From Pseudomonadota bacterium (GTDB taxonomy: Bacteria; Pseudomonadota; Gammaproteobacteria; Steroidobacterales; Woeseiaceae), in the NCBI GenBank assembly GCA_027621915.1, contig JAQCAD010000002.1, forward strand, positions 1 through 64,000: a stretch of 64,000 bases of DNA, given 5' to 3'. Positions 1 through 64,000 of this stretch are shown piece by piece. Positions within the stretch are counted from its first letter, which is position 1. Each line of letters opens with the position of its first letter. The notes beneath the pieces are model-generated. The model was not told where the DNA came from. It ran no database searches and saw nothing but the letters and a program-made list of their open reading frames with translations. The position numbers were made by a program, and so were the translations under genes.

Positions 1-348
1 TTCAGCGCTTTTTTCTACTTTGGCGGTTCGTTCCTGATCAGGTTGCTCACCGACATACCGGAAGTGATTAGCGTGACTCTCATCTACTTGCACTGGATGA
101 CGTTGATGCCGATCGTTGCTGCCTGGTCCTATTTGTACGACGGTGTCTTTGTCGGCGCTACGCGCGCGCGTGAAATGCGCGACATCATGCTGGTATCGAC
201 GTTCCTCGTATTCGTGCCTTCATGGTATGTGTTCCGCTTCCTGGAAAACCACGGATTGTGGCTCGCACTGGCCTTGTTTCTCGCCAGTCGCGGCATCGGC
301 ATGCACTACTACTATCGTACTCGCGTAACAAAAGAGGTTTCCGCCTAG
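1..348 (+). CDS. MATE family efflux transporter, DinF type (C-terminal part)
   Basis: The reading frame is open from the first base of the window, so only the last 115 residues of the protein are seen. They form four hydrophobic helices of a multidrug/toxin extrusion carrier, which exports substrates from the cytoplasm in exchange for Na+ or H+. The segment SYLYDGVFVGATRAREMRD matches the conserved 'DGVFIGATRTREMRDSM' signature of the DinF branch, which is why I prefer DinF over NorM. The stop codon (346-348) overlaps the stop of the convergent MATE gene on the other strand by four bases. Family assignment is firm; substrate unknown. Confidence 0.85.
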   Translation, partial: FSAFFYFGGSFLIRLLTDIPEVISVTLIYLHWMTLMPIVAAWSYLYDGVFVGATRAREMRDIMLVSTFLVFVPSWYVFRFLENHGLWLALALFLASRGIGMHYYYRTRVTKEVSA

Positions 349-1724
349 ATGGTCTCGGATACCACGACAGGCGCCCCGTGGCGGTTGCATTGCTCCTCCA
401 CCGAGGCGCGCGCCCATACGTACGAAAGAGCGCCGGTAATGATATTGGCGACGGCGTACGAAACGAAAACGCCGGTAATGCCAAAGTATTTTTCCGTAAT
501 CATCGCGAGCGGCACGTAGATCAACATCATGCGTCCGACACTAACGTGCACAGCCGGCATCGGCTTTCCCATACCATTGAACGAAGCGTTCATCACCATG
601 ACCATACCGTAAGCACCGTAGCTGATCGGCACGATCATCAGAAACAAAGTACCGACGTCCGTCACCTCGGCGTGGTCACTGAACAATGAGGGTACGAAAT
701 CTCCGGATAGCGCGAGCAAGAGCGCGATCACCAATCCGGAACCAAGACAGAATGCTGTGCACAACCAGAGTGCCCGAAATATTCGGTCCGGTCGGTTTGC
801 GGAAATATTCTGGCCAACGAATGGCCCGATGACTGCCGACAAGGCGTAAAACATCACAAGCACCAGCGACTCGACTCTGCTCGCGACGCCGAATCCTGCG
901 ACCGTCTCCGGCCCGTATTTGGCCAGCATGGCCGTGATGACTCCCGTGGCGATCGGGATAATCGCATTTGTGCCTGCTGCAGGAATACCAACGTGCAGAA
1001 TGTCTTTCCAGGACCTGACCAGTTCATCCCGATCCGGCTTTTTGAACGTAAGCAAATCAAGTCGCTTGTGCATCAGGTACAAGGTGCCCGCGAATATCAC
1101 GCCACGAGCAATCAGTGCCGCCATAGCCGCACCGTTGAGTCCCATCGCCGGGACCGGGCCAATGCCAAAAATGAGAATCGGATCGAGTATGACGTTAATG
1201 ATCGCCGTCACAACCATGAGCATACTTGGCAGTCTCGTATCGCCTGTCGCACGCATGCTGCTCATGCCAACCATACCGACGACTACAAATGGCACACCGA
1301 CATACAGGATTTTCATGTATCCCGCGATCAGCGGAATCAGTTCGTCCGGCGCGCCGAGCAATCGAAACAAAGGGGTAATCGTCGCAATTCCAACCGCACA
1401 GATCACAACAGTTATACCGAATGACAGCAACAGGCTGTCCGTAGAAAGACGTTTGGCGCGGCGATGATTGTCGGAACCGATCGCTCTTGCTACAACAGAT
1501 GAAGTACCAGCCCCAAGACCGATTGCAACACTGGTCACGACCATCAGTACCGGGAATGCGAAACTCAAGGCTGCCAGCTCACGCACACCTACACGGCCGA
1601 TGAACCACATATCGACAAAGTTCTGCAACATCATTGTGGCAACGCCGAACAACACGGGCACTGCCATGGTGATCAGCTGCCGGCCGACCGGCCCCTGTGT
1701 CAGGCGTGGTTGCGATGATGCCAT
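345..1724 (-). CDS. MATE family efflux transporter
   Basis: A 459-residue polytopic inner-membrane protein of about 12 helices with two homologous halves. It opens with TQGPVGRQLITMAVPVLFG and continues with the NFVDMWFIGRVG segment typical of helix 1 of MATE carriers of the MepA/VcmN type. It should exchange organic cations or drugs for Na+ or H+. Length is normal for the family (440-480). It is convergent with the DinF-type gene and has no co-directional neighbour, so it is probably monocistronic. About 270 bases without a recognisable gene (1725-1995) separate it from the divergent Nudix gene and should carry both promoters. Substrate cannot be told from sequence. Confidence 0.92.
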   Translation of the reverse strand: MASSQPRLTQGPVGRQLITMAVPVLFGVATMMLQNFVDMWFIGRVGVRELAALSFAFPVLMVVTSVAIGLGAGTSSVVARAIGSDNHRRAKRLSTDSLLLSFGITVVICAVGIATITPLFRLLGAPDELIPLIAGYMKILYVGVPFVVVGMVGMSSMRATGDTRLPSMLMVVTAIINVILDPILIFGIGPVPAMGLNGAAMAALIARGVIFAGTLYLMHKRLDLLTFKKPDRDELVRSWKDILHVGIPAAGTNAIIPIATGVITAMLAKYGPETVAGFGVASRVESLVLVMFYALSAVIGPFVGQNISANRPDRIFRALWLCTAFCLGSGLVIALLLALSGDFVPSLFSDHAEVTDVGTLFLMIVPISYGAYGMVMVMNASFNGMGKPMPAVHVSVGRMMLIYVPLAMITEKYFGITGVFVSYAVANIITGALSYVWARASVEEQCNRHGAPVVVSETI

Positions 1725-1995
1725 GGATAATTCCGGAGACAGTGAGTAGCCAGGAAGGCCTGAACTGCCAGCTTTTCTGTAACGTTAACTATGACTTACG
1801 TGCAGGAAACGTGCAATCAAATATAGCCATCGAGGTATTATGTGTGTTCCTGCCGACGTTGGATTTCAAAGTGAAAACAAAATTCGAATTTGCGATAGAT
1901 ACCGGTCTGGGTATTGTACGGACTGCTCTTGGAGCCCCGGACATCGTGCGGCGATTCGGACTGACGGTGAATGGAGACGAAGCTGGTACGCCCGG

Positions 1996-2544
1996 ATGAG
2001 CTGGGAGACGCTCCGGTCCAGAATCATTTATGACAATCCCTGGATAACAGTATTTGAGGACAGGGTTGTCAATCCACGCGGCGGCGAGAACGATTACGGA
2101 CATGTTCATTTCAAAGGCAAGGCAGTCGCGATCATTCCGCTGGACGATGAGGGCAACACCTGGATTGTTGGTCAGGACCGCTACACGCTGGGTGAATACA
2201 GCTGGGAGATTCCGATGGGCGGCTCGGAAGGCGATGAAGACCCGATTGAAACCGCCCGGCGTGAGTTGACCGAGGAAACCGGTTTGACCGCAGCATCGGT
2301 TACGCTGTTGATGCACCTTCATACCAGTAATTCGATCACGGACGAAGAGGGATTCGTATTCATCGCCAGGGATCTCGAAACTGGTGAGCCTGATTTTGAC
2401 GATATGGAAGAGCTTGCGATTCGAAAGCTGCCGCTGATCGAGGCGATCGAAATGGTCAGGCGCGGTGAGATTACGGACGCGATCAGTGTTGCGGCATTAC
2501 TTCGGGTAAGCGTCGACGACCTCCTAGAAAATCATGCTGGCTGA
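1996..2544 (+). CDS. Nudix hydrolase (ADP-ribose pyrophosphatase-like)
   Basis: A 182-residue protein with an intact Nudix box at about residues 74-96: a Gly, five residues, Glu, seven residues, then RELTEETGL, the G-x5-E-x7-REU-x-EE-x-G-U pattern that binds Mg2+ and the diphosphate. The N-terminal MSWETLRSRIIYDNPW and the overall layout resemble ADP-ribose/ADP-sugar pyrophosphatases (NudF/YffH type), which cleave nucleoside-diphosphate sugars in the cytoplasm. I start at ATG 1996 because the upstream in-frame extension (from 1840) is Cys/Arg-rich and unlike any Nudix protein. The 3' end overlaps the convergent sortase gene by 21 bases. Exact substrate is inference. Confidence 0.9.
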   Translation: MSWETLRSRIIYDNPWITVFEDRVVNPRGGENDYGHVHFKGKAVAIIPLDDEGNTWIVGQDRYTLGEYSWEIPMGGSEGDEDPIETARRELTEETGLTAASVTLLMHLHTSNSITDEEGFVFIARDLETGEPDFDDMEELAIRKLPLIEAIEMVRRGEITDAISVAALLRVSVDDLLENHAG

Positions 2545-3114
2545 CACAACATAGCGCATCGGCCCTCCGGCCTCGAGTGCATCAAACGGATAACAAGTGA
2601 CCAGGCTCATTGTCGGTGCGTCGGTGTCGAGCACGATGCTGCCCCGGCGCGAATCCACTACATCGATTTCTGTCACCTGGAAAAGGTGCCGACGCCCGCT
2701 TGGCAACTCCACCTGAATTGTCTCCCCCCGTTTCAGGTATTGGAGAAATTGAAAGTGTGTGTCGCGATGTCCGGCGATGATGCTGTTGCCCTTTTCACCC
2801 GGAAGCACGCTAATGGCGAGGTGCCCCGGCCCGAAAGCAAGCGTTCGACCGGAGCCACCTTCAAGGACAATCAGTTCGACTTCGCCACCTCTGGCAATCA
2901 GTCGAGCGACGGGAGAGGTATCCGCCCACGGCCAGGGCACAGGCGAGGGTTCGCCACCTTCAGCCTTGCGCCACGCGCGGTGCATCAACTCCTGGGCGAA
3001 CCATGCTTTGGCAGAGATATAGGCTCCCTGTCCGAATTGCCAGAAACCGAGGCAAAGTAGCGAGGACACGACGATTTGGATCGCGCGCCGACTAGGAATC
3101 AATTTGCAGAACAT
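2524..3114 (-). CDS. class GN sortase
   Basis: A 196-residue transpeptidase with an N-terminal membrane anchor (about residues 11-27) and the three catalytic residues of sortases: His116 in IIAGHRDTH, Cys174 in SLVTCYPF and Arg187 in GPMRYVV. It cleaves a C-terminal sorting signal of an exported target and transfers the target to an acceptor on the outer face of the inner membrane. The start at 3114 overlaps the 3' end of the target gene by 23 bases, so the two are translationally coupled; longer upstream starts only add the overlapping frame. Together with the target and the divergent two-component genes it forms the proteobacterial dedicated sortase system. The acceptor in a Gram-negative envelope is not known. 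Confidence 0.92.
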   Translation of the reverse strand: MFCKLIPSRRAIQIVVSSLLCLGFWQFGQGAYISAKAWFAQELMHRAWRKAEGGEPSPVPWPWADTSPVARLIARGGEVELIVLEGGSGRTLAFGPGHLAISVLPGEKGNSIIAGHRDTHFQFLQYLKRGETIQVELPSGRRHLFQVTEIDVVDSRRGSIVLDTDAPTMSLVTCYPFDALEAGGPMRYVVSASMIF

Positions 3115-5293
3115 GTTGAGGTCTCCGTCCCAGAACGCCAAGCAGCAGCAGGGCCAGCACAATGAGTGCCAGGCCATGGACGAGCAAGGCACCAGCGCCC
3201 GTTGCCGTTGCCGGGAAACCAAAAATCGCCTCGACGCTTTGGCCATAGGGAAGAAGGTTCGGAACTTGCTCACTGTCGAGAAACGCTGTCTGCGGGCGTA
3301 CTGGTGTTTTATCGACCGCAACGAGGCTGGTGTGCTTGCTTACAAGATGATGCGCGAGTGCCGTCTCAACCACCGACTTCCTGACTTCTTCGGCGCTGGC
3401 ACCGCGTCGCTCCCGGTCCATAAACTCGCCGATTCGTGCCCGCGCCCATAGTGCTGCTATACCCGGACTCGGCCTGCTGATATTTATCGGCATCTCGGCA
3501 CCCCAGCTTCCTGTTACCGAGTTGCCGCGCACCGTAATAATGTCCGAGTCGCGCGCAGCAGCGTCGAGGCGTGCCCTCACGAACACCGGCTCCCCCGCGT
3601 ACAGGTCGGGAACGACCGACGGATATGTTTCCGCGACCACACCATCCGGCCATTCGATAACGATGTCCGTAAGTTGCGGCTGTTCAAGATTTCGAAACAG
3701 TCGCCCCATTTTTTCATTTACTTCATGTAGCGCACTGATGAACGTAAACGTACCGCGACCTGCCTCGGCTGCCTTGCGCATGAAGAGGCTGTTTGGCGCG
3801 GACCCAATGCCAACGGTAAACAATCGCGCCAGACCCAGCTTTCCTTCGATCAGAGTGAACAGCTCGTCCTCATTACCAACGCTGCCGTCAGTAATAAATA
3901 TGATCTGTCGCAGATGCGATTCCGAAACAGGTGTGGACAACGACAGCAGCAATGCGGGGCGCATTTCTGTACCGCCGTTTGCGGAAAGTCCGGCAACGTA
4001 ACGCCGGGCTACATTAATGTTCGCTTCCGTCGCGGCAACGCTCTCTGCAAACAACGCGCTCGTTGCCGAGTTGAATTGAATGACATTGAACCTGTCATCG
4101 ACGTTGAGGCCGTCGAGCGCCATTGTCAGCGCTCTTTTCGCCTGGTCCAGTGAGGTCCCATGCATCGAGCCGGATGTGTCAATAACGAAGATCAGATCGC
4201 GGGGTATCGACTGTTTCTGTGCTGCCGAGTCATTCGGCGGCAGCATCATCAACAACACGTGCGGTTGCCCACCCACCGATTCTGTAAATAGCATCGCGCG
4301 TGGGGCGGTGTCCGGCACGGGTTTCCAGGTAAGTTCGAGATCATGATCCATCGGCACATTTGATTCGAATAGATCGATCGTGTACCGGTCATCTGTATTG
4401 CTGGTCCCAATCGGTCTGACGTCAATCGGATGATATCGACTGGCGACAAACTCAACGGGAACGCCGGCGTCCAGCTCAGCATGAAACGCTACCCTGTGCT
4501 CGTTCGAGTTCGCGACAACCGGAAGAGTGATCCTGGACGCATCCGGCACGGTCGTCGTATCGCGTGACCAGCCTGATCCTTTACGTCCTGGCAGCGGCGT
4601 ACCCGGGATGTACCGCGGTGTAAATGTCAACGGAAAACGAATATTGAAAGTTCCCTCGTCGATCCTCAGGGTTTCGAGATACCCGATTTCGATCGAGACC
4701 GTTTCTCCGGGGCCGATGTTGGCCACTGAAGTGGTAAAGAGATTTGCACGTTCCTGCTCGACGAGGCTGGCCTTTCTACCAGCAGCTTTGGCGGCTTCGT
4801 ATTCCTTTTTCGCTTCGGCTTTCTCGCGAATCTCACCTTCTATGAATCGCTCACCGATATGCATTTTCAGCCGGTCCACGGCGGCCGTATCCGGAAGCGG
4901 AAAAACGTAGACACCCTCAACCCACTCGTTGCCGTGATTGCGAAACTCCTGCCGCACGGTCACGCGAGCAACGAGCCCGCTGATGCTCGCGTCGATTTCC
5001 GTATTCATTCGAGTCGCGACGGCGTAGCCAGCCTCCATTTTCAGCAGCAGGCTTCCGGACTGCATTGCGCCCGGTGATACGTCATCCGAAACGTCATCAC
5101 TGGTGCGGGCGACGACAGAACCGCTCATCAGGACGACCAGCACGACGGCAAGCCAGTTCCGGGACCCCTGCCGAGGCGGATTATTGGCCGGCCGTGGCCG
5201 AGCTTCGACCCTGGCGTAGGGATGCCAGCATGATCTTTTATTGCACGAATTTTGGCGCCCGATTCCCGCCCTGACTGCGCGCTTGTTGCCCAT
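3092..5293 (-). CDS. marine proteobacterial sortase target protein (VIT and vWA domains)
   Basis: A 733-residue exported protein. The start at 5293 is fixed by a strong GAGGAGG ribosome site just upstream. A long basic N-region leads to a signal helix around residues 46-62. A VIT (inter-alpha-trypsin inhibitor) domain spans about 85-215, and a von Willebrand A domain about 365-540 has a complete MIDAS: DTSGSM (372-377), Thr442 and Asp469. The C-terminus carries an LPXTG-like sorting signal, FPATATGA (693-700), then a hydrophobic helix (701-720) and a basic tail with RR at 723-724. This is the substrate of the sortase encoded directly downstream. A metal-dependent adhesive role is inferred from VIT/vWA architecture; the ligand is unknown. 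Confidence 0.92.
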   Translation of the reverse strand: MGNKRAVRAGIGRQNSCNKRSCWHPYARVEARPRPANNPPRQGSRNWLAVVLVVLMSGSVVARTSDDVSDDVSPGAMQSGSLLLKMEAGYAVATRMNTEIDASISGLVARVTVRQEFRNHGNEWVEGVYVFPLPDTAAVDRLKMHIGERFIEGEIREKAEAKKEYEAAKAAGRKASLVEQERANLFTTSVANIGPGETVSIEIGYLETLRIDEGTFNIRFPLTFTPRYIPGTPLPGRKGSGWSRDTTTVPDASRITLPVVANSNEHRVAFHAELDAGVPVEFVASRYHPIDVRPIGTSNTDDRYTIDLFESNVPMDHDLELTWKPVPDTAPRAMLFTESVGGQPHVLLMMLPPNDSAAQKQSIPRDLIFVIDTSGSMHGTSLDQAKRALTMALDGLNVDDRFNVIQFNSATSALFAESVAATEANINVARRYVAGLSANGGTEMRPALLLSLSTPVSESHLRQIIFITDGSVGNEDELFTLIEGKLGLARLFTVGIGSAPNSLFMRKAAEAGRGTFTFISALHEVNEKMGRLFRNLEQPQLTDIVIEWPDGVVAETYPSVVPDLYAGEPVFVRARLDAAARDSDIITVRGNSVTGSWGAEMPINISRPSPGIAALWARARIGEFMDRERRGASAEEVRKSVVETALAHHLVSKHTSLVAVDKTPVRPQTAFLDSEQVPNLLPYGQSVEAIFGFPATATGAGALLVHGLALIVLALLLLGVLGRRPQHVLQIDS

Positions 5294-5392
5294 CACCTTC
5301 CTCCTCAAATCCGATACGAGGATTAAATCGATCGTTTGGGTCGGTATCGGGGCAGGAGCATGGCAATGCACCGATGTAATGTGGCAAATTGT

Positions 5393-5408
5393 GACCTTCG
5401 ATAAGGTC
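5393..5408 (+). promoter_or_regulatory. hairpin covering the pdsR ribosome binding site
   Basis: GACCTT (5393-5398), loop CGAT, AAGGTC (5403-5408) form a perfect 6-bp hairpin. The right arm contains the only plausible Shine-Dalgarno sequence (AAGG) for the pdsR start at 5418, so folding would hide it. The 124-base divergent gap (5294-5417) must also hold promoters for both directions; I could not assign -35/-10 boxes with confidence. Confidence 0.4.
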
Positions 5409-5417
5409 GACGGTTTT

Positions 5418-6110
5418 ATGCCCAGAAGAATTGCAATTATTGAAGACGAGCAGGCGATCCGCGAGAACTACGCGGCAGCATTTCGGCGTGAGGGTTATGC
5501 CGTCGAGCTTTTCGAAGCGCGACGGCCGGCCATGGATTCTTTCGAAGCAAGGCTCCCTGATCTGGTGATCATCGATATCAACCTGAAAGACGACGTAGAG
5601 GGCGGCTTCGAGTTATGCCGTTCGCTCCGAAGTCACTCCGCTGACCTGCCAATCATTTTCCTTACCGCGAGAGATAGTGAGTTTGACGCCGTTTCCGGCC
5701 TTCGACTGGGCGCAGACGACTACCTCACGAAAGACATCAGCCTGCCGCACCTGATGGCAAGGGTTGCTGCACTGTTTCGGCGTATGGATGCGTTACTCAA
5801 GCCTGGCGGCGAAAACAACAACATGAAGCGCGGTCACCTTGAGCTTGATATCGATCGTATGACCGTCAGATGGAAAAATGAACCCGTCGGTCTCACCCTG
5901 ACGGAATTCTGGATGGTTCATGCGCTTGCCCGTTATCCTGGCCACGTGAAAAATCGTCAGCAGCTTATGGATGCGGCGCAGGCTGTTCTTGATGACAACA
6001 CAATAACTTCTCACGTAAAACGAATTCGGCGCAAGTTCGTGGCACTGGATGCAGAATTCACCGCCGTCGAAACTGTTTACGGAATGGGCTATCGCTGGCT
6101 CACCGACTAG
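5418..6110 (+). CDS. pdsR: dedicated sortase system response regulator PdsR
   Basis: A 230-residue OmpR-type response regulator. The receiver domain covers about residues 1-120 with acidic pocket Glu9/Asp10, phospho-acceptor Asp53 (in IIDINLKDD) and the switch/Lys region LGADDYLTKDISLPHL. The C-terminal winged helix covers about 130-230 and ends with VYGMGYRWL, the usual OmpR-family 'GxGY' hairpin. It is read divergently from the sortase and target genes and is followed by the PdsS kinase after 21 bases, so it presumably controls the sortase operon. The start at 5418 (MPRRIAIIEDE) begins the receiver directly; upstream extension to 5241 would run into the divergent gene. Targets are inferred from position. 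Confidence 0.92.
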   Translation: MPRRIAIIEDEQAIRENYAAAFRREGYAVELFEARRPAMDSFEARLPDLVIIDINLKDDVEGGFELCRSLRSHSADLPIIFLTARDSEFDAVSGLRLGADDYLTKDISLPHLMARVAALFRRMDALLKPGGENNNMKRGHLELDIDRMTVRWKNEPVGLTLTEFWMVHALARYPGHVKNRQQLMDAAQAVLDDNTITSHVKRIRRKFVALDAEFTAVETVYGMGYRWLTD

Positions 6111-6131
6111 CCGCTTGTTGGTCCCGGGAAA

Positions 6132-8165
6132 ATGAATCTTAGAAGACAGTTGATGCTCGTCAGTCTTCTCACGTTGATTCTGCCGTGGGCCGGTTGCCAG
6201 TTCATTCGTGAGACAGAGTCGGCCCTGCGCGAAGGCCAGCAACAGATGTTGGGTGGCACCGCCAAAGCCATTGCAGATTCCCTGTCTCAATACCCCGATG
6301 ATCTGTTGTCGAGCGGAAGTTACGATGCCGCCAACCGTATATATGCACATCCGCTGGTCAGCGCCCCCCTCATCGATGGCTATGTCAATGAATGGATTAT
6401 TCCGGATGGCGCCATGGCGACCCTCCGCGGAACCGACGGCGCTATTCGTTATGTTGTCGGCGCGCACTCCCAGTACTGGTATCTCTACATTGATGTTCGC
6501 GACTCATCGATTGTTTTTGTCGATTCCCAGAGCAAAAACGGTGAAAAGAAATTTTCCGATTACGTATCGCTTGTCAGCTTCAATGCTGCCGGAGTGCGTG
6601 ACGTTTTTCGTTTCAGCGCTGAGGCCCCTGGCGATATAGTTACCACGCGTGAGACCGGCCGACAGATATTCGACGAAATGCGAGTCACTGCCTACTGGCA
6701 GGACACAGCAAACGGCTACAGCCTTGAAGCGAGAGTCCCGCGCACGCTGGCGGGGCCGCGAATTGGATTGGCCGTCACCAATACGGACGACGCGTCACGA
6801 CCCGGTGTGACCAGCGCAACATATGTTGGTGATAATCCCGGCCCGATCGTCACCGTGTCCCCGGTTCTTCGATCTGTTGCAGCAGGTTACGTGCAACCGG
6901 GATTGCGGCTCATCATTACGGATAAAGATGGTTGGCGCGTCGCCGAGGCGGGCAGCATCTCCAACCAGGGCCCGGGCGACCGCGGCTCCAGTCCGCCATC
7001 AGGTTGGCTGAAGATTCTTTACAACCTGCTCCTTGAGCCAGGTGCCGAAGCGGTGCTTGCCGAACCGGCTGCCAGTGGGCGTGAGCAACAGAGTTACATC
7101 GGCGAAGCACTGCGGGGCGTTCCTTCGACCAAGTGGTTTCGCAGCCCGGGTACGGGCCGTGCAGTTGTGGCTGTCGCACAACCAGTCTGGTCAGGCACCG
7201 TGCAGACCGGTGCCGTCGTTCTGCAGCAGGGCACTGATGCGATCCTCAGCCTCACCAACCAGGCTTTGACCCGGCTGATTATTCTGACGCTGATCGCGAC
7301 GGTTGTTGTTGCTGTCGTGCTGCTGGGCTATGCCAGCTGGCTTTCCCTGCGGATCAGGCAACTCAGCAACGCCGCCGAGCGGGCGCTCGATGAGAAGCGG
7401 CTGCACAGTGCGCTGCCGAGTGCACTTGCCGGCGACGAGGTTGGTGATCTTTCGCGTAGCTTTTCGAGCGTGCTGCGACAACTCGGCAACTACAACGACT
7501 ATCTCCAGTCGCTGGCCGGCAAACTGTCTCACGAATTGCGAACACCGCTGACGATCGTCAGATCCTCGCTGGAAAACCTCGTACATGAGTCTTTGTCTGC
7601 TGAGGCTACCGAGTACACGGCAAGGGCGATGGAGGGTACAGACCGCCTGCAGAAAATTCTGAACGCGATGAGTGAGGCAAATCGAACCGAAGAGCTGATG
7701 AAAAATTTCGAGTCAGAAAGCTTTGATCTGGGCGAGGTATTGGCATCAGCCGTCGCTGCGTATGCCGATGCATGGCCAGAACGTAAATTCAAATTGCGTC
7801 GCCACACTGGACCGGCCATCCTCGATGGCTCGCCCGAGCTTATTATTCAGTTGCTCGACAAGCTTGTAGGCAACGCCGTCGACTTCACTGGCGTTGGCGA
7901 TGTGATCGATGTTTCGCTTGACGCCGAGACAGATTCACTGGTTATGGCCGTTACTAATCCGGGACCACCATTGCCGGAAAAGATGGGTAACCAGCTATTC
8001 CGCTCTCTGGTGTCGGTGAGAAGTGGGGATGCAGGCAAGCATTTGGGCCTTGGGCTTTATATCGCACGGATTATCGCCGAGGGTCATGGTGGATCGATAA
8101 GTGCCGCGAATACCGACGTCGGGGTCTCTTTCCAGGTCAGGTTGCCCGCTGGAATTTCCACCTGA
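6132..8165 (+). CDS. pdsS: dedicated sortase system sensor histidine kinase PdsS
   Basis: A 677-residue inner-membrane kinase, partner of PdsR. Helix 1 is at about residues 7-22. A large periplasmic sensor region follows (about 23-375), including a beta-rich stretch (DGYVNEWIIPDG ... YWYLYIDVRD) that resembles carbohydrate-binding/CBM9-like folds. Helix 2 lies at about 380-402. After it come a HAMP-like linker, the phospho-acceptor His467 in KLSHELRTPLT, the N-box Asn581 (LVGNAVDF) and the G-box LGLGLYIARII (638-648). All catalytic elements are intact. The sensor fold suggests it monitors an envelope or surface ligand; what it binds is unknown. Confidence 0.92.
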   Translation: MNLRRQLMLVSLLTLILPWAGCQFIRETESALREGQQQMLGGTAKAIADSLSQYPDDLLSSGSYDAANRIYAHPLVSAPLIDGYVNEWIIPDGAMATLRGTDGAIRYVVGAHSQYWYLYIDVRDSSIVFVDSQSKNGEKKFSDYVSLVSFNAAGVRDVFRFSAEAPGDIVTTRETGRQIFDEMRVTAYWQDTANGYSLEARVPRTLAGPRIGLAVTNTDDASRPGVTSATYVGDNPGPIVTVSPVLRSVAAGYVQPGLRLIITDKDGWRVAEAGSISNQGPGDRGSSPPSGWLKILYNLLLEPGAEAVLAEPAASGREQQSYIGEALRGVPSTKWFRSPGTGRAVVAVAQPVWSGTVQTGAVVLQQGTDAILSLTNQALTRLIILTLIATVVVAVVLLGYASWLSLRIRQLSNAAERALDEKRLHSALPSALAGDEVGDLSRSFSSVLRQLGNYNDYLQSLAGKLSHELRTPLTIVRSSLENLVHESLSAEATEYTARAMEGTDRLQKILNAMSEANRTEELMKNFESESFDLGEVLASAVAAYADAWPERKFKLRRHTGPAILDGSPELIIQLLDKLVGNAVDFTGVGDVIDVSLDAETDSLVMAVTNPGPPLPEKMGNQLFRSLVSVRSGDAGKHLGLGLYIARIIAEGHGGSISAANTDVGVSFQVRLPAGIST

Positions 8166-8203
8166 GCGCGTTCGCGGGTCGTCTCCACGATCGCGCCATT
8201 CAA

Positions 8204-8686
8204 TCAGTACAGACCACGATCAACCTGAATGACGCCACTTGACGAGAACGGGATCGGTTTCGTAAACGGAATATCGACGGTCAGGCTTCCCAGCAGTTCA
8301 TAGTTGACGTTCCCGGGCACACCCCGGCTGAACAAGGACACAAATTGTGTGGCCGTATTTAGAAAGTCGAGATCCACGCTGATTACGAAATCGTCCCGAC
8401 CGTGTGCCGGTACAGTAAAGCTACCTGTCGTTTCCCCGCCGGCGAATCTTTCATCGTCGAGGAACACTCTGTACTGGACGACCTTTATCGGCAGCGGAAA
8501 CGGGTTCGGATTGTCGACGTCGAACCCAAGTTCAAACGTCTGGTGGCGGAGGCTGACGCCGGTAAGTTCGACGCTGGTGAGATTCACCGTTGGCGAATTG
8601 ACCAGGGTACCCGTTCCGGCACATGCCGCAACGCCAAAGGCAATTAGTGCAGCGCTGGCGGTGCGAAGTTTTCGAATATGTCTCAT
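8204..8686 (-). CDS. LEA type 2 family lipoprotein
   Basis: A 160-residue secreted lipoprotein. The signal peptide ends in a lipobox with Cys22 (FGVAACAG). The rest forms a WHy/LEA14-like beta domain with the diagnostic segment FELGFDVDNPNPFPLPIKVV, where the 'NPNPFPLP' loop is the family hallmark. These proteins sit in the periplasm and are linked to desiccation or envelope stress, but no biochemical function is established. A good ribosome site (GGAGAGAGG) precedes the ATG at 8686. Another lipoprotein gene lies 32 bases upstream on the same strand, so the two are likely one transcript. Confidence 0.85.
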   Translation of the reverse strand: MRHIRKLRTASAALIAFGVAACAGTGTLVNSPTVNLTSVELTGVSLRHQTFELGFDVDNPNPFPLPIKVVQYRVFLDDERFAGGETTGSFTVPAHGRDDFVISVDLDFLNTATQFVSLFSRGVPGNVNYELLGSLTVDIPFTKPIPFSSSGVIQVDRGLY

Positions 8687-8718
8687 GACCCTCTCTCCGA
8701 ATACCGGTTTACAGTCAC

Positions 8719-9162
8719 TCAGTGCATCTCGCCGCCAAGTTCACCCCAGCGAGCCCCGATCAGCAGCCATTCGCTATCCACCCTGTGAAGCTCCAGGTCG
8801 AATCGATAGGCATCGGCCCGAAAGCCCCATGCGCCGGCGTTTGTGCCGGCCATGCCAACTGTCAGCGCGATCCGTGCAGCGGTGTCATCAAAGAAAACGA
8901 TTTCGTCAATGCTGGTCAACAATTCGATCGATTGCTGCCTGAGAAAATAGAGCCTGAGAATGTCGCCAATCTGCTCGCGATTGTTACTACGAGAATCCAG
9001 GTAGTCGTCCGATATTAACTCCAGGAGGTCGCCCCTGTCTTTGGCTTCGGCGGCGGCCTCGCCGCGAGCAACCCACTCACGCAGCGCGTCCTCGGGATCG
9101 CTGGCGGAGTTGCCGCAGGCCACGAGCAACAACATTACCAGGGTCATTGTTATAGGGCGCAT
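8719..9162 (-). CDS. small lipoprotein with NTF2/SnoaL-like domain
   Basis: A 147-residue protein with a short signal peptide and lipobox Cys16 (MLLLVACGN). I place the start at 9162 because an AGGAG ribosome site lies just upstream and the signal peptide then begins normally; a longer frame to 9240 would add an odd N-terminus. The mature part (EDALREWVARGEAAAEAKDRG ... SEWLLIGARW) has the helix-then-curved-sheet pattern of NTF2-like proteins that often replace enzymes or bind small ligands. No catalytic residues can be named. It is probably co-transcribed with the downstream LEA lipoprotein, suggesting a shared envelope role. Confidence 0.75.
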   Translation of the reverse strand: MRPITMTLVMLLLVACGNSASDPEDALREWVARGEAAAEAKDRGDLLELISDDYLDSRSNNREQIGDILRLYFLRQQSIELLTSIDEIVFFDDTAARIALTVGMAGTNAGAWGFRADAYRFDLELHRVDSEWLLIGARWGELGGEMH

Positions 9163-9270
9163 GAACTCCTGCCTGAACGCCAGAACAAAAAACCGTTGCG
9201 GCCCTGTAAATCGCGCCGCGTCAATAGCATTTGCGGGCATCCGGTGTTAGAACTGACTATGAGCGGTTGA

Positions 9271-9291
9271 GCGTCACACATGCTGTGACGC
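9271..9291. promoter_or_regulatory. perfect inverted repeat in divergent promoter region
   Basis: GCGTCACA (9271-9278) and TGTGACGC (9284-9291) pair perfectly around CATGC. The repeat lies between the start of the minus-strand lipoprotein gene (9162) and the plus-strand DUF924 gene (9366), where an operator for either could be. The half-site order is the reverse of a CRP site, so I do not assign a regulator. Confidence 0.35.
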
Positions 9292-9365
9292 GGTTCGCAT
9301 AACCACCGGAACCCCCCCTGTTTCGGCACAATCGCCATATTGTGAAAACCTGCAGGGCGAACCAG

Positions 9366-10034
9366 ATGACAGTGAAACTTCTCAGCGAGAGCGAAGGCGC
9401 AACGATTAATGATGATGATCAGAACAGAATAGACGCGATTCTGGCGTTCTGGTTCAAGGAAAAGCAGCTGACGGCCCCGCAGATCGATGGCCGGATGGAT
9501 GTCTGGTTTGGTGAGGATCCTTTGTTCGACGAGGAGGTTGCGCAGAACTTCACAAACGATGTCGAGAGCGCGTCAGAGGGACTGCTTAATCATTGGGCGC
9601 AGGAACCCACCGGACGTCTTGCGTTAATCCTTCTGCTTGATCAGTTTCGCCGCAATATATACAGAAACCAGGCTGAGGCTTTCGCAGAGGACAAAGCCGC
9701 GCTGAAACTTTGTGTCGAGGGCGCCATGCAGAAAAAAGACAGGGGCCTGACACCTATTCAACGAGCATTTTTCTACATGCCGTTGCAGCATGCAGAATCT
9801 CGGAAAGTGCAGCAGAAGTCGCGCCAGATATTTGGCAAGCTTTCGGACGCCGTATCGGCTACATATAAGGAGACATTCGAAACAATCGCGCAGTTTGCCG
9901 ATTTGCATGCCGACATCATCGAGCAGTTCGGTCGCTTCCCGCATCGAAACGGCATTCTCGGCCGCGAGAATTCGCCAGAGGAAGATGAGTACCTGGCAAG
10001 TGATACGCCCGACTTCAGTCAGGGCGAGAGTTGA
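9366..10034 (+). CDS. DUF924 family protein
   Basis: A 222-residue soluble protein. The family signatures are IDAILAFWF near the N-terminus, DVWFGEDPLFDEEVAQNF, LALILLLDQFRRNIYR, RAFFYMPLQHAES and the C-terminal FGRFPHRNGILGRENSPEEDEYL. The helical fold resembles tetratricopeptide repeats; no activity is established. A GTG at 9342 would add eight residues; I prefer ATG 9366 because it directly precedes the conserved start, but the ribosome site is weak for both. The stop lies one base before the stop of the convergent MATE gene. Confidence 0.85.
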   Translation: MTVKLLSESEGATINDDDQNRIDAILAFWFKEKQLTAPQIDGRMDVWFGEDPLFDEEVAQNFTNDVESASEGLLNHWAQEPTGRLALILLLDQFRRNIYRNQAEAFAEDKAALKLCVEGAMQKKDRGLTPIQRAFFYMPLQHAESRKVQQKSRQIFGKLSDAVSATYKETFETIAQFADLHADIIEQFGRFPHRNGILGRENSPEEDEYLASDTPDFSQGES

Positions 10035-10035
10035 C

Positions 10036-11403
10036 TCAGGCGTCCGCCAGGATTTGTTTCGACAATCGATTGAAGCGAATCGTTAACAGCACAGCAGCAA
10101 CAGTTAATCCCAGTACGAACCCTCCCCAGATGTAGGACGGTGGCGCGCGATACGTTACGGTCGCCATATAAGCGAGGGGAAATCCAAGAACCCAGTATGC
10201 GAACGTGTTTATCAGCATCGGCATCCTGGTGTCCTTGTAACCCCGAAGCGCTCCGGCTGCACCGATTTGTACTCCGTCGGCGATTTGAAAAATTGCTGCC
10301 ATTAACAACAAGCTGATCGCAATGCGCGTGACTGACGGGTCATTCGTATAAATTCCAACAACCGCATCGCGGAACAACAACAGGAATGCCGCCGAGCAGG
10401 CCATGAACAGGATACACATCAGTATTCCTGCTGCCCCGCCCAAACGCGCGGCCACCGCATTACCGGCGCCCAACGCATGCCCTATTCGAACTGTTGTGGC
10501 GGCGCTTATCGCGAGCGGAATCATGAACATTGTTGCGGCAAAGTTAAGCGCAATCTGATGAGCCGCAGTGACATCAGCACCGCGAGTTCCAACGAGTATT
10601 GAAACTGCGGAAAAAAGACCGGCTTCCGCGGTTATCGTGACTGCGATTGGTGTGCCGAGCGCCAAAATTTCCTTCAACACAGGCATGCGAATAGGCGCCA
10701 TGTGATCGAAAATTTTCAGCGCGCGATAGATCGGCTTGCGTGCGACATAAATTGTCATCACGAACACCATCAACCACATTGTGATTGCACTCGCCATGCC
10801 ACAGCCAACGGCGCCATATGCGGGCATACCGAAGTGTCCGTACATCAATACCCAGTTCAGGAATACGTTGCTGACAAGCGCCAACAGGGAGGTGTACATG
10901 ATCGGCCGCGTAAATCCGATACCCTCTGACGTAAATCGAAATGCCAGGAAAGCACAGATTGCCGGCGCCCCAAACATGATGGCCCGAACGTATCCGATTG
11001 TCGTATCACGAAATCCCGCATCGATGCCGAGATGGGTGAGGACCGGATCAACGAATAACTGTGTCAGCGTAAACAGCGTCAGGCCAAGCACCATCGCCAG
11101 CCAAAGTCCCTGCCGGGTATAGCGACCGATCATTTCCGGCCGACCAGCGCCATAAAATCGGGCCGCGATTGGTGAGATCGACATCATCAGGCCCAAACAG
11201 ACGGTAAATCCGAGAAACCAGACGCTGCCTCCAACCGCTACGGCTGCCAGTGACTCGGCGCCAAGTCGGCCGGCCATTACCGCATCGGCAAACTGCATAC
11301 CCGCGATCGACAGGTTATTCACGATAAGCGGACCCGCTAAACGTAACAACGCCCGGGCCTCTTCAAGCCATTTATCAAACGATCCGAACACAGTGATTGC
11401 CAA
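10036..11403 (-). CDS. MATE family efflux transporter, NorM type
   Basis: A 455-residue, about 12-helix inner-membrane exporter. The N-terminal LAGPLIVNNLSIAGMQFAD with VMAGRLGAESLAAVAVG is the NorM/YdhE form of MATE helix 1, coupled to Na+ or H+. The second half repeats the pattern (LALGTPIAVTITAEAGLF). It is the third MATE gene within 11 kb and belongs to a different branch from the other two, so they are not recent duplicates. No co-directional neighbour; the 100-base gap to the thiolase holds divergent promoters. Drug, cationic metabolite or flavin-type substrates are all possible. Confidence 0.92.
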   Translation of the reverse strand: MAITVFGSFDKWLEEARALLRLAGPLIVNNLSIAGMQFADAVMAGRLGAESLAAVAVGGSVWFLGFTVCLGLMMSISPIAARFYGAGRPEMIGRYTRQGLWLAMVLGLTLFTLTQLFVDPVLTHLGIDAGFRDTTIGYVRAIMFGAPAICAFLAFRFTSEGIGFTRPIMYTSLLALVSNVFLNWVLMYGHFGMPAYGAVGCGMASAITMWLMVFVMTIYVARKPIYRALKIFDHMAPIRMPVLKEILALGTPIAVTITAEAGLFSAVSILVGTRGADVTAAHQIALNFAATMFMIPLAISAATTVRIGHALGAGNAVAARLGGAAGILMCILFMACSAAFLLLFRDAVVGIYTNDPSVTRIAISLLLMAAIFQIADGVQIGAAGALRGYKDTRMPMLINTFAYWVLGFPLAYMATVTYRAPPSYIWGGFVLGLTVAAVLLTIRFNRLSKQILADA

Positions 11404-11504
11404 GCCAGATATCGAATTCTGCCGACTCTATCACGAAGCGCTTAACCATCCGTCCAGCTATGGTGTAAAGTTGCCGTGGCATCGGCATCTGTATGGAGAC
11501 AGAT

Positions 11505-12791
11505 ATGTTGCATGACGGTAAGGCGAGACGAGTTGCTGTCGTCGGCGGGATCAGAATTCCTTTTTGCAGAGCGAATTCCGTTTATGCGAATAACTCGAAC
11601 CTGGAGATGATGACGGCCACGTTAACGGCCCTGGTGGGAAAATACGATCTCAAGGGGCAGGTCATCGGGGACGTTGCTCTCGGCGCTGTTATCAAGCATT
11701 CCAGGGACTGGAATCTGGCCCGGGAATCCGTCATCGGTTCTGGCCTTTCATTGCGCACGCCCGCGGTCGACATGCAGCGTGCCTGCGGCACCAGCATTGA
11801 AGCCTGCATCAATATTGCCAACAAGATCGCACTCGGCCAGATCGATTCGGGCATCGCCGGCGGCACCGACTCCATCAGCGATGCGCCAATCGTTTTCAAT
11901 GACCGCTTTCGGTCGATATTGCTTCGCAGTCATCGGGGGCGATCGTTTTTGAACAAGTTGACTCCCTGGTTCGGACTTCGTCCGGGTCACTTCGCACCGG
12001 AGCTTCCCGGCGTGACGGAACCGCGCACCGGTCTCTCCATGGGTGAGAGCATGGAGATCACTGCAAAAGAATTTGAGGTTTCCCGGGATCACCAGGACCA
12101 GTTGGCATTGTCCAGCCACATTAAGGCTGCCGCTGCATATGATGCCGGTTTTTATGAGGATCTCATCGCTCCGTTCATGGAAGCCGAAGAAGATAACAAT
12201 ATTCGCAGGGACACCACGTTTGAGAAATTAAAGAAACTCAAGCCGGTTTTTGACAAGAGTGAATCCGGCACGCTGACCGCCGGCAACAGCACGCCACTGA
12301 CGGATGGTGCGGCGGCTGTGCTGCTCGCGTCGGAAGCCTGGGCAGAGCTGAAAAACGTACCGGTCATTGCATACCTGACTCATTGCAAAGTCGCAGCCGT
12401 TAACTTCATCAACGACGACGGCTTGTTAATGGCACCGGTGTATGCGGTTTCGGAAATGCTGAAAGACGCCGGGCTCAGTTTGCAGGACTTCGATTACTAC
12501 GAGATTCATGAGGCATTCGCGGCGCAAACCATCGCGACGCTGGTCGCGTGGCAGTCAGAGGCGTTCTGCCGCAATCGACTGGGCAGGAACCAGGCGATGG
12601 GCCCTATCGATCTCTCAAAACTAAACGTTAAGGGCGGCAGCATTGCGATCGGACACCCGTTTGCCGCCACTGGCGCGCGGGTCATTGCGACAATGGCCAA
12701 GTTGTTGCATGAGAAGGGTAGTGGGCGCGGCCTCGTATCCGTTTGTACGGCTGGTGGCATGGGCGTCACAGCGATTCTGGAAGCCGCGTAG
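11505..12791 (+). CDS. acetyl-CoA C-acyltransferase (FadI-like thiolase)
   Basis: A 428-residue thiolase catalysing thiolytic cleavage of 3-ketoacyl-CoA (or the reverse condensation). Catalytic residues are visible: nucleophile Cys94 in MQRACGTS, His in YEIHEAFAAQ, GHPFAATGAR, and the second Cys in VCTAGGMG. The segments EDNNIRRDTTFEKLKKLKPVFD and TAGNSTPLTDGAAAV match the anaerobic beta-oxidation enzyme FadI rather than FadA. ATG 11505 has GGAGA seven bases upstream and is preferred over ATG 11493. No FadJ/FadB partner is next to it, so the partner must be elsewhere; an acetoacetyl-CoA thiolase role cannot be excluded. Confidence 0.88.
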   Translation: MLHDGKARRVAVVGGIRIPFCRANSVYANNSNLEMMTATLTALVGKYDLKGQVIGDVALGAVIKHSRDWNLARESVIGSGLSLRTPAVDMQRACGTSIEACINIANKIALGQIDSGIAGGTDSISDAPIVFNDRFRSILLRSHRGRSFLNKLTPWFGLRPGHFAPELPGVTEPRTGLSMGESMEITAKEFEVSRDHQDQLALSSHIKAAAAYDAGFYEDLIAPFMEAEEDNNIRRDTTFEKLKKLKPVFDKSESGTLTAGNSTPLTDGAAAVLLASEAWAELKNVPVIAYLTHCKVAAVNFINDDGLLMAPVYAVSEMLKDAGLSLQDFDYYEIHEAFAAQTIATLVAWQSEAFCRNRLGRNQAMGPIDLSKLNVKGGSIAIGHPFAATGARVIATMAKLLHEKGSGRGLVSVCTAGGMGVTAILEAA

Positions 12792-12920
12792 CAGCATTAG
12801 CTCGACGGACCCGATCGTCGGGTTCTCACCAATTGCGGGGTCGACCTTGCACGGCAACAGGGCGGTCGACATGATGGTTCGCAACTAGATCCAAAAACAA
12901 GCCAGCAACCGGGGAATAAC

Positions 12921-14639
12921 ATGGACGACCTGAGCCAGACACTCGCGACGATCAATGCGGTTCTCTGGAATGAGACGTGGATTCTCATTATCGCCGGCAC
13001 CGGCGTTCTGTTTACGGTTTGGAGCGGGTTCTGCCAGTTCCGTGCGCTGACGCACGGCCCTCGAGTCGTCAGTGGAGTCTACGACGACGCCAACGATCCG
13101 GGTGCCATCAATCATTTCCAGGCCTTGTCCGCAGCATTGTCAGGAACAGTCGGGCTTGGAAATATTGGAGGTGTCGCGCTCGCCATCACGTTGGGCGGGC
13201 CTGGTGCAATATTCTGGATGTGGATAGTCGGTTTCCTCGGCATGGCTATCAAGTTCGTCGAAGTTACGTTGTCGATGCTCTACCGAAATACGGACGATCC
13301 TGATAATCCTCACGGTGGACCGATGTGGGTCGCGGGCAGCGCACTCAAGAAGATGAAGCCCAAACTTGGTTGGCTCGGCACCGTTCTCGCGTTTCTTTTT
13401 TCGTTTTGCGTGATGATGTCTTCGGGAACCGGCGGCAATATGTTCCAGGCCTGGAACGTCGCCGACATCACCAACGAATATTTTGGTGTCTCGGGATGGA
13501 TCACTGGCGCCATTCTTACTGTCATTGTCGGCGCGGTACTCATCGGTGGTATCAAACGTATTGGCAAAGTCGCCGGCATGCTCGTTCCGGGAATGGTGCT
13601 GATTTACGTCGTCGCCGGCTTCTACGTTCTCTTCGCCAACTTTGGCCAGATTCCGGAACTGCTCGCCCTGATTATCACCTCCGCATTTACGCCGACGGAG
13701 GCAACAGGCGCATTCGTCGGTGGCACAGTCGCTTCTGCTTTTCTGTTTGGCATGAAGCGTGCAATTTTCTCAAACGAGGCGGGACAGGGCTCATCAGCGA
13801 TTGCGCATGCTGCCGCCAAGACCAATGAACCTGTCCGCGAAGGCCTCGTGGGCGGCATGGAGCCGTTCATCGACACGATTGTGGTTTGCACATTCACGGC
13901 CCTGATCATTCTATCGACCGGAATCTGGAGCCGCGCCCCCGATGTCGCCTTCAGTGAAATTCCACAACCGATTCAAAATGGGACCAACTGGGATTATCCG
14001 GATACAAAACTTGGCGCCGGGGAGTGGCAGGACCAGGAACCCGTGTTGATGATCGTCAGAGCTGGCGAAAATCCGGCCACAGGCCAGGAGTTTCATCGGG
14101 TCAATGGGAGCGTATCCTCAACAGGCAACGGCTATGTGGCGACGTGGCAGCCGTTTGACAGTGATATTGAACCGCAAATCATCGGTGGGGGTTTTTACCA
14201 GGATTACGTGGGCGCAACGTTAACAGCGAAAGCGTTTGACTCGGTCGCGCCAGGACTCGGAAAGTGGTTGATCACAATTGCCTCCTGGCTATTCGCGATA
14301 TCGACGATCATCGCGTGGGGTTATTACGGTGAGCAGGGCGCCATTTACATGATGGGCAGCAAGAGCGCGATGCCTTATCGCCTGATCTATTGCTCTTTGA
14401 CCTTCGTCGCGACGCTGGGGCACATCAAGACCAGCGCTGATCTCGATAATATGACCGGCATCGGTCTGGGCGTCATCATCTATGCGAATTTGCCCATTTG
14501 CTGGATATTCGGCTACCAGGCCATACGAGCCTACAAAGATTACATTGCCCGACTCAAAGACGGGCGCATGGGACCGGACCATCCACCGCCGAGCATTGAC
14601 GATCTGATCAGCGGCCGGAACGTGCAAAAACAGATTTAG
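12921..14639 (+). CDS. AGCS family sodium:alanine/glycine symporter with extended loop
   Basis: A 572-residue inner-membrane Na+/amino-acid symporter. Family signatures are GTVGLGNIGGVALAITLGGPGAIFWMW (residues about 75-101), the GGPMWV segment and KRAIFSNEAGQGSSAIAHAAA (279-299). A GGGGAA ribosome site precedes the ATG. It is longer than the usual 440-500 residues because about 65 extra residues (roughly 338-435, rich in Pro, Gly and Asp) lie between two late helices, where the paralogue at 29919 has a short loop. The insert most likely faces the periplasm. Substrate is probably alanine or glycine by family; the loop may alter this. Confidence 0.9.
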   Translation: MDDLSQTLATINAVLWNETWILIIAGTGVLFTVWSGFCQFRALTHGPRVVSGVYDDANDPGAINHFQALSAALSGTVGLGNIGGVALAITLGGPGAIFWMWIVGFLGMAIKFVEVTLSMLYRNTDDPDNPHGGPMWVAGSALKKMKPKLGWLGTVLAFLFSFCVMMSSGTGGNMFQAWNVADITNEYFGVSGWITGAILTVIVGAVLIGGIKRIGKVAGMLVPGMVLIYVVAGFYVLFANFGQIPELLALIITSAFTPTEATGAFVGGTVASAFLFGMKRAIFSNEAGQGSSAIAHAAAKTNEPVREGLVGGMEPFIDTIVVCTFTALIILSTGIWSRAPDVAFSEIPQPIQNGTNWDYPDTKLGAGEWQDQEPVLMIVRAGENPATGQEFHRVNGSVSSTGNGYVATWQPFDSDIEPQIIGGGFYQDYVGATLTAKAFDSVAPGLGKWLITIASWLFAISTIIAWGYYGEQGAIYMMGSKSAMPYRLIYCSLTFVATLGHIKTSADLDNMTGIGLGVIIYANLPICWIFGYQAIRAYKDYIARLKDGRMGPDHPPPSIDDLISGRNVQKQI

Positions 14640-14687
14640 TAATCGGGAGTCGTATTTTCAAAAGACCACTAACGTCGTTCACGATTG

Positions 14688-15191
14688 TCAATCTTCGCTG
14701 GATTCCTGCCGGCGCTTTCCCAATGCGAGTTTGTGTAACGACGCAATTGCCTTGTCCAGACGTTCTTTCGCCTGTTTGGTAACGCCACCTTTTCGATATT
14801 CGTCGATCACAAAATTCTCGACCCGACTGACCATCGCGTCGATATCCCCATCGGGAAATTTCACTTTGTCCGGCCGGGACTCCGGCAGCAGGTCGGCGGC
14901 ACCGAACAGGTTAATCCAGCGCTCACTTTTTTTACCCAGCCGCATCACCCGATAAAACTCATTGCCGGCGCTGCAATCGGACTTTGCAAGGCTAACGATT
15001 CCGGCGAAGAGAGAAACCGGCACGAGGACCACGTCCCTTACGCCATCCACAATGAGTTTCATCTGCAAGACAGCAATGTTGCGAATCAGTGTCCATTGTT
15101 CCGCACCCCTGTTTCCATTTAATTGTCGCGGCTTATCAGGCACTGGTCTGCTCCCTGTTCGATTCCAACAATAATACGTCATTAGTGGCAT
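14688..15191 (-). CDS. uncharacterised protein, membrane-associated N-terminal half
   Basis: A protein of about 167 residues that I do not recognise. The middle has an amphipathic to hydrophobic stretch (VLQMKLIVDGVRDVVLVPVSLFAGIVSLA), then a charged C-terminal part with WINLFGAADLLPES, a D/E-rich segment and a Lys/Arg-rich tail (KQAKERLDKAIASLHKLALGKRR) likely to be a helical hairpin. The start is uncertain: ATGs at 15236, 15191 and 15182 are possible and none has a good ribosome site; I use 15191. It sits alone between the convergent AGCS gene and the divergent hemH. Confidence 0.6.
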   Translation of the reverse strand: MPLMTYYCWNRTGSRPVPDKPRQLNGNRGAEQWTLIRNIAVLQMKLIVDGVRDVVLVPVSLFAGIVSLAKSDCSAGNEFYRVMRLGKKSERWINLFGAADLLPESRPDKVKFPDGDIDAMVSRVENFVIDEYRKGGVTKQAKERLDKAIASLHKLALGKRRQESSED

Positions 15192-15256
15192 GCGTCCCGC
15201 CAATTTAGTACTGTGCGTCAAACACTTACGCGACATGGCTGCCTTTGCTGGATTTT

Positions 15257-16369
15257 ATGCCGCAATACAAATCTACACCGAATTTCGAACATGGGCTGCC
15301 GGAGTCGCTCGGCGTCCTCCTGGTCAACCTTGGGACACCGGATGCACCAACACCGGTCGCCGTGCGACGTTTTTTGAGCGAATTTCTGTCCGATCCGCGA
15401 GTTGTCGAACTTCCGAGACTGATCTGGCTACCGGTACTACACGGCTACATACTTCGAACGCGACCCCGGCGATCGGCTGCGGCGTATCGAAAAATCTGGA
15501 CCGAGCCGGGTTCTCCGCTACTCGTTCATTCCATGAATATCGCCGTTGCACTACAGAGGCTTTTGACGGAAAGGCTGGACGGCTCGGTTTGTGTCGAACT
15601 TGCCATGTCATACGGCAATCCGTCCATCCCGCTCGCGTTGCAAAAGATGCATGAGCAGCAAGTTCGGCGACTTATCGTTTTGCCCCTCTATCCTCAGTAT
15701 TCCGGCACGACAACTGCCTCGGTTTTTGATGCGGTGACGCGGGAGCTTTCGACGTGCCGATGGGTGCCGGAATTGCGTTTTATCAGCCACTATCACGATC
15801 ACGCAAATTACATCGCAGCCCTGGCGGCGAGCGTACGTGAATTCTGGAGTGTACGAGGACGTGGTGAACGATTACTCATGTCGTTTCACGGGGTGCCGCA
15901 ACGCACACTTGCCAGCGGCGATCCTTATCATTGTCAGTGTCAGAAAACCGGACGGCTGTTGGCGCAGGCACTGGAACTCAGCGACGACCAGTGGCAACTG
16001 GCTTTTCAATCGAGAGTGGGTCGCGAAAAGTGGCTTGAGCCTTATACGGATGAAACGCTTCGGCAGTGGGGGCGTGACAAAAATGGCAACATCGACGTCG
16101 TTTGCCCGGGATTCGCCGTTGACTGCCTGGAAACGCTCGAGGAAATAGAATTACAAAATGCGGCTCTGTTTTCCGCATCCGGCGGTGGCGACCTTCGCTA
16201 CATTCCCGCGCTTAACGTCCGGGATGACCACGTGACTTTTCTCGGTGGCCTTGTCGAAAAACACGTCGGCGGCTGGCCGGAAGCGTCCACCGATCGAAAC
16301 CCGTCAGAAACTTCCCGTCAACTGGCCAATACCCTGCGGCGCGCGCGCGAGATGGGTGCGAGTTGTTAG
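15257..16369 (+). CDS. hemH: ferrochelatase
   Basis: A 370-residue enzyme inserting Fe2+ into protoporphyrin IX, the last step of haem b synthesis, at the inner face of the cytoplasmic membrane. Visible signatures: GVLLVNLGTPDAPT at the N-terminus, PLYPQYSGTTTAS, the metal-ligand His in LLMSFHGVPQRTL, the QSRVGREKWLEPYT loop and the acidic CPGFAVDCLETLEEI helix. Length fits the bacterial family, with a slightly long C-terminal tail. ATG 15257 is preferred to the TTG at 15245. The stop overlaps the likely start of the downstream VOC gene. Other haem genes in the window (hemF, hemB) are in separate units. Confidence 0.93.
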   Translation: MPQYKSTPNFEHGLPESLGVLLVNLGTPDAPTPVAVRRFLSEFLSDPRVVELPRLIWLPVLHGYILRTRPRRSAAAYRKIWTEPGSPLLVHSMNIAVALQRLLTERLDGSVCVELAMSYGNPSIPLALQKMHEQQVRRLIVLPLYPQYSGTTTASVFDAVTRELSTCRWVPELRFISHYHDHANYIAALAASVREFWSVRGRGERLLMSFHGVPQRTLASGDPYHCQCQKTGRLLAQALELSDDQWQLAFQSRVGREKWLEPYTDETLRQWGRDKNGNIDVVCPGFAVDCLETLEEIELQNAALFSASGGGDLRYIPALNVRDDHVTFLGGLVEKHVGGWPEASTDRNPSETSRQLANTLRRAREMGASC

Positions 16370-17133
16370 GGCGGTATCTCGAATTCAGCGTCCCGGCGCC
16401 GGATATCCTGGAGTCGCTGGGTTTTTACAAATCACTCGGATTCCATGAGCTGAACAGCCGCGACGTCTGGCCTTACCGGTACGCTGTCGTCAGCGATGGC
16501 GAGCTCTGTATCGGATTGCACGATCGGGAATTTGCCGGTCCTGCACTTACCTTCGTCCATCATGAAGTGGCCAAAGAAGCCCGGTCAATGACCGACCATC
16601 GTTTCGAATTTGAATACCTGAAAATCGACGATGAGTCGTTTAACGAACTCGGATTCGTGGACCACGATGGCCACCTGGTCACAATGATCGAGGCGCGTAC
16701 GTTTTCGAAACCACACGATGACATGCGAAATTCGCTTTGTGGCCACTGGTTTGAAACCACGTTACCGGTTCGCGATACCTTGCGAGCCGGGCTGTTCTGG
16801 GCACCGCTTGCGCCGGAACTGTTACGCATGCGGGAAGAGCCGACGACGCACATGCGCTTCAACGCGGGCGGAATGCCGCTGGGTTTGAGCGAGAGCATCG
16901 CCCTGACAGGCCCGTCACTCTGTTTTCGCTGCGAGGATCGCGAGGCGGTCTGGATCGCCCTTGCGAAGAGCGGGTTCATACACAAGGAGTATCCGGGTTT
17001 CGAAGGTGCGTTTATGTCGATTACCGCGCCGGAGGGAACAACCCTCTACCTGTTTGCAGAAGATTTCCTTGGGGAGCTTTACGAGGTCGCCGAACTTGAC
17101 GAAGTTCCGCCAGCACAACCACAAAATGATTGA
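16363..17133 (+). CDS. VOC family (glyoxalase/bleomycin-resistance-like) protein
   Basis: A 256-residue protein with two tandem VOC modules: the first opens YLEFSVPAPDILESLGFYKSLGF (about residues 5-27) and ends near LVTMIEAR; the second runs about 120-245 and contains DTLRAGLFWAPLAPELL and TTLYLFAEDFLGELYE. VOC proteins bind a metal or small ligand in a paired beta-alpha-beta-beta-beta fold and act as lyases, dioxygenases or binding proteins; the activity here cannot be named. The start is a TTG inside the hemH stop region (seven-base overlap), implying coupling to hemH. The first in-frame ATG is far inside domain one, so TTG is the best choice. Confidence 0.78.
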   Translation: MLGRYLEFSVPAPDILESLGFYKSLGFHELNSRDVWPYRYAVVSDGELCIGLHDREFAGPALTFVHHEVAKEARSMTDHRFEFEYLKIDDESFNELGFVDHDGHLVTMIEARTFSKPHDDMRNSLCGHWFETTLPVRDTLRAGLFWAPLAPELLRMREEPTTHMRFNAGGMPLGLSESIALTGPSLCFRCEDREAVWIALAKSGFIHKEYPGFEGAFMSITAPEGTTLYLFAEDFLGELYEVAELDEVPPAQPQND

Positions 17134-17144
17134 TCAGAAAGCAA

Positions 17145-18014
17145 CTAAGTCATTTCCTGCAACATTCGTTCTGCACGCGCGAGGTACGTTGCGCCAAATA
17201 TATTGAGATGATTGAGCACATGATAGAGCTGATACAGACGCTCTCGTCGCTCGTGACCGGCAGACATCGGCCAGGCCTCTTCGTAGGCTTCGTAGAACGC
17301 GGGACCGAAACCGCCAAACAGCTTTGTCATCGCGATATCTGACTCTCTGTCGCCATAGTAAACCGCGGGGTCGAAGATAACCGGCGTACTATCGGCCGCA
17401 GCCCAGTTGCCGCCCCATAGATCGCCGTGCAACAGTGATGCCTCGGGCCAGTAGTCACTGAAATAGTGGCCGATGTTATCGAGCAGGCGCATCCCCAGCA
17501 ATTGCAGGTCGCCCCGGAATCCATTCTCTGCAGCAAGCTCCAGCTGGAACGCGAGCCGGTTCTCCTTATAAAACCGGACCCAGTCATCACTCCACCCGTT
17601 ACGCTGCCGTGTTGGTCCTATCGTGTTGTCACGCCGCCAGCCAAACCTGTCCGCAGAATACCGATGCAGTTTCGCAAGGTTCCTGCCGAGCATCCACTCG
17701 GTGCTCTCTGATGCGAGCTGAAAATCGATCCATTCCATGGCCAACAGGCTTTCTGTCCTGGAATAGACACATCCGAGGACCTTCGGCACACGAATGGCTT
17801 TGGCCTGGGCGAGCTCTTTCAGCCCATCGGCCTCGGCCAGAAACATTTCCAGGGAACTGAGTGGCCCCGTCTTGAGAAAGACTGGCTGGTTTTCCGCCCG
17901 GGCGCGCCAGGCCGAACTGATGCCACCGCCGCCAACCGGGCGCGGCATATCACTGACGGACACGCGAATATCGTGCTCTCGAAGTGCGGTAAACAGTTTT
18001 TGCCATTGGGGCAT
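17145..18014 (-). CDS. fructosamine kinase family protein
   Basis: A 289-residue soluble kinase of the fructosamine-3-kinase/YniA family. The kinase core is intact: GGGGISSAWRARAENQPVFLK for nucleotide binding, the catalytic LLHGDLWGGNW (Asp as base) and the metal site IFDPAVYYGDRESDIAM. These enzymes phosphorylate sugar-amine adducts so that glycated proteins break down, a repair role. It is the last gene of a minus-strand set with an exonuclease gene 23 bases upstream and an HNH nuclease before that. Length matches the family (about 285-300). True substrate (ribulosamine or erythrulosamine) is not decidable. Confidence 0.9.
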   Translation of the reverse strand: MPQWQKLFTALREHDIRVSVSDMPRPVGGGGISSAWRARAENQPVFLKTGPLSSLEMFLAEADGLKELAQAKAIRVPKVLGCVYSRTESLLAMEWIDFQLASESTEWMLGRNLAKLHRYSADRFGWRRDNTIGPTRQRNGWSDDWVRFYKENRLAFQLELAAENGFRGDLQLLGMRLLDNIGHYFSDYWPEASLLHGDLWGGNWAAADSTPVIFDPAVYYGDRESDIAMTKLFGGFGPAFYEAYEEAWPMSAGHERRERLYQLYHVLNHLNIFGATYLARAERMLQEMT

Positions 18015-18037
18015 AGCCTAATTATAGCCCGCTATCT

Positions 18038-18922
18038 CTACAAGAGATCGGCCACCCGCTGGGCCTGGCGTCGAAGCGCCATCCCGATCCCCGTCTCGTC
18101 GAAGAGCGCGTTGATATTACCGAGATCCGGCGCAACCGGGCGAAGCCCGGTATGAGGGCGTTCGATCGGTGCATCGCAGGCAATGCCAGTCAGCCTGCGC
18201 GCCAGCAGCGCGTCCTCCTTGTGGGTCTCGAGTTTCAGTGCGAGCGTCTTGGCACCGCGCACATTGACCTCGTGCACTGAGTCGAGACTGTCATAAAGAA
18301 TTTCCATGGATCCAAAGTGCTGCAACAGGGCGACTGCAGTTTTCTTCCCGACGCCCGGCACTCCTTTGATGTTGTCGACTGCGTCGCCAGCCAAAGCCAG
18401 GAAATCAGCAATCTGCTCTGGCCGTACACCGAAGTAGTCCGGAATGTCTTCGTATCCTATTTTTCCTCGTCCTGCAAAATCCCAGAACACGTCATTTCTG
18501 TCGATTAGTTGGGCAAGATCTTTGTCGCGCGTGACGACAGTCGACGGCATGCCATTTCGACGCCCTTCGGCGACCAGCGTGCCAATCAGATCATCGGCCT
18601 CATATCTCGGATGCGAGCTCTCCATCAATCCCAGTGCCCGGGTAAATCGACGGCATTGTCCAAACTGGCGCTTCAGCTCCGGTGGCGCCGGATCCCGATT
18701 GGCTTTGTATGCCGGATATATTTCGTTGCGAAAAGATTTAGACAAACTTTCATCAAACAGTACGGCGACATGCTCCGGTTTCACCTGCTCCATGAAATCG
18801 CCAAGAAATCGGCAAAATCCATAAAGTGCATTTACAGGATTACCGTCACCATCGACCATGTCATCAGGCATTGAGTAGTAAGCCCGGAAGACATAGACAC
18901 TGGCGTCTATCAGGTACTGCAT
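18038..18922 (-). CDS. 5'-3' exonuclease (DNA polymerase I N-domain / Xni-like)
   Basis: A 294-residue FEN-family nuclease. The N-terminal MQYLIDASVYVFRAYY carries the first metal Asp. The arch region has FRNEIYPAYKANRDP; the metal cluster appears in YEADDLIGTL and VTRDKDLAQLID; and the helix-hairpin-helix reads FLALAGDAVDNIKGVPGVGKKTA. It should cut 5' flaps or exonucleolytically degrade DNA near junctions. It is a stand-alone protein with no polymerase domain, slightly longer than E. coli Xni (251). It is probably co-transcribed with the upstream HNH gene (24-base gap) and the downstream fructosamine kinase. Whether it is orthologous to Xni is uncertain. Confidence 0.88.
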   Translation of the reverse strand: MQYLIDASVYVFRAYYSMPDDMVDGDGNPVNALYGFCRFLGDFMEQVKPEHVAVLFDESLSKSFRNEIYPAYKANRDPAPPELKRQFGQCRRFTRALGLMESSHPRYEADDLIGTLVAEGRRNGMPSTVVTRDKDLAQLIDRNDVFWDFAGRGKIGYEDIPDYFGVRPEQIADFLALAGDAVDNIKGVPGVGKKTAVALLQHFGSMEILYDSLDSVHEVNVRGAKTLALKLETHKEDALLARRLTGIACDAPIERPHTGLRPVAPDLGNINALFDETGIGMALRRQAQRVADLL

Positions 18923-18946
18923 TGGTGCCCGAGTGCCGAGACCTTC

Positions 18947-19591
18947 TTAAATTTCATCGAAAATCGTTTCGTTTTCCGACAGGTGACCTGTTAGCCGTGC
19001 GTGAATCGGACTCGACCGCGGGATGTGTGCCAACAGGTATTGCATCTGATCGGTGAGGACGCGACGGCCTTTAAGGTAGATGTACTCCGCATATGTCGGC
19101 GTAAACGGGACCGCGATAAGTTGCATCGATGCCTGCTCAGGCGTTCGACCACCTTTGTGATTATTGCACCTGCGACACGCCGCGGCGACGTTATTCCAGA
19201 CATCCCCGCCGCCCTGGGATAACGGCGTGATGTGGTCACGCGTGAGATCGCGGGTTTGAAATCGGATTGCACAGTAAAGACAGAGATTGCCGTCGCGCTT
19301 GAAAAGTGTTCGGTTATTGAGAGGTGGCACATACTGGTCCCGAACATAGATCAGACCCCGGCTTGTCCCTTCGGTCGCGATGATCGAACTCACGTCGACC
19401 CGGCTTCGATGGCCACCGGCCGCGCTGTATCCGCCAAACACAGTGTAAAGTCGTGTTCCGCACGCATACGCTACCTGCTCATTGTGATACAGGCGAACGG
19501 CCTCTCGATAGTCAATCCATTCGAGCGGCATCCCCGCAACATCGGTCCGTAAGACCTGTTGAGAGAGATTTGACGCGGTTCCGTACAACAT
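18947..19591 (-). CDS. HNH endonuclease
   Basis: A 214-residue protein with a C-terminal HNH nuclease fold: zinc ligands in LCLYCAIRF and CRRCNNHKGG, catalytic His in TRDHITPLSQGGGDVWNNVAAAC. The N-terminal half (MPLEWIDYREAVRLYHNEQVAY) matches a widespread small chromosomal HNH family in Gammaproteobacteria with no assigned role. I start at ATG 19591, which has GAGGG upstream; the longer frame to 19672 would run into the terminator of the preceding operon. It leads a minus-strand set with the 5'-3' exonuclease, which hints at a DNA repair or processing role, but this is inference. Confidence 0.85.
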   Translation of the reverse strand: MLYGTASNLSQQVLRTDVAGMPLEWIDYREAVRLYHNEQVAYACGTRLYTVFGGYSAAGGHRSRVDVSSIIATEGTSRGLIYVRDQYVPPLNNRTLFKRDGNLCLYCAIRFQTRDLTRDHITPLSQGGGDVWNNVAAACRRCNNHKGGRTPEQASMQLIAVPFTPTYAEYIYLKGRRVLTDQMQYLLAHIPRSSPIHARLTGHLSENETIFDEI

Positions 19592-19674
19592 TAGTCGACC
19601 CTCTGTCGTGGGTGATAGTTTGCCGTACGCATTGGCAATTGCAAGATGCTTTCGATTCCTGACTCCCGACAAGA

Positions 19675-19697
19675 AAAAGGCCCCTTGCAGAGCCTTT
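19675..19697 (-). terminator. intrinsic terminator of the DUF3106/sigma operon
   Basis: On the minus strand AAAGGC, a 10-base loop and GCCTTTTT form a stem with a T tract, 8 bases after the DUF3106 stop codon. It closes the operon that begins with the sigma factor at 21442. Confidence 0.6.
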
Positions 19698-19704
19698 GAC
19701 GTTG

Positions 19705-20202
19705 TTAACCGGGCCGAGCATTCGATCTGGGCCTTACCTGCTGCTGTCGTTGTCTCAGCTGGTCTCTGATCTTTTGCCTCTGGTCGGGCGACATGTCACG
19801 AAAACGATCGCGCAGCTGTTGCCGGCGATCTGCCGGCAATTGCCTGTAGCGCCGATAGTTGTCACGAATCCGCGCTTTTTCTCGCGGCGGCAAATTTTGG
19901 AAATCCTGGTAACGATCACGAATTGCGCTTCGCTGTTCGTCACTTAGGTTTCGCCAGTCGCTAAAACGTTCCCGGGCTGCCGCACGCTCATCTGAATTCA
20001 TTTCAGTCCAGCGGCTTGCACCCTCGGCAAGTCTTGCCCGCCTTTCAGCCGGCAATGACTCCCAGCTCTCCATGTAAGGTGCCAGCGTTTTTTGTTGTTG
20101 ATCAGACAGGCTGTCCCAACTCGAGACGTCCTCCTGTGCAACCGCGCCGGCTGACATCAGGAACAACACTACAATTGCGTTTATCAGATATCTAGTTTTC
20201 AT
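19705..20202 (-). CDS. DUF3106 domain-containing protein
   Basis: A 165-residue exported protein: signal peptide with cleavage near AGAVAQ (residues about 1-22), then a highly charged helical region rich in Arg, Gln and Asp with repeating W-x-S-L-S/P-x-x-x-R motifs (WDSLSDQQQ, WESLPAERR, WRNLSDEQR, LPADRRQQL). This is the DUF3106 pattern, reminiscent of the periplasmic Spy/CpxP-type helical proteins though not homologous by sequence I can see. It is the last gene of the sigma operon and overlaps the preceding small gene by 11 bases. A periplasmic stress or chaperone role is plausible but unproven. Confidence 0.82.
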   Translation of the reverse strand: MKTRYLINAIVVLFLMSAGAVAQEDVSSWDSLSDQQQKTLAPYMESWESLPAERRARLAEGASRWTEMNSDERAAARERFSDWRNLSDEQRSAIRDRYQDFQNLPPREKARIRDNYRRYRQLPADRRQQLRDRFRDMSPDQRQKIRDQLRQRQQQVRPRSNARPG

Positions 20203-20458
20203 CGTCCAACTCCGCCACATTCTTTTCCTGTGATGCAGGATCGGTTTCACTACTTTCGTCATCGGATTCGGTTGCATTTTCATCTAAAGAAAAGAGCACC
20301 CAGTCCTCATCTGACCCTTCCCAGCTTCCGAGGTATTCCAGAAGAGCCAGGTCGGGAATTTCCGGCTCGTCCGACAGGGCGACACCGCTGCCGCCAAGCA
20401 ATCCGCAAATCAAGGCGACCTTCAGACCGGCCTCTGTCTGCGTTCTGCTATCCGACAT
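20192..20458 (-). CDS. small acidic protein of the sigma operon
   Basis: An 88-residue protein I do not recognise. It has a short hydrophobic stretch near the N-terminus (GLKVALICGLLGGSGVALS) that could be a signal peptide, then an extremely acidic tail (DENATESDDESSETDPASQEK). It overlaps the gene before it and the gene after it by 11 bases each, so it is embedded in the sigma / anti-sigma / DUF3106 operon and is very likely translated. The in-frame extension to 20626 lies wholly over the preceding gene and is rejected. An unstructured periplasmic regulator or metal binder is conceivable. Confidence 0.65.
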   Translation of the reverse strand: MSDSRTQTEAGLKVALICGLLGGSGVALSDEPEIPDLALLEYLGSWEGSDEDWVLFSLDENATESDDESSETDPASQEKNVAELDDEN

Positions 20459-20840
20459 TGTTCGTCGGCCCTTGTGTTTCAGTCGCTTCACCGTCGAATT
20501 CCATCCAACTGTAGAACTCCAGATCTTCCAGCATTTCCAGGCTATCTTCCGTGAGCAGAATCTCCATATCAGAGGCAACTTCCGGTGTAGCCAGTTCGCT
20601 GATCGAGGGATTGCTGCTCCAGACAACCAGGGCTACAACCGCCGCCGCCGCCAGACCGCCGGCAGGTGCCCACTGCATCCATCGGCCGGTTCCTGATTGC
20701 AGTTCGGCCAACACTGCCTGGCGCCCGCGATTGAGCTTCGAACGCGTTTCACCGTCCAGGTTCGCAACGCTTTCGTCAAACAATCGTTTTGCCTTTCCTG
20801 CAAACGCGTCGTTCGGTACGTCGTTTTTCCGCTCGTTCAT
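20448..20840 (-). CDS. putative anti-sigma factor (DUF3619-like membrane protein)
   Basis: A 130-residue protein with a cytoplasmic helical N-terminus (FAGKAKRLFDESVANLDGETRSKLNRGRQAVLAEL), one transmembrane helix (about 58-74, GGLAAAAVVALVVW) and an acidic periplasmic C-terminus (ILLTEDSLEMLEDLEFYSWM). This arrangement and its start overlapping the sigma gene stop by four bases are typical of small anti-sigma partners of ECF operons. There is no zinc-binding HxxxCxxC motif. It probably holds the sigma factor at the membrane until an envelope signal arrives, but that is inference from context. Confidence 0.7.
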   Translation of the reverse strand: MNERKNDVPNDAFAGKAKRLFDESVANLDGETRSKLNRGRQAVLAELQSGTGRWMQWAPAGGLAAAAVVALVVWSSNPSISELATPEVASDMEILLTEDSLEMLEDLEFYSWMEFDGEATETQGPTNNVG

Positions 20841-21442
20841 TGCCAGTGTTCTCCCAATGTTTCGCGCAAGCTGTGCACCGCGCGGGAGTAGTGAGTTTTG
20901 ACACTCCCCTCACCGCATCCCATAGCCGCTGCTGTACCTGCTACATCCAGTCCTTCAAAAGTTCTCAGCATGAATGCCTCTCGCTGGCGTCCGGGCAGCG
21001 CAGCCAGCGCTCTCTCCAGACTTACCATCGCCTCAAGGTTTTGCAGCTCCTCGTCCGGCGCCCGTCCCGCCAGATCCGGTGCCGCCGCGACAGGGTCATA
21101 TTCATCGTCTTCGTTGCCGCGACCGAAAAACACCATGACCCGATTGCGGACTGCGGACCGGCGCTGCCAGTCCCGAATCCTGTTCTGCAGGATTCGGTAA
21201 AAAAGCGGGGTCCACTCGTCCTCATGACGATCTGCGTACTTGCGTGCCAGCCTGATCATTGCATCCTGTACCAGGTCGAGCGCTTCGTCGCGATCACGAA
21301 TACTGATCTCCGCAATCCGGAGAGCACGCCTTTCGACGTCGGCGAAAAACCGATTAAGCTTGGCCTCGCGTTGCAGTGTATCGACTCCCGTCTGGTCTTC
21401 AGCGAAGCAAGATACCGCAAAACTGGCAGTGTAAGCATTCAT
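20837..21442 (-). CDS. RNA polymerase ECF sigma factor
   Basis: A 201-residue sigma-70 family protein. Region 2 lies at about residues 45-110 (RDRDEALDLVQDAMIRLARKY ... FYRILQNRIRDWQRR) and region 4 at about 140-195 (ALAALPGRQREAFMLRTFEGLDVAGTAAAMG then SVKTHYSRAVHSLRETL). Between them is a charged linker with GNEDDEYDP. An AAGGA site precedes the ATG at 21442. It heads a four-gene operon with anti-sigma-like, small acidic and DUF3106 proteins. The 237-base gap upstream to priA holds its promoter and a GAAA-loop hairpin (21503-21514). Confidence 0.9.
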   Translation of the reverse strand: MNAYTASFAVSCFAEDQTGVDTLQREAKLNRFFADVERRALRIAEISIRDRDEALDLVQDAMIRLARKYADRHEDEWTPLFYRILQNRIRDWQRRSAVRNRVMVFFGRGNEDDEYDPVAAAPDLAGRAPDEELQNLEAMVSLERALAALPGRQREAFMLRTFEGLDVAGTAAAMGCGEGSVKTHYSRAVHSLRETLGEHWQ

Positions 21443-21502
21443 TCGTCATCCTTGCCCGTCTGGAATCTCGTGAGATCCGTCTCAATCACTTTTTGCCTTG
21501 AC

Positions 21503-21514
21503 TCCCTTTCGGGA
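21503..21514 (-). promoter_or_regulatory. GAAA-tetraloop hairpin in the sigma operon leader
   Basis: Read on the minus strand TCCC-GAAA-GGGA forms a short GNRA-loop hairpin about 60 bases before the sigma start codon. No promoter boxes are clear around it. A similar short tetraloop hairpin lies before the second sigma gene at 54701-54714. Confidence 0.3.
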
Positions 21515-21679
21515 ATCATGACTATTTAACGTCCCGCGAGGTTCCGGGTTGACAGACCCCGGAATAAATATCGGCGGCATTATGGTGTATTCAGAGCCAT
21601 GCTGCGTGCAGACAACTGGATTGTAAGTAATTGTTTTTATGAAAGAAAATAGTATGCACTGCGTCAAAGTTGACCGGCG

Positions 21680-23884
21680 GTGAGCCACGGACAGATCCTC
21701 CGGGTGGCGATCAATGTGCCGTTGTCGCGTCTGTTTGACTACCTTGCCCCGTCTCCCGGTCACGTCCCCCCCGGTTGCAGGGTCAGTGTGCCATTTGGTC
21801 GGCGGACGCAGATTGGCATGGTTATGGAGATCTCCGGCGATTCAGACCTGCCAATAGAAAAATTGAAACATGCGAAGGCCGTGCTCGATGAAAACCCGCT
21901 TTTGTCTGAAATCGATCTTTGGCTGATTCGATTTACCAGCGCCTATTACCATCACCCGATCGGTGAGGTTGTCGCAGCCGCGTTACCTATGTTGCTCCGG
22001 CAAGGCAAGGCTCGGGACTCGTTGGTCCGAAAGGTCTCGGTTACTCCCGAGGGCGCACGAACCGATCTCAATTTGCTGCGCAAACGTGCCAGGCGTCAGG
22101 CTGAGCTTCTGGCGTTACTGCAAGATGCTGAATCTCTGTCTTTCACCGAACTCGATGAGACTATGCCCGGCTGGCGGCCGATTCGTGCGAGCCTGATCCG
22201 GAAATCGCTGCTCGAAGAATTCGAAACGACTGACGATGAGAGTCGGGCGGACAGGTTGGCAAATGTCGAACAGGAAATCGGGCCGACCCTGAACGCAGAT
22301 CAGAAAAGCGCTCTTAAATCCATTCGCGGAGCGGCGGGTTTCCACTCCAGCGTGATTGACGGTGTAACCGGCAGTGGCAAAACGGAAGTTTATCTGCACC
22401 TTATTCAGGACGAACTCAAGGCCGGTCGACAGGTACTCGTTGTCGTTCCTGAGATCGGTCTGACACCACAACTCGTATCGCGTTTTCGAAGACGCCTTGG
22501 CCTGGAGCCGGTGCTGATGCATTCGGGCCTGACCGACCTCGCACGGTTGGCAACGTGGCGGGCAGCAGAGAGTGGACGTGCGGGTCTGATTCTCGGTACG
22601 CGATCGGCAATTTTTATACCGTTGAAAAATCCAGGTCTTATTATCATTGACGAGGAGCACGACGGTTCGTTGAAACAGCAGGAAGGGTTGCGATATTCGG
22701 CACGCGACCTTGCCGTAGTCAGGGCCAAAAAGCTTGGTATTCCGGTGGTGCTCGGGTCGGCGACACCTTCTTTGGAAACTTTGCAGCGCTGCGATGATGG
22801 CGCCTACAACCTGGTACGGCTGCCAACTCGGGCCGGCAAGGCCGTGCCGCCAATGATGCGGCTCGTCGACCTGGCCAAACATGATGCCTATGATGGCTTG
22901 AGCCAACCGGTCGTCGATTCGATTACAAAGACCATTTCGCACGATGGCCAGATTCTGATTTTCCTCAATCGCCGGGGATTCGCGCCAACATTGATTTGCT
23001 CGGGTTGCGGCAATATTGCCGAATGCACACGTTGCGACTCGCGCATGACGGTACACGCCGCCAGCAATTTGCTGAAGTGCCATCATTGTGGTGCACAACG
23101 CCGAATCGATTCCGACTGCGCTGATTGTGGCTCGCCGTGCCGACCCCTCGGCCATGGCACGGAGCGGCTGGAGGACGCCCTTCGCAGCTATTTTCCCAAT
23201 GAAGTCATCACCCGCATTGACAGTGACAGTACCCGACTCAAGGGAACCATGAGCAAGGCGCTAACGATGGCGACGTCCGGCGAAACCCGCATCCTGATCG
23301 GCACGCAGATGCTGTCAAAAGGTCATCATTTTCCCAAGCTGACCCTGGTCGTCGTGGTCAATGCCGATCAGGGTCTTTTCAGCACTGACTTTCGTGGCGG
23401 CGAACGCCTGGCCCAAAGCCTGGTGCAGGTTGGCGGTCGCGCCGGAAGAGAGGAACGACAAGGCGAAGTCATTATTCAGACGGCCTTCCCTGATCATCCG
23501 TTCTGGAGCGAACTGTTTAACGGCGGGTATCCGAAAGTCGCCCGGAGCGCACTGGTTGAAAGAGAGAGCGCAGGATGGCCGCCATTTTCGCGACTCGCCC
23601 TCATTCGCGCAGCGGCGACGAGTCGGGAAGACGCACATCGATTCCTGACTCGGGCGCGTAAACTTGCCGATGCCACAGGTATCGATGGAGTACGTATACT
23701 GGGTCCGGTCAGTGCGCCGATGGAACGCAAGGCGGGGCGATTCAGAGCGCAACTTCTCTTGCAGAGTCGACAACGTGGGGTTCTGCACCAGGTGCTCACG
23801 TCCCTCCGGCCTTCGCTGGAGAGCAGCACGGAGGCTCGACGGGTAAGATGGTCCATTGATGTCGATCCAATTGAGCTTTTCTGA
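21680..23884 (+). CDS. priA: primosomal replication helicase PriA
   Basis: A 734-residue superfamily 2 helicase, the same size as E. coli PriA (732). The N-terminal DNA-binding domain opens VAINVPLSRLFDYLAP. Walker A is GVTGSGKTEVYL (about 228-239); the DEEH box appears in IIIDEEHDGSLKQQ followed by RYSARDLAVVRA. Four Cys pairs binding two zincs lie in LICSGCGNIAECTRC and LKCHHCGAQRRIDSDCADCGS. It restarts stalled replication forks by loading DnaB through the primosome. The start is GTG 21680. It is followed by argS 41 bases downstream, in a conserved gammaproteobacterial neighbourhood. Confidence 0.96.
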   Translation: MSHGQILRVAINVPLSRLFDYLAPSPGHVPPGCRVSVPFGRRTQIGMVMEISGDSDLPIEKLKHAKAVLDENPLLSEIDLWLIRFTSAYYHHPIGEVVAAALPMLLRQGKARDSLVRKVSVTPEGARTDLNLLRKRARRQAELLALLQDAESLSFTELDETMPGWRPIRASLIRKSLLEEFETTDDESRADRLANVEQEIGPTLNADQKSALKSIRGAAGFHSSVIDGVTGSGKTEVYLHLIQDELKAGRQVLVVVPEIGLTPQLVSRFRRRLGLEPVLMHSGLTDLARLATWRAAESGRAGLILGTRSAIFIPLKNPGLIIIDEEHDGSLKQQEGLRYSARDLAVVRAKKLGIPVVLGSATPSLETLQRCDDGAYNLVRLPTRAGKAVPPMMRLVDLAKHDAYDGLSQPVVDSITKTISHDGQILIFLNRRGFAPTLICSGCGNIAECTRCDSRMTVHAASNLLKCHHCGAQRRIDSDCADCGSPCRPLGHGTERLEDALRSYFPNEVITRIDSDSTRLKGTMSKALTMATSGETRILIGTQMLSKGHHFPKLTLVVVVNADQGLFSTDFRGGERLAQSLVQVGGRAGREERQGEVIIQTAFPDHPFWSELFNGGYPKVARSALVERESAGWPPFSRLALIRAAATSREDAHRFLTRARKLADATGIDGVRILGPVSAPMERKAGRFRAQLLLQSRQRGVLHQVLTSLRPSLESSTEARRVRWSIDVDPIELF

Positions 23885-23925
23885 ATCGACGTTAAGATAG
23901 CCGCCAATTCTCTGGATAAGCACAA

Positions 23926-25662
23926 TTGAAAAACGAAATCGCAATACTCCTGGAGCAGGCCATTCGCAGCCTGCCCGAATTCTCGGACGCGCCGGAAATC
24001 GCGTCTGTTCATGCGACTGTCGAACGAACTCGCGACTCCCGTCATGGGGATTTCACAACCAACATCGCGATGCGCCTCGCCAAGTCGGTCGGACGCAATC
24101 CCCGTGAGATTGCACAATCGGTTATTGCCGCTACGCCAGGCAGCGAATTGATCGACAAGATTGAGATCGCGGGGCCCGGTTTTATCAACTTCCACGTCAG
24201 TCCGGCCGCTTTCAATCGTGAGCTTGCGCACGTTCTTCGCGACGGCGAAAACTACGGAAGGCAGGCGACCAGGACGACACCCCGGATTCTGCTCGAGTTT
24301 GTCTCCGCAAACCCCACCGGACCGCTGCATGTTGGTCACGGCAGGCATGCTTCCTATGGTGCGACACTTGGCAATCTTCTCGAAGCTGCCGGGTATGTGG
24401 TCGACCGCGAGTATTACGTGAATGACGCAGGCCGGCAGATGGATATCCTTGGCATCAGCGTCCTGCTCCGCATGCTCGAGGCGCGGGGCGACACAATTCA
24501 ATTTCCGGAGGCGGGGTACAAGGGCGAGTACATTCGCGAAATCGCTGCCGCGATTACCGAAGACATCTCCAAATTAGTGGCGTCGGACCTGTTCGGCAAT
24601 CTTCCGGAAGGCGACAAGGAGGAGATTATCAGCGGGTTGATTGAAGGTGCGGAAAGCATGCTTGGCACCGACGAATTTGGCAGAATTCGCCGCCAGTCGC
24701 TCGAATCGATTCTTGATGACATAAAAGACGACCTGTCCGGATTCGGCGTGGTTTTCGACAGATGGTTCTCCGAGCAGAGCCTGACCGATGACAATCTGAT
24801 CGATGACGCGCTGGCGGTTCTGAAAAAACGGAACATGCTGTATCAGAAAGATGGCGCAACATGGTTTCGAGCTGCCGATTTTGGCGATGAGAAGGATCGC
24901 GTCGTTGTTCGTGAGAACGGAAAGAAAACCTACTTCGCATCTGATATCGCCTACCACTATGGCAAGCGTGAACGTGGATACGATCATCTGATCGACATTC
25001 TGGGCTCGGATCATCACGGTTATATTGCTCGCGTCAGGGCGGGACTGCAGTCGATGGGTTACGCCGCCGACTGCCTTGAGGTCGAGCTCGTTCAGTTCGT
25101 TACACTTTATCGTGCCGGCGAAAAAATGCAGATGTCGACGCGGTCGGGCGAGTTCGTAACCTTGCGGCAGCTACGCGAAGAAGTCGGAAACGACGCGGCA
25201 AGATTTTTCTATGTCATGCGCTCAAATGACCAACATCTTGATTTCGATATGGAGCTTGCCAAGAGCCGTTCGAACGAAAACCCGGTTTACTATATTCAAT
25301 ACGCCCACGCACGTGTCGCCAGCGTATTCCGACAACTTGCGGAAAAGTCTCTGGAGTATGAGCAGCCCAGAGGAGTTGCAGCATTTGATAAACTTACCGA
25401 GACACACGAAAAGGCCCTCATGTCCTCCCTGACTCGCTATCCGGAAATTATCGAACTGGCCGCGAACAATCGGGCACCGCAACACCTGGTTCATTACCTG
25501 CGTGATCTCGCGAACGACCTGCACTCTTATTACAACGCGCACCAGTTTATTGTCGACGATCATGACCTCCGCAACGCGAGGCTTGCATTGATAGATGCGA
25601 CCCGCGCGGTGATCGCCAGCGGACTTGGCATCATCGGCGTGTCAGCACCGGATGCGATGTAA
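23926..25662 (+). CDS. argS: arginyl-tRNA synthetase
   Basis: A 578-residue class I synthetase charging tRNA-Arg. It shows the Add-1 N-terminal domain, the HIGH motif as HVGHG in TGPLHVGHGRHASYG, the catalytic DYYVND-like REYYVNDAGRQMD, the KMSKS-equivalent KMQMSTRSG and a C-terminal DALR anticodon-binding domain (YYNAHQFIVDDHDLRNARLALI). Length matches the family. The apparent start is TTG 23926 with a weak ribosome site; the frame from there gives the usual N-terminus, and no ATG lies nearby. The SPOR gene begins four bases after its stop, indicating one transcript. Confidence 0.96.
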   Translation: MKNEIAILLEQAIRSLPEFSDAPEIASVHATVERTRDSRHGDFTTNIAMRLAKSVGRNPREIAQSVIAATPGSELIDKIEIAGPGFINFHVSPAAFNRELAHVLRDGENYGRQATRTTPRILLEFVSANPTGPLHVGHGRHASYGATLGNLLEAAGYVVDREYYVNDAGRQMDILGISVLLRMLEARGDTIQFPEAGYKGEYIREIAAAITEDISKLVASDLFGNLPEGDKEEIISGLIEGAESMLGTDEFGRIRRQSLESILDDIKDDLSGFGVVFDRWFSEQSLTDDNLIDDALAVLKKRNMLYQKDGATWFRAADFGDEKDRVVVRENGKKTYFASDIAYHYGKRERGYDHLIDILGSDHHGYIARVRAGLQSMGYAADCLEVELVQFVTLYRAGEKMQMSTRSGEFVTLRQLREEVGNDAARFFYVMRSNDQHLDFDMELAKSRSNENPVYYIQYAHARVASVFRQLAEKSLEYEQPRGVAAFDKLTETHEKALMSSLTRYPEIIELAANNRAPQHLVHYLRDLANDLHSYYNAHQFIVDDHDLRNARLALIDATRAVIASGLGIIGVSAPDAM

Positions 25663-25666
25663 TCCC

Positions 25667-26245
25667 ATGGCCAAACGAAAGCGAGCGCGCACGCAGAGTA
25701 GAAATAACCGGGAAGCTGAGTATCCGGGGTGGATGTGGATGCTGTTTGGCCTGGCCATCGGTTTGTCGGTGGCGTTCGCAATCTACAAAAAGGACGTGGG
25801 CGTAAGACAATTGCCGCAACCGGTAGCACAGCAACCTGCAAGCATGGACTCAACAATTGAACAGGAATCGGTAGAGGCGGAGGCGGTAGAGGCGAAAGCG
25901 GCTGAAAGCCGATTTACGTTCTATGACATGCTGCCGAAATTCGAAGTCGTGATTCCTGAAGAAGAATCGGACGTCCGCCGGGACCGAGCTGTCGACGTCG
26001 TGCAAGACCCGGGTCTGTATGTTTTACAGGCTGGCTCGTTCGGTGAGCTCAAGGACGCTGATCGGCGACGCGCCCAGCTCGCACTTTTGGGCATCGAATC
26101 CACCATTCAGCGGGTCGCGATTGATGACAAGACCTATCATCGTGTTCGTATTGGCCCGATCGACAATCTGGATCGACTTAACCGTATTCGCAGCCAGCTA
26201 AGACAGGCCGATATCGACGTATTGCGCATCCGGCTTGGCGAATAA
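25667..26245 (+). CDS. SPOR domain protein (FtsN-like)
   Basis: A 192-residue bitopic inner-membrane protein: a basic cytoplasmic tail (MAKRKRARTQSRNN), one transmembrane helix (about 24-44, GWMWMLFGLAIGLSVAFAIY), an Ala/Glu/Gln-rich periplasmic linker and a C-terminal SPOR domain (about 118-192) beginning LYVLQAGSFGELKDADRRRA and ending DIDVLRIRLGE. SPOR domains bind denuded glycan strands at the septum, so a cell-division role like FtsN is likely. Position after argS matches the usual gammaproteobacterial arrangement. The ATG is preferred over upstream codons because those overlap argS. It overlaps the next gene by 11 bases. Confidence 0.88.
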   Translation: MAKRKRARTQSRNNREAEYPGWMWMLFGLAIGLSVAFAIYKKDVGVRQLPQPVAQQPASMDSTIEQESVEAEAVEAKAAESRFTFYDMLPKFEVVIPEEESDVRRDRAVDVVQDPGLYVLQAGSFGELKDADRRRAQLALLGIESTIQRVAIDDKTYHRVRIGPIDNLDRLNRIRSQLRQADIDVLRIRLGE

Positions 26246-27392
26246 GACGATTCGCCGTTTAATCGTCATACTCTTATTAATAATGGCGGGCTGCGCCACG
26301 CCACCCCCATTGCCCGAGTCGCCCCCGGCAGCGACGGCGCCACACGGAACAGCTCCGGAGCCGGAGCCGTCACCGCCCCCGGTTATCAGGCCGGATCTTT
26401 CGACAAAAAGAATAAGCATTGCAGCCGTCGGCGACATGATGCTTGGCACCGATTATCCGGAGAACCACCTGCCGGACGATGATGGCGTCAGTTTTCTGTC
26501 GGCGGTCACACCTGTTCTTTCGGCTGCGGATATGGCGTTTGGCAATCTTGAGGGCGTGCTGGTCGACGGCGGCGAACCGGGTAAAAAATGCACCAACCCG
26601 AATGCCTGCTACCTGTTTCGCTCACCGTCGCGCTACATCGAGCACTTCAAGGCAGCCGGTTTCGACGTGTTGAGCCTGGCCAATAACCATGCAAGAGATT
26701 TTGGGGACGAGGGGCGGCTCGCAAGCATGCAGACGATAGCCGCTGCCGGACTGCACCATTCTGGTCTCGAAGGCGATTTTGCGTCGATGAATATCAACGG
26801 GCTTGACGTGGCCGTACTCGCTTTCGCTGTTACCAAGAATTCAAACATGATGCTCGATTACGAGTTGGCCAGAACGATCGTTGAACAGCACGCGACCAGT
26901 CACGACATCGTAGTCGTCTCTTTTCATGGTGGAGCTGAAGGGCGCGACGTAACTCACGTTCCGTTCGCCGAGGAAGAATATTTTGGCGAACCGCGCGGTG
27001 ACGTCGTCCTGTTCTCCCGAATGGTAGTCGATGCCGGCGCAGACCTGGTGATCGGACACGGGCCGCACGTTGTGCGTGCCATGGAAAACTACAATGGCCG
27101 CCTTATCGCTTACAGCCTGGGAAATTTCGCGACCTACTACGGTATCAGCGTGGAAGGAATCAAGGGCGTTGCGCCGATTCTCGTCGTTACGCTAAATGGT
27201 GATGGTGAATTCATCGATGGTCAGATTCACTCGACAATACAGTTGCGCCCGGATGGTCCTTCGATTGATTCTCGAAATCGGGCGCACCACCTGATACGGG
27301 ACCTGACCAACGAGGATTTCCGGCAGTCAGGCATAGAATTCGGCGAGGGCGGAAGAATTCTGCCATTATCCGGAGGGTCGACAGCGCCCTGA
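26235..27392 (+). CDS. CapA family lipoprotein (PGA synthesis-like metallophosphatase fold)
   Basis: A 385-residue exported lipoprotein. The start is TTG 26235, overlapping the SPOR stop; it is followed by a signal peptide with lipobox Cys19 (LLLIMAGCA) and a Pro-rich spacer. The CapA/PgsA catalytic fold follows: ISIAAVGDMMLGTDYP, FGNLEGVL, VLSLANNHARDFGDEG, DIVVVSFHGGAEGR and the metal-binding VIGHGPHVVRAMENYNGRLIAYSLGNFA. Such proteins are tied to poly-gamma-glutamate capsule synthesis or to cell-wall hydrolysis; no capBC partners are adjacent, so capsule synthesis is doubtful. The lipobox suggests membrane anchoring in the periplasm. Confidence 0.88.
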   Translation: MANKTIRRLIVILLLIMAGCATPPPLPESPPAATAPHGTAPEPEPSPPPVIRPDLSTKRISIAAVGDMMLGTDYPENHLPDDDGVSFLSAVTPVLSAADMAFGNLEGVLVDGGEPGKKCTNPNACYLFRSPSRYIEHFKAAGFDVLSLANNHARDFGDEGRLASMQTIAAAGLHHSGLEGDFASMNINGLDVAVLAFAVTKNSNMMLDYELARTIVEQHATSHDIVVVSFHGGAEGRDVTHVPFAEEEYFGEPRGDVVLFSRMVVDAGADLVIGHGPHVVRAMENYNGRLIAYSLGNFATYYGISVEGIKGVAPILVVTLNGDGEFIDGQIHSTIQLRPDGPSIDSRNRAHHLIRDLTNEDFRQSGIEFGEGGRILPLSGGSTAP

Positions 27393-27425
27393 AAAGTCGA
27401 ATATTTCCAGGAAGCGAGGCATAAA

Positions 27426-28688
27426 ATGAAAAAGAACCTGTCGCTTTTAGCAGTCCTTTTTACCGCTCTTACCTGGCCCTCGTTCCTGCTTGCCGCACCA
27501 GTCAAAGTCATTCCGGCAGAAGACGTCGGAATGTCATCCGAACGACTACTGGCACTCAAGGACCGTCTTCAGCAGGTACTGGACGAAGAGTCCACTGGTG
27601 GTATTCAGGTGCTGGTCGCGCGCCGCGGCCAGGTGGTCATGTTTGAGAATCTCGGCTATGCCAGCGTCGAGGACAAATCACCGATTACAGACGACACATT
27701 ATTTCGAATCTATTCGATGACCAAGCCTGTCGTTGGCGTTGCGATGATGATGCTGTACGAGGAGGGCAGGTTTTCATTGTCCGATCCCCTGTCGATGCAT
27801 ATTCCCGAATTTGAAAACCTGCAGGTTTATGCCGGCGTCGACAGTGATGGCAATATGATTCTCGAGAGCCCCGATCGCGAACCGACGATTCATGACCTGA
27901 TGCAACACACAGCCGGGTTTACTTACGGTATTTTTGGTGACACACGTGTCGATAGGATGTATGTCGAAAGAAATATCGGGAACAGCGACGATTCGATGCA
28001 GGATCTGATCGGTAAACTCGCGAGAACTCCTCTTTTGTACCAGCCAGGACAGCGCTGGGTGTATAGCGTCGCTGTTGATGTCCAGGGTTACCTGATCGAG
28101 AAATGGACGGGGATGGATGTTGGAGACTTTCTGCGGCGGCGCTTATTCGAGCCGCTCGGCATGGATCAGACCTTGGCCTGGGTGCCACCGGAGGAGGCGC
28201 CGCTGCTCGCCAATATTTATACGCATGACACAGAGCACGTCCGAGTGAAATTCGAAGGCGCGCTTGCGGACAGGCACTTGCGCCCACCGGGACGCTTCAG
28301 CGGCGGTGGCCAGCTGATATCAACGGCCGACGACTATTGGCGATTCAGCCAGATGCTCTTGAATGGCGGCGAATTTGACGGCAAACGTTACCTGTCCCCA
28401 CGAACTGTTGACTTGATGACCGCTAATCGCCTGGGTGCTACACCTGCACAACTGCCGTTTAGCGGAGCCGGATTTGGCCTGAATTTTGCGGTCATCGAGA
28501 ACGAATCGGCGGTTTCTTACCCGGTCAGCAGGGGCGAGTACTTCTGGGGTGGGCTCGCCACGACGCTTTTCTGGATCGACCCGGAAGAAGAACTTGTGGT
28601 CATTATGATGACTCAATATTTGCCGTGGAACGAACCGTATTACAGGGACATGATGCATCGCTTGGTTCATGCCGCAATTATCGATTAG
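27426..28688 (+). CDS. serine hydrolase of the beta-lactamase/EstB family
   Basis: A 420-residue exported enzyme with signal peptide (cleavage near FLLAAPV) and the class C beta-lactamase/DD-peptidase fold. The nucleophile motif SxxK is SMTK in FRIYSMTKPVVGVAM (about residues 95-109); the second motif is the YSV Tyr in QRWVYSVAVDVQGYLIEKW; and the C-terminal region has GLATTLFWIDPEEELVVIMMTQ with GGLATT in place of the KTG-type motif. Likely substrates are esters, D-amino-acid peptides or beta-lactams; the family alone does not say. It follows CapA by 33 bases and precedes the DUF819 permease by 9, suggesting one operon. Confidence 0.9.
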   Translation: MKKNLSLLAVLFTALTWPSFLLAAPVKVIPAEDVGMSSERLLALKDRLQQVLDEESTGGIQVLVARRGQVVMFENLGYASVEDKSPITDDTLFRIYSMTKPVVGVAMMMLYEEGRFSLSDPLSMHIPEFENLQVYAGVDSDGNMILESPDREPTIHDLMQHTAGFTYGIFGDTRVDRMYVERNIGNSDDSMQDLIGKLARTPLLYQPGQRWVYSVAVDVQGYLIEKWTGMDVGDFLRRRLFEPLGMDQTLAWVPPEEAPLLANIYTHDTEHVRVKFEGALADRHLRPPGRFSGGGQLISTADDYWRFSQMLLNGGEFDGKRYLSPRTVDLMTANRLGATPAQLPFSGAGFGLNFAVIENESAVSYPVSRGEYFWGGLATTLFWIDPEEELVVIMMTQYLPWNEPYYRDMMHRLVHAAIID

Positions 28689-28697
28689 GAGCGACCA

Positions 28698-29843
28698 ATG
28701 ACACTGCCGCTCGTTGGCCCCGACCAGCACTTCGCGCTTTGGGCCGTATTAATCGCTATCGCGGCGTTCGGTTTGTGGTGTGAACGATTCCCCTGGGGCA
28801 GAAAATATTCTGGGGTAATGTTGCTGATTACACTCGCGATCGTGTTGGCCAACCTTAGAATTATTCCAACATCGGCGCCGGTCTATGACGTGGTATGGGA
28901 ATACCTGGTACCCATCGCCATCCCGCTGCTTCTCTTCAAGGCGGATATGAAGCGGATTGTCCGGGAAGCCGGCCCGACGCTGATCGCATTTATAATCGGT
29001 GGCGCCGCCGTCGCCGCCGGTGCAATGGTTGGAGCGATATTACTCGACCTCGGGCCGAAGGAGGCTGAGCTCGCCGGCATTTTCACCGGCACGTACATCG
29101 GCGGTAGTCTGAATTTCGCTGCGGTCGCGGAAGCGACCGGAATGCAGGAAAGCAGCATGCTCGCCGCCGCCGTCGCTGCCGACAATGTCATTACCAATCT
29201 GCATTTTTTGCTCATTATTTTCATTCCTGGTATTGGCTGGTTGGCGAAGCGATATCCGACTCACCATATGGACAACGCCGAGGTAACGAACGTCGGTTCT
29301 GACGGTCCCGTGCATCGTATAGCAGATCTCGACATCGCCGGATTGCTGGCCAGTCTTGCGCTCGCGTTTGCTATTGCGGGAGTGGGTAACTGGCTGGCGG
29401 CGCTTGCCGGATATCCTCAGTTTGGCATTCTTGTCATCACTGCAATCGCGTTGGCGATTGCCAGTCTGCTTCCGGGCCAAATGAAAAAACTGTCGGGTTA
29501 CAGTGAAGCTGGCAACGTCATGATGTTTATTTTTCTCGCAAGTATCGGTGCCAGTGCCGACGTCTGGGAACTGATTGAGATCGCGCCAGTGCTGTTCGTC
29601 TACGCGACGATCATCATCGTCGTACACCTTGTTGTACTGTTCGGGATTGGCATGCTGCTGAAACTCGATCTCGCAGAACTCGCGATGGCATCCGCCGTTT
29701 GCATTGGTGGGCCCTCGAGCGCCCCTGCGCTTGCATCCGCGAAAGGGTGGAAGGACTTGCTGATTCCCGGCATTCTCGCTGGATCCTTCGGATACGCCAC
29801 TGGCAGTTTTATCGGCGTAACCGTTGTCGAATGGCTGCGCTAG
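28698..29843 (+). CDS. DUF819 family membrane protein (putative permease)
   Basis: A 381-residue polytopic inner-membrane protein of about 10-11 helices. DUF819 signatures are LVPIAIPLLLFKADMKRI, TGTYIGGSLNFAAVAEATGM, the repeated ASAVCIGGPSSAPALASAKGW and LIPGILAGSFGYATGSFIG. The GGS/GGPSSA repeats mark an inverted two-half transporter. Family members occur beside peptide or amino-acid genes, often serine hydrolases, as here; substrate is unproven. It follows the hydrolase by nine bases and precedes the AGCS symporter by 75 bases. Confidence 0.9.
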   Translation: MTLPLVGPDQHFALWAVLIAIAAFGLWCERFPWGRKYSGVMLLITLAIVLANLRIIPTSAPVYDVVWEYLVPIAIPLLLFKADMKRIVREAGPTLIAFIIGGAAVAAGAMVGAILLDLGPKEAELAGIFTGTYIGGSLNFAAVAEATGMQESSMLAAAVAADNVITNLHFLLIIFIPGIGWLAKRYPTHHMDNAEVTNVGSDGPVHRIADLDIAGLLASLALAFAIAGVGNWLAALAGYPQFGILVITAIALAIASLLPGQMKKLSGYSEAGNVMMFIFLASIGASADVWELIEIAPVLFVYATIIIVVHLVVLFGIGMLLKLDLAELAMASAVCIGGPSSAPALASAKGWKDLLIPGILAGSFGYATGSFIGVTVVEWLR

Positions 29844-29918
29844 GCTTGGGATCGCTCGTGTTTCCTGTAGACTCTGGCGACTTTGTGAAAAAATAACACG
29901 ATTTTCCGGGACCCGCTC

Positions 29919-31412
29919 ATGCAAGAACTTGTCAGTAATATCAATGCTTGGGTCTGGAGCCCCGCGCTTATATATCTCGCGCTCGGCGCCGGGCTGTTTT
30001 TCTCCGTGCTGACCCGGTTCGTGCAATTGCGATTGTTTCGCGAAATGATTCGCCTGCTGTTTTCCAGCAAGGAAACCGCGCGAGGTATCTCATCGTTCCA
30101 GGCACTTTCCGTATCGCTTTCCGGGCGCGTCGGTACCGGCAACATTGCGGGTGTTGCAGCTGCGATCGGATTCGGAGGACCCGGTGCGGTCTTCTGGATG
30201 TGGGTCGTCGCGTTTCTCGGCGCATCAACGGCGTATGTCGAAGCGGCTCTCGGACAAATTTATAAAGAAGTAGACAATGGTCAGTACCGAGGCGGCCCCG
30301 CTTACTATATCGAGAAGGCGATGGGGCAACGGTGGTATGCCTGCATTTTCGCAGTTTCGACGATATTTGCCTGTGGCATGCTGCTGCCGACCGTCCAGGC
30401 GAACGCGATAAGTACCAGTGTCGAAATTGCCCTCGGAACACATGGAACGATAGAGACTTTCCTTGGCAACATCAGCACGACGAAATTAGGGGCAGCAATT
30501 TTCGTCGTTACCGTGTTCGGATTTATCATTTTCGGCGGCGTCAAACGAATAGCGCACGTAACCCAGGTCGTAGTCCCGTTCATGGCGCTGGGCTACATCC
30601 TCGCGGCCGTTATTATTATTTTGATGAACATCGGCGAACTGCCGAGAGTGATTGGACTCATCGTGGGAGACGCGTTTACGCCGATGGCGGGCGTCGGCGC
30701 TGCGATCGGCTGGGGCGTCAAGCGAGGCGTTTATTCAAACGAGGCTGGCCAGGGAACCGGGCCGCACGCCGCAGCCGCAGCCGAGGTACAACATCCGGCG
30801 CAACAGGGACTTGTCCAGGCATTTTCCGTCTACGTTGACACTTTGTTCGTTTGTTCAGCAACGGCGTTCATGATCCTGATCACCGGGGCCTACAACGTTC
30901 ACGGAGGTGATGGTGGCTTCATTATCATGAACCTTCCGGCAGCAACAGATCCGGAGAGCGCGGCGTTTACACAGCTCGCGGTAGAAAGCATCATGCCCGG
31001 CGTTGGCAAGCCGTTTGTCGCAATGGCGCTGTTCTTTTTCGCCTTCACTACGGTTCTCGCCTACTACTATATCGCGGAAACCAATATCGCTTATCTGCGG
31101 CGCTATTTCCGGGTGCCCGGCGAGATGGTGATACTGAAAGTTGTCATGATGAGCGCTGTGTTTTACGGCGCCGTCAGAACGGCAAGCCTCGCCTGGGGAC
31201 TCGGCGACATAGGCGTTGGCCTGATGGCCTGGCTGAACATCATCGCGATTCTCATCCTGTTCTTTATGGGCAAGCCAGCCCTCAAGGCGCTCGCGGACTA
31301 TGAAAAGCAGAGGAATGCCGGTGTGAAGGTCTACACGTTCGATCCCGAGGCACTGGGAATCAAGAACGCCGACTTCTGGGCAAAAAAAGAATTAAATAAA
31401 GGGGTTAAATAA
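29919..31412 (+). CDS. AGCS family sodium:alanine/glycine symporter
   Basis: A 497-residue Na+-coupled amino-acid importer of the inner membrane with about 11 helices. Signatures: SLSGRVGTGNIAGVAAAIGFGGPGAVFWMW (about 68-97), GGPAYYIEKAMG and KRGVYSNEAGQGTGPHAAAA. It is normal in length, unlike the paralogue at 12921. The last codons (NKGVK then TAA at 31410-31412) are read from a repeat tract of AAATAAAGGGG units, so the C-terminus has been rewritten by the repeat. It is the last gene of the CapA / hydrolase / DUF819 group and ends in a tandem repeat and a large hairpin. Confidence 0.92.
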   Translation: MQELVSNINAWVWSPALIYLALGAGLFFSVLTRFVQLRLFREMIRLLFSSKETARGISSFQALSVSLSGRVGTGNIAGVAAAIGFGGPGAVFWMWVVAFLGASTAYVEAALGQIYKEVDNGQYRGGPAYYIEKAMGQRWYACIFAVSTIFACGMLLPTVQANAISTSVEIALGTHGTIETFLGNISTTKLGAAIFVVTVFGFIIFGGVKRIAHVTQVVVPFMALGYILAAVIIILMNIGELPRVIGLIVGDAFTPMAGVGAAIGWGVKRGVYSNEAGQGTGPHAAAAAEVQHPAQQGLVQAFSVYVDTLFVCSATAFMILITGAYNVHGGDGGFIIMNLPAATDPESAAFTQLAVESIMPGVGKPFVAMALFFFAFTTVLAYYYIAETNIAYLRRYFRVPGEMVILKVVMMSAVFYGAVRTASLAWGLGDIGVGLMAWLNIIAILILFFMGKPALKALADYEKQRNAGVKVYTFDPEALGIKNADFWAKKELNKGVK

Positions 31413-31461
31413 AGGGGTCAGTAAATAAAGGGGTCAGTAAATAAAGGGGTCAGTAAATAAA
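31393..31461. repeat. 16-bp tandem repeat at the 3' end of the AGCS gene
   Basis: GGGG blocks start at 31401, 31414, 31430, 31446 and 31462, a spacing of 13, 16, 16 and 16. The unit is GGGGTCAGTAAATAAA, three exact copies preceded by a variant. The first copies overlap the AGCS stop codon. The last GGGGTCAG becomes the left arm of the following palindrome, so the array looks like slippage or partial duplication of that element's edge. Confidence 0.85.
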
Positions 31462-31498
31462 GGGGTCAGAGCCCGTTATTGGGCTCTGACCCCTTTAT
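31457..31498. repeat. palindromic repeat, full copy 1 (GGGGTCAGAGCCC element)
   Basis: GGGGTCAGAGCCC (31462-31474), loop GTTATT, GGGCTCTGACCCC (31481-31493), with ATAAA/TTTAT extending the stem to 18 bp. It lies between the convergent AGCS and ntrX genes, and the A and T tracts on the two sides make it a likely terminator in both directions. Identical 32-base copies occur at 49025 and 51635. Confidence 0.85.
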
Positions 31499-31518
31499 CG
31501 ACCCCATTATTGAACTGG

Positions 31519-32886
31519 TCAGACGCCCGGGCCGCTGGATTTGAACTCTACGCCGAGCGATCGCAGTTTCCGGTAGAGGTGGGTTCGTTCCATTCCCACG
31601 CGCTGTGCGAGTTTGCCTACCTTGCCATCACAAAGTGCCAGTTGTTGTTGCAAGTAGGCACGTTCAAATTGCTCACGAGCTTCTCGCAGCGGCAGTGAAA
31701 GCAAATCCTGATTGACCAGCGGCTCATTAGGCAATGAAACAGCGCTGACTTCGCCCTCTACTTCATCGAGTGAAATTTCCTCGTCCGATTTTGTTAACAA
31801 AAGGCGGCGGACAAGATTTTTCAACTCGCGAATGTTACCCGGCCATGGATAGTTTCTGAGTCGATTTTGAGCGGCAACGCTAAATCGACGAAACGTTAAG
31901 CCCTCTGAGTCCACCATCTTGTCAACGTAATAGCTCAGTAATTCCGGCACGTCCTCTGCATAGACTCTGAGTGGCGGCACCCTCACGGTTAGCGTACTAA
32001 GATTCGACACCAATTCACGGCGAAGCTTCCCGCCGTCCATGGCCTTTTCGTAGTCAGCATTCGCAGTCGCCATCACGCGCGCCTGCAACTTGACCGGCTT
32101 GTTTCCGCCGGAACGTACAAACTCACCCTGCTCAAGGACGCTGACAATAAGTTTTTGCGCCTGATCGCACATATCGGTCAGCTCGTCGATAATTATCGTG
32201 CCATTTTTTGCGCGCTCGAAATATCCTTTGTGTACGTCTGTACCGGACTCGCTGCCGAGCAGTTGTTCTTCGGCGTTACTGTCGGTAATCGATGCCGCCA
32301 GCAGGGTCACCAGCGGCCCATCTGCGTTCAAACTCATTCCGTGAACGTAACGGGCGAATGCACCTCGCCCGGTTCCCGGTTCGCCGCTAAACAAAATGGA
32401 GGAACTATTACTCGCAAATTGCTGAACTTTATCTCGCAAATTTTTCATCAATGGGCTTCGCCCAATTGGCGCTGGCATGGACGGCAACATGCTTCGCGTT
32501 GTGCCGGGGCTCTTTCTCGAAGAATCAATTGCTCTTTCGACCGTGCGCAAAAGCTTGGCGAGAGACAGCGGCTTTTCAACAAAATCGAAAGCGCCGAGGC
32601 GAGTCGCCTCTACTGCAGTATCAACGGTGCCATGCCCGGACATCATGACGACCGGACAATCGAGATCACCCGGTTCTGACCATTCGCGCAAAAGAGTGAT
32701 GCCATCGGTACCTGGCATCCAGATGTCGAGAAGGACGAGATCGAACTTGCCACGGACTTTGGCTGCCCTGGCTTCAACAGCATCACGGGCTACCGTGACA
32801 CTGTATCCCTCATCGGACAATATTTCGTCGATCAGGACCCTGATATCAGCCTCATCGTCTACTACCAGTACGCGTGAGGTGCTCAT
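31519..32886 (-). CDS. ntrX: NtrX-type sigma-54 family response regulator
   Basis: A 455-residue regulator: receiver with phospho-acceptor Asp54 ([13 protein letters not shown]), AAA+ domain about 140-370 and a C-terminal Fis-type helix-turn-helix ([25 protein letters not shown]). The central domain departs from sigma-54 activators. Walker A reads [10 protein letters not shown] with Arg174 in place of Lys. The GAFTGA sigma-54 contact loop is absent; [16 protein letters not shown] stands there. Walker B ([10 protein letters not shown]) is kept. It therefore probably regulates sigma-70 promoters. It overlaps ntrY by four bases (ATGA) at the end of the def-fmt-rsmB operon. Confidence 0.9.
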
Positions 32887-35114
32887 GCTTTTTCCCTCCG
32901 TTTTTCAGAGCGTCCCGGCAGCTTCACAATCATCTGGCCTCGGGCTATTTCGTTTACGGGTAAATGAATTGTTATCACTGCACCACCTTCATCGCGGTTT
33001 CGAGCCGTTATTGACCCAACATGTTCCTCGACCAATTTCTTGACTATCGCGAGTCCAAGGCCTGTGCCCTTGGGTTTCGTTGTCACGTAAGGGTCGAATA
33101 TCTGGCTGACCGAATCGCTTTTGAAACCCGGCCCATTGTCTGCGACCGTCATTTCAATTACTTCGACGCCATGTACTTCCACGGCGCTAATACCAACGTC
33201 GATTCGTCCGCCTGGCACTTGCTCCAGCGCCTCGGTGGCATTTACGATCAGGTTGTGAAGAATCTGTCGTATCCGGCCCATATCGGCTTCGACTTCGGGT
33301 AATGCTGCATCTGTTTCCAAAACAATATCGATATCGCTTTCCTGGGCTCGATAAAGATCGACAACCTCATGTGCCAGCGTGCCTATGTCGAAACGATTCA
33401 GATCAATGTCCGGTGCTCGAGCGTAATCGCTGAAAGCGTTAACCATTTCTTTCATCGCTTCGACCTGCTGCACAATGGTGTGGGTAGCGCGATCGAGCAC
33501 CTGGGCATCTTCGTCACTCAGCGTATGCAAATACTTCCGACGCATACGTTCCGCGGAAAGCTGAATCGGCGTAAGCGGGTTCTTGATTTCGTGTGCAAGT
33601 CGCCGGGCAACCTCGCCCCATGCTGCATCGCGCTGAGCCTGTAACAGCGCAGTTATGTCGTCGAAAACGACGACATATCCAGCAGCGTGGTCTTCATCGC
33701 CGGGTAGCGTCGTACAGGCACACGTTAGCACTCTTCGCCCTACCTCACCACGCAATACAATCTGCTCGCGCCATTCTGTCTCTCCCGCATTCAGATGCAC
33801 TCGAGCGACATCGACGAATTGCTCGAGCAAAGGTTGTCCCTTCGCAACGTCAGGAAGGTATTCGCCAATGCGATGCTCGAGGTCAACATTCAGGATTGAG
33901 CCAGACGCCTCATTCGCGTTACGAATTCGAAGATCAGATTCCAACGCGACGACACCGGTAGATAGTCTGTCAAGTATGACCGCCAGGTTCGCCCGCTCCG
34001 CTTCGACCAGTGCCTGACTAATGCTCGCCTCTTGACGTGCGGACGAAAGGTGTTGAGTCATATCGTTGAAAGAACTAATCAAGAACCCGATTTCATCTTT
34101 CGATGGCGTCGGCAACAGTGTGTCGAAATCTCCTTCCGCCACCGCTCGCGTCCCGGCGACCAGATCCTGGATGGGAGCGACAAGTCGGCGAGATAGGACG
34201 AAGGCACCATAAATCGATGCGAGCAACGACAACATGAGCACGACGGTCAATGTTAGTGAGAAATTCTGTTTAAGCGGTTCACGTATGAAAACTGCCCGTT
34301 TGTAGTCGTTGTACGACGAGTCGACACTGTCCGCCATTCTTCCAATTCGGTCGGGCACGGCGTAGAGCGCCTGGATCACACCACTTCGATCAGCACGGTT
34401 CGAACCTCCGAAAGGCACTGCTGTCCGAATTTCGAATCCACCGCCATCCATTGGATCCAGACTCACGAACGGTCTGTTCTGACGAATCTGAAATGCGACC
34501 TCATCGGTCAGCGGCCGCGGCAGGCTCCCTGCAGAATGATCCGAACTCGTCGCGATAATCTGGCTGTTCCTGCCGTAAATGGAAATCTCACTCGCGCCGC
34601 TTTCTCTGCGCAACATGCTGAGATCGAAAATTAGTTGCCGCGAGTTCACATCCTGAAGCCGATCGGAGATCTGGATGGTCGTTCGCAGATGATCGCGCAT
34701 CTGGATTCCCAGCGCAGTCTGGCTGAGTTCCAAAGCGTCATCGAGCGCTTCCTCAATTTCGATATTGAACCAGCTATCGATGCCACTATTTATGAATTGA
34801 ATTGAGAAATAGAAAACAACGAGCAACGGGAGAACTGCCAGCCCGACAAACATACCAACCATTCTTGCCTTTAGTCGCGATCCCGGTACGTGGTTGCGGT
34901 AGTCCTTAAAAAGTTTTGCCAAATTTCCGACCATCAACACGAACAGGACAATGACGCCTGCAATGTTGATCAGCAGAATCGTGATATGCAGAGACTCGTA
35001 GTCTTCCGAGTTCTGCGGCGTCCAACTCAAGAGGAAAAGCGCAACCAACGCGAGCCCGACGCCGATGACGCCGACCGCGGTAATCGCTGCTCTTCTTATC
35101 GTGCGAGTGTCCAT
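32883..35114 (-). CDS. ntrY: NtrY-type sensor histidine kinase
   Basis: A 743-residue membrane kinase partnering NtrX. Three helices lie in the first 106 residues, with a periplasmic sensor region from about 107 to 275 and a further helix near 280-300, then HAMP ([25 protein letters not shown]), a PAS domain ([27 protein letters not shown]), the phospho-acceptor His in [21 protein letters not shown], the N-box [11 protein letters not shown] and the G-box [13 protein letters not shown]. In family members this pair senses nitrogen or redox status. It overlaps ntrX by four bases and the DUF4390 gene by 19, so it is translated from the same long message. Confidence 0.92.
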
Positions 35115-35689
35115 TCGTACCAGTCACTCTCCAGTTGCCATTGGCTGCGCCAGAAAAACAACAATCGCAGTGCCGCCGGGTATTGCTGTGTACTCAGACG
35201 CGCTCTAAGCCTAAGTCGGTAACGACTCTCAGGATCCAGAAGTGCGTCGTCAACAACGGGCAATCCCTGAATTCGTCCTAGGTTGTTAAGCGCCGAATAA
35301 AGTGTCGCGAATGAATCCTGGTCGCCGCTGTTCAAGTTTCGAACAATGTAGCGTTGACTAAGCGGCCTGTACTCAAGCTCGTAGGTGAAAGTAAGTGCGG
35401 CGTCCTGCGAATCGATCCAGAGCCCGCGAACCCGGATTACTTCGAAATCGAGTTCAACCGTTAACGGGACGCCGCTATTAAGTGCCTCCAGCGCTTCATC
35501 ACTCAAGATGAGTTGCAGTCGCGCCTCGAGTTCGTGCACACCTTCGTTCAACAGCGTGGTTGCGGACCGTATGTCGAAGAATCCCTGCCGTTCCGGCAGT
35601 TGCTGAGCCGCAATCGGAGCGAACGCCGCCATGCCGGCAACGAGGGCCAGCACGAGTCCGGTAAAGCCTTTGATTTTTATTCCTCTCAT
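35096..35689 (-). CDS. DUF4390 domain-containing protein
   Basis: A 197-residue exported protein with a signal peptide (cleavage near APIAAQQLP). The DUF4390 core includes [47 protein letters not shown] and the terminal [21 protein letters not shown] conserved beta-sandwich with helices is expected; no function is known. It is typically found, as here, between rsmB and ntrY. The start at 35689 has a GAAGAG site; the longer frame to 35737 overlaps rsmB. Its fixed place before ntrY suggests a periplasmic partner for the sensor, which is inference. Confidence 0.85.
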
Positions 35690-35696
35690 TTTCTCT

Positions 35697-37016
35697 TCAG
35701 GACACTCTTTCCAGGCAGGCAAAGTAGAATCCATCAAGACCTTCTGCGCCGGGCAATACCTGGTAGCCGGAAGTCTTCTCGCACATTAAATCGCGGATGT
35801 TGTAATCATGCAACACGCGATCCTCCCGTGCATCGTCATGCCTGGCCAGGAATTTGCTGACCACTCCATCGTTTTCCTCCGCCAGTACCGAACAGGTGAC
35901 GTAGAGCAGCCGTCCCCCTGGCTTTAACATCGTCCAGAGAGCCTCCAGCATGTCGCTTTGTACGCCGGCCAGGGACCTGATATCTGTTTCGCGTCGCAGG
36001 AGCTTGATATCAGGGTGCCGCCTGATCACACCCGATGCGGAGCATGGCGCGTCCAGCAATATCCGATCGAAAGCCCGTCCGTCCCACCACTCACCTGGTT
36101 TTGATGCGTCGGCGGCCAACACCGTTGCAGAAAGTCCGAGACGGTCCAGGTTTTCCCGCACGCCGACAAGCCGCACGGCGTCCGAATCGATTGCGGTCAG
36201 ATCGTCATCCGGACCGAGAAGTTCTGCCAGGTGACCTGTTTTTCCGCCAGGTGCAGCGCAGGCATCAAGTACACGCCCGCCGCCCTTCGCCAATAACCAT
36301 GGCGCGGCGAGCTGGGCGGCGCCGTCCTGCACGGATACCCGGCCCTCGTCGAAACCGGGTAGTTCCTCGACTGGCAAAGGCTTATGGAGCCGCAACGCCT
36401 GACCCATTCCGGCCAGCAATGTCCCCTCAAGCTGGTTTTTCGCCTGATAATCTGCGGCAGTCATGATTCGGCCGTTCACCCGCAACCACATGGGTGCCCG
36501 ATCATTGTTGGCTGTGATTATCTGTTGCCAGTCATCCGGCCAGTCTGCCTTGAACCGTTCGATCAACCAGGCCGGATGATTGAATCGCACCTCGTCATCG
36601 TCCGATTCCTTCCCTGCAATATCCCTGCGCAGGTAATTTCGTAAAACACCGTTAATCAGTCCAGCATACTTGGGCCTGCGCAATAATCGTGCTGCCTCGA
36701 CTGTTGCTGAAACCGCGGCATGGTCCGGTACCCGCGTATCACTCAGCTGAAAGAAGCCAATGGTAATCAACGTTTCGATGATGCTGTCTCGAGCTTTAAG
36801 GGGTTTGTCGAGTAACTGGGCGAGCTGCCAACGGAGTTGCCAGTGATGGCGCAGGCAGCCATAGCAAAGCATACGTATCATCGCGCGGTCGGCGCCTGTG
36901 AGGTGTTCGTCGCTCTTTGCAAGCGCCCTGTCGAGTGACCGGCCGTCGTTAACGACGGCGTCGACTATTTTTGCAGCCTCCGCTCGCAGCCTGGCTCCGG
37001 ACTTCGCCGCCATCAC
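35697..37016 (-). CDS. rsmB: 16S rRNA m5C967 methyltransferase
   Basis: A 439-residue SAM-dependent RNA methyltransferase acting on C967 of 16S rRNA. It has an N-terminal NusB-like domain (about 1-140), then the Rossmann core: VLDACAAPGGKTGHLAELLG for SAM binding, LLDAPCSASGVIRRHPDIK with the release Cys and LLYVTCSVLAEENDGVV with the catalytic Cys. Length equals E. coli RsmB (429). It follows fmt by six bases in the same operon, a normal order (def-fmt-rsmB). Confidence 0.95.
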   Translation of the reverse strand: MMAAKSGARLRAEAAKIVDAVVNDGRSLDRALAKSDEHLTGADRAMIRMLCYGCLRHHWQLRWQLAQLLDKPLKARDSIIETLITIGFFQLSDTRVPDHAAVSATVEAARLLRRPKYAGLINGVLRNYLRRDIAGKESDDDEVRFNHPAWLIERFKADWPDDWQQIITANNDRAPMWLRVNGRIMTAADYQAKNQLEGTLLAGMGQALRLHKPLPVEELPGFDEGRVSVQDGAAQLAAPWLLAKGGGRVLDACAAPGGKTGHLAELLGPDDDLTAIDSDAVRLVGVRENLDRLGLSATVLAADASKPGEWWDGRAFDRILLDAPCSASGVIRRHPDIKLLRRETDIRSLAGVQSDMLEALWTMLKPGGRLLYVTCSVLAEENDGVVSKFLARHDDAREDRVLHDYNIRDLMCEKTSGYQVLPGAEGLDGFYFACLERVS

Positions 37017-37022
37017 TGCAGG

Positions 37023-37955
37023 TCAACCGAGCCGCTGGCCGACAAGGTCTACCTGCGCGGCGAATTCAGAACCTGTCACCCGATTCCTGCCAGGTCGCTG
37101 CAATTCAATGAGACGCAACGCGCCGGAACGACACGCCACTACGATCCCGCTTTTGCCAGCTTCAATAACACTGCCGCTCGGCCCACCCCGATCGGCAACA
37201 ATTTCAGCGCTCCAGCATTTGATGCGGTCGCCTTCCAGTTCAAAGTACGCGCCGGGGACCGGGTTGTACGCCCGTACACGACGCCTGATTTCTTCGGCGT
37301 CCTTGTCCCAGTCAATCACAGCATCGTCGCTCCGTATTTTGTCGGCATACGTTGCACGACTTTCGTCTTGTTCCACTGCGGCCAATTTGCCGTTGATGAT
37401 TTCATCGAGATAGCGTACGAGCAACTCACCCCCCATTGTCGCCAGGCGATCGAGTAACTCGCCGGCCGTTTCATCGTTTCCTATAGGCGTTGACGCACTC
37501 GCGTAGACGGGGCCGGTGTCAAGACCGGTCTCCATCTGCATCAGGCAAACACCGCTTTCTTCGTCGCCACTCAGTATCGCCTGCTGAACCGGCGCCGCAC
37601 CGCGCCAGCGAGGCAACAATGAGGCATGAACATTCAGGCAACCAAATTTCGGAATGTCGAGTATTGCCGGGGGAAGAATCAGCCCATATGCCGCCACGAC
37701 GATTATGTCGGGAGCAAGATCCGTAACTCTAATGGTAATGCCCGGATCCCTGAGCGTCACGGGCTGCCAGAGTTCAATCTTGTGCGATTCCGCAAAAACC
37801 TTGACCGGGCTCGAGGTCATTTTTTTGCCCCTGCCGGCAGGGCGATCGGGCTGGGTCAACACAGCTATTGGTGTGTGGTTGGATTCGACCAGCGCACGGA
37901 GTGACTCCCGGGCAAACTCCGGTGTGCCGGCGAACAGGATTGTTGCAGCGCTCAT
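37023..37955 (-). CDS. fmt: methionyl-tRNA formyltransferase
   Basis: A 310-residue enzyme that formylates initiator Met-tRNA using 10-formyl-tetrahydrofolate. Visible signatures: ILFAGTPEFARESLRAL, the catalytic Asn/His/Asp set in CLNVHASLLPRWRGAAPVQQAIL and METGLDTGPVYA, and a C-terminal tRNA-binding domain with RAYNPVPGAYFELEGDRIK. The frame is open to 38180 but ATG 37955 gives the standard N-terminus, and upstream residues overlap def. It lies between def (41-base gap) and rsmB (six-base gap), so translation initiation genes are together. Confidence 0.96.
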   Translation of the reverse strand: MSAATILFAGTPEFARESLRALVESNHTPIAVLTQPDRPAGRGKKMTSSPVKVFAESHKIELWQPVTLRDPGITIRVTDLAPDIIVVAAYGLILPPAILDIPKFGCLNVHASLLPRWRGAAPVQQAILSGDEESGVCLMQMETGLDTGPVYASASTPIGNDETAGELLDRLATMGGELLVRYLDEIINGKLAAVEQDESRATYADKIRSDDAVIDWDKDAEEIRRRVRAYNPVPGAYFELEGDRIKCWSAEIVADRGGPSGSVIEAGKSGIVVACRSGALRLIELQRPGRNRVTGSEFAAQVDLVGQRLG

Positions 37956-37995
37956 TTTATAGTGGTCGGGTCTGACGGTTTCGAATGGCAGTTCG

Positions 37996-38520
37996 TCAGA
38001 AAACCATGGCCCCTTCTTCCTGGCGATTTCGTCGGTCTTTTTCAAGGCGCTTTCTGATGCGCTGCCGCTTTGCTTCAGACAGGTAATCGACGAACAGTTT
38101 TCCTTCGAGATGATCCATTTCGTGTTGTACGCAAACTGCCAGCAACCCGTCGAACTCCGTTTCGACCTCAATACCATCACGATCGAGATACCGTACGCGA
38201 ACGCGTTCCGCGCGTTCGACTTCCTCGTAGTACCCCGGAACCGACAGGCAGCCTTCTTCCGTCACTTCAACGCCATCGTGCTCAACGATGACCGGATTGA
38301 TCAATACCCAGGGCGCGTCCTTGTCCGTGGAAACGTCCGCAACCAGCAGGCGACGGTGCACGTCGACCTGGGTTGCCGCCAGGCCTATACCCGGCGCGGC
38401 GTACATCGTCTCGAATAGGTCATCGATCAGCCGTCGTAACGCGTCATCGACGTTTTCGACCGGTTGGGCCTTCTTCCTGAGCCGCGTGTCGGGAAATTCC
38501 AGTATTTTCAGTTTGCTCAT
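37996..38520 (-). CDS. def: peptide deformylase
   Basis: A 174-residue metalloenzyme removing the N-formyl group from new proteins. All three family motifs are intact: GIGLAATQV (G-x-G-x-A-A-x-Q), EEGCLSVPG with the metal Cys, and [12 protein letters not shown] with the HExxH metal site. The protein starts [21 protein letters not shown], as in E. coli Def. It is first in the minus-strand operon def-fmt-rsmB-DUF4390-ntrY-ntrX and divergent from the LysM lipoprotein; the 224-base gap carries promoters for both. Confidence 0.96.
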
Positions 38521-38744
38521 GTGCTCGTATCAAATCTAGTGTGAGTTCCCACAAAAGAGACCTAAATTTTTGACTTTATTGAATAAGATAGCGGACAATG
38601 CCGCGTGATATCTGGGCTGCCAAGCCCTCTTTTTGGGCCGAAATTGTGACGTGATTGGCATCCCCGAGGGCGCCGACACGACATATTATAGCAACGCCTG
38701 CCCATGGGCAGACACTGACTACCAGGATGGAGCACCCGTCAATT

Positions 38745-39983
38745 ATGTCTCCTGACAAAAACCGCCTCAATTTCGGTCTCCGACTGACCGCATTCGCCCT
38801 GGCCGCAAGCATGGCTGGCTGCACGACAATCAGCAATCTGAATCCGTTTGATTCGGACAAGAGTGATGCACCGCCTCCGGTAGCCCGAACTTCAACGGTG
38901 CCCACTGGCTCCTCGTCGATGGATGCAGGCTCGAGCAGCAGAACATCATCCGTGCAGAATCAGCCGGTCATGCAGCGTGTCAGCGAACCGGTACCACTTG
39001 CATCAGGTGCTCCGGACGAATATGTCGTTAAGGTCGGCGACACACTTTGGGATATCGCCGCTACGTTCCTCCGGGATCCGTGGTACTGGCCTGAAGTCTG
39101 GTATGTGAATCCGCAGGTTGAAAACCCACACCTTATTTATCCGGGCGATGTGCTCGCGCTCGTCATGATCGATGGCCAGCAACGGATTACGAATGTCCGG
39201 GCATCTACGTATCGGCTGTCGCCGCAAGCGCGTGTCTCGCCGTTAACTGAATCGATAAGCAGCATTCCGTACGAGGAAGTCGACGCATTTTTGGCGAGAG
39301 GTCTCGTGCTTGAGAAAGACCAGGCAGATGGTTTGCCGTACATCCTTGCCACTCGCGGCGATCACTTGATGGCAAGCGCCGGCAACGAAGTCTACATACG
39401 CGGCGGTAAAGCGGCGCAGAACGGGACGCGTTACAGCATTGTGCACGTTGCAGACAAGTTGGTTGATCCGGATGACAATGACGTTATCGGTTACCAGGGA
39501 ATCTACGTCGGCGAAGGCGCGCTTTCACGTGGCGGCGATCCGGCGACCGTATCGCTGACCGATACGAATCGTGAAGCCCTTGCCGGTGACCGACTTATTC
39601 CGGAAACCGTCGACATTCCGCTGAATTTTTTCCCGAAGGCGCCGGACATTGATATTGATGGCCGGATTATTTCTGTCGTAGACGGCGTCTCACTGATTGG
39701 CCAATACCAGGTCGTCGTGATGAATCGCGGTGCACGAAATGGCCTGGCACCTGGTGACGTTCTGACGGTGTACCAGGCGGGTGAGCAGGTTAACGACCGG
39801 TATGCAGGCGGTTCGTTCCTTGGCGCCAGCAAACTGATCGGCAAGGGACAGACGGTGACATTACCTGACGAATCAGCCGGCACAATCATGGTATTCAAAG
39901 TCTACGATCGCATTGGCTATGGCCTCGTCATGGAAGCCACTAGCGACATCCACGTTCTCGATGCAGTGCGCAATCCGCTCTGA
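38745..39983 (+). CDS. LysM-domain lipoprotein
   Basis: A 412-residue envelope protein. The signal peptide ends at a lipobox Cys26 (AASMAGCTT); a Ser/Pro/Thr-rich spacer follows; one LysM domain (YVVKVGDTLWDIAATFLRDPWYWPEVWYVN then LIYPGDVLAL) lies at about residues 88-138 and should bind peptidoglycan. The remaining 270 residues form a beta-rich domain (VVVMNRGARNGLAPGDVLTVYQAG). Members near dprA are thought to link the envelope to DNA uptake or cell wall, but function is open. ATG 38745 is chosen because the signal peptide starts normally; ATG 38727 is also possible. A clear terminator follows at 40007. Confidence 0.88.
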   Translation: MSPDKNRLNFGLRLTAFALAASMAGCTTISNLNPFDSDKSDAPPPVARTSTVPTGSSSMDAGSSSRTSSVQNQPVMQRVSEPVPLASGAPDEYVVKVGDTLWDIAATFLRDPWYWPEVWYVNPQVENPHLIYPGDVLALVMIDGQQRITNVRASTYRLSPQARVSPLTESISSIPYEEVDAFLARGLVLEKDQADGLPYILATRGDHLMASAGNEVYIRGGKAAQNGTRYSIVHVADKLVDPDDNDVIGYQGIYVGEGALSRGGDPATVSLTDTNREALAGDRLIPETVDIPLNFFPKAPDIDIDGRIISVVDGVSLIGQYQVVVMNRGARNGLAPGDVLTVYQAGEQVNDRYAGGSFLGASKLIGKGQTVTLPDESAGTIMVFKVYDRIGYGLVMEATSDIHVLDAVRNPL

Positions 39984-40006
39984 CCCGTCGAAAATAGCAC
40001 AGCAAT

Positions 40007-40043
40007 AAAAGGCCGACGCCATCCTAAGGTGTCGGCCTTTTTT
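40007..40043 (+). terminator. intrinsic terminator after the LysM gene
   Basis: GGCCGACGCC (40011-40020), a 7-base loop and GGTGTCGGCC (40028-40037) pair with one G-T wobble, preceded by AAAA and followed by six T. Strong on the plus strand and possibly active on both. dprA starts 59 bases later and so needs its own promoter. Confidence 0.9.
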
Positions 40044-40101
40044 GTTGGTGACTCCAGTTATGCCCTTAATGTCGGGGTCCGTACGCGTTTAGAATCCGCG
40101 C

Positions 40102-41028
40102 ATGGCGATTGAAAAACAGAATCTCGACTGGGCGCGGCACCCCAACCATCACATTATTGACTCTGCATCGGATGACATGCCGGAATTGCTGCTGCGAATT
40201 CCGAATCCTCCGGAGCGTCTGTTTGTCGTTGGAAATATAGACGCGTTGCATATGCCGGCTCTCGCCATCGTAGGCAGCAGAAACCCGACTCGCGGTGGGA
40301 GACAAAACGCTTACGAGTTCGCCAAGCATCTTGGTCGCTCCGGTTTCTGTATTGTCAGCGGCCTCGCAGACGGGATAGACACCGCTGCCCATGAAGGGGC
40401 TCTTGATGCCGGCGCGATGACCGTAGCTTATCTCGGCCACGGCATCGACCAGGTTTACCCGGCATCCAATGTTGAATTGGCAAGACGCATTGCGCTGCAG
40501 GGTGCCTTATGTTCAGAATTCCCGCTTGGTTCAAATCCCCGTCGCGAACACTTTCCGCAGCGCAACAGGCTGATTAGCGGCACCTGCCTCGGCACACTTG
40601 TCGTTGAAGCAGCAAAACGCAGCGGCTCCCTGATCAGCGCACGTCTCGCGTCTGAGCAGGGTCGCGAGGTTTTTGCCATTCCCGGTTCGATACATAATCC
40701 GATGTCGCGTGGCTGTCATCAGCTCATCCGGCAAGGTGCGAAGCTCGTCGAAAGTGCCGCCGATATCATTGATGAACTGGGCCCGCTCGCCGCACATTTA
40801 CTGCAAGCCACTGATGAATCAAGCACTCCCGGGACTATCGCAACAAATGTCGATACAGAGTATGAGAAATTATACGCAGCATTGTCTTTTGATCCGGCGA
40901 CGACGGACGAATTGGCGAGGGCATCCGGATTGACGATCGAGCAGGTTTCCTCCATGCTTCTTATCCTGGAGCTTGAGGAGAAAATCGAAGCGATTGCTGG
41001 CGGTCGCTACTCAAGACTGCAAAAATAA
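40102..41028 (+). CDS. dprA: DNA-processing protein DprA (short form)
   Basis: A 308-residue protein that binds incoming single-stranded DNA and loads RecA during transformation. The Rossmann core is intact: LAIVGSRNPTRGGRQNAYEFAKHLG, IVSGLADGIDTAAHEGALDAG, EFPLGSNPRREHFPQRNRLISG, and LVVEAAKRSGSLISARLASEQGREVFAIPGSI. A C-terminal winged helix (about 250-308) follows. Compared with the usual 360-380 residues it lacks the N-terminal SAM/HhH domain: the protein begins at LDWARHPNHHII, and an in-frame TAG sits at 40090-40092. It is followed by smg, the usual partner. Confidence 0.92.
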   Translation: MAIEKQNLDWARHPNHHIIDSASDDMPELLLRIPNPPERLFVVGNIDALHMPALAIVGSRNPTRGGRQNAYEFAKHLGRSGFCIVSGLADGIDTAAHEGALDAGAMTVAYLGHGIDQVYPASNVELARRIALQGALCSEFPLGSNPRREHFPQRNRLISGTCLGTLVVEAAKRSGSLISARLASEQGREVFAIPGSIHNPMSRGCHQLIRQGAKLVESAADIIDELGPLAAHLLQATDESSTPGTIATNVDTEYEKLYAALSFDPATTDELARASGLTIEQVSSMLLILELEEKIEAIAGGRYSRLQK

Positions 41029-41063
41029 CCAGACAACGAGCACATTAGGGAGACGCTCCAGGT

Positions 41064-41540
41064 ATGAAAGAAAATGTACTCGACGTTTTGATGTATCTTT
41101 TTGAAACTTACATCGACGCTGAGGAAGAACCCGAACCCGATCAGAATGTGCTCAGAGACGAGCTATCGCGGGCGGGCTTTGGTGATTCCGAAATTGACCG
41201 CGCCCTCAAGTGGCTCGATGGTCTTACCGAGAATCACGAAAACTTCCACTACAGCCCACAGTCTGGTCATGGCACTCGCATTTTCAACGACGTTGAAACT
41301 GCGCGACTTGATGCGGGATGTCGCGGATTTATCACGTACCTGGAGCAAATTGGTATTTTGTCTCCGACGCAACGCGAAATCCTGATTGACCGACTCCTGG
41401 CACTCGAGACACCAGACATAGACGTCGAGCAGATAAAGTGGGTAGTTCTAATGGTTTTATTCAGTCAGCCCGGGCAGGAATCGGCTTATGCTCGGATGGA
41501 AGATCTTGTATTTGATGAAACCGAGTCGCCGTTGCATTAG
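41064..41540 (+). CDS. smg: Smg family protein (DUF494)
   Basis: A 158-residue, mostly helical acidic protein: MKENVLDVLMYLFETYIDAEEEPEPDQNVLRDELSRAGFGDSEIDRALKWLDGL at the start is the family signature, given here in part. Smg is found next to dprA and topA in most Gammaproteobacteria and has no proven role; a link to DNA processing is inferred from this fixed order. Length matches E. coli Smg (157). It starts 35 bases after dprA and is followed by a terminator before topA. Confidence 0.92.
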   Translation: MKENVLDVLMYLFETYIDAEEEPEPDQNVLRDELSRAGFGDSEIDRALKWLDGLTENHENFHYSPQSGHGTRIFNDVETARLDAGCRGFITYLEQIGILSPTQREILIDRLLALETPDIDVEQIKWVVLMVLFSQPGQESAYARMEDLVFDETESPLH

Positions 41541-41612
41541 CCATTTTTCAACGCCTATTTACCCGCGTTAAGACTGTCATTTCTTGACAGACCGCTTGTA
41601 AAGCTGTAATTC

Positions 41613-41642
41613 AACCGCGGCATTGCCCGCGGTTTTGCTTTT
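41613..41642 (+). terminator. intrinsic terminator between smg and topA
   Basis: AACCGCGG (41613-41620), loop CATTGC, CCGCGGTT (41627-41634) followed by TTGCTTTT. It lies about 70 bases after the smg stop and 33 before the topA start, so topA is likely to have its own promoter or depend on read-through. Confidence 0.65.
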
Positions 41643-41674
41643 ATGACTCTTAATTTGAGGAACGATTAACCCGA

Positions 41675-44155
41675 ATGGCCAAGAATCTTGTCATCGTCGA
41701 ATCACCTGCTAAGGCAACAACCATTAGCAAATATCTTGGCAAAGATTTCGAGGTCCTCGCCTCATATGGCCACGTTCGCGACCTCGTTCCCAAGGAAGGC
41801 GCCGTCGACCCCGAGCAGGGCTTCGCGATGAAGTACCAGGTCATCGAACGCAATGAGAAACACGTTAAGGCAATTATCAAGGCGCTGAAGGGCGCAGAAG
41901 CTTTATACCTCGCGACCGACCCGGATCGCGAGGGCGAGGCGATTTCATGGCACTTGATCGAACTCCTCAAGGAACGCAAAGCACTCGGCGATCGAGCCGT
42001 GCATCGGGTCGTCTTTCACGAAATCACCAAAGATGCAGTCAGGGCTGCAGTGGCCAGCCCACGCGCAGTTTCCGATGACCTCGTCAGCGCACAGCAAGCC
42101 AGGCGAGCGCTGGACTATCTCGTCGGTTTCAATCTGTCACCGCTTCTTTGGAAAAAAGTGCAACGCGGCCTCTCCGCGGGTCGCGTTCAAAGCCCCGCAT
42201 TGCGAATGATCGTCGAGCGAGAGCTTGAAATCGAAGCATTCAAAGCGCGCGAGTACTGGTCAATCGAAGCTGACGTCAGCAAAGAAAAACAGGCTTTTTT
42301 GTCGAGGTTGGTCCGTTACAAAGGCGAGAAGGTCGAACAGTTCAGTTTTGAAAACGAAAGCGCCGCACGTGAAGTTGAAAAGACGATCATCGACGCGGCG
42401 TCCGGGAAAATGACTGCCGTCAGTGTCGACAAGAAACAACGTCGACGTAATCCGGCGGCGCCGTTTACGACCTCAACGCTCCAGCAGGAATCATCTCGTA
42501 AACTCGGATTCAACACTCAGTGGACGATGCGGCTTGCACAGCGTCTGTATGAAGGTATCGAGCTTCCGGATGTCGGGAACGTCGGACTCATCACGTATAT
42601 GCGAACCGACTCGGTAACGCTCGCAGATGTTGCCGTTGCGGAAATACGCGACGTTATCAAGGAGCGCTATGGGGCCGTGAATGTCCCGGACGAGCCCCGG
42701 GCTTTCAAGAACAAATCGAAGAATGCACAGGAAGCGCACGAAGCCATTCGACCGACTTCGGTTGCGCTCACGCCGGAGTCGTTGAAAGGAAAGCTCGATG
42801 AGGAACAACTGCGGCTTTACACACTGATTTGGAAGCGCACCATGGCCTGCCAGATGGTGCCAGCCGTGTTCGACACTGTTGCACTCGAATTTGCGGTGGG
42901 AGCGACTGATCCTGCGAGCGCCGATGAAAAGCACCGGTTCCGTGCAAACGGGTCAGTGCTCGTTGAGCCGGGCTTCATGGCCGTTTATCACGAGGGCAAG
43001 GACGATTCCAGTGATGACGACGGCGATCGCCTGTTGCCAGACATTTCTGTTGGAGATGTGATCGATCTGGATCTCCTTCGAACGGAACAGCATTTCACAG
43101 AACCCCCTCCGCGATTTACTGAAGCCAGTCTCGTCAAAACGCTTGAAGAGTACGGAATTGGCCGTCCGTCGACTTATGCGAGCATCATCGGGACATTAAA
43201 AACTCGCGAATACGTTGACATGGACGCCAAACGGTTCCTGCCAACGGACATCGGCAGAATCGTCATTGGATTTCTGACCGAACATTTTGCGCAGTATGTC
43301 GATTATGACTTTACGGCCCGACTTGAAGACGATCTCGACGCAATATCGCTTGGTGAGAAAGACCTCGTGCCACTCCTCGAAAATTTCTGGCTGCCCTTCC
43401 ACGAGCTGGTCGTTGACAAGGAAAATAGTGTTACGCGTGAGCAAGTTGCACAGGCGCGTGAGTTGGGCACTGATCCAAAGAGCGGCAAGCCGGTAACCGT
43501 ACGCATGGGACGCTATGGTCCGTTCGTGCAGATCGGCACGAAGGACGACGAGGAAAAACCGAAATTTGCCGGGCTCCGACCCGGCCAGAAAATGAATGAT
43601 ATCGATCTGGCCTCTGCAATGGAGCTGTTCAAACTGCCGCGAGCGCTTGGCGAAACTGCGGACGGGCTTCCGGTAGCAGCGAGCGTCGGGCGATTCGGTC
43701 CGTATGTTCGCTACGGTGACAAATATGTATCGATCAAGGATGAAGACCCGTACACGATCGAATTGCCGCGAGCGCTGGAGCTGATCGAAGAAAAAATGAT
43801 TCTGGACGCCAATCGCATCATTCATGACTTTGAAGCGGAGGGCATCCAGGTTCTGAACGGCAGGTATGGCCCGTACGTGACCGACAAGACAAAAAACGCC
43901 CGCATACCGAAAGATCGCGAACCCAAATCGCTGACACTGGAAGAATGCGTCGAGCTACTCGCGAATGCGCCGGTGCGTGGCAAGCGCGGGAAAAAGAAAG
44001 TCGCCAAAAAAGCGTCGGAAAAAAAGGCACCGAAAAAGAAGACGACCAAGAAGAAGGCTGCAAAAAAGAAAGCTGCGAAGAAGAAGCCGGCGAAAACGAA
44101 AGCGACCAGAAAAACGCCTGCCGACAAACAGCCCGCTGATCCTGGCGCACCCTGA
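41675..44155 (+). CDS. topA: DNA topoisomerase I
   Basis: An 826-residue type IA topoisomerase relaxing negative supercoils. The Toprim domain is at the N-terminus (LVIVESPAKATTISKYLG, then ALYLATDPDREGEAISWHL with the Asp triad), the active Tyr lies in NVGLITYMRTDSV, and the gate region has RPSTYASIIGTLKTREYV. The C-terminal part has several Toprim-C repeats (GRYGPFVQIG, GRFGPYVRYG, GRYGPYVTD) with no Cys zinc fingers, unlike E. coli TopA. It ends in a Lys/Ala-rich tail of about 55 residues (KKKTTKKKAAKKKAAKKK) expected to bind DNA non-specifically. Confidence 0.95.
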   Translation: MAKNLVIVESPAKATTISKYLGKDFEVLASYGHVRDLVPKEGAVDPEQGFAMKYQVIERNEKHVKAIIKALKGAEALYLATDPDREGEAISWHLIELLKERKALGDRAVHRVVFHEITKDAVRAAVASPRAVSDDLVSAQQARRALDYLVGFNLSPLLWKKVQRGLSAGRVQSPALRMIVERELEIEAFKAREYWSIEADVSKEKQAFLSRLVRYKGEKVEQFSFENESAAREVEKTIIDAASGKMTAVSVDKKQRRRNPAAPFTTSTLQQESSRKLGFNTQWTMRLAQRLYEGIELPDVGNVGLITYMRTDSVTLADVAVAEIRDVIKERYGAVNVPDEPRAFKNKSKNAQEAHEAIRPTSVALTPESLKGKLDEEQLRLYTLIWKRTMACQMVPAVFDTVALEFAVGATDPASADEKHRFRANGSVLVEPGFMAVYHEGKDDSSDDDGDRLLPDISVGDVIDLDLLRTEQHFTEPPPRFTEASLVKTLEEYGIGRPSTYASIIGTLKTREYVDMDAKRFLPTDIGRIVIGFLTEHFAQYVDYDFTARLEDDLDAISLGEKDLVPLLENFWLPFHELVVDKENSVTREQVAQARELGTDPKSGKPVTVRMGRYGPFVQIGTKDDEEKPKFAGLRPGQKMNDIDLASAMELFKLPRALGETADGLPVAASVGRFGPYVRYGDKYVSIKDEDPYTIELPRALELIEEKMILDANRIIHDFEAEGIQVLNGRYGPYVTDKTKNARIPKDREPKSLTLEECVELLANAPVRGKRGKKKVAKKASEKKAPKKKTTKKKAAKKKAAKKKPAKTKATRKTPADKQPADPGAP

Positions 44156-44173
44156 TCACGTTGGCCGAACGAC

Positions 44174-44728
44174 ATGGCCGGGTCACAGAATATTCGACAC
44201 GCTGCACGTGTTCTTCGAGCGGGTGGCGTTATTACCTATCCCACAGAGGGCGTGTTCGGCCTCGGCTGCCTGCCCGATAACCATGATGCGGTGGTCAACC
44301 TGCTCTCAATCAAGTCTCGAGATTTTTCGAGGGGCCTGATATTGATCGTATCTGATCCCCTGCAGCTCGCTGCATGGATAGATCTGCCGCAGGCCGGACT
44401 GGACCTCAAATCTGACAGCCGGCATCCGGTTACCTGGATCGTTCCGGCGACAGAAGAAGTGCCCGTGTGGGTCAGCGGCCATCACGACAGTATTGCGGTC
44501 CGGTTGACTACGCACCCGATCGCGCATGCGCTGTGCGAGGCAGCTGATTCGGCAATAGTATCCACAAGTGCCAACATTACAGGTCATGCGCCGGCGCGAA
44601 ACTTGCTGTATTTGCGTAGACAGTTCCGCAGTCTAGTAGACTACATCGTACCCGGTGAGTGCGGCCCCGCGATGGGTCCCTCTGAAATCCGGGACTACCT
44701 GACCGGAAAGGTATTGAGGCCCGCATGA
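44174..44728 (+). CDS. tsaC: threonylcarbamoyl-AMP synthase (Sua5/YrdC)
   Basis: A 184-residue enzyme forming threonylcarbamoyl-AMP from Thr, CO2 and ATP for the t6A37 tRNA modification. Signatures are [38 protein letters not shown] with the nucleotide-binding Kx[30 protein letters not shown] and [15 protein letters not shown]. The length matches E. coli TsaC (190). It lies between topA (18-base gap) and hemF (four-base overlap), a conserved gammaproteobacterial order. Confidence 0.93.
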
Positions 44729-45639
44729 GCGATTTGAATATCCAGAATGTAGAAGAGTATCTGCGCACGTTGCAGATGCGAATCTGCTCGTCGCTGGAAG
44801 ACACTGACGGTGGCAAGAAATTCAGGCGCGATCATTGGGATCGATCCGGAGGCGGTGGTGGTGAAAGCCGGGTTTTAACGGACGGCAATATTTTTGAACA
44901 GGCCGGCGTCGGTTTCTCACATGTGTTCGGCAATGAGATGCCACCGTCCGCAACAAAAAGCCGACCGGAACTTGCTGGAAAAAGATTTCAGGCGATGGGC
45001 GTATCGCTGGTGCTGCATCCGCGTAACCCATATGTGCCAACAACGCATGCAAATTTCCGTTTCTTCTCGACCGACAGTGAGGACGGCGAACCTGTCTGGT
45101 GGTTTGGCGGTGGATTCGACCTGACACCTTATTACCCGTTTCATGATGATGTTATTCACTGGCATCGCAATGCAAAGGAGGCCTGTGATCCTTTCGGCGC
45201 CGACATTTATCCAAAATACAAAAAGTGGTGCGACGAATATTTTTACCTGAAGCACCGCGATGAAACGCGTGGCGTTGGCGGCTTGTTTTTCGATGATCTC
45301 AACGAGCCGGACTTTGAGAAATCCTTCGACTTCACGCGGGCGATCGGCGATCGATTCCTGCCTGCCTATCTCCCGATCGTAAAATCACGGCACAAGCACA
45401 AGTATGGCGAGCGGCAGCGAGAGTTCCAGTTGTACAGGCGTGGACGGTATGTGGAGTTCAACCTGATATACGACCGCGGTACGTTATTTGGGCTCCAGTC
45501 CGGAGGCCGAACCGAATCCATCCTGATGTCCCTGCCGCCGCGAGTTCGATGGGAGTATGACTGGCGGCCCGAGCCGGGGTCACCCGAGGCGGACCTCTAT
45601 GAAAACTACCTCAAACCGCGTGACTGGCTGTCCGCTTAG
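44725..45639 (+). CDS. hemF: oxygen-dependent coproporphyrinogen III oxidase
   Basis: A 304-residue cytoplasmic enzyme oxidatively decarboxylating coproporphyrinogen III to protoporphyrinogen IX, aerobic haem synthesis. Signatures: [28 protein letters not shown] with the metal His, [37 protein letters not shown] and [34 protein letters not shown]. It is the same size as E. coli HemF (299). It overlaps tsaC by four bases and is closed by a clear terminator at 45709. In related genomes aroE often follows; here it is 10 kb away. Confidence 0.96.
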
Positions 45640-45708
45640 CGGGACCCATTGAATTGGGCGGTGTCGCGCCTGTGGCAAGCCAAGCGCCATGTGTGCTAAC
45701 TTCCTTGT

Positions 45709-45732
45709 AAAACCGGGGTTTACACCGGTTTT
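45709..45732 (+). terminator. intrinsic terminator after hemF
   Basis: AAAACCGG (45709-45716), loop GGTTTACA, CCGGTTTT (45725-45732): a perfect 8-bp inverted repeat with A and T ends, 70 bases after the hemF stop. The rest of the 193-base gap before the subtilase shows nothing recognisable. Confidence 0.75.
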
Positions 45733-45832
45733 CTGAACCAGAATCGGCAGGAATTGTGTTGCGAGGACGCGATCCTGACCTTAGGCGATCGTGTACGCTG
45801 GTGCGGAAATTACAAGGAGCGCCGGTAAATCC

Positions 45833-48800
45833 GTGAAGTTCTTCAGACTGACAACTCTTTGCGTGTTCTTCGTGGCCGGCGTCGCTTTTGCCGACGTCGA
45901 ATCCCGCCTGCGCGATGGAGGACCACCCTCTGCCATTCGCCTGGCCGGAACGGACGATGCCAACAGTGAGTCCAGGGTCTACATCGTTCAACTGCGAACA
46001 CCATCTGCGGCGGAGATTCACGCTGCGACAACGGCCCGCGTAATTGGCAAACCGGCAGTCGGGCAGCTGCAAGGTGGTGCCACGTTCGACAAGAACAGCG
46101 CGGGTATCGAAAACCACGTTCGGGTTCTTGAAGATGAGCAGGCAGGTGTTATTGCGAAAGCCGGCACAAACGTTCAACAAATTTACAGTTATCGATACAG
46201 CCTGAATGGTTTTGCTGCCCGAATGTCGCCAGCCCAGGCAAACAAGGTTGCGCACATGGCGGAAGTCCTGCACGTCTGGGAAGACGAGGTCAGGCCACTC
46301 ACCAGCAACTACAGCGCCGAGTTTCTCGGGTTGTTCGACGCGGAAACTGGACTGCGGGGTTCGCCCGGACTCAATGGCGACGGCGTTGTAATCGGCGTCA
46401 TTGACAGCGGTATCGCTCCTGAGCATCCGTCGCTTCAGGACACTCGCGAGGCGAGTCGACCAAAAGCCTGTCTCAGTACCTGGGGCGAAACTTCCCTTCT
46501 TGGTCGCTGGCTATGCCATCGCTACAAGCAAATGGAAGACGTGAAACTTTTCGAGCCGCCGGAAAACTGGAATGGCATTTGCCAGACCGGGCCTCAATTT
46601 ACCGAGCAAAACTGCAACAACAAGCTGATAGGGGCTCGCTATTTTGTTGATGGCGCCACTGCGACCGGGCCTATCGACAGCGGCGAAATTTTCTCGCCAC
46701 GAGACGTTGACGGACACGGCACACATACCGCTACTACCGCGGCCGGTAATAAAGTCAAAGCATCAATATTCGGTACGTTTCTTGGCAACGTTGAGGGCAT
46801 CGCTCCCAAGGCACGCATCGCGGTTTACAAAGCTTGCTGGTTACGCCCGGATGCGACCCGATCCGCCTGCAATACTTCAGATCTCGCCAACGCGATAGAC
46901 ATGGCAGTGGCCGACGGCGTACATGTCATTAACTACTCCGTCGGCAACTCAATGTTAACGGTGACCGGTCCCGACGACGTTGCCTTGACCGGTGCAGCCA
47001 AGGCCGGAGTACTGACCGTCGTCGCTGCGGGCAATGAAGGGCCGATTTTTCAGACGATCGGCTCTCCTGCCGGAAACCCGGCCGTGATCACGGTAGCCGC
47101 TTCGACGCGGGATGGTCAGCATTCTGTCGAGGCGATGAAAGTGAATGCGCCTGCATCGGTGGCTGGCAAATATGCAGTAAAAGAAGCATCGTTTACGCCG
47201 CCGCTTCGAGACAGGGATCCACTCGAGGCACAACTCGTTCTGGTCGATGACGGTGACGACACACTGCCGGACGACGGTACGCCTGGCAATGCAATCGATG
47301 CCTGTCAGCCGCTTGTGAACGGCAGTGAAATTTCGGGCAACATCGCCTTTATTCAGCGCGGTGGGTGTGACTTCGATCTAAAGATTCAGCACGCTGACAA
47401 CGCCGGCGCGATCGCGGCTATCGTCATCAACCTTACCGGTGACCCGATTGTCATGGTCGGGCAATCCGGAACGTCTGACATCCCTGCTCTGATGATCGGC
47501 TCCGCCGACGGTGATCTGTTGCTGGATGAATTGAATCAGGATCGCCTTGTCGACGTCGTACTCGACAAGAGCTTCTTCCTCGCGGTTGCGGACACCGGCA
47601 ATGTCATGGCGAATTTCTCTTCGCGCGGTCCTGGCCCGCTGCAGGATGTACTGAAGCCGGACGTTACCGCGCCGGGAGTGAATATTTTGGCGGGAAGCAC
47701 ACCGGATGCCGTAAACACAGTTTCCGGCGAGTCATTTGCCTTCCTGAGCGGTACCTCAATGTCGACACCGCAGGTTGCCGGAGTTGCTGCGTTGTTGAAG
47801 CAGGGACATCCCGACTGGACGCCGGCCGCGATCAAGTCAGCGCTGTTGACGACAGCGCGTCAGGATATAACGTTGCCGGATGACAACTCCGCGATTCCGT
47901 TTGATTTTGGCAGTGGCCATATCGTCCCTAACAGTGCCAACGATCCGGGCCTGGTTTTTGACATTACTGATGATGAGTATGACGCGTTCTCCTGTGGCGT
48001 CGCTTCGCCTGCAATCGACCAGGCCCGCTGTGATCAGCTAGCGGCGGCTGGTTACTCATTCGAAGCAGCAGCTCTCAACCAACCGTCGATATCGCTTTCC
48101 CGACTGACCACGCAGAGAACAGTCACTCGTCGCGTTACGAATGTCACTGAGAACTCCGAGTCGTACATGGCTGAGATTGTCCCGCCGCCCGGCATAGCCG
48201 TGCAGGTAACACCGGTCAGTCTGACCCTGGGCCCCGGACAGTCCGCGAGCTATGACGTCACCCTCACCTTCCAGAGCGGCCCGCAGGACATATACCGATT
48301 CGGCAGCGTGACCTGGGTGAGCAATGATCACAGTGTACGTAGCGTCCTCGCGGTTCGCCCGTTGTCCATCGATGCGCCGGGGGAGATCTTTTCATTCGGC
48401 GGCAGCGGAACCGTCACATTCCCGGTCGAATTCGGATACACGGGGAGTTATACACCGAACGTGCATGGGCTGAGTCTTCCCTATATTGACGATGGCTTCG
48501 TCGCCCAGGACCCGGACAAGACTTTCAGTTTCGGAACTTCGACCGGGGTGACGACTCATCTTGTAGACGTGCCTGCCGACCAGCTTTATCTGCGGTTCGC
48601 CATGTTCGACGAACTTACTGACGGCGACGACGATCTCGACATGTATGTTTACTACTGCCCCGACGGAGTTAATTGTTCGAAAATCGGCGAGAGCGGCGAG
48701 GCGACTTCCCGGGAGCAATTCGACCTGTATCTTCCCGGTGCCGGAACCTATGCCGTATTCGTGCACGGGTTTGAAACTGATCCGGCAGGCGGATCGGGAA

Positions 48801-49012
48801 CGTTTTATACGTTGCTCGGCTGGGCATTCGGAATCAACGACAACCGCGGCAATATGTCTGCGATCGGGCCCGCGTTCGTGAATGCCGGAACGACACAAGA
48901 CGTAACTGCGACCTGGACCGGACTTGCGCCGGACACGATCTATCTCGGCGGCGTCTCGCACAACACGCCGGATGGTCTCGTCTCACTGACGCTGATCAAT
49001 ATCGGCAACTGA
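45833..49012 (+). CDS. S8 family serine peptidase (subtilase) with PA domain
   Basis: A 1059-residue secreted protease. GTG 45833 starts a normal signal peptide (KFFRLTTLCVFFVAGVAFA); AAGGAG lies upstream. An I9-type propeptide (about 45-160) precedes the catalytic domain with Asp191 (VIGVIDSGIAP), His295 (DVDGHGTHTATTAAG), oxyanion Asn401 (AAGNEG) and Ser642 (LSGTSMSTPQVAG). A protease-associated (PA) insert lies at about 430-575. The C-terminal 350 residues form Fn3-like and PPC-type beta domains (LDMYVYYCPDG). It should degrade extracellular protein. Its 3' end is followed directly by a palindromic repeat. Secretion beyond the periplasm is inferred. Confidence 0.92.
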   Translation: MKFFRLTTLCVFFVAGVAFADVESRLRDGGPPSAIRLAGTDDANSESRVYIVQLRTPSAAEIHAATTARVIGKPAVGQLQGGATFDKNSAGIENHVRVLEDEQAGVIAKAGTNVQQIYSYRYSLNGFAARMSPAQANKVAHMAEVLHVWEDEVRPLTSNYSAEFLGLFDAETGLRGSPGLNGDGVVIGVIDSGIAPEHPSLQDTREASRPKACLSTWGETSLLGRWLCHRYKQMEDVKLFEPPENWNGICQTGPQFTEQNCNNKLIGARYFVDGATATGPIDSGEIFSPRDVDGHGTHTATTAAGNKVKASIFGTFLGNVEGIAPKARIAVYKACWLRPDATRSACNTSDLANAIDMAVADGVHVINYSVGNSMLTVTGPDDVALTGAAKAGVLTVVAAGNEGPIFQTIGSPAGNPAVITVAASTRDGQHSVEAMKVNAPASVAGKYAVKEASFTPPLRDRDPLEAQLVLVDDGDDTLPDDGTPGNAIDACQPLVNGSEISGNIAFIQRGGCDFDLKIQHADNAGAIAAIVINLTGDPIVMVGQSGTSDIPALMIGSADGDLLLDELNQDRLVDVVLDKSFFLAVADTGNVMANFSSRGPGPLQDVLKPDVTAPGVNILAGSTPDAVNTVSGESFAFLSGTSMSTPQVAGVAALLKQGHPDWTPAAIKSALLTTARQDITLPDDNSAIPFDFGSGHIVPNSANDPGLVFDITDDEYDAFSCGVASPAIDQARCDQLAAAGYSFEAAALNQPSISLSRLTTQRTVTRRVTNVTENSESYMAEIVPPPGIAVQVTPVSLTLGPGQSASYDVTLTFQSGPQDIYRFGSVTWVSNDHSVRSVLAVRPLSIDAPGEIFSFGGSGTVTFPVEFGYTGSYTPNVHGLSLPYIDDGFVAQDPDKTFSFGTSTGVTTHLVDVPADQLYLRFAMFDELTDGDDDLDMYVYYCPDGVNCSKIGESGEATSREQFDLYLPGAGTYAVFVHGFETDPAGGSGTFYTLLGWAFGINDNRGNMSAIGPAFVNAGTTQDVTATWTGLAPDTIYLGGVSHNTPDGLVSLTLINIGN

Positions 49013-49019
49013 CGGCTAT

Positions 49020-49061
49020 AAAAAGGGGTCAGAGCCCGTTATTGGGCTCTGACCCCTTTTT
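49020..49061. repeat. palindromic repeat, full copy 2 (GGGGTCAGAGCCC element)
   Basis: Identical 32-base core to the copy at 31462: arms 49025-49037 and 49044-49056, loop GTTATT, extended by AAAAA (49020-49024) and TTTTT (49057-49061). It lies between the convergent subtilase and esterase genes. The last seven codons and stop of the esterase are read from within it. Confidence 0.88.
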
Positions 49062-49872
49062 GGTAAAGCCAACGCATTCCCTCGAGGTATGCCGCTGGCG
49101 GCGCTGACATGTGCGTGTGTCCTTCGAGGTTGCCTACACGAAGCTCCCACGGCTTGTCCTCTTCATTCGTCCAGTGCTCTATCCATTGTGTTCTTGGTTC
49201 CAGGAATCTCGGGTCATCATTGGTGGCATTGCCGACGAACAATCGCGTTCGACCATTGTTGTCGGATTTCGGCGGCGGCTGCAGGTAGAAGTCCAAGTTG
49301 CGATGCAGTGCCGGGTTACTTGCAATCGCCCCCCAGAAAAGACCAGGATCCGTCTGTGCGGCAAACAACACGAACTGTCCGCCGATTGAATGACCGAATA
49401 CGATTCGGCGATCCGACCGGGAGCGGTATTCAGACTCGATCATTGCAAAAAGTTCGTCGGTGAGGAATTTCTTGAAACGGGCCGCACCACCCCAAAAATC
49501 GCGTTCGTTTGACGGTGCTGTGTAGTCAGTGCTTCTGAAGTTTCCATTATCGAAATCATCCGAACCGTACGAGATTCCGACGATAATCGTTTCGGGAAAC
49601 CCTTCACCAAAATTCAAGTACCGATGGTAAGACGCCATCATAGGAAACAATTCACCACCGTCGAGAACGTAAAGTGTTGGATAAGTCTCGTCGGACTCTC
49701 CGTAGCCATCCGGCAGCGATACATAAATGTGATAGCCACGACCGACATGCTTCGAGGCGATATAGCGGTATTGAGTGTCACCCAATCCCTGCAGGAATTG
49801 AGTGTCTGCAGCAAGCGCGAGGTAGGAGGACATCATGAGCAGCAATGCTGCTAACAGTGGTTTGATTTTCAT
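49039..49872 (-). CDS. alpha/beta hydrolase (esterase D/enterochelin-esterase-like)
   Basis: A 277-residue exported enzyme: signal peptide MKIKPLLAALLLMMSSYLALA, then the esterase (PF00756-type) fold with YHIYVSLPDGYGESDETYPTLYVLDGGELFP, the nucleophile elbow VFGHSIGGQF, and a C-terminal His in LEGHTHMSAPPAAYLEGMRW. Likely substrates are acyl esters, possibly ferric-siderophore esters, but nothing near supports siderophore use. I start at 49872 for the signal peptide; ATG 49902 has a better AGGGAA site. The C-terminal QKGVRAQ and stop come from the palindromic repeat, so the original end was probably lost or extended. Confidence 0.87.
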   Translation of the reverse strand: MKIKPLLAALLLMMSSYLALAADTQFLQGLGDTQYRYIASKHVGRGYHIYVSLPDGYGESDETYPTLYVLDGGELFPMMASYHRYLNFGEGFPETIIVGISYGSDDFDNGNFRSTDYTAPSNERDFWGGAARFKKFLTDELFAMIESEYRSRSDRRIVFGHSIGGQFVLFAAQTDPGLFWGAIASNPALHRNLDFYLQPPPKSDNNGRTRLFVGNATNDDPRFLEPRTQWIEHWTNEEDKPWELRVGNLEGHTHMSAPPAAYLEGMRWLYQKGVRAQ

Positions 49873-49973
49873 AACGAATAGTTTGTCCGCCAACAGGGCC
49901 ATTGGTTCCCTGTTAAGAACAGTCTCTTACTACTTTTGGGTATACTGCGCCGACACAGTGAGGAACCAGAATA

Positions 49974-50672
49974 GTGAGAACAATCCTCCGCCCATCCGGG
50001 GAACAATACTTTCTGAAGGATGCCATCCGCGATCTGATTGTCGTGATCGTCGGTATTCTGGCAGCGCTGTATCTCGAGGCCTGGTGGCAGGACCGGCAGG
50101 ATCGCGCTGAAGAGGCATTGCTGCTTGAGGGCTTACGCGCGGAATTTGTTGCCAATCGATCGCAGTTGGCCGAAAAGATATCGGTTTGGTCGGGAGTTTA
50201 TGACGCAGCGAAGACGGCACAACAATTTATGGGAAAGCCGTTGGCGGAAGTGGACTCATCAATCGTTGTGCCAACGATGTTGGCGACACAGTGGATGCAA
50301 TTTTATGACCCGAGGACAGGCCAGCTGGATTCACTGATCAGCTCCGGAAAGCTCGGCCTCATTCAAGACACTAAACTGCGTGCGATGATCGCCGACTGGC
50401 CAAGCCTCGTTGAAGACCTCGACATCGAGCGCGAAATTGCTCTGCAGGCGGCAACGACGGGCTTTGTTTACCGCCTGATGGAATATATTTCCTTTCCCAG
50501 CGAGAACAATGCATTTGAGGATCGAGTCGACGCACTCTTGGGTGACAGACGAATTTTCAACGACCTGATGTCAACATCGGGCAACATGGGTCGGTCCATT
50601 CGCGAGGGAGAGATTATTCTTCATGCGTCAGATGAAATCATCGCGATGATCGACTCCGAGATTAATGATTAA
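49974..50672 (+). CDS. DUF6090-like membrane protein
   Basis: A 232-residue protein with one N-terminal transmembrane helix (about 17-37, AIRDLIVVIVGILAALYLEAWWQDRQDR), followed by a mainly helical extracytoplasmic region containing LLLEGLRAEFVANRSQLAEK, MLATQWMQFYDPRTGQLDSLISSGKLGLI and LRAMIADWPSLVEDL. The helix-then-'E..LL..L..EF..N...L' pattern resembles DUF6090. No function is known. The start is GTG 49974. It lies in the repeat-rich stretch, 41 bases before a DapA-family gene on the same strand, with a degenerate palindrome in between. A sensor or anchoring role is conceivable. Confidence 0.7.
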   Translation: MRTILRPSGEQYFLKDAIRDLIVVIVGILAALYLEAWWQDRQDRAEEALLLEGLRAEFVANRSQLAEKISVWSGVYDAAKTAQQFMGKPLAEVDSSIVVPTMLATQWMQFYDPRTGQLDSLISSGKLGLIQDTKLRAMIADWPSLVEDLDIEREIALQAATTGFVYRLMEYISFPSENNAFEDRVDALLGDRRIFNDLMSTSGNMGRSIREGEIILHASDEIIAMIDSEIND

Positions 50673-50673
50673 C

Positions 50674-50698
50674 GGGGTCAGAGCCGGGCTCTGACCCT
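50674..50698. repeat. degenerate palindromic repeat (loop-deleted copy)
   Basis: GGGTCAGAGCC (50675-50685), one G, GGCTCTGACCC (50687-50697): the same arms as the full element but with the GTTATT loop missing. It begins two bases after the stop of the DUF6090-like gene, before the dapA-family gene on the same strand. Confidence 0.75.
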
Positions 50699-50713
50699 AA
50701 TTGAGAGAAAAGT

Positions 50714-51622
50714 ATGACAGACCGATTTTCCGGGGTTTTGAGCCCCGTTGTAACACCATTTGTTAATGACCTGGGCCCCGATGCCGACCGGCTCATCGCA
50801 CAATGCCAATGGTTGTTGTCACAAAACGTGGGGCTCGCCGTATTCGGTACCAACAGCGAGGCCAATTCCCTGTCGGTCGATGAAAAGATCGTGTTGCTTG
50901 ACCGGCTGGTTGAGGCGGGCATCGACACCAATCGCATGATGCCGGGCACCGGTTGCTGTGCATTGACTGACACGGTGAAGCTCACGGCACATGCCGCGAA
51001 ACTCCGCTGCGCCGGGACGTTGATGCTCCCGCCTTTTTATTACAAAGGCGTTAGCGATGACGGCATCTTCGCGAACTTCGCGGAAGTGATCGAACGTGTC
51101 GGCAATGAATCGCTTCGCATCTATCTCTACCACATACCTCCGGTAGCGCAGGTCGGATTCTCAACTGACCTGATCGAACGCCTGGTCATTCGCTATCCCA
51201 AAATTATCGTAGGCATTAAGGACAGTTCCGGCGACTGGAAAAACACGTTCGCCATGCTCGAGAGAAAGTGGGATGACTTCAGGGTTTTCGTCGGCAGCGA
51301 GAGTTTCCTGCTGGCGAACATGCGAAGCGGTGGCGCTGGCTGTATTTCCGCGACTGCAAACGTCAATCCGGCAGCAATTTATCACCTTTATCAAACCTGG
51401 CAGGACGACGATGCCGACTCGCAGCAACAGGCGCTCGATGAAATTCGCAGTACTGTTATGGCCTACCCGATGATCCCGGCACTTAAGGCAACCGTTGCTG
51501 AGTTTTCCGGGGACGATCAATGGCGAACGGTACGCCCGCCGCTGGTTAATCTGGCCAAGGACAAGAGCGCTGAATTAGCAGCAGCGCTTCGGAATAAGGG
51601 ATTCGAGATGCCGGGGCTGTAA
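50714..51622 (+). CDS. dihydrodipicolinate synthase/N-acetylneuraminate lyase family aldolase
   Basis: A 302-residue class I aldolase (TIM barrel). It opens FSGVLSPVVTPF; the GTNSEANSLS segment corresponds to the pyruvate-carboxylate loop, the Tyr is in RIYLYHIPPVAQVGF, and the Schiff-base Lys lies in KIIVGIKDSSGDW. The enzyme condenses or cleaves pyruvate and an aldehyde. It sits outside any lysine operon and lacks lysine-synthesis neighbours, so a catabolic role (keto-acid aldolase or sugar-acid dehydratase type) is more likely than DapA proper; this is inference. It is flanked by palindromic repeats on both sides. Confidence 0.88.
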   Translation: MTDRFSGVLSPVVTPFVNDLGPDADRLIAQCQWLLSQNVGLAVFGTNSEANSLSVDEKIVLLDRLVEAGIDTNRMMPGTGCCALTDTVKLTAHAAKLRCAGTLMLPPFYYKGVSDDGIFANFAEVIERVGNESLRIYLYHIPPVAQVGFSTDLIERLVIRYPKIIVGIKDSSGDWKNTFAMLERKWDDFRVFVGSESFLLANMRSGGAGCISATANVNPAAIYHLYQTWQDDDADSQQQALDEIRSTVMAYPMIPALKATVAEFSGDDQWRTVRPPLVNLAKDKSAELAAALRNKGFEMPGL

Positions 51623-51629
51623 CACAAAT

Positions 51630-51671
51630 AAAAAGGGGTCAGAGCCCGTTATTGGGCTCTGACCCCTTTTT
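51630..51671. repeat. palindromic repeat, full copy 3 (GGGGTCAGAGCCC element)
   Basis: Core identical to the copies at 31462 and 49025: arms 51635-51647 and 51654-51666, loop GTTATT, with five A before and five T after. It lies between the convergent aldolase and small membrane protein genes and can serve as a two-way terminator. Confidence 0.88.
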
Positions 51672-51686
51672 AATTCCTTTTAAAGG

Positions 51687-52124
51687 TTAGCTCAGCCAGC
51701 CCTTCTTCTTTGCGTTCATCGAGTACCAGATCAGGAAGGCCGCGATTCCTATGACCATAACCGGCATGATCATTCCGCCCGGGCCGTAGACCTCGATTGA
51801 TCTGACGACAAAAAGGGAGTGATACATTTGCACGATGATTCCGACAAACGAAATGATGAGCACCGGCGTCGCGAAAGCCTTTCGGAGCAACAGGAGCAGG
51901 CTGCCTAACACACCGCCGTTAACGGCGATCGCAAATGCCGCGGTCGCCCAGGCAGGTACATTTTCGTAAAGCGCTCGTTCGGCATCCGGCATGGCATTCA
52001 GCACGTCAGGAGACATGGTGACCTGGGACACGTAGGCACCTACGCCCAGCAGATCCCAGATCAGTGCAACGCCCGCGATCCAGTAAAATGACTTCGGCAC
52101 GCCGCCGCTTGATTCTTCGGACAT
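51687..52124 (-). CDS. small four-helix membrane protein
   Basis: A 145-residue inner-membrane protein with four predicted helices (SFYWIAGVALIWDLLGVGAYVS; WATAAFAIAVNGGVLGSLLLLL; ATPVLIISFVGIIVQMYHSL; GMIMPVMVIGIAAFLIWYSM) and a Lys-rich end. Similar proteins are often labelled 'sugar transporter' without evidence; I make no such claim. The start at 52124 (MSEESSGG) is preferred to the longer frame from 52187. It is monocistronic, convergent with the aldolase and separated from it by a full palindromic repeat. Confidence 0.75.
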   Translation of the reverse strand: MSEESSGGVPKSFYWIAGVALIWDLLGVGAYVSQVTMSPDVLNAMPDAERALYENVPAWATAAFAIAVNGGVLGSLLLLLRKAFATPVLIISFVGIIVQMYHSLFVVRSIEVYGPGGMIMPVMVIGIAAFLIWYSMNAKKKGWLS

Positions 52125-52227
52125 GATGTTCCACTTGATTGCGATTTTTGTTTTGGGGTGTTGCGAAGAGTGTCCGCCGAATAGCACTTAAAATCAAGAC
52201 GTTATGGACTCATTAGTCCGCAAAAAA

Positions 52228-52247
52228 ATAACGGGCTCTGACCCCTT
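52228..52247. repeat. half copy of the palindromic repeat, inverted
   Basis: AATAACGGGCTCTGACCCCTT is the reverse-orientation loop plus one arm of the GGGGTCAGAGCCC element. The other arm is absent; AAAAAAAT precedes it instead. It lies immediately after the stop codon of tag (minus strand, 52248). Confidence 0.7.
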
Positions 52248-52841
52248 CTAGCGACGCTTCGCCATCGCCGCACATTCCTTGTGGCGAAAGCAATTGACCT
52301 GATGATCGTTGACCATGCCGGTGGCCTGCATGTGTGCGTACATGATTGTGCTGCCAACGAACTTGAAGCCGCGTTTCCTGAGGTCCTTGCTCAACGCATC
52401 TGATTCGGCCGTCGTCGCCGGAAATTCGGAATTGCTACGGAATTTGTGCTGAACGGGTTCCCCGTTTACGAAACCCCAAATGTAGTTGCAGAAGCCGTCA
52501 AACTCCTCCTGAACTTTCAAAAACAATTTGGCATTCGTCACTGCCGAGTTCACTTTCAGCCTGTTCCGGACAATCCCTGGGTCGAGAAGAATCTTCTCGA
52601 TTCGCTTCTCTGTAAATCTCGCAATTTTGCTTGCGTCGAATTCCGCGAAGTTTCGTCGATAGCCTGCGCGCTTGTTCAGAATGGTTGACCAGCTTAAGCC
52701 CGCCTGTGCGCCCTCAAGAATCAGGAATTCGAAGTGAGTCTGATCGTCCCAGACGGGAACACCCCATTCCTTGTCGTGATATTCGATGTATTGAAGACTG
52801 GACTCTCCCGCCCATGCGCAACGTTTGATTTTTTTCGTCAT
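52248..52841 (-). CDS. tag: DNA-3-methyladenine glycosylase I
   Basis: A 197-residue base-excision repair enzyme removing 3-methyladenine. Signatures: RCAWAGESSLQYIEYHDKEWGVPVWDDQTHFEFLILEGAQAGLSW with the substrate-pocket Glu and Trp, TILNKRAGYRRNFAEFD, a helix-hairpin-helix-like region around IVRNRLKVNSAVTNAK and the zinc site residues at the C-terminus (MVNDHQVNCFRHKEC: His/His/Cys). Length matches E. coli Tag (187). It follows the HvfA-like gene's terminator and has no partner. Confidence 0.95.
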   Translation of the reverse strand: MTKKIKRCAWAGESSLQYIEYHDKEWGVPVWDDQTHFEFLILEGAQAGLSWSTILNKRAGYRRNFAEFDASKIARFTEKRIEKILLDPGIVRNRLKVNSAVTNAKLFLKVQEEFDGFCNYIWGFVNGEPVQHKFRSNSEFPATTAESDALSKDLRKRGFKFVGSTIMYAHMQATGMVNDHQVNCFRHKECAAMAKRR

Positions 52842-52929
52842 GGTCTGACATTACCTGTTTGTGCAGTCCTCCGATGCTATCAGCAGTTTCTCGCTGTGGC
52901 ATCTGTCAAATCAAGGCGAAGGATAAAAA

Positions 52930-52955
52930 AAGGGCCCGCAGATGCGGGCCCTTCT
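52930..52955 (-). terminator. intrinsic terminator of the HvfA-like operon
   Basis: On the minus strand AAGGGCCCGCA, loop TC, TGCGGGCCCTT followed by a run of T: a very stable stem 20 bases after the HvfA-like stop codon. The opposite strand also has a short T tract, so it may act both ways, but tag reads the same direction and is upstream-insulated by it. Confidence 0.88.
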
Positions 52956-52974
52956 TATTAAAGCAAACTCTAAC

Positions 52975-53346
52975 TTAGGTGGTTTCTTTGTCGCCACCGC
53001 AAGAGCCTTCTGCAGCTTCTTTGTCGCCGCCACAAGAACCTTCAGCGCCTTCTTTAGCTGCGCCTTCCTTGTCACCACCACAGGAACCCTCTGCAGCTTC
53101 TTTATCGCCACCACAAGAACCTTCAGCGCCTGCTTTAGCCGCGCCTTCCTTGTCACCGCCACACTTGCCTTCACCACAGCTGCCTTCCGCTTCCTGTGCG
53201 CCGAGCAGGTAACCTGCGCCCAACGTCGTAATTGCGAACGGGCTTACACCGGTGTCGGCGTTAGCACTTGCAGAAAAAACGAATGCGCCGGCCAATGCTG
53301 CACCAACAGCTACCGCTACGGGCTTTAATACTTGCTTCTCAGACAT
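52975..53346 (-). CDS. HvfA-like Cys-rich low-complexity protein (putative RiPP metallophore precursor)
   Basis: A 123-residue secreted protein. Residues 1-30 (MSEKQVLKPVAVAVGAALAG ... ANA) form a signal peptide, followed by SPFAITTLGAGYLLGA, the hallmark lead-in of HvfA-family peptides. The rest holds six EGxCG motifs (Cys57, 62, 78, 89, 104, 115): one EGKCG and five EGSCG, in Gly/Asp/Lys/Glu/Ala-rich context (CGGDKEGAAK). HvfA peptides have Cys converted by a DUF692 (MNIO) enzyme with its DUF2063 partner to copper-binding oxazolone/thioamide; neither gene is in this window. A strong AGGAG site precedes the ATG. It lies after a sigma/anti-sigma pair. Modification state is inference; unmodified metal binding is the alternative. 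Confidence 0.8.
   Translation of the reverse strand: MSEKQVLKPVAVAVGAALAGAFVFSASANADTGVSPFAITTLGAGYLLGAQEAEGSCGEGKCGGDKEGAAKAGAEGSCGGDKEAAEGSCGGDKEGAAKEGAEGSCGGDKEAAEGSCGGDKETT
52978..53192 (-). repeat. 78-bp tandem duplication inside the HvfA-like gene
   Basis: EGSCGGDKEAAEGSCGGDKE recurs with a 26-residue (78-bp) period, motifs at residues 75, 86 and again 101, 112. The DNA copies differ at a few wobble bases, so the duplication is not brand new but is recent enough to align by eye. Confidence 0.8.
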
Positions 53347-53371
53347 TTCAATCTCCTACCATCGATTTTAA

Positions 53372-53387
53372 ATGCCCAGGTGGGCAT
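53372..53387 (-). promoter_or_regulatory. hairpin between the DUF3379 gene and the HvfA-like gene
   Basis: ATGCCC-(AGGT)-GGGCAT is a perfect 6-bp hairpin; on the minus strand it is followed by TTTAAAA and lies 25 bases before the HvfA-like start codon, outside its AGGAG site. It could be a weak terminator or a processing site setting the ratio of anti-sigma to peptide. Confidence 0.4.
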
Positions 53388-53428
53388 TGGATTAAGCCCT
53401 TTTTAGGGGGCGCATTAGATCAGTGAGC

Positions 53429-54175
53429 CTAGATACTCCACTCCACTGAATCAAGAATTCGTTGTTCGATTTCTCCGAGCGGCTCATCGCGCTCAGCGAT
53501 GATCGCAATACTGCCATTCCCCATCGGAATGATGACGCCATTAACCCCCTTGCCATCGAGCGTTATTGCACCATCGATCATTTCTTCCGGCATCAGGAGC
53601 AACGTAATTGGACCCTTCTCTCCCTGGATAACCAGGTGCGGAATTGTTTTTCCGTTAATGATGCAACTCTGGGCATAGGTAACCAGACCAACATTCCGGT
53701 CCATGGTTCCAACCGACGGATTAACGACACTTAAGAATCGCTCATCGGAGACTGCGACGTTCGTTACTCTGAGGGCGCCCGGTTCGTGATCGACATGTGC
53801 CAGAACCTCTTCTGAAAGCGTCAATCCGTTACCTGGGTCGAAGTCGATCATGCGTACGCCGATGAATGCCGCGAGAACCACCGTAGCGGCAATGCCGATC
53901 CATGCCGGTGCGGAAAATGTCTGCCTGGTTCTGAATGGGAGGCTGGTGACGTTGTCGTCTTCAATTTCCGGCAGCTCTGGAATCCTGAGATCCGGCACAT
54001 CGATTGCGAGCGCTTTCGCAATCTTTGCGTCGAACGCCTGCATCTCTGCCGTAAAAGCCGCACAAGACTCACATGCTGCCAAGTGCAGGTCGCCGCCGTC
54101 GATCGATGCCGACGGGTCTCCTGCCAATGCTTCTTTATAATCTTCGCAGTTCATCATTTTTCCGGAGACCGTCAT
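53429..54175 (-). CDS. DUF3379 family protein (putative zinc anti-sigma factor)
   Basis: A 248-residue bitopic protein. The cytoplasmic N-terminus has an anti-sigma-type zinc motif HLAACESC (His-x3-Cys-x2-Cys, residues about 31-38) preceded by CEDYKEALAGDP, as in DUF3379. One transmembrane helix lies near 88-106 (APAWIGIAATVVLAAFIGV). The periplasmic part (about 107-248) is beta-rich (VTYAQSCIINGKTIPHLVIQGEKGPITLLLMP). It begins in an ATGA overlap with the sigma gene, the arrangement of an anti-sigma partner. It probably releases the sigma factor on an envelope or metal signal; this is inference. Confidence 0.82.
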   Translation of the reverse strand: MTVSGKMMNCEDYKEALAGDPSASIDGGDLHLAACESCAAFTAEMQAFDAKIAKALAIDVPDLRIPELPEIEDDNVTSLPFRTRQTFSAPAWIGIAATVVLAAFIGVRMIDFDPGNGLTLSEEVLAHVDHEPGALRVTNVAVSDERFLSVVNPSVGTMDRNVGLVTYAQSCIINGKTIPHLVIQGEKGPITLLLMPEEMIDGAITLDGKGVNGVIIPMGNGSIAIIAERDEPLGEIEQRILDSVEWSI

Positions 54176-54687
54176 GTCGCTGCCTCCTGCTCCACTTCTT
54201 CCTTCAGTTTGATGCGTGCCCGGTGCAACCGTGTCAGTACGGCCCCTTGCTGCATCCCCATCAGTTCCGCTATTTCCTGGGTGCTGTGGCCCATCAGGAC
54301 CTGGAGCACCAGTGGCTCACGATAATCGTCGTCGAGCCTGTAAATCGCCTGTCGCAGTTCGTCGAGCTCCGAGTCGTCGGTCTCTGCCAGCATCGCCGAC
54401 TGAGCGGGACTCAAAGCGTCGATATCGACAGTTTCCAGCCTTTTCCTCTCGAAATACCTCGCGTTCTCTCTGCGTACAATCGTCAGCAACCACGGCTTGG
54501 CAGCATCGTCGTCGCGCAGCGCATCCAGGGACTTCCACGCCCTAAGAAGCGCCTCCTGGACAACTTCCTCGGCGACGCTCGGGTCGCGGCACAACCACGC
54601 CGCGTACCGGTACATATCCATGTGAAAAACGCTTACAACCCTGTCAAAACGCCTGTGGCGCTTGCGGCCAATATCATTACTGTTCAT
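54172..54687 (-). CDS. RNA polymerase ECF sigma factor (RpoE-like)
   Basis: A 171-residue sigma-70 family protein with region 2 (about 18-90: MYRYAAWLCRDPSVAEEVVQEALLRAWKSLDAL ... PWLLTIVRRENARYFERKR) and region 4 (about 110-165: AIYRLDDDYREPLVLQVLMGHSTQEIAELMGMQQGAVLTRLHRARIKLKEEV). No region 1 or 3, as usual for ECF factors. It heads the three-gene operon with the DUF3379 and HvfA-like genes. The 119-base gap to hemB contains a UUCG-loop hairpin (54701-54714) just above the start codon. Confidence 0.92.
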   Translation of the reverse strand: MNSNDIGRKRHRRFDRVVSVFHMDMYRYAAWLCRDPSVAEEVVQEALLRAWKSLDALRDDDAAKPWLLTIVRRENARYFERKRLETVDIDALSPAQSAMLAETDDSELDELRQAIYRLDDDYREPLVLQVLMGHSTQEIAELMGMQQGAVLTRLHRARIKLKEEVEQEAAT

Positions 54688-54700
54688 ACGAGGTGACCCG

Positions 54701-54714
54701 ATTCCCGAAGGAAT
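54701..54714 (-). promoter_or_regulatory. UUCG-tetraloop hairpin upstream of the sigma gene
   Basis: Read on the minus strand ATTCC-TTCG-GGAAT is a 5-bp stem closed by a C(UUCG)G loop, an extra-stable fold, 13 bases before the start codon at 54687. It could shield or space the ribosome site. Promoter boxes for the sigma operon and for hemB in this gap are not clear. Confidence 0.35.
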
Positions 54715-54797
54715 TATTACCTGTTAATTGTTTTTTTGTGATGCAGGCGTAGAAACCCTACCGAAATACAGGGAAAATCCAAGCTGGGATTATGTAA

Positions 54798-55814
<1,017 letters not shown>

Positions 55815-55818
55815 TTGC

Positions 55819-56655
55819 GTGGCGACAGGCATCGTAGATCGTTACGGAGTCATGGGATACCCGGTTTCCCACAGCCGTTCGCCGGTCATTCATCGACTGT
55901 TCGCGCTGCAAACGAACCAGAATCTGCAATACGAATTGCTCCAGGTTGCGCCGGCCCAGCTCGAAAACGCCGTTCTTCAATTTGGCAGAACCGGCGGCAA
56001 GGGTCTCAATATTACGGTGCCCCACAAGAGCGAAATCGTGCGACTCGTTAGTGACATGAGTGACCGGGCGAGCAACGCGGGCGCTGTCAACACACTTGTG
56101 TTTCGCGGTAATGAAATCTATGGCGACAACACCGATGGTGTCGGCCTGATGCGCGACCTGCAGGCAAATATTGGGGTCCAGCTCAAAGACGCCAACATTT
56201 TGATTCTTGGTGCGGGCGGCGCAACACGGGGAATCGTTTCGCCACTGCTTGAGGCCGGACCCGAGATGATCGTTATTGCGAATCGGTCAATATCCAAGGC
56301 CCGTGCATTGGCTGAACATTTTTCAGCGTCAGGCCCGGTGGTATCGTGCCGCTTCGAAGATGTCCATTCGCTGCCGATCTATGACCTCATTATTAATGCG
56401 ACCTCCGCAGGCATTAAGGGCGAAACGCCGCCGTATCCGACGGATGCCATTCACCCGCACACTGTTTGCTATGACCTGTCATACGGGCTGACGCCGACCC
56501 CGTTCGCGAGTTGGGCGGCACAGAACGGTGCCGCGCGCTCAGTGATGGGTTGGGGCATGCTGGTTGAGCAGGCGGCAGAATCTTTTTACATCTGGCGTGG
56601 TGTGCGCCCGGAAACAAAACCTGTGCTCAAACAACTGACCGTCAATATCGCTTAG
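55819..56655 (+). CDS. aroE: shikimate dehydrogenase
   Basis: A 278-residue NADPH-dependent enzyme reducing 3-dehydroshikimate to shikimate. Signatures: YGVMGYPVSHSRSPVIHRLF with the substrate Ser pair, GLNITVPHKSEIV with the catalytic Lys, NTDGVGLMRDL with the Asp, and the nucleotide fold ILILGAGGATRGIV. GTG 55819 has GGAG eight bases upstream and is preferred to a longer frame that overlaps hemB. It is followed by a small palindrome and the convergent gor gene. Confidence 0.95.
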   Translation: MATGIVDRYGVMGYPVSHSRSPVIHRLFALQTNQNLQYELLQVAPAQLENAVLQFGRTGGKGLNITVPHKSEIVRLVSDMSDRASNAGAVNTLVFRGNEIYGDNTDGVGLMRDLQANIGVQLKDANILILGAGGATRGIVSPLLEAGPEMIVIANRSISKARALAEHFSASGPVVSCRFEDVHSLPIYDLIINATSAGIKGETPPYPTDAIHPHTVCYDLSYGLTPTPFASWAAQNGAARSVMGWGMLVEQAAESFYIWRGVRPETKPVLKQLTVNIA

Positions 56656-56661
56656 AGCGAG

Positions 56662-56683
56662 AAAAGGGGTCCGACCCCTTTTT
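56662..56683. repeat. shortened palindromic repeat between aroE and gor
   Basis: AAAAGGGGT-(CCG)-ACCCCTTTTT: the outer part of the GGGGTCAGAGCCC element with the inner GAGCCC...GGGCTC removed. It lies between convergent genes and would end both transcripts. Confidence 0.7.
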
Positions 56684-56687
56684 CTGA

Positions 56688-58034
56688 CTAACGCAACGTA
56701 ACCAGCTCTTCCGCACTCGTTGGATGAATCGCTACGGTGTCATCGAAGTCTTGTTTGGTGGCGCCCATGCGAATCGCGACCGCAAATCCCTGCAATATCT
56801 CGTCGACACCATCACCGATCAGGTGACAGCCGACGACGCGTTCTTCGGCTCCGACCACCACCAGTTTCATCGCAGTCTTGACCTTGTCTTCACTGAAAGC
56901 ATAAGCCATCGGGTTAAAGCGAGTTTCGTAGATGCTGACACTGTCCCCGTATTCTTTTCGCGCTTCCTCTTCGGTCAGACCAACAGTGCCAATAGGCGGA
57001 TGCGAGAAAACGACGGTTGGGATCGTATCGTACTCGAGCCGCCGGTCGGTCATTCCATTGTACAAGCGATCGGCAAGTCGTCTGCCCGCCGCAATCGCGA
57101 CGGGTGTCAGCGCATCGCGGCCTGTAACGTCACCAAGGGCAAAAATATTGTTGACGTTTGTTTTTTGCCAATCGTCTGTCGGAATGAATCCGCCCGCGTT
57201 TGTTTTTATGCCGGCCGCAGAAGCATTCAGTGACATCGTGTTAGCCGCGCGACCTATGGCCCACACAACCGCGTCGAATTCACCGAATACCCTCCCGTCC
57301 TGTCCCAGCACGTTGATGCCACCGGCCGTTTTCTCCAGTGAGCTTGGTACAAATCCGGTGATGAGCTTAATGCCGCTTCTTGCCAGCGCTTTCTCCAGCT
57401 CATCTCGCAGCATCGTGTCGAAGTTGCGAAGTACGCCTTCTTTTCGTACCAGGATGGTGGTATTCGAGCCGAGTCCGTTGAATACGCCCGCGAGCTCGAC
57501 CGATATATAGCCACTGCCCACAACAGCAACGCGTTGCGGGCGCGTCGGAAGACTGAAGAAACCGTCTGACGTAATGCCGAGCTCGGCGCCAGGAATTTCC
57601 GGCACGATCGGGTAGCCCCCGGTAGCGATCACGACGCGTTCCGCTGTGTACGCTTGACCATCTACGTCAACGGAGTTGGCATCAACGAATTTTCCATGAC
57701 CCCTGAGGTACGTCACGTCGCGACTGCCGAGATTTTTTTCATAAATCTCGTTCAGCCGTCGAATATAGGCATCACGACTCGCTTTCAGGCTCGGCCAGTC
57801 GTGCCCGTTAACCGCGATATCGAAACCAAAATCTCCTGCATGCTGTAATTGGTGTGCGTGATGAGCCGCATACCACATGATCTTCTTTGGCACACAACCG
57901 ACGTTCACGCATGTACCACCCAGCGGCCCGGATTCAACCACCGCTGATTTCGCGCCATACTCTGCTGCGCGCTGGGCGTGAGCGAGCCCACCGCTTCCAC
58001 CGCCAATTACTATCAGGTCAAAATTCCTGGCCAC
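56688..58034 (-). CDS. gor: glutathione-disulfide reductase
   Basis: A 448-residue FAD/NADPH flavoenzyme regenerating reduced glutathione. FAD fold [23 protein letters not shown]; redox disulfide in [18 protein letters not shown] fold [21 protein letters not shown]; second FAD motif [19 protein letters not shown]; and the C-terminal active His-Glu in [14 protein letters not shown]. Full length relative to E. coli Gor (450). It is divergent from prlC with a 98-base promoter gap. The GST and DsbA-like isomerase at 62-63 kb use glutathione as cofactor. Confidence 0.95.
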
Positions 58035-58132
58035 TCGGCTTGTCCTTTTCAGAATTTCAGTTATTCGTATCGATCGTTACAGAACGGCGCTGTGATACCA
58101 TCCCGTCGCACACACCAACTCGTCAGGATTGC

Positions 58133-60157
58133 ATGTCCAACCCCCTACTTGATGTCTCTGGCCTTCCGCAATTTGACGCGATCAAGCCGCAACATGCGTT
58201 GCCCGCGCTCGAGGAGCTTATCGCAGCGCATCGGCAAAAGCTTGCCGCACTCCTCGAAGATCCTGTCGCCTGCGATTTCGAATCGCTGATCACGCCGCTG
58301 GAGGAGATGAATCACGAACTGAGTCGTGTCTGGTCTCCCATCAGTCACCTGCAAAGCGTGCTCGACGATCCGAAGTGGCGCGACGCATATAATGCATCGC
58401 TACCATTAATGACCGAACATGGTACTGAATTATCACAAAACGAGAAGCTTCAGGCGGCCTACCAGCGAATCGCCGACACCATGTCGGAAGATGCCACGCC
58501 CGCGATGCGTATGCTCGTCAGTCAGGAGTTGAGAGATTTCCGACTCGCCGGCGTAGCACTGCCCGAAAAAGACAAGGCCCGCTACCGTGAGATTGCCCAG
58601 GAAAAGGCGGCGCTCCAGGCAAAGTTCGAACAAAACGTACAGGACGCCACCGACCACTGGCATTTTCATGCTACTCGTGAATCCCAAACCGCCGGTATTC
58701 CGGAATCCGTGCTGATGCGAGCTCGAGACGACGCGACCGAAGCGGGCGTAGATGGTTGGTGGTTCAAACTCGACTATCCGAGTTACCACGCCATCATGAC
58801 CCACGGTGACGATCGAAAGCTTCGTGAGAAATTCTACCAGGCCTGGTCGACCCGCGCTTCAGACCAGGGCCAGGATCCCAAGTGGGACAATAGCGAAATT
58901 ATCGATTGCATCCTCGGACTCCGGCACGAAGCCGCGGCGTTGGTTGGTTTTGATAACTATGCCGACTATTCCCTCGCTACGAAGATGGCCAGCACGGTCG
59001 CGGAAGTACTGGAATTTCTGGCAGAGCTTGCGGGCAAGTCCCGTGAGGGTGCGATCCGGGAGCTGGACCAGGTACGAAGCGCGGCAGGTGCGCCGCTCGA
59101 GCCCTGGGACATCCCCTACTACCTGGAAAAATTGAAGCAACAGAGGTTCTCGGTTTCCGACGAGGAGCTGAAGCAGTATTTTCCGTTCGCTGTTGTAAAA
59201 CGCGGCATGTTCGGTCTCACCGAGAAGCTTTACGGTATCTCGGTCATCGAAAACCCGTACGTCATTGGCTGGCACGATACGGTCCGTTACTTCGAACTGA
59301 AGGATAAAACCGGAAACGTCATTGGTAGTTTTTACACCGACCTTTTCGCGCGCAAGGGAAAAAGAGGCGGTGCATGGATGGACGAATGCGTTGTCAGGAA
59401 GCGGTTGTCCGGTGAAACCACGCCCCCGGTTGGATATCTTGTCTGCAACTTCCCGCCGCCGGACCGCGAAGGACAGTCGCTGCTTACACATACTGACGTC
59501 GTTACTCTTTTTCACGAGTTCGGACACATGTTGCATCATCTTTTGACCCGTGTGGACTACCCGAGCATTGCCGGAATTAACGGCGTGCCCTGGGACGCCG
59601 TTGAACTGCCCAGTCAGTTCATGGAAAACTTTGCGTGGTGCTATGAGGTTCTTGAACGTTGTTCGGCACACCGCGAGACCGGCATGTCATTACCAAAAGA
59701 CGTATTTGACAAACTCGACGCCAGCCGACACTTCGGCGAAGCGCTTTCGATGTTGCGACAAATCGAATTTTCGCTGTTCGACTTCAGGCTGCACGCGGAT
59801 TACGACCCGGCGGCCGGCGGGAAGGTACTCGAGACGCTGAAGAGGGTTCGTGACGAGGTCGCACTCATTTCACACCCCGTCTATAACCGATTGCCTCATA
59901 GCTTCTCGCACATATTCGCGGGCGGGTATGCCGCAGGCTACTATAGTTACAAGTGGGCAGAGGTCCTGGCAGCAGATTCGTTCGCAGCTTTTGAGGAGGC
60001 CGGGATTTTTGATCCGGAAACGGCGTCACGATTTCGCGAAGAGATTCTGGAGATCGGCGGCAGCCGTGATTTCATGGAGGCCTACGTTGCGTTTCGCGGA
60101 CGCAAGCCGACTCTTGATGCATTGCTGAGGCAAAACGGCATAGGAAAAGCCGCGTGA
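58133..60157 (+). CDS. prlC: oligopeptidase A (M3 family)
   Basis: A 674-residue cytoplasmic zinc metallopeptidase degrading signal peptides and other oligopeptides. The zinc site HExxH is in VVTLFHEFGHMLHHLLT with the third ligand Glu in QFMENFAWCYEVLERC. The N-terminus NPLLDVSGLPQFDAIKPQHALPALEELI is the M3 oligopeptidase A start. ATG 58133 has AGGA six bases upstream; the longer frame to 57887 overlaps gor antisense and is rejected. Its stop overlaps the xth start. Confidence 0.95.
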   Translation: MSNPLLDVSGLPQFDAIKPQHALPALEELIAAHRQKLAALLEDPVACDFESLITPLEEMNHELSRVWSPISHLQSVLDDPKWRDAYNASLPLMTEHGTELSQNEKLQAAYQRIADTMSEDATPAMRMLVSQELRDFRLAGVALPEKDKARYREIAQEKAALQAKFEQNVQDATDHWHFHATRESQTAGIPESVLMRARDDATEAGVDGWWFKLDYPSYHAIMTHGDDRKLREKFYQAWSTRASDQGQDPKWDNSEIIDCILGLRHEAAALVGFDNYADYSLATKMASTVAEVLEFLAELAGKSREGAIRELDQVRSAAGAPLEPWDIPYYLEKLKQQRFSVSDEELKQYFPFAVVKRGMFGLTEKLYGISVIENPYVIGWHDTVRYFELKDKTGNVIGSFYTDLFARKGKRGGAWMDECVVRKRLSGETTPPVGYLVCNFPPPDREGQSLLTHTDVVTLFHEFGHMLHHLLTRVDYPSIAGINGVPWDAVELPSQFMENFAWCYEVLERCSAHRETGMSLPKDVFDKLDASRHFGEALSMLRQIEFSLFDFRLHADYDPAAGGKVLETLKRVRDEVALISHPVYNRLPHSFSHIFAGGYAAGYYSYKWAEVLAADSFAAFEEAGIFDPETASRFREEILEIGGSRDFMEAYVAFRGRKPTLDALLRQNGIGKAA

Positions 60158-60921
60158 AAATCGCAACCTGGAATGTCAATTCGCTCAACGTGAGACTGCC
60201 CCATGTTCTCGAGTGGCTTGCGAGCGCCAATCCTGATGTGCTTGTGTTGCAGGAAATCAAGCAGGTAACGGACGCATTTGATGCTGACAGTTTTGCCGCT
60301 GCCGGTTACAAGGCAGTAGCCAGCGGGCAGAAAACCTATAACGGTGTTGCGGTGGTCAGCCGAAAAGAGGCTACCGACATCGTCACCGATTTTCCCGGGT
60401 TTGACGATCCGCAACGACGCATCCTTGTTTCGACCATTGATGGCATTCGGGTCGTGAACCTTTACATACCGAATGGAAACAGCGTTGGCTCTCTGAAGTA
60501 CGAGTACAAGCTCGGCTGGCTCGCGGCACTGAAATCATTTCTCGCCATGGAGCTCAAGTCGCACAAGAAACTTGTCGTGCTCGGCGATTTCAACATTGCT
60601 CCGGACGACCGGGATGTTTATGACCCTGAAAAATGGGGCGACGACGTTCTGTGCAGCCCGCCAGAGCGTGAGGCGCTGCAGCGGATAATTGATCTTGGCC
60701 TTTCCGATGTATTTCGCCAGTTTGATCAGCCGGAGAAAACTTTCAGCTGGTGGGATTACCGAGCTGCCGGTTTTCGCCGTAATGCCGGTCTTCGAATCGA
60801 CCTTATCCTGGCCAGCAAGGCATTGTCCGAGGCCTGCGAGGCGAGCTATGTCGATCGTGAACCTCGTACCTGGGAGCGCCCGTCGGACCACGCGCCGGTT
60901 ATCGCGGAGTTCACGATTTGA
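60154..60921 (+). CDS. xth: exodeoxyribonuclease III
   Basis: A 255-residue Mg2+-dependent AP endonuclease/3' exonuclease of base-excision repair. Signatures: KIATWNVNSLNVRLPHVLEWL, LVLQEIKQ with the metal Glu, LVVLGDFNIAPDDRDVYDP, FSWWDYRAAGFRRNAGLRIDLILAS and the terminal RPSDHAPVIAEF with the catalytic His. GTG 60154 overlaps the prlC stop by four bases (GTGA), so the two are coupled. ExoA/XthA type; size typical (255-268). Confidence 0.95.
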   Translation: MKIATWNVNSLNVRLPHVLEWLASANPDVLVLQEIKQVTDAFDADSFAAAGYKAVASGQKTYNGVAVVSRKEATDIVTDFPGFDDPQRRILVSTIDGIRVVNLYIPNGNSVGSLKYEYKLGWLAALKSFLAMELKSHKKLVVLGDFNIAPDDRDVYDPEKWGDDVLCSPPEREALQRIIDLGLSDVFRQFDQPEKTFSWWDYRAAGFRRNAGLRIDLILASKALSEACEASYVDREPRTWERPSDHAPVIAEFTI

Positions 60922-61047
60922 TATGACATATTCCCGGAACCACGTCACTTTTTTCCCCGAGCAGGCATTGGCAGTTCTGACAATGCGCCCGCGATTCGAT
61001 CATAAATCGGGCCGGTTTCAGCTAAGCTGCAGCGAAAGAGCCGAAGC

Positions 61048-62157
61048 ATGAAAAATGCCGAAGATTTTGGCGTTCCTCTGCCATCGACCGTCACCGCGAC
61101 GAATAATAAAAATGTAAAGCTGATGACCCAAGACCGCCGCAACGACTACGACGTAACTAACACTGTGCAGGTCAGTAATTCTGTCGCGGTGCACCGCGCC
61201 GTTAACGAGTTATTTGCAGATGCTTTCCCAGGCAACTCGTTTGACAAGCTGTGGCTTGCATTTTACGACTTCGACAGACTGTTCGGCGGGCAGTACCCGG
61301 GTTATCACGGCTGCGATACCACCTACCACGACAGGCAGCACACGCTCGACATGACGTTGGCGCTGGCACGGCTCGTTTCCGGTTACGAACGAAGTGTGGA
61401 TCTGGTTGATCGACTCGGCCCGCATCGTGCCCAGATGGCGATCGTCACATCTCTGTTTCATGACTCCGGCTATATCAGGCACAAGGAACGGGACAGGGAT
61501 TTCAGAAACGGCGCCGAATTCACGCTTTACCACGTATCAAGAAGCGCGGACTTCCTGCGTCGCTATCTGCCCGACCTTGGGATGAAGGAAGACGCAGCAG
61601 TGGCAAGCATGATCGTGCATTTCACCGGATATGAGCTCGATCTCGACAATATCGAGCTCGACGACCCGCGCGATGCGATCTGTGGCCATCTTCTTGGGAC
61701 CGCGGACCTCATTGCCCAGATGGCCGATCGCTGCTATCTCGAGAAGTGCCGAGACCGTCTTTACAAGGAATTTGTGGTTGGTGGGATCGCGGTCGAATGC
61801 GCATCGCCTGGCGAATACATGGTGCGTTATGAATCCGGGATAGATCTCCTGAGGAAAACACCTGCGTTCTACCAGGCAGCAACCAAAGATCGTTTACAGA
61901 ACAAATTCAATCGCGCCTATCGCTACGTCGAGGTTCTGTTCGACGGCCAGAATCCCTACGTCGACGCCATCCGCGGCAATCTGACACATCTCGTTCAAAT
62001 TCTGAAGACAAACAATTGGCATTTGTTGCGTCGGGATCCGCCCTTTTTTGTTGGCGTCAGCGATGCATTGGAAAGCATGGATCTCGTTGCCACAAAAATG
62101 CTGGCCGCAGTGCCACGAAAGCACTTGTCTTTACCGCCGGACCTGATGCCGAGCTAG
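61048..62157 (+). CDS. HD-domain metal-dependent phosphohydrolase
   Basis: A 369-residue soluble protein with an HD-type core: YHDRQHTLDMTLALARLVSGY supplies the first His, and SLFHDSGYIRHKERDRD the His-Asp pair that binds the metal, with a further His in MIVHFTGYELDLDNIEL. HD proteins hydrolyse nucleotides or cyclic dinucleotides and phosphodiesters; the substrate is not known and there is no output or sensor domain. The first 45 residues are unlike the rest and probably disordered; ATG 61123 would be an alternative start. A 126-base gap upstream carries the promoter. Confidence 0.8.
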   Translation: MKNAEDFGVPLPSTVTATNNKNVKLMTQDRRNDYDVTNTVQVSNSVAVHRAVNELFADAFPGNSFDKLWLAFYDFDRLFGGQYPGYHGCDTTYHDRQHTLDMTLALARLVSGYERSVDLVDRLGPHRAQMAIVTSLFHDSGYIRHKERDRDFRNGAEFTLYHVSRSADFLRRYLPDLGMKEDAAVASMIVHFTGYELDLDNIELDDPRDAICGHLLGTADLIAQMADRCYLEKCRDRLYKEFVVGGIAVECASPGEYMVRYESGIDLLRKTPAFYQAATKDRLQNKFNRAYRYVEVLFDGQNPYVDAIRGNLTHLVQILKTNNWHLLRRDPPFFVGVSDALESMDLVATKMLAAVPRKHLSLPPDLMPS

Positions 62158-62185
62158 GTGGAAAAGCCGCAGTTCGAATCCGTTC

Positions 62186-62764
62186 TCAGTTGCGAAGGCG
62201 CAGTGCCTTCTCGATGAAGTCGAAGCGATCATTGCCGAAAAACATTTCATCACCGACATAAAAAGTGGGTGCGCCGAATGCGCCTCGACTAATTGCTTCA
62301 TCGGTGTTTTTCCGCAGTTCGTCCTTGATGGATTCTGTACCAATACCCTCAAAAGCAGCAGCGGACATGCCGGCGCTGGTCGCGATTTTCGCAAGGCACT
62401 CCGTATCTTCCAGGTTTTTCCCATGAATCCACATTGCATCGAACAGCGCGCGGTGAATAGCCTCGAAGCAGCCCTCCCGTTGCGCGACGATCGCCAGTCG
62501 TAAAGCGTTCACGGTATTCTGCGGAAACACCGGATTCATCTTGTACGGAATGGCATAACGTTCCACCCACCTGGCGACATCCGCATTGAGGTAGCTACCC
62601 TTTGCTGCAACCGTCATTGGCGGGCTGTTTCCTGTCGCCCGCATGACGCCGCCGAGAAACATCGGTCGATACACAACTTCTGCGCGAATCGCTGCGACCT
62701 GGCTGTTAGCGAGATACGAGTAGGTACTTACGTAGTCGAAGAAAAACTCCAGCTTGTGACTCAT
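62186..62764 (-). CDS. DsbA family protein (2-hydroxychromene-2-carboxylate isomerase type)
   Basis: A 192-residue thioredoxin-fold protein of the HCCA isomerase/kappa-GST branch: LEFFFDYVSTYSYLANSQV with the CxxC-equivalent positions replaced by Ser/Tyr (no redox disulfide), VVYRPMFLGGVMRATGNSPP, the cis-Pro loop GAFGAPTFYVGDEMFFGNDR and an all-helical insert. It binds glutathione and isomerises aromatic ring products; natural substrate unknown. It begins in a four-base overlap with the GST gene on the same strand, so both glutathione-linked proteins are made together. Confidence 0.9.
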   Translation of the reverse strand: MSHKLEFFFDYVSTYSYLANSQVAAIRAEVVYRPMFLGGVMRATGNSPPMTVAAKGSYLNADVARWVERYAIPYKMNPVFPQNTVNALRLAIVAQREGCFEAIHRALFDAMWIHGKNLEDTECLAKIATSAGMSAAAFEGIGTESIKDELRKNTDEAISRGAFGAPTFYVGDEMFFGNDRFDFIEKALRLRN

Positions 62765-63372
62765 TTCAACTCCATCGAAATATGGCCTGGACGTGACCGA
62801 ATGCGGTCAATCCAGCCGCGTATCGCCGGATAACCCTGAAGGTCGAAGCCGCCCTCATCAGCCACGTGCGTGTATGCATACAAGGCGATGTCGGCAATCG
62901 AAAATTTGTCGTCGACAAGAAATTCGTAGTGCTCCAGCCGTTGCTCCATTACGCGAAGTGCGGCGTAACCGCTTTTCTGTTTTTGTACAAGATCTGCCTG
63001 GCGTTCGACCGGACTCCCCAGATATCGAATGATGAATCTGGAAGTGGCGATGTAGGGTTCGTGACTGTATTGTTCGAAAAACATCCATTGCAGAATTTCT
63101 GCGCGGGAAAATGCGTCGTGTCCGAAAAAATCACCCCCATCCGCGACATAGCAAAGAATTGCGTTTGATTCTGCCAGGTGGCGGCCGTCCGGAAGCGACA
63201 GCAACGGAATTTTTCCATTCGGATTCATCGCCAGGAATTCCGGCGTGCGCGTGTCACCCGCGAGGATGTCCACTTCGTGCCACTCGTAGCTGATTTTCAA
63301 TTCCGAGAAAAGCAGCTTCAGCTTGTAGCAATTGCCCGAGCGCGAATCGCCGTATACTTTAAGTTTATCCAT
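62761..63372 (-). CDS. glutathione S-transferase family protein
   Basis: A 203-residue GST: N-terminal thioredoxin domain (MDKLKVYGDSRSGNCYKLKLLFSELKISYEWHEVDI, with catalytic Ser near residue 10-12; NPNGKIPLLSLPDG; HLAESNAILCYVA) and an all-helical C-terminal domain containing FSIADIALYAYTHVADEGGFDLQGYPAIRGWIDRI. It conjugates or isomerises electrophiles with glutathione. ATG 63372 starts the domain; it overlaps the upstream membrane-protein gene by eight bases and the isomerase by four. Confidence 0.92.
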   Translation of the reverse strand: MDKLKVYGDSRSGNCYKLKLLFSELKISYEWHEVDILAGDTRTPEFLAMNPNGKIPLLSLPDGRHLAESNAILCYVADGGDFFGHDAFSRAEILQWMFFEQYSHEPYIATSRFIIRYLGSPVERQADLVQKQKSGYAALRVMEQRLEHYEFLVDDKFSIADIALYAYTHVADEGGFDLQGYPAIRGWIDRIRSRPGHISMELK

Positions 63373-63913
63373 CTCTAAACCTTTCGCCTGTGACCGGGGT
63401 GATTGTCCTGAGGCCCAGCACCTCATGTCTCTTGAGGCGCCTGTTGGCGAAAAACGCTGCCACGGCGCATGCGCAGATCGCGTAAATGTGATCGATCGGA
63501 CTGATAGCGTTGGAAAAAAAATACTTGATGGAATCCTGAGACAGCCCACTCACAACGCGCAAAGGTGCAGCCTCAATGTATCTCCCGGTCTCGAAAATGC
63601 CGATCATCAGGTTACCTGCATAAGCGGCGAAGGCGGCAACCACGGCAGCCAGTACCGGGAACCGCCAGTCAAGACCTCTGCCAAATCGTTGTACGGCGAT
63701 ACCGATCATCACCCCGATCAGCACTGAGAACCATGGGAAGACGCGTCCGGTTGCCACGGTGAACATTGCCCACAGCCAGCAAAGCAGTAGCGCGACCGCG
63801 ATACCAGCAGCGAACGCACGTGCGGCAGACTGCTCCGCAAGCAGTCGCCGGCCGTCGGCTGCCGGGCGTTTTTCGGCCTCTTTCTGCGAGTGCTTTTGCT
63901 TCAATCGAAACAT
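63365..63913 (-). CDS. uncharacterised four-helix membrane protein
   Basis: A 182-residue protein with a charged N-terminus (MFRLKQKHSQKEAEKRPAADGRR) and four predicted helices (about 34-55, 60-80, 86-106, 138-155) with FPWFSVLIGVMIGIAVQRFGRGLDWRFPVLAAVVAAFAAYAGNLMIG in the middle, given here in part. I do not recognise the family. It heads a minus-strand set with the GST and isomerase genes, overlapping GST by eight bases, so it is likely expressed. A small transporter or a regulator of envelope permeability is possible, but nothing in the sequence says which. Confidence 0.65.
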   Translation of the reverse strand: MFRLKQKHSQKEAEKRPAADGRRLLAEQSAARAFAAGIAVALLLCWLWAMFTVATGRVFPWFSVLIGVMIGIAVQRFGRGLDWRFPVLAAVVAAFAAYAGNLMIGIFETGRYIEAAPLRVVSGLSQDSIKYFFSNAISPIDHIYAICACAVAAFFANRRLKRHEVLGLRTITPVTGERFRDG

Positions 63914-63975
63914 GGTTGAGTTTTGGAGGGTCTGTTCCGGACGAGGCGCAGTATATTACAGGCCGGGGAGACTTC

Positions 63976-64000
63976 GTGGGTAATGCGCCGGTGCATGACG
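63976..64000 (+). CDS. possible start of a gene cut by the window edge
   Basis: GTG at 63976 is preceded by GGGGAG with a five-base spacing, divergent from the membrane-protein gene; eight codons remain (VGNAPVHD). Too short to identify; it may be chance. Confidence 0.3.

Follow-up and report, generated by a model that had tools for sequence, protein, structure and literature searches.

Among the closest described systems is oxazolin, encoded by hvfABCX of nontypeable Haemophilus influenzae, in which an HvfA-type precursor with a Sec signal and EGxCG cores is combined with HvfB, HvfC (DUF2063/RRE) and HvfX (DoxX) (PMC13419390). The fontiphorin/captophorin systems (FonABC) similarly pair an MNIO with a PME1 partner and act on EGKCG repeats, forming 5-thiooxazole and tolerating changes at position 3 of the motif (PMC13097082). 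On the regulatory side, RpoE2 of H. influenzae and SigE of Neisseria are ECF sigma factors with a ZAS anti-sigma peptide, and the regulons they control comprise an operon of four genes with doxX, resembling hvf in gene content, together with periplasmic redox repair genes (PMC7907618), while the bufferin clusters called Buf1 tie an ECF sigma/anti-sigma pair to the precursors of MNIO metallophores (PMC12452194). The locus analyzed here, from a marine sediment bacterium, shares features with all of these, and we consider it, with a probability of roughly 0.83, to belong to a split metallophore system of the oxazolin/captophorin (HvfA) type that is coordinated by one ECF sigma factor.

Three genes form an operon on the minus strand of the window, that is, the whole stretch of 64,000 nucleotides that was analyzed. 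The first encodes an ECF sigma factor of the NF009170/PRK12517 family (54172..54687), matched by PF04542, PF08281 and NF009170, and overlaps by 4 bases the gene of a DUF3379 protein (53429..54175), which is matched by PF11859 and proposed to be a membrane anti-sigma factor. After a gap of 82 bases follows the open reading frame of an hvfA-like precursor of 123 amino acids (52975..53346), and a strong intrinsic terminator with a 13-bp stem, also on the minus strand, closes the operon 3' of it (52927..52956). The sigma factor, DUF3379, Cys-rich peptide and terminator thus stand where the preliminary description had placed them, all on one strand. Scanning 84,980 species genomes retrieved 80 loci with DUF3379, from Woeseiaceae and related bacteria, many of them titled Woeseiaceae or Woeseia; the sigma gene lies 5' of DUF3379 in 79 of the 80 loci and a precursor is present in 78. 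In 75 of the 80 loci hemB and the sigma gene point away from each other, and the AT-rich element TATTTTCCCTGTATTTAGGTAGGGTTTCCACG between the two genes (54720-54806) is strongly conserved across genera.

The precursor is laid out as a Sec-type signal region (assigned by eye), a conserved SPFxxTTLxxGYxLGA segment and then the EGxCG core motifs. The window peptide combines a signal-peptide-like start with SPFAITTLGAGYLLGA and exactly five EGSCG motifs plus one EGKCG motif, which confirms in the open reading frame the six motifs and the signal peptide first noticed there. We rejected a chance open reading frame because an equivalent peptide occupies the equivalent position in 78 of the 80 homologous loci. 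With the HvfA model NF050188 the peptide scores 26.7 bits (E=6e-6), far under the cut-off of 95, and with NF050137 it scores 19.5 bits, exactly the cut-off of that model (19.5); an MNIO-linked, canonical EGSCG precursor (L036) likewise falls under the NF050188 cut-off, with 28.1 bits. As to HvfA membership, the peptide has the Sec signal and the repeated EG[K/x]CG motifs but stays below the NF050188 equivalog cut-off.

No MNIO or DUF2063 gene was found near the peptide within the window. A search of the genome (3.56 Mb in 101 contigs, 95% complete) for DUF692, DUF2063 and other EGxCG peptides found no EGxCG peptide besides that of the window; it did find exactly one gene for an MNIO and exactly one for a DUF2063 protein, which are neighbours on contig C58 with a DoxX gene behind them. 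The three products exceed the curated cut-offs of HvfB (406 vs. 360 bits), HvfC (294 vs. 142 bits) and HvfX (232 vs. 80 bits), and the identification of this HvfB equivalog led us to reject the absence of MNIO from the genome. The earlier view of an orphan precursor without MNIO enzymes is accordingly right for the locus and the window but wrong for the genome, where HvfB and HvfC coexist with the precursor, although on separate contigs and not beside it. No precursor adjoins hvfB-hvfC-hvfX on contig C58, and one precursor and one enzyme set on separate contigs indicate an unlinked split system. Precursors unlinked to MNIO genes have been reported before (PMC12452194).

The same separation recurs among relatives. 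In a set of 40, which shares some genomes with the 80-locus set, the EGxCG peptide almost always lies 3' of the DUF3379 gene, the MNIO genes lie a long way off or on a different contig, and no EGxCG precursor adjoins an MNIO gene within the family. In a relative with a finished genome on a single contig (G017), the two operons are found at 0.10 and 2.48 Mb, 2.4 Mb apart. Within at most 10 kb on each side, none of the 80 DUF3379 loci contains an MNIO gene, with a query that recovers 29 of 29 known MNIO loci. The lone, precursor-less HvfB/HvfC/HvfX operon and this conserved split strongly support an MNIO acting in trans from elsewhere in the genome, which was one of the two possibilities raised initially. 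Of 187 gammaproteobacterial genomes, 31 have DUF3379, and in the majority of the 30 loci that were read the same sigma factor is encoded 5' of it. One arrangement places DUF3379-sigma divergent from hvfA (with six EGSCG motifs)-hvfB-hvfC-hvfX in a single locus (L281), and another places sigma-DUF3379 divergent from genes for a DUF2282-like bufferin, an MNIO and a DUF2063-like protein, this locus having been assigned by eye (L279). It follows from these two loci that, outside Woeseiaceae, at least some families have the regulator pair linked to MNIO loci, and the arrangement in Woeseiaceae itself looks like a secondary split.

The lack of any adjacent precursor and MNIO gene within the family, together with the missed HvfA equivalog cut-off, would also be expected if the peptide remained unmodified, as a Cys-rich metal or redox buffer co-opted by the sigma operon, and the unlinked MNIO served another, undetected precursor. 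We consider this unlikely, for the genome search produced no second EGxCG precursor, hvfB lacks an adjoining precursor across the family, both operons have a promoter box in common (see below), EGSCG cores adjoin HvfB elsewhere, also together with the same sigma pair (L281), and genomes that possess such precursors without MNIO genes are few, 67 of 2583 (PMC12452194).

With regard to the core motifs, the 78 precursors contain 618 EGxCG motifs, of which 474 are EGSCG and 97 EGKCG; EGSCG is the normal core in the Woeseiaceae-type family, and the idea that it is unique to the window peptide was rejected. Outside the family, precursors containing EGSCG directly adjoin MNIO genes (L036, L239, L240 and L241), and these mixed EGSCG/EGKCG precursors stand next to ordinary HvfB-like genes. 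In the case of FonBC, position 3 of the motif may also be A, R or T, whereas position 5 has to be a small residue (PMC13097082); EGSCG should therefore be accepted. We therefore find it very improbable that EGSCG is a divergent substrate that the MNIO would modify differently from EGKCG, the other possibility raised initially: the Ser at position 3 in five of the six window motifs and in most of the family speaks for it, but the tolerance of FonBC, the status of EGSCG as the family norm and its vicinity to MNIO genes elsewhere (L240, L281) leave that suggestion unsupported. The oxazolone/thioamide product assumed at the same time has been superseded, the chemistry having been reassigned to 5-thiooxazole (PMC13097082, PMC13419390). 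Relatives differ in their motif count, from 2 to 15 EGxCG in one precursor (L159-L238), which suggests rapid gain and loss of repeats.

Upstream of the sigma gene, 7 nt from its ATG, lies an ECF-type promoter box, GTAATAATTCCTTCGGGAATCGGGTC, with GTAATA as -35 and GGTC as -10 element (54695..54720, minus strand). The corresponding pattern GTAATAW-N15-GGTC precedes the sigma gene in 75 of the 77 loci with sequence there, usually at 7 nt from the ATG, and given this short distance from the GGTC -10 element in most loci the sigma mRNA probably has no leader or hardly any (54687-54695). This 26-bp pattern recurs, without a change in spacing, before hvfB both in the genome of the window (C58:74529-74554) and in relatives; 24 genomes have it there, including one in which G replaces W (G039). 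Among DUF3379 genomes with readable hvfB, 22 of 24 have the box there (the exceptions, without the exact box, are G034 and G037), vs. none of four genomes without DUF3379 (G031, G033, G035 and G038), a difference with p=7e-4 in Fisher's test on hand-tallied counts and with kinship ignored. For G033, where pattern matching did not pinpoint the start of the MNIO gene, the 3-kb stretch contains no box; G003 (a near miss) and G009 (box present), incomplete genomes in which DUF3379 was not found, were excluded. Across 20 genomes the pattern has 109 matches vs. 32 for the reversed control, and in the window's genome six vs. one, some of the six probably being chance occurrences. Matches inside coding sequence, for example in the rpoE-like gene of L068, were judged not to be promoters.

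A common motif of fixed spacing thus precedes both the autoregulated operon and a target operon, as in an ECF regulon, and the promoter box common to the sigma operon and the hvfB locus lends support to the link with the sigma factor that the preliminary description had drawn. Autoregulation predicts a box close to the sigma ATG, as is seen in most loci, and the box at hvfB tracks the presence of DUF3379; both facts argue against sigma/DUF3379 and hvfA being mere neighbours, with hvfB outside sigma control and the box belonging to another regulator. That alternative, which we hold to be quite unlikely, draws on the link between box and sigma factor being a sequence match and on the presence of at least one further sigma gene in the genome (RpoE-like, L068).

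The box also marks other candidate members of the putative regulon. In 12 genomes, including that of the window (L064), it precedes a gene for an exported AhpC/TSA (peroxiredoxin-like) protein, the start of which most often lies 28-31 nt 3' of the box. Further recurrent families behind boxes are DUF547 proteins (five genomes) and TlpA-like, DoxX, YHS and DUF1223 proteins. One genome (G020) has a box before a BufA2 bufferin gene (128 vs. 60 bits) beside a second MNIO (L106, G020:C1:211900-213566), which suggests that one sigma factor controls two types of metallophore. In the window's genome a box is present also before the gene of a DUF6152 secreted protein (L065, G000:C34:83987-84012), and this may be chance.

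The DUF3379 protein of the window matches PF11859 with 102.5 bits (cut-off 33.2). Its cytoplasmic N-terminus contains the ZAS-like motif H31-x3-C35-x2-C38, in which H31 is invariant and C35 and C38 are nearly so, and this gives substance to the zinc motif of the initial reading; the gene is co-operonic with the ECF sigma gene in 79 of the 80 loci, as in the ZAS type. A single transmembrane helix (model residues 90-110) separates this part from a C-terminal domain, predicted to be periplasmic, in which H127, C171 and H180 are invariant. These features point to an anti-sigma factor, the outer domain of which would sense metal or oxidation. A sequence search of the PDB found no match for DUF3379, and a fold search placed RseB at the top, although weakly (E 0.013, TM 0.27), which is a hint only; the literature searched yielded no mention of DUF3379. 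We tentatively propose, with the odds somewhat against it, that DUF3379 represents a class of transmembrane anti-sigma factors not described before, which sense metal or oxidation and serve MNIO metallophore loci, and that in Woeseiaceae the matured peptide encoded in the operon, by buffering periplasmic copper, would switch off its own sensor. If true, the homeostatic loop would be closed, and the amounts of enzyme and of substrate would be set independently of each other.

The gap between DUF3379 and the precursor contains two hairpins on the minus strand, AATGCCC-ACCT-GGGCATT immediately 5' of the ribosome-binding site of the precursor (53371..53388) and GCCC-N8-GGGC (53396..53411). Many relatives have hairpins of the GCCC...GGGC kind ahead of the ribosome-binding site of hvfA (in the window, 53371-53411), and the presence of a gap hairpin is supported by a direct count, in which a stem of at least 5 occurs in 49 of 78 loci vs. 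about 20% of shuffles. RNAalifold gave no useful consensus for the gap because loop lengths vary. Matches to Rfam were sub-threshold only. The hairpins possibly act as mRNA stabiliser or processing site, boosting the dose of precursor over that of the sigma factor.

The split system could then operate as follows. The sigma factor, its DUF3379 anti-sigma factor and hvfA would be expressed from one operon, and hvfB, hvfC and hvfX from a separate one, here on another contig. A stress in the periplasm, probably from copper, thiol oxidation or both, would act on DUF3379 and free the sigma factor, which would fire the GTAATAW-N15-GGTC boxes before its own operon and hvfBCX; in this way the sigma/anti-sigma pair would co-induce the precursor and the trans-acting HvfBC. 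HvfBC would convert, in the cytoplasm and prior to Sec export, the cysteines of EGSCG and EGKCG into copper-binding 5-thiooxazoles, and the mature peptide would buffer periplasmic metal alongside the co-induced, exported peroxiredoxin-like protein. Woeseia has been reported as one of the groups that dominate on copper surfaces in seawater (PMC6917582). The predicted regulon of Woeseiaceae is compact, comprising the metallophore, its maturation enzymes and the peroxiredoxin-like protein. RiPP mining by cluster seeks precursors adjoining MNIO genes and would thereby overlook the precursor of this whole family; the present analysis provides a concrete predicted enzyme-substrate pair in trans and a candidate role for DUF3379.

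In comparison with the known systems, oxazolin is encoded by four genes in one operon and has AEGKCGEGKCG cores (PMC13419390), whereas here the precursor lies on another contig, within a sigma operon, and has EGSCG cores. Fontiphorin and the captophorins derive from a single linked cluster, for which the accessible part of the report describes no DUF3379 sigma module (PMC13097082), whereas the genes are split here. For RpoE2 and SigE the anti-sigma factor is the small peptide HrsE and not DUF3379, the inducer is HOCl and no precursor in the sigma operon is stated (PMC7907618). Buf1 has NrsF as anti-sigma factor and a DUF2282 precursor, and the accessible part of that study makes no mention of DUF3379 and presents EGKCG clusters without described sigma genes (PMC12452194). 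Hence ECF control of a doxX operon (PMC7907618), a sigma/NrsF pair in Buf1 and unlinked precursors (PMC12452194) are known already, whereas the DUF3379 module, a precursor that lies in a sigma operon and has its enzymes encoded in trans, the common box and the predicted regulon are new.
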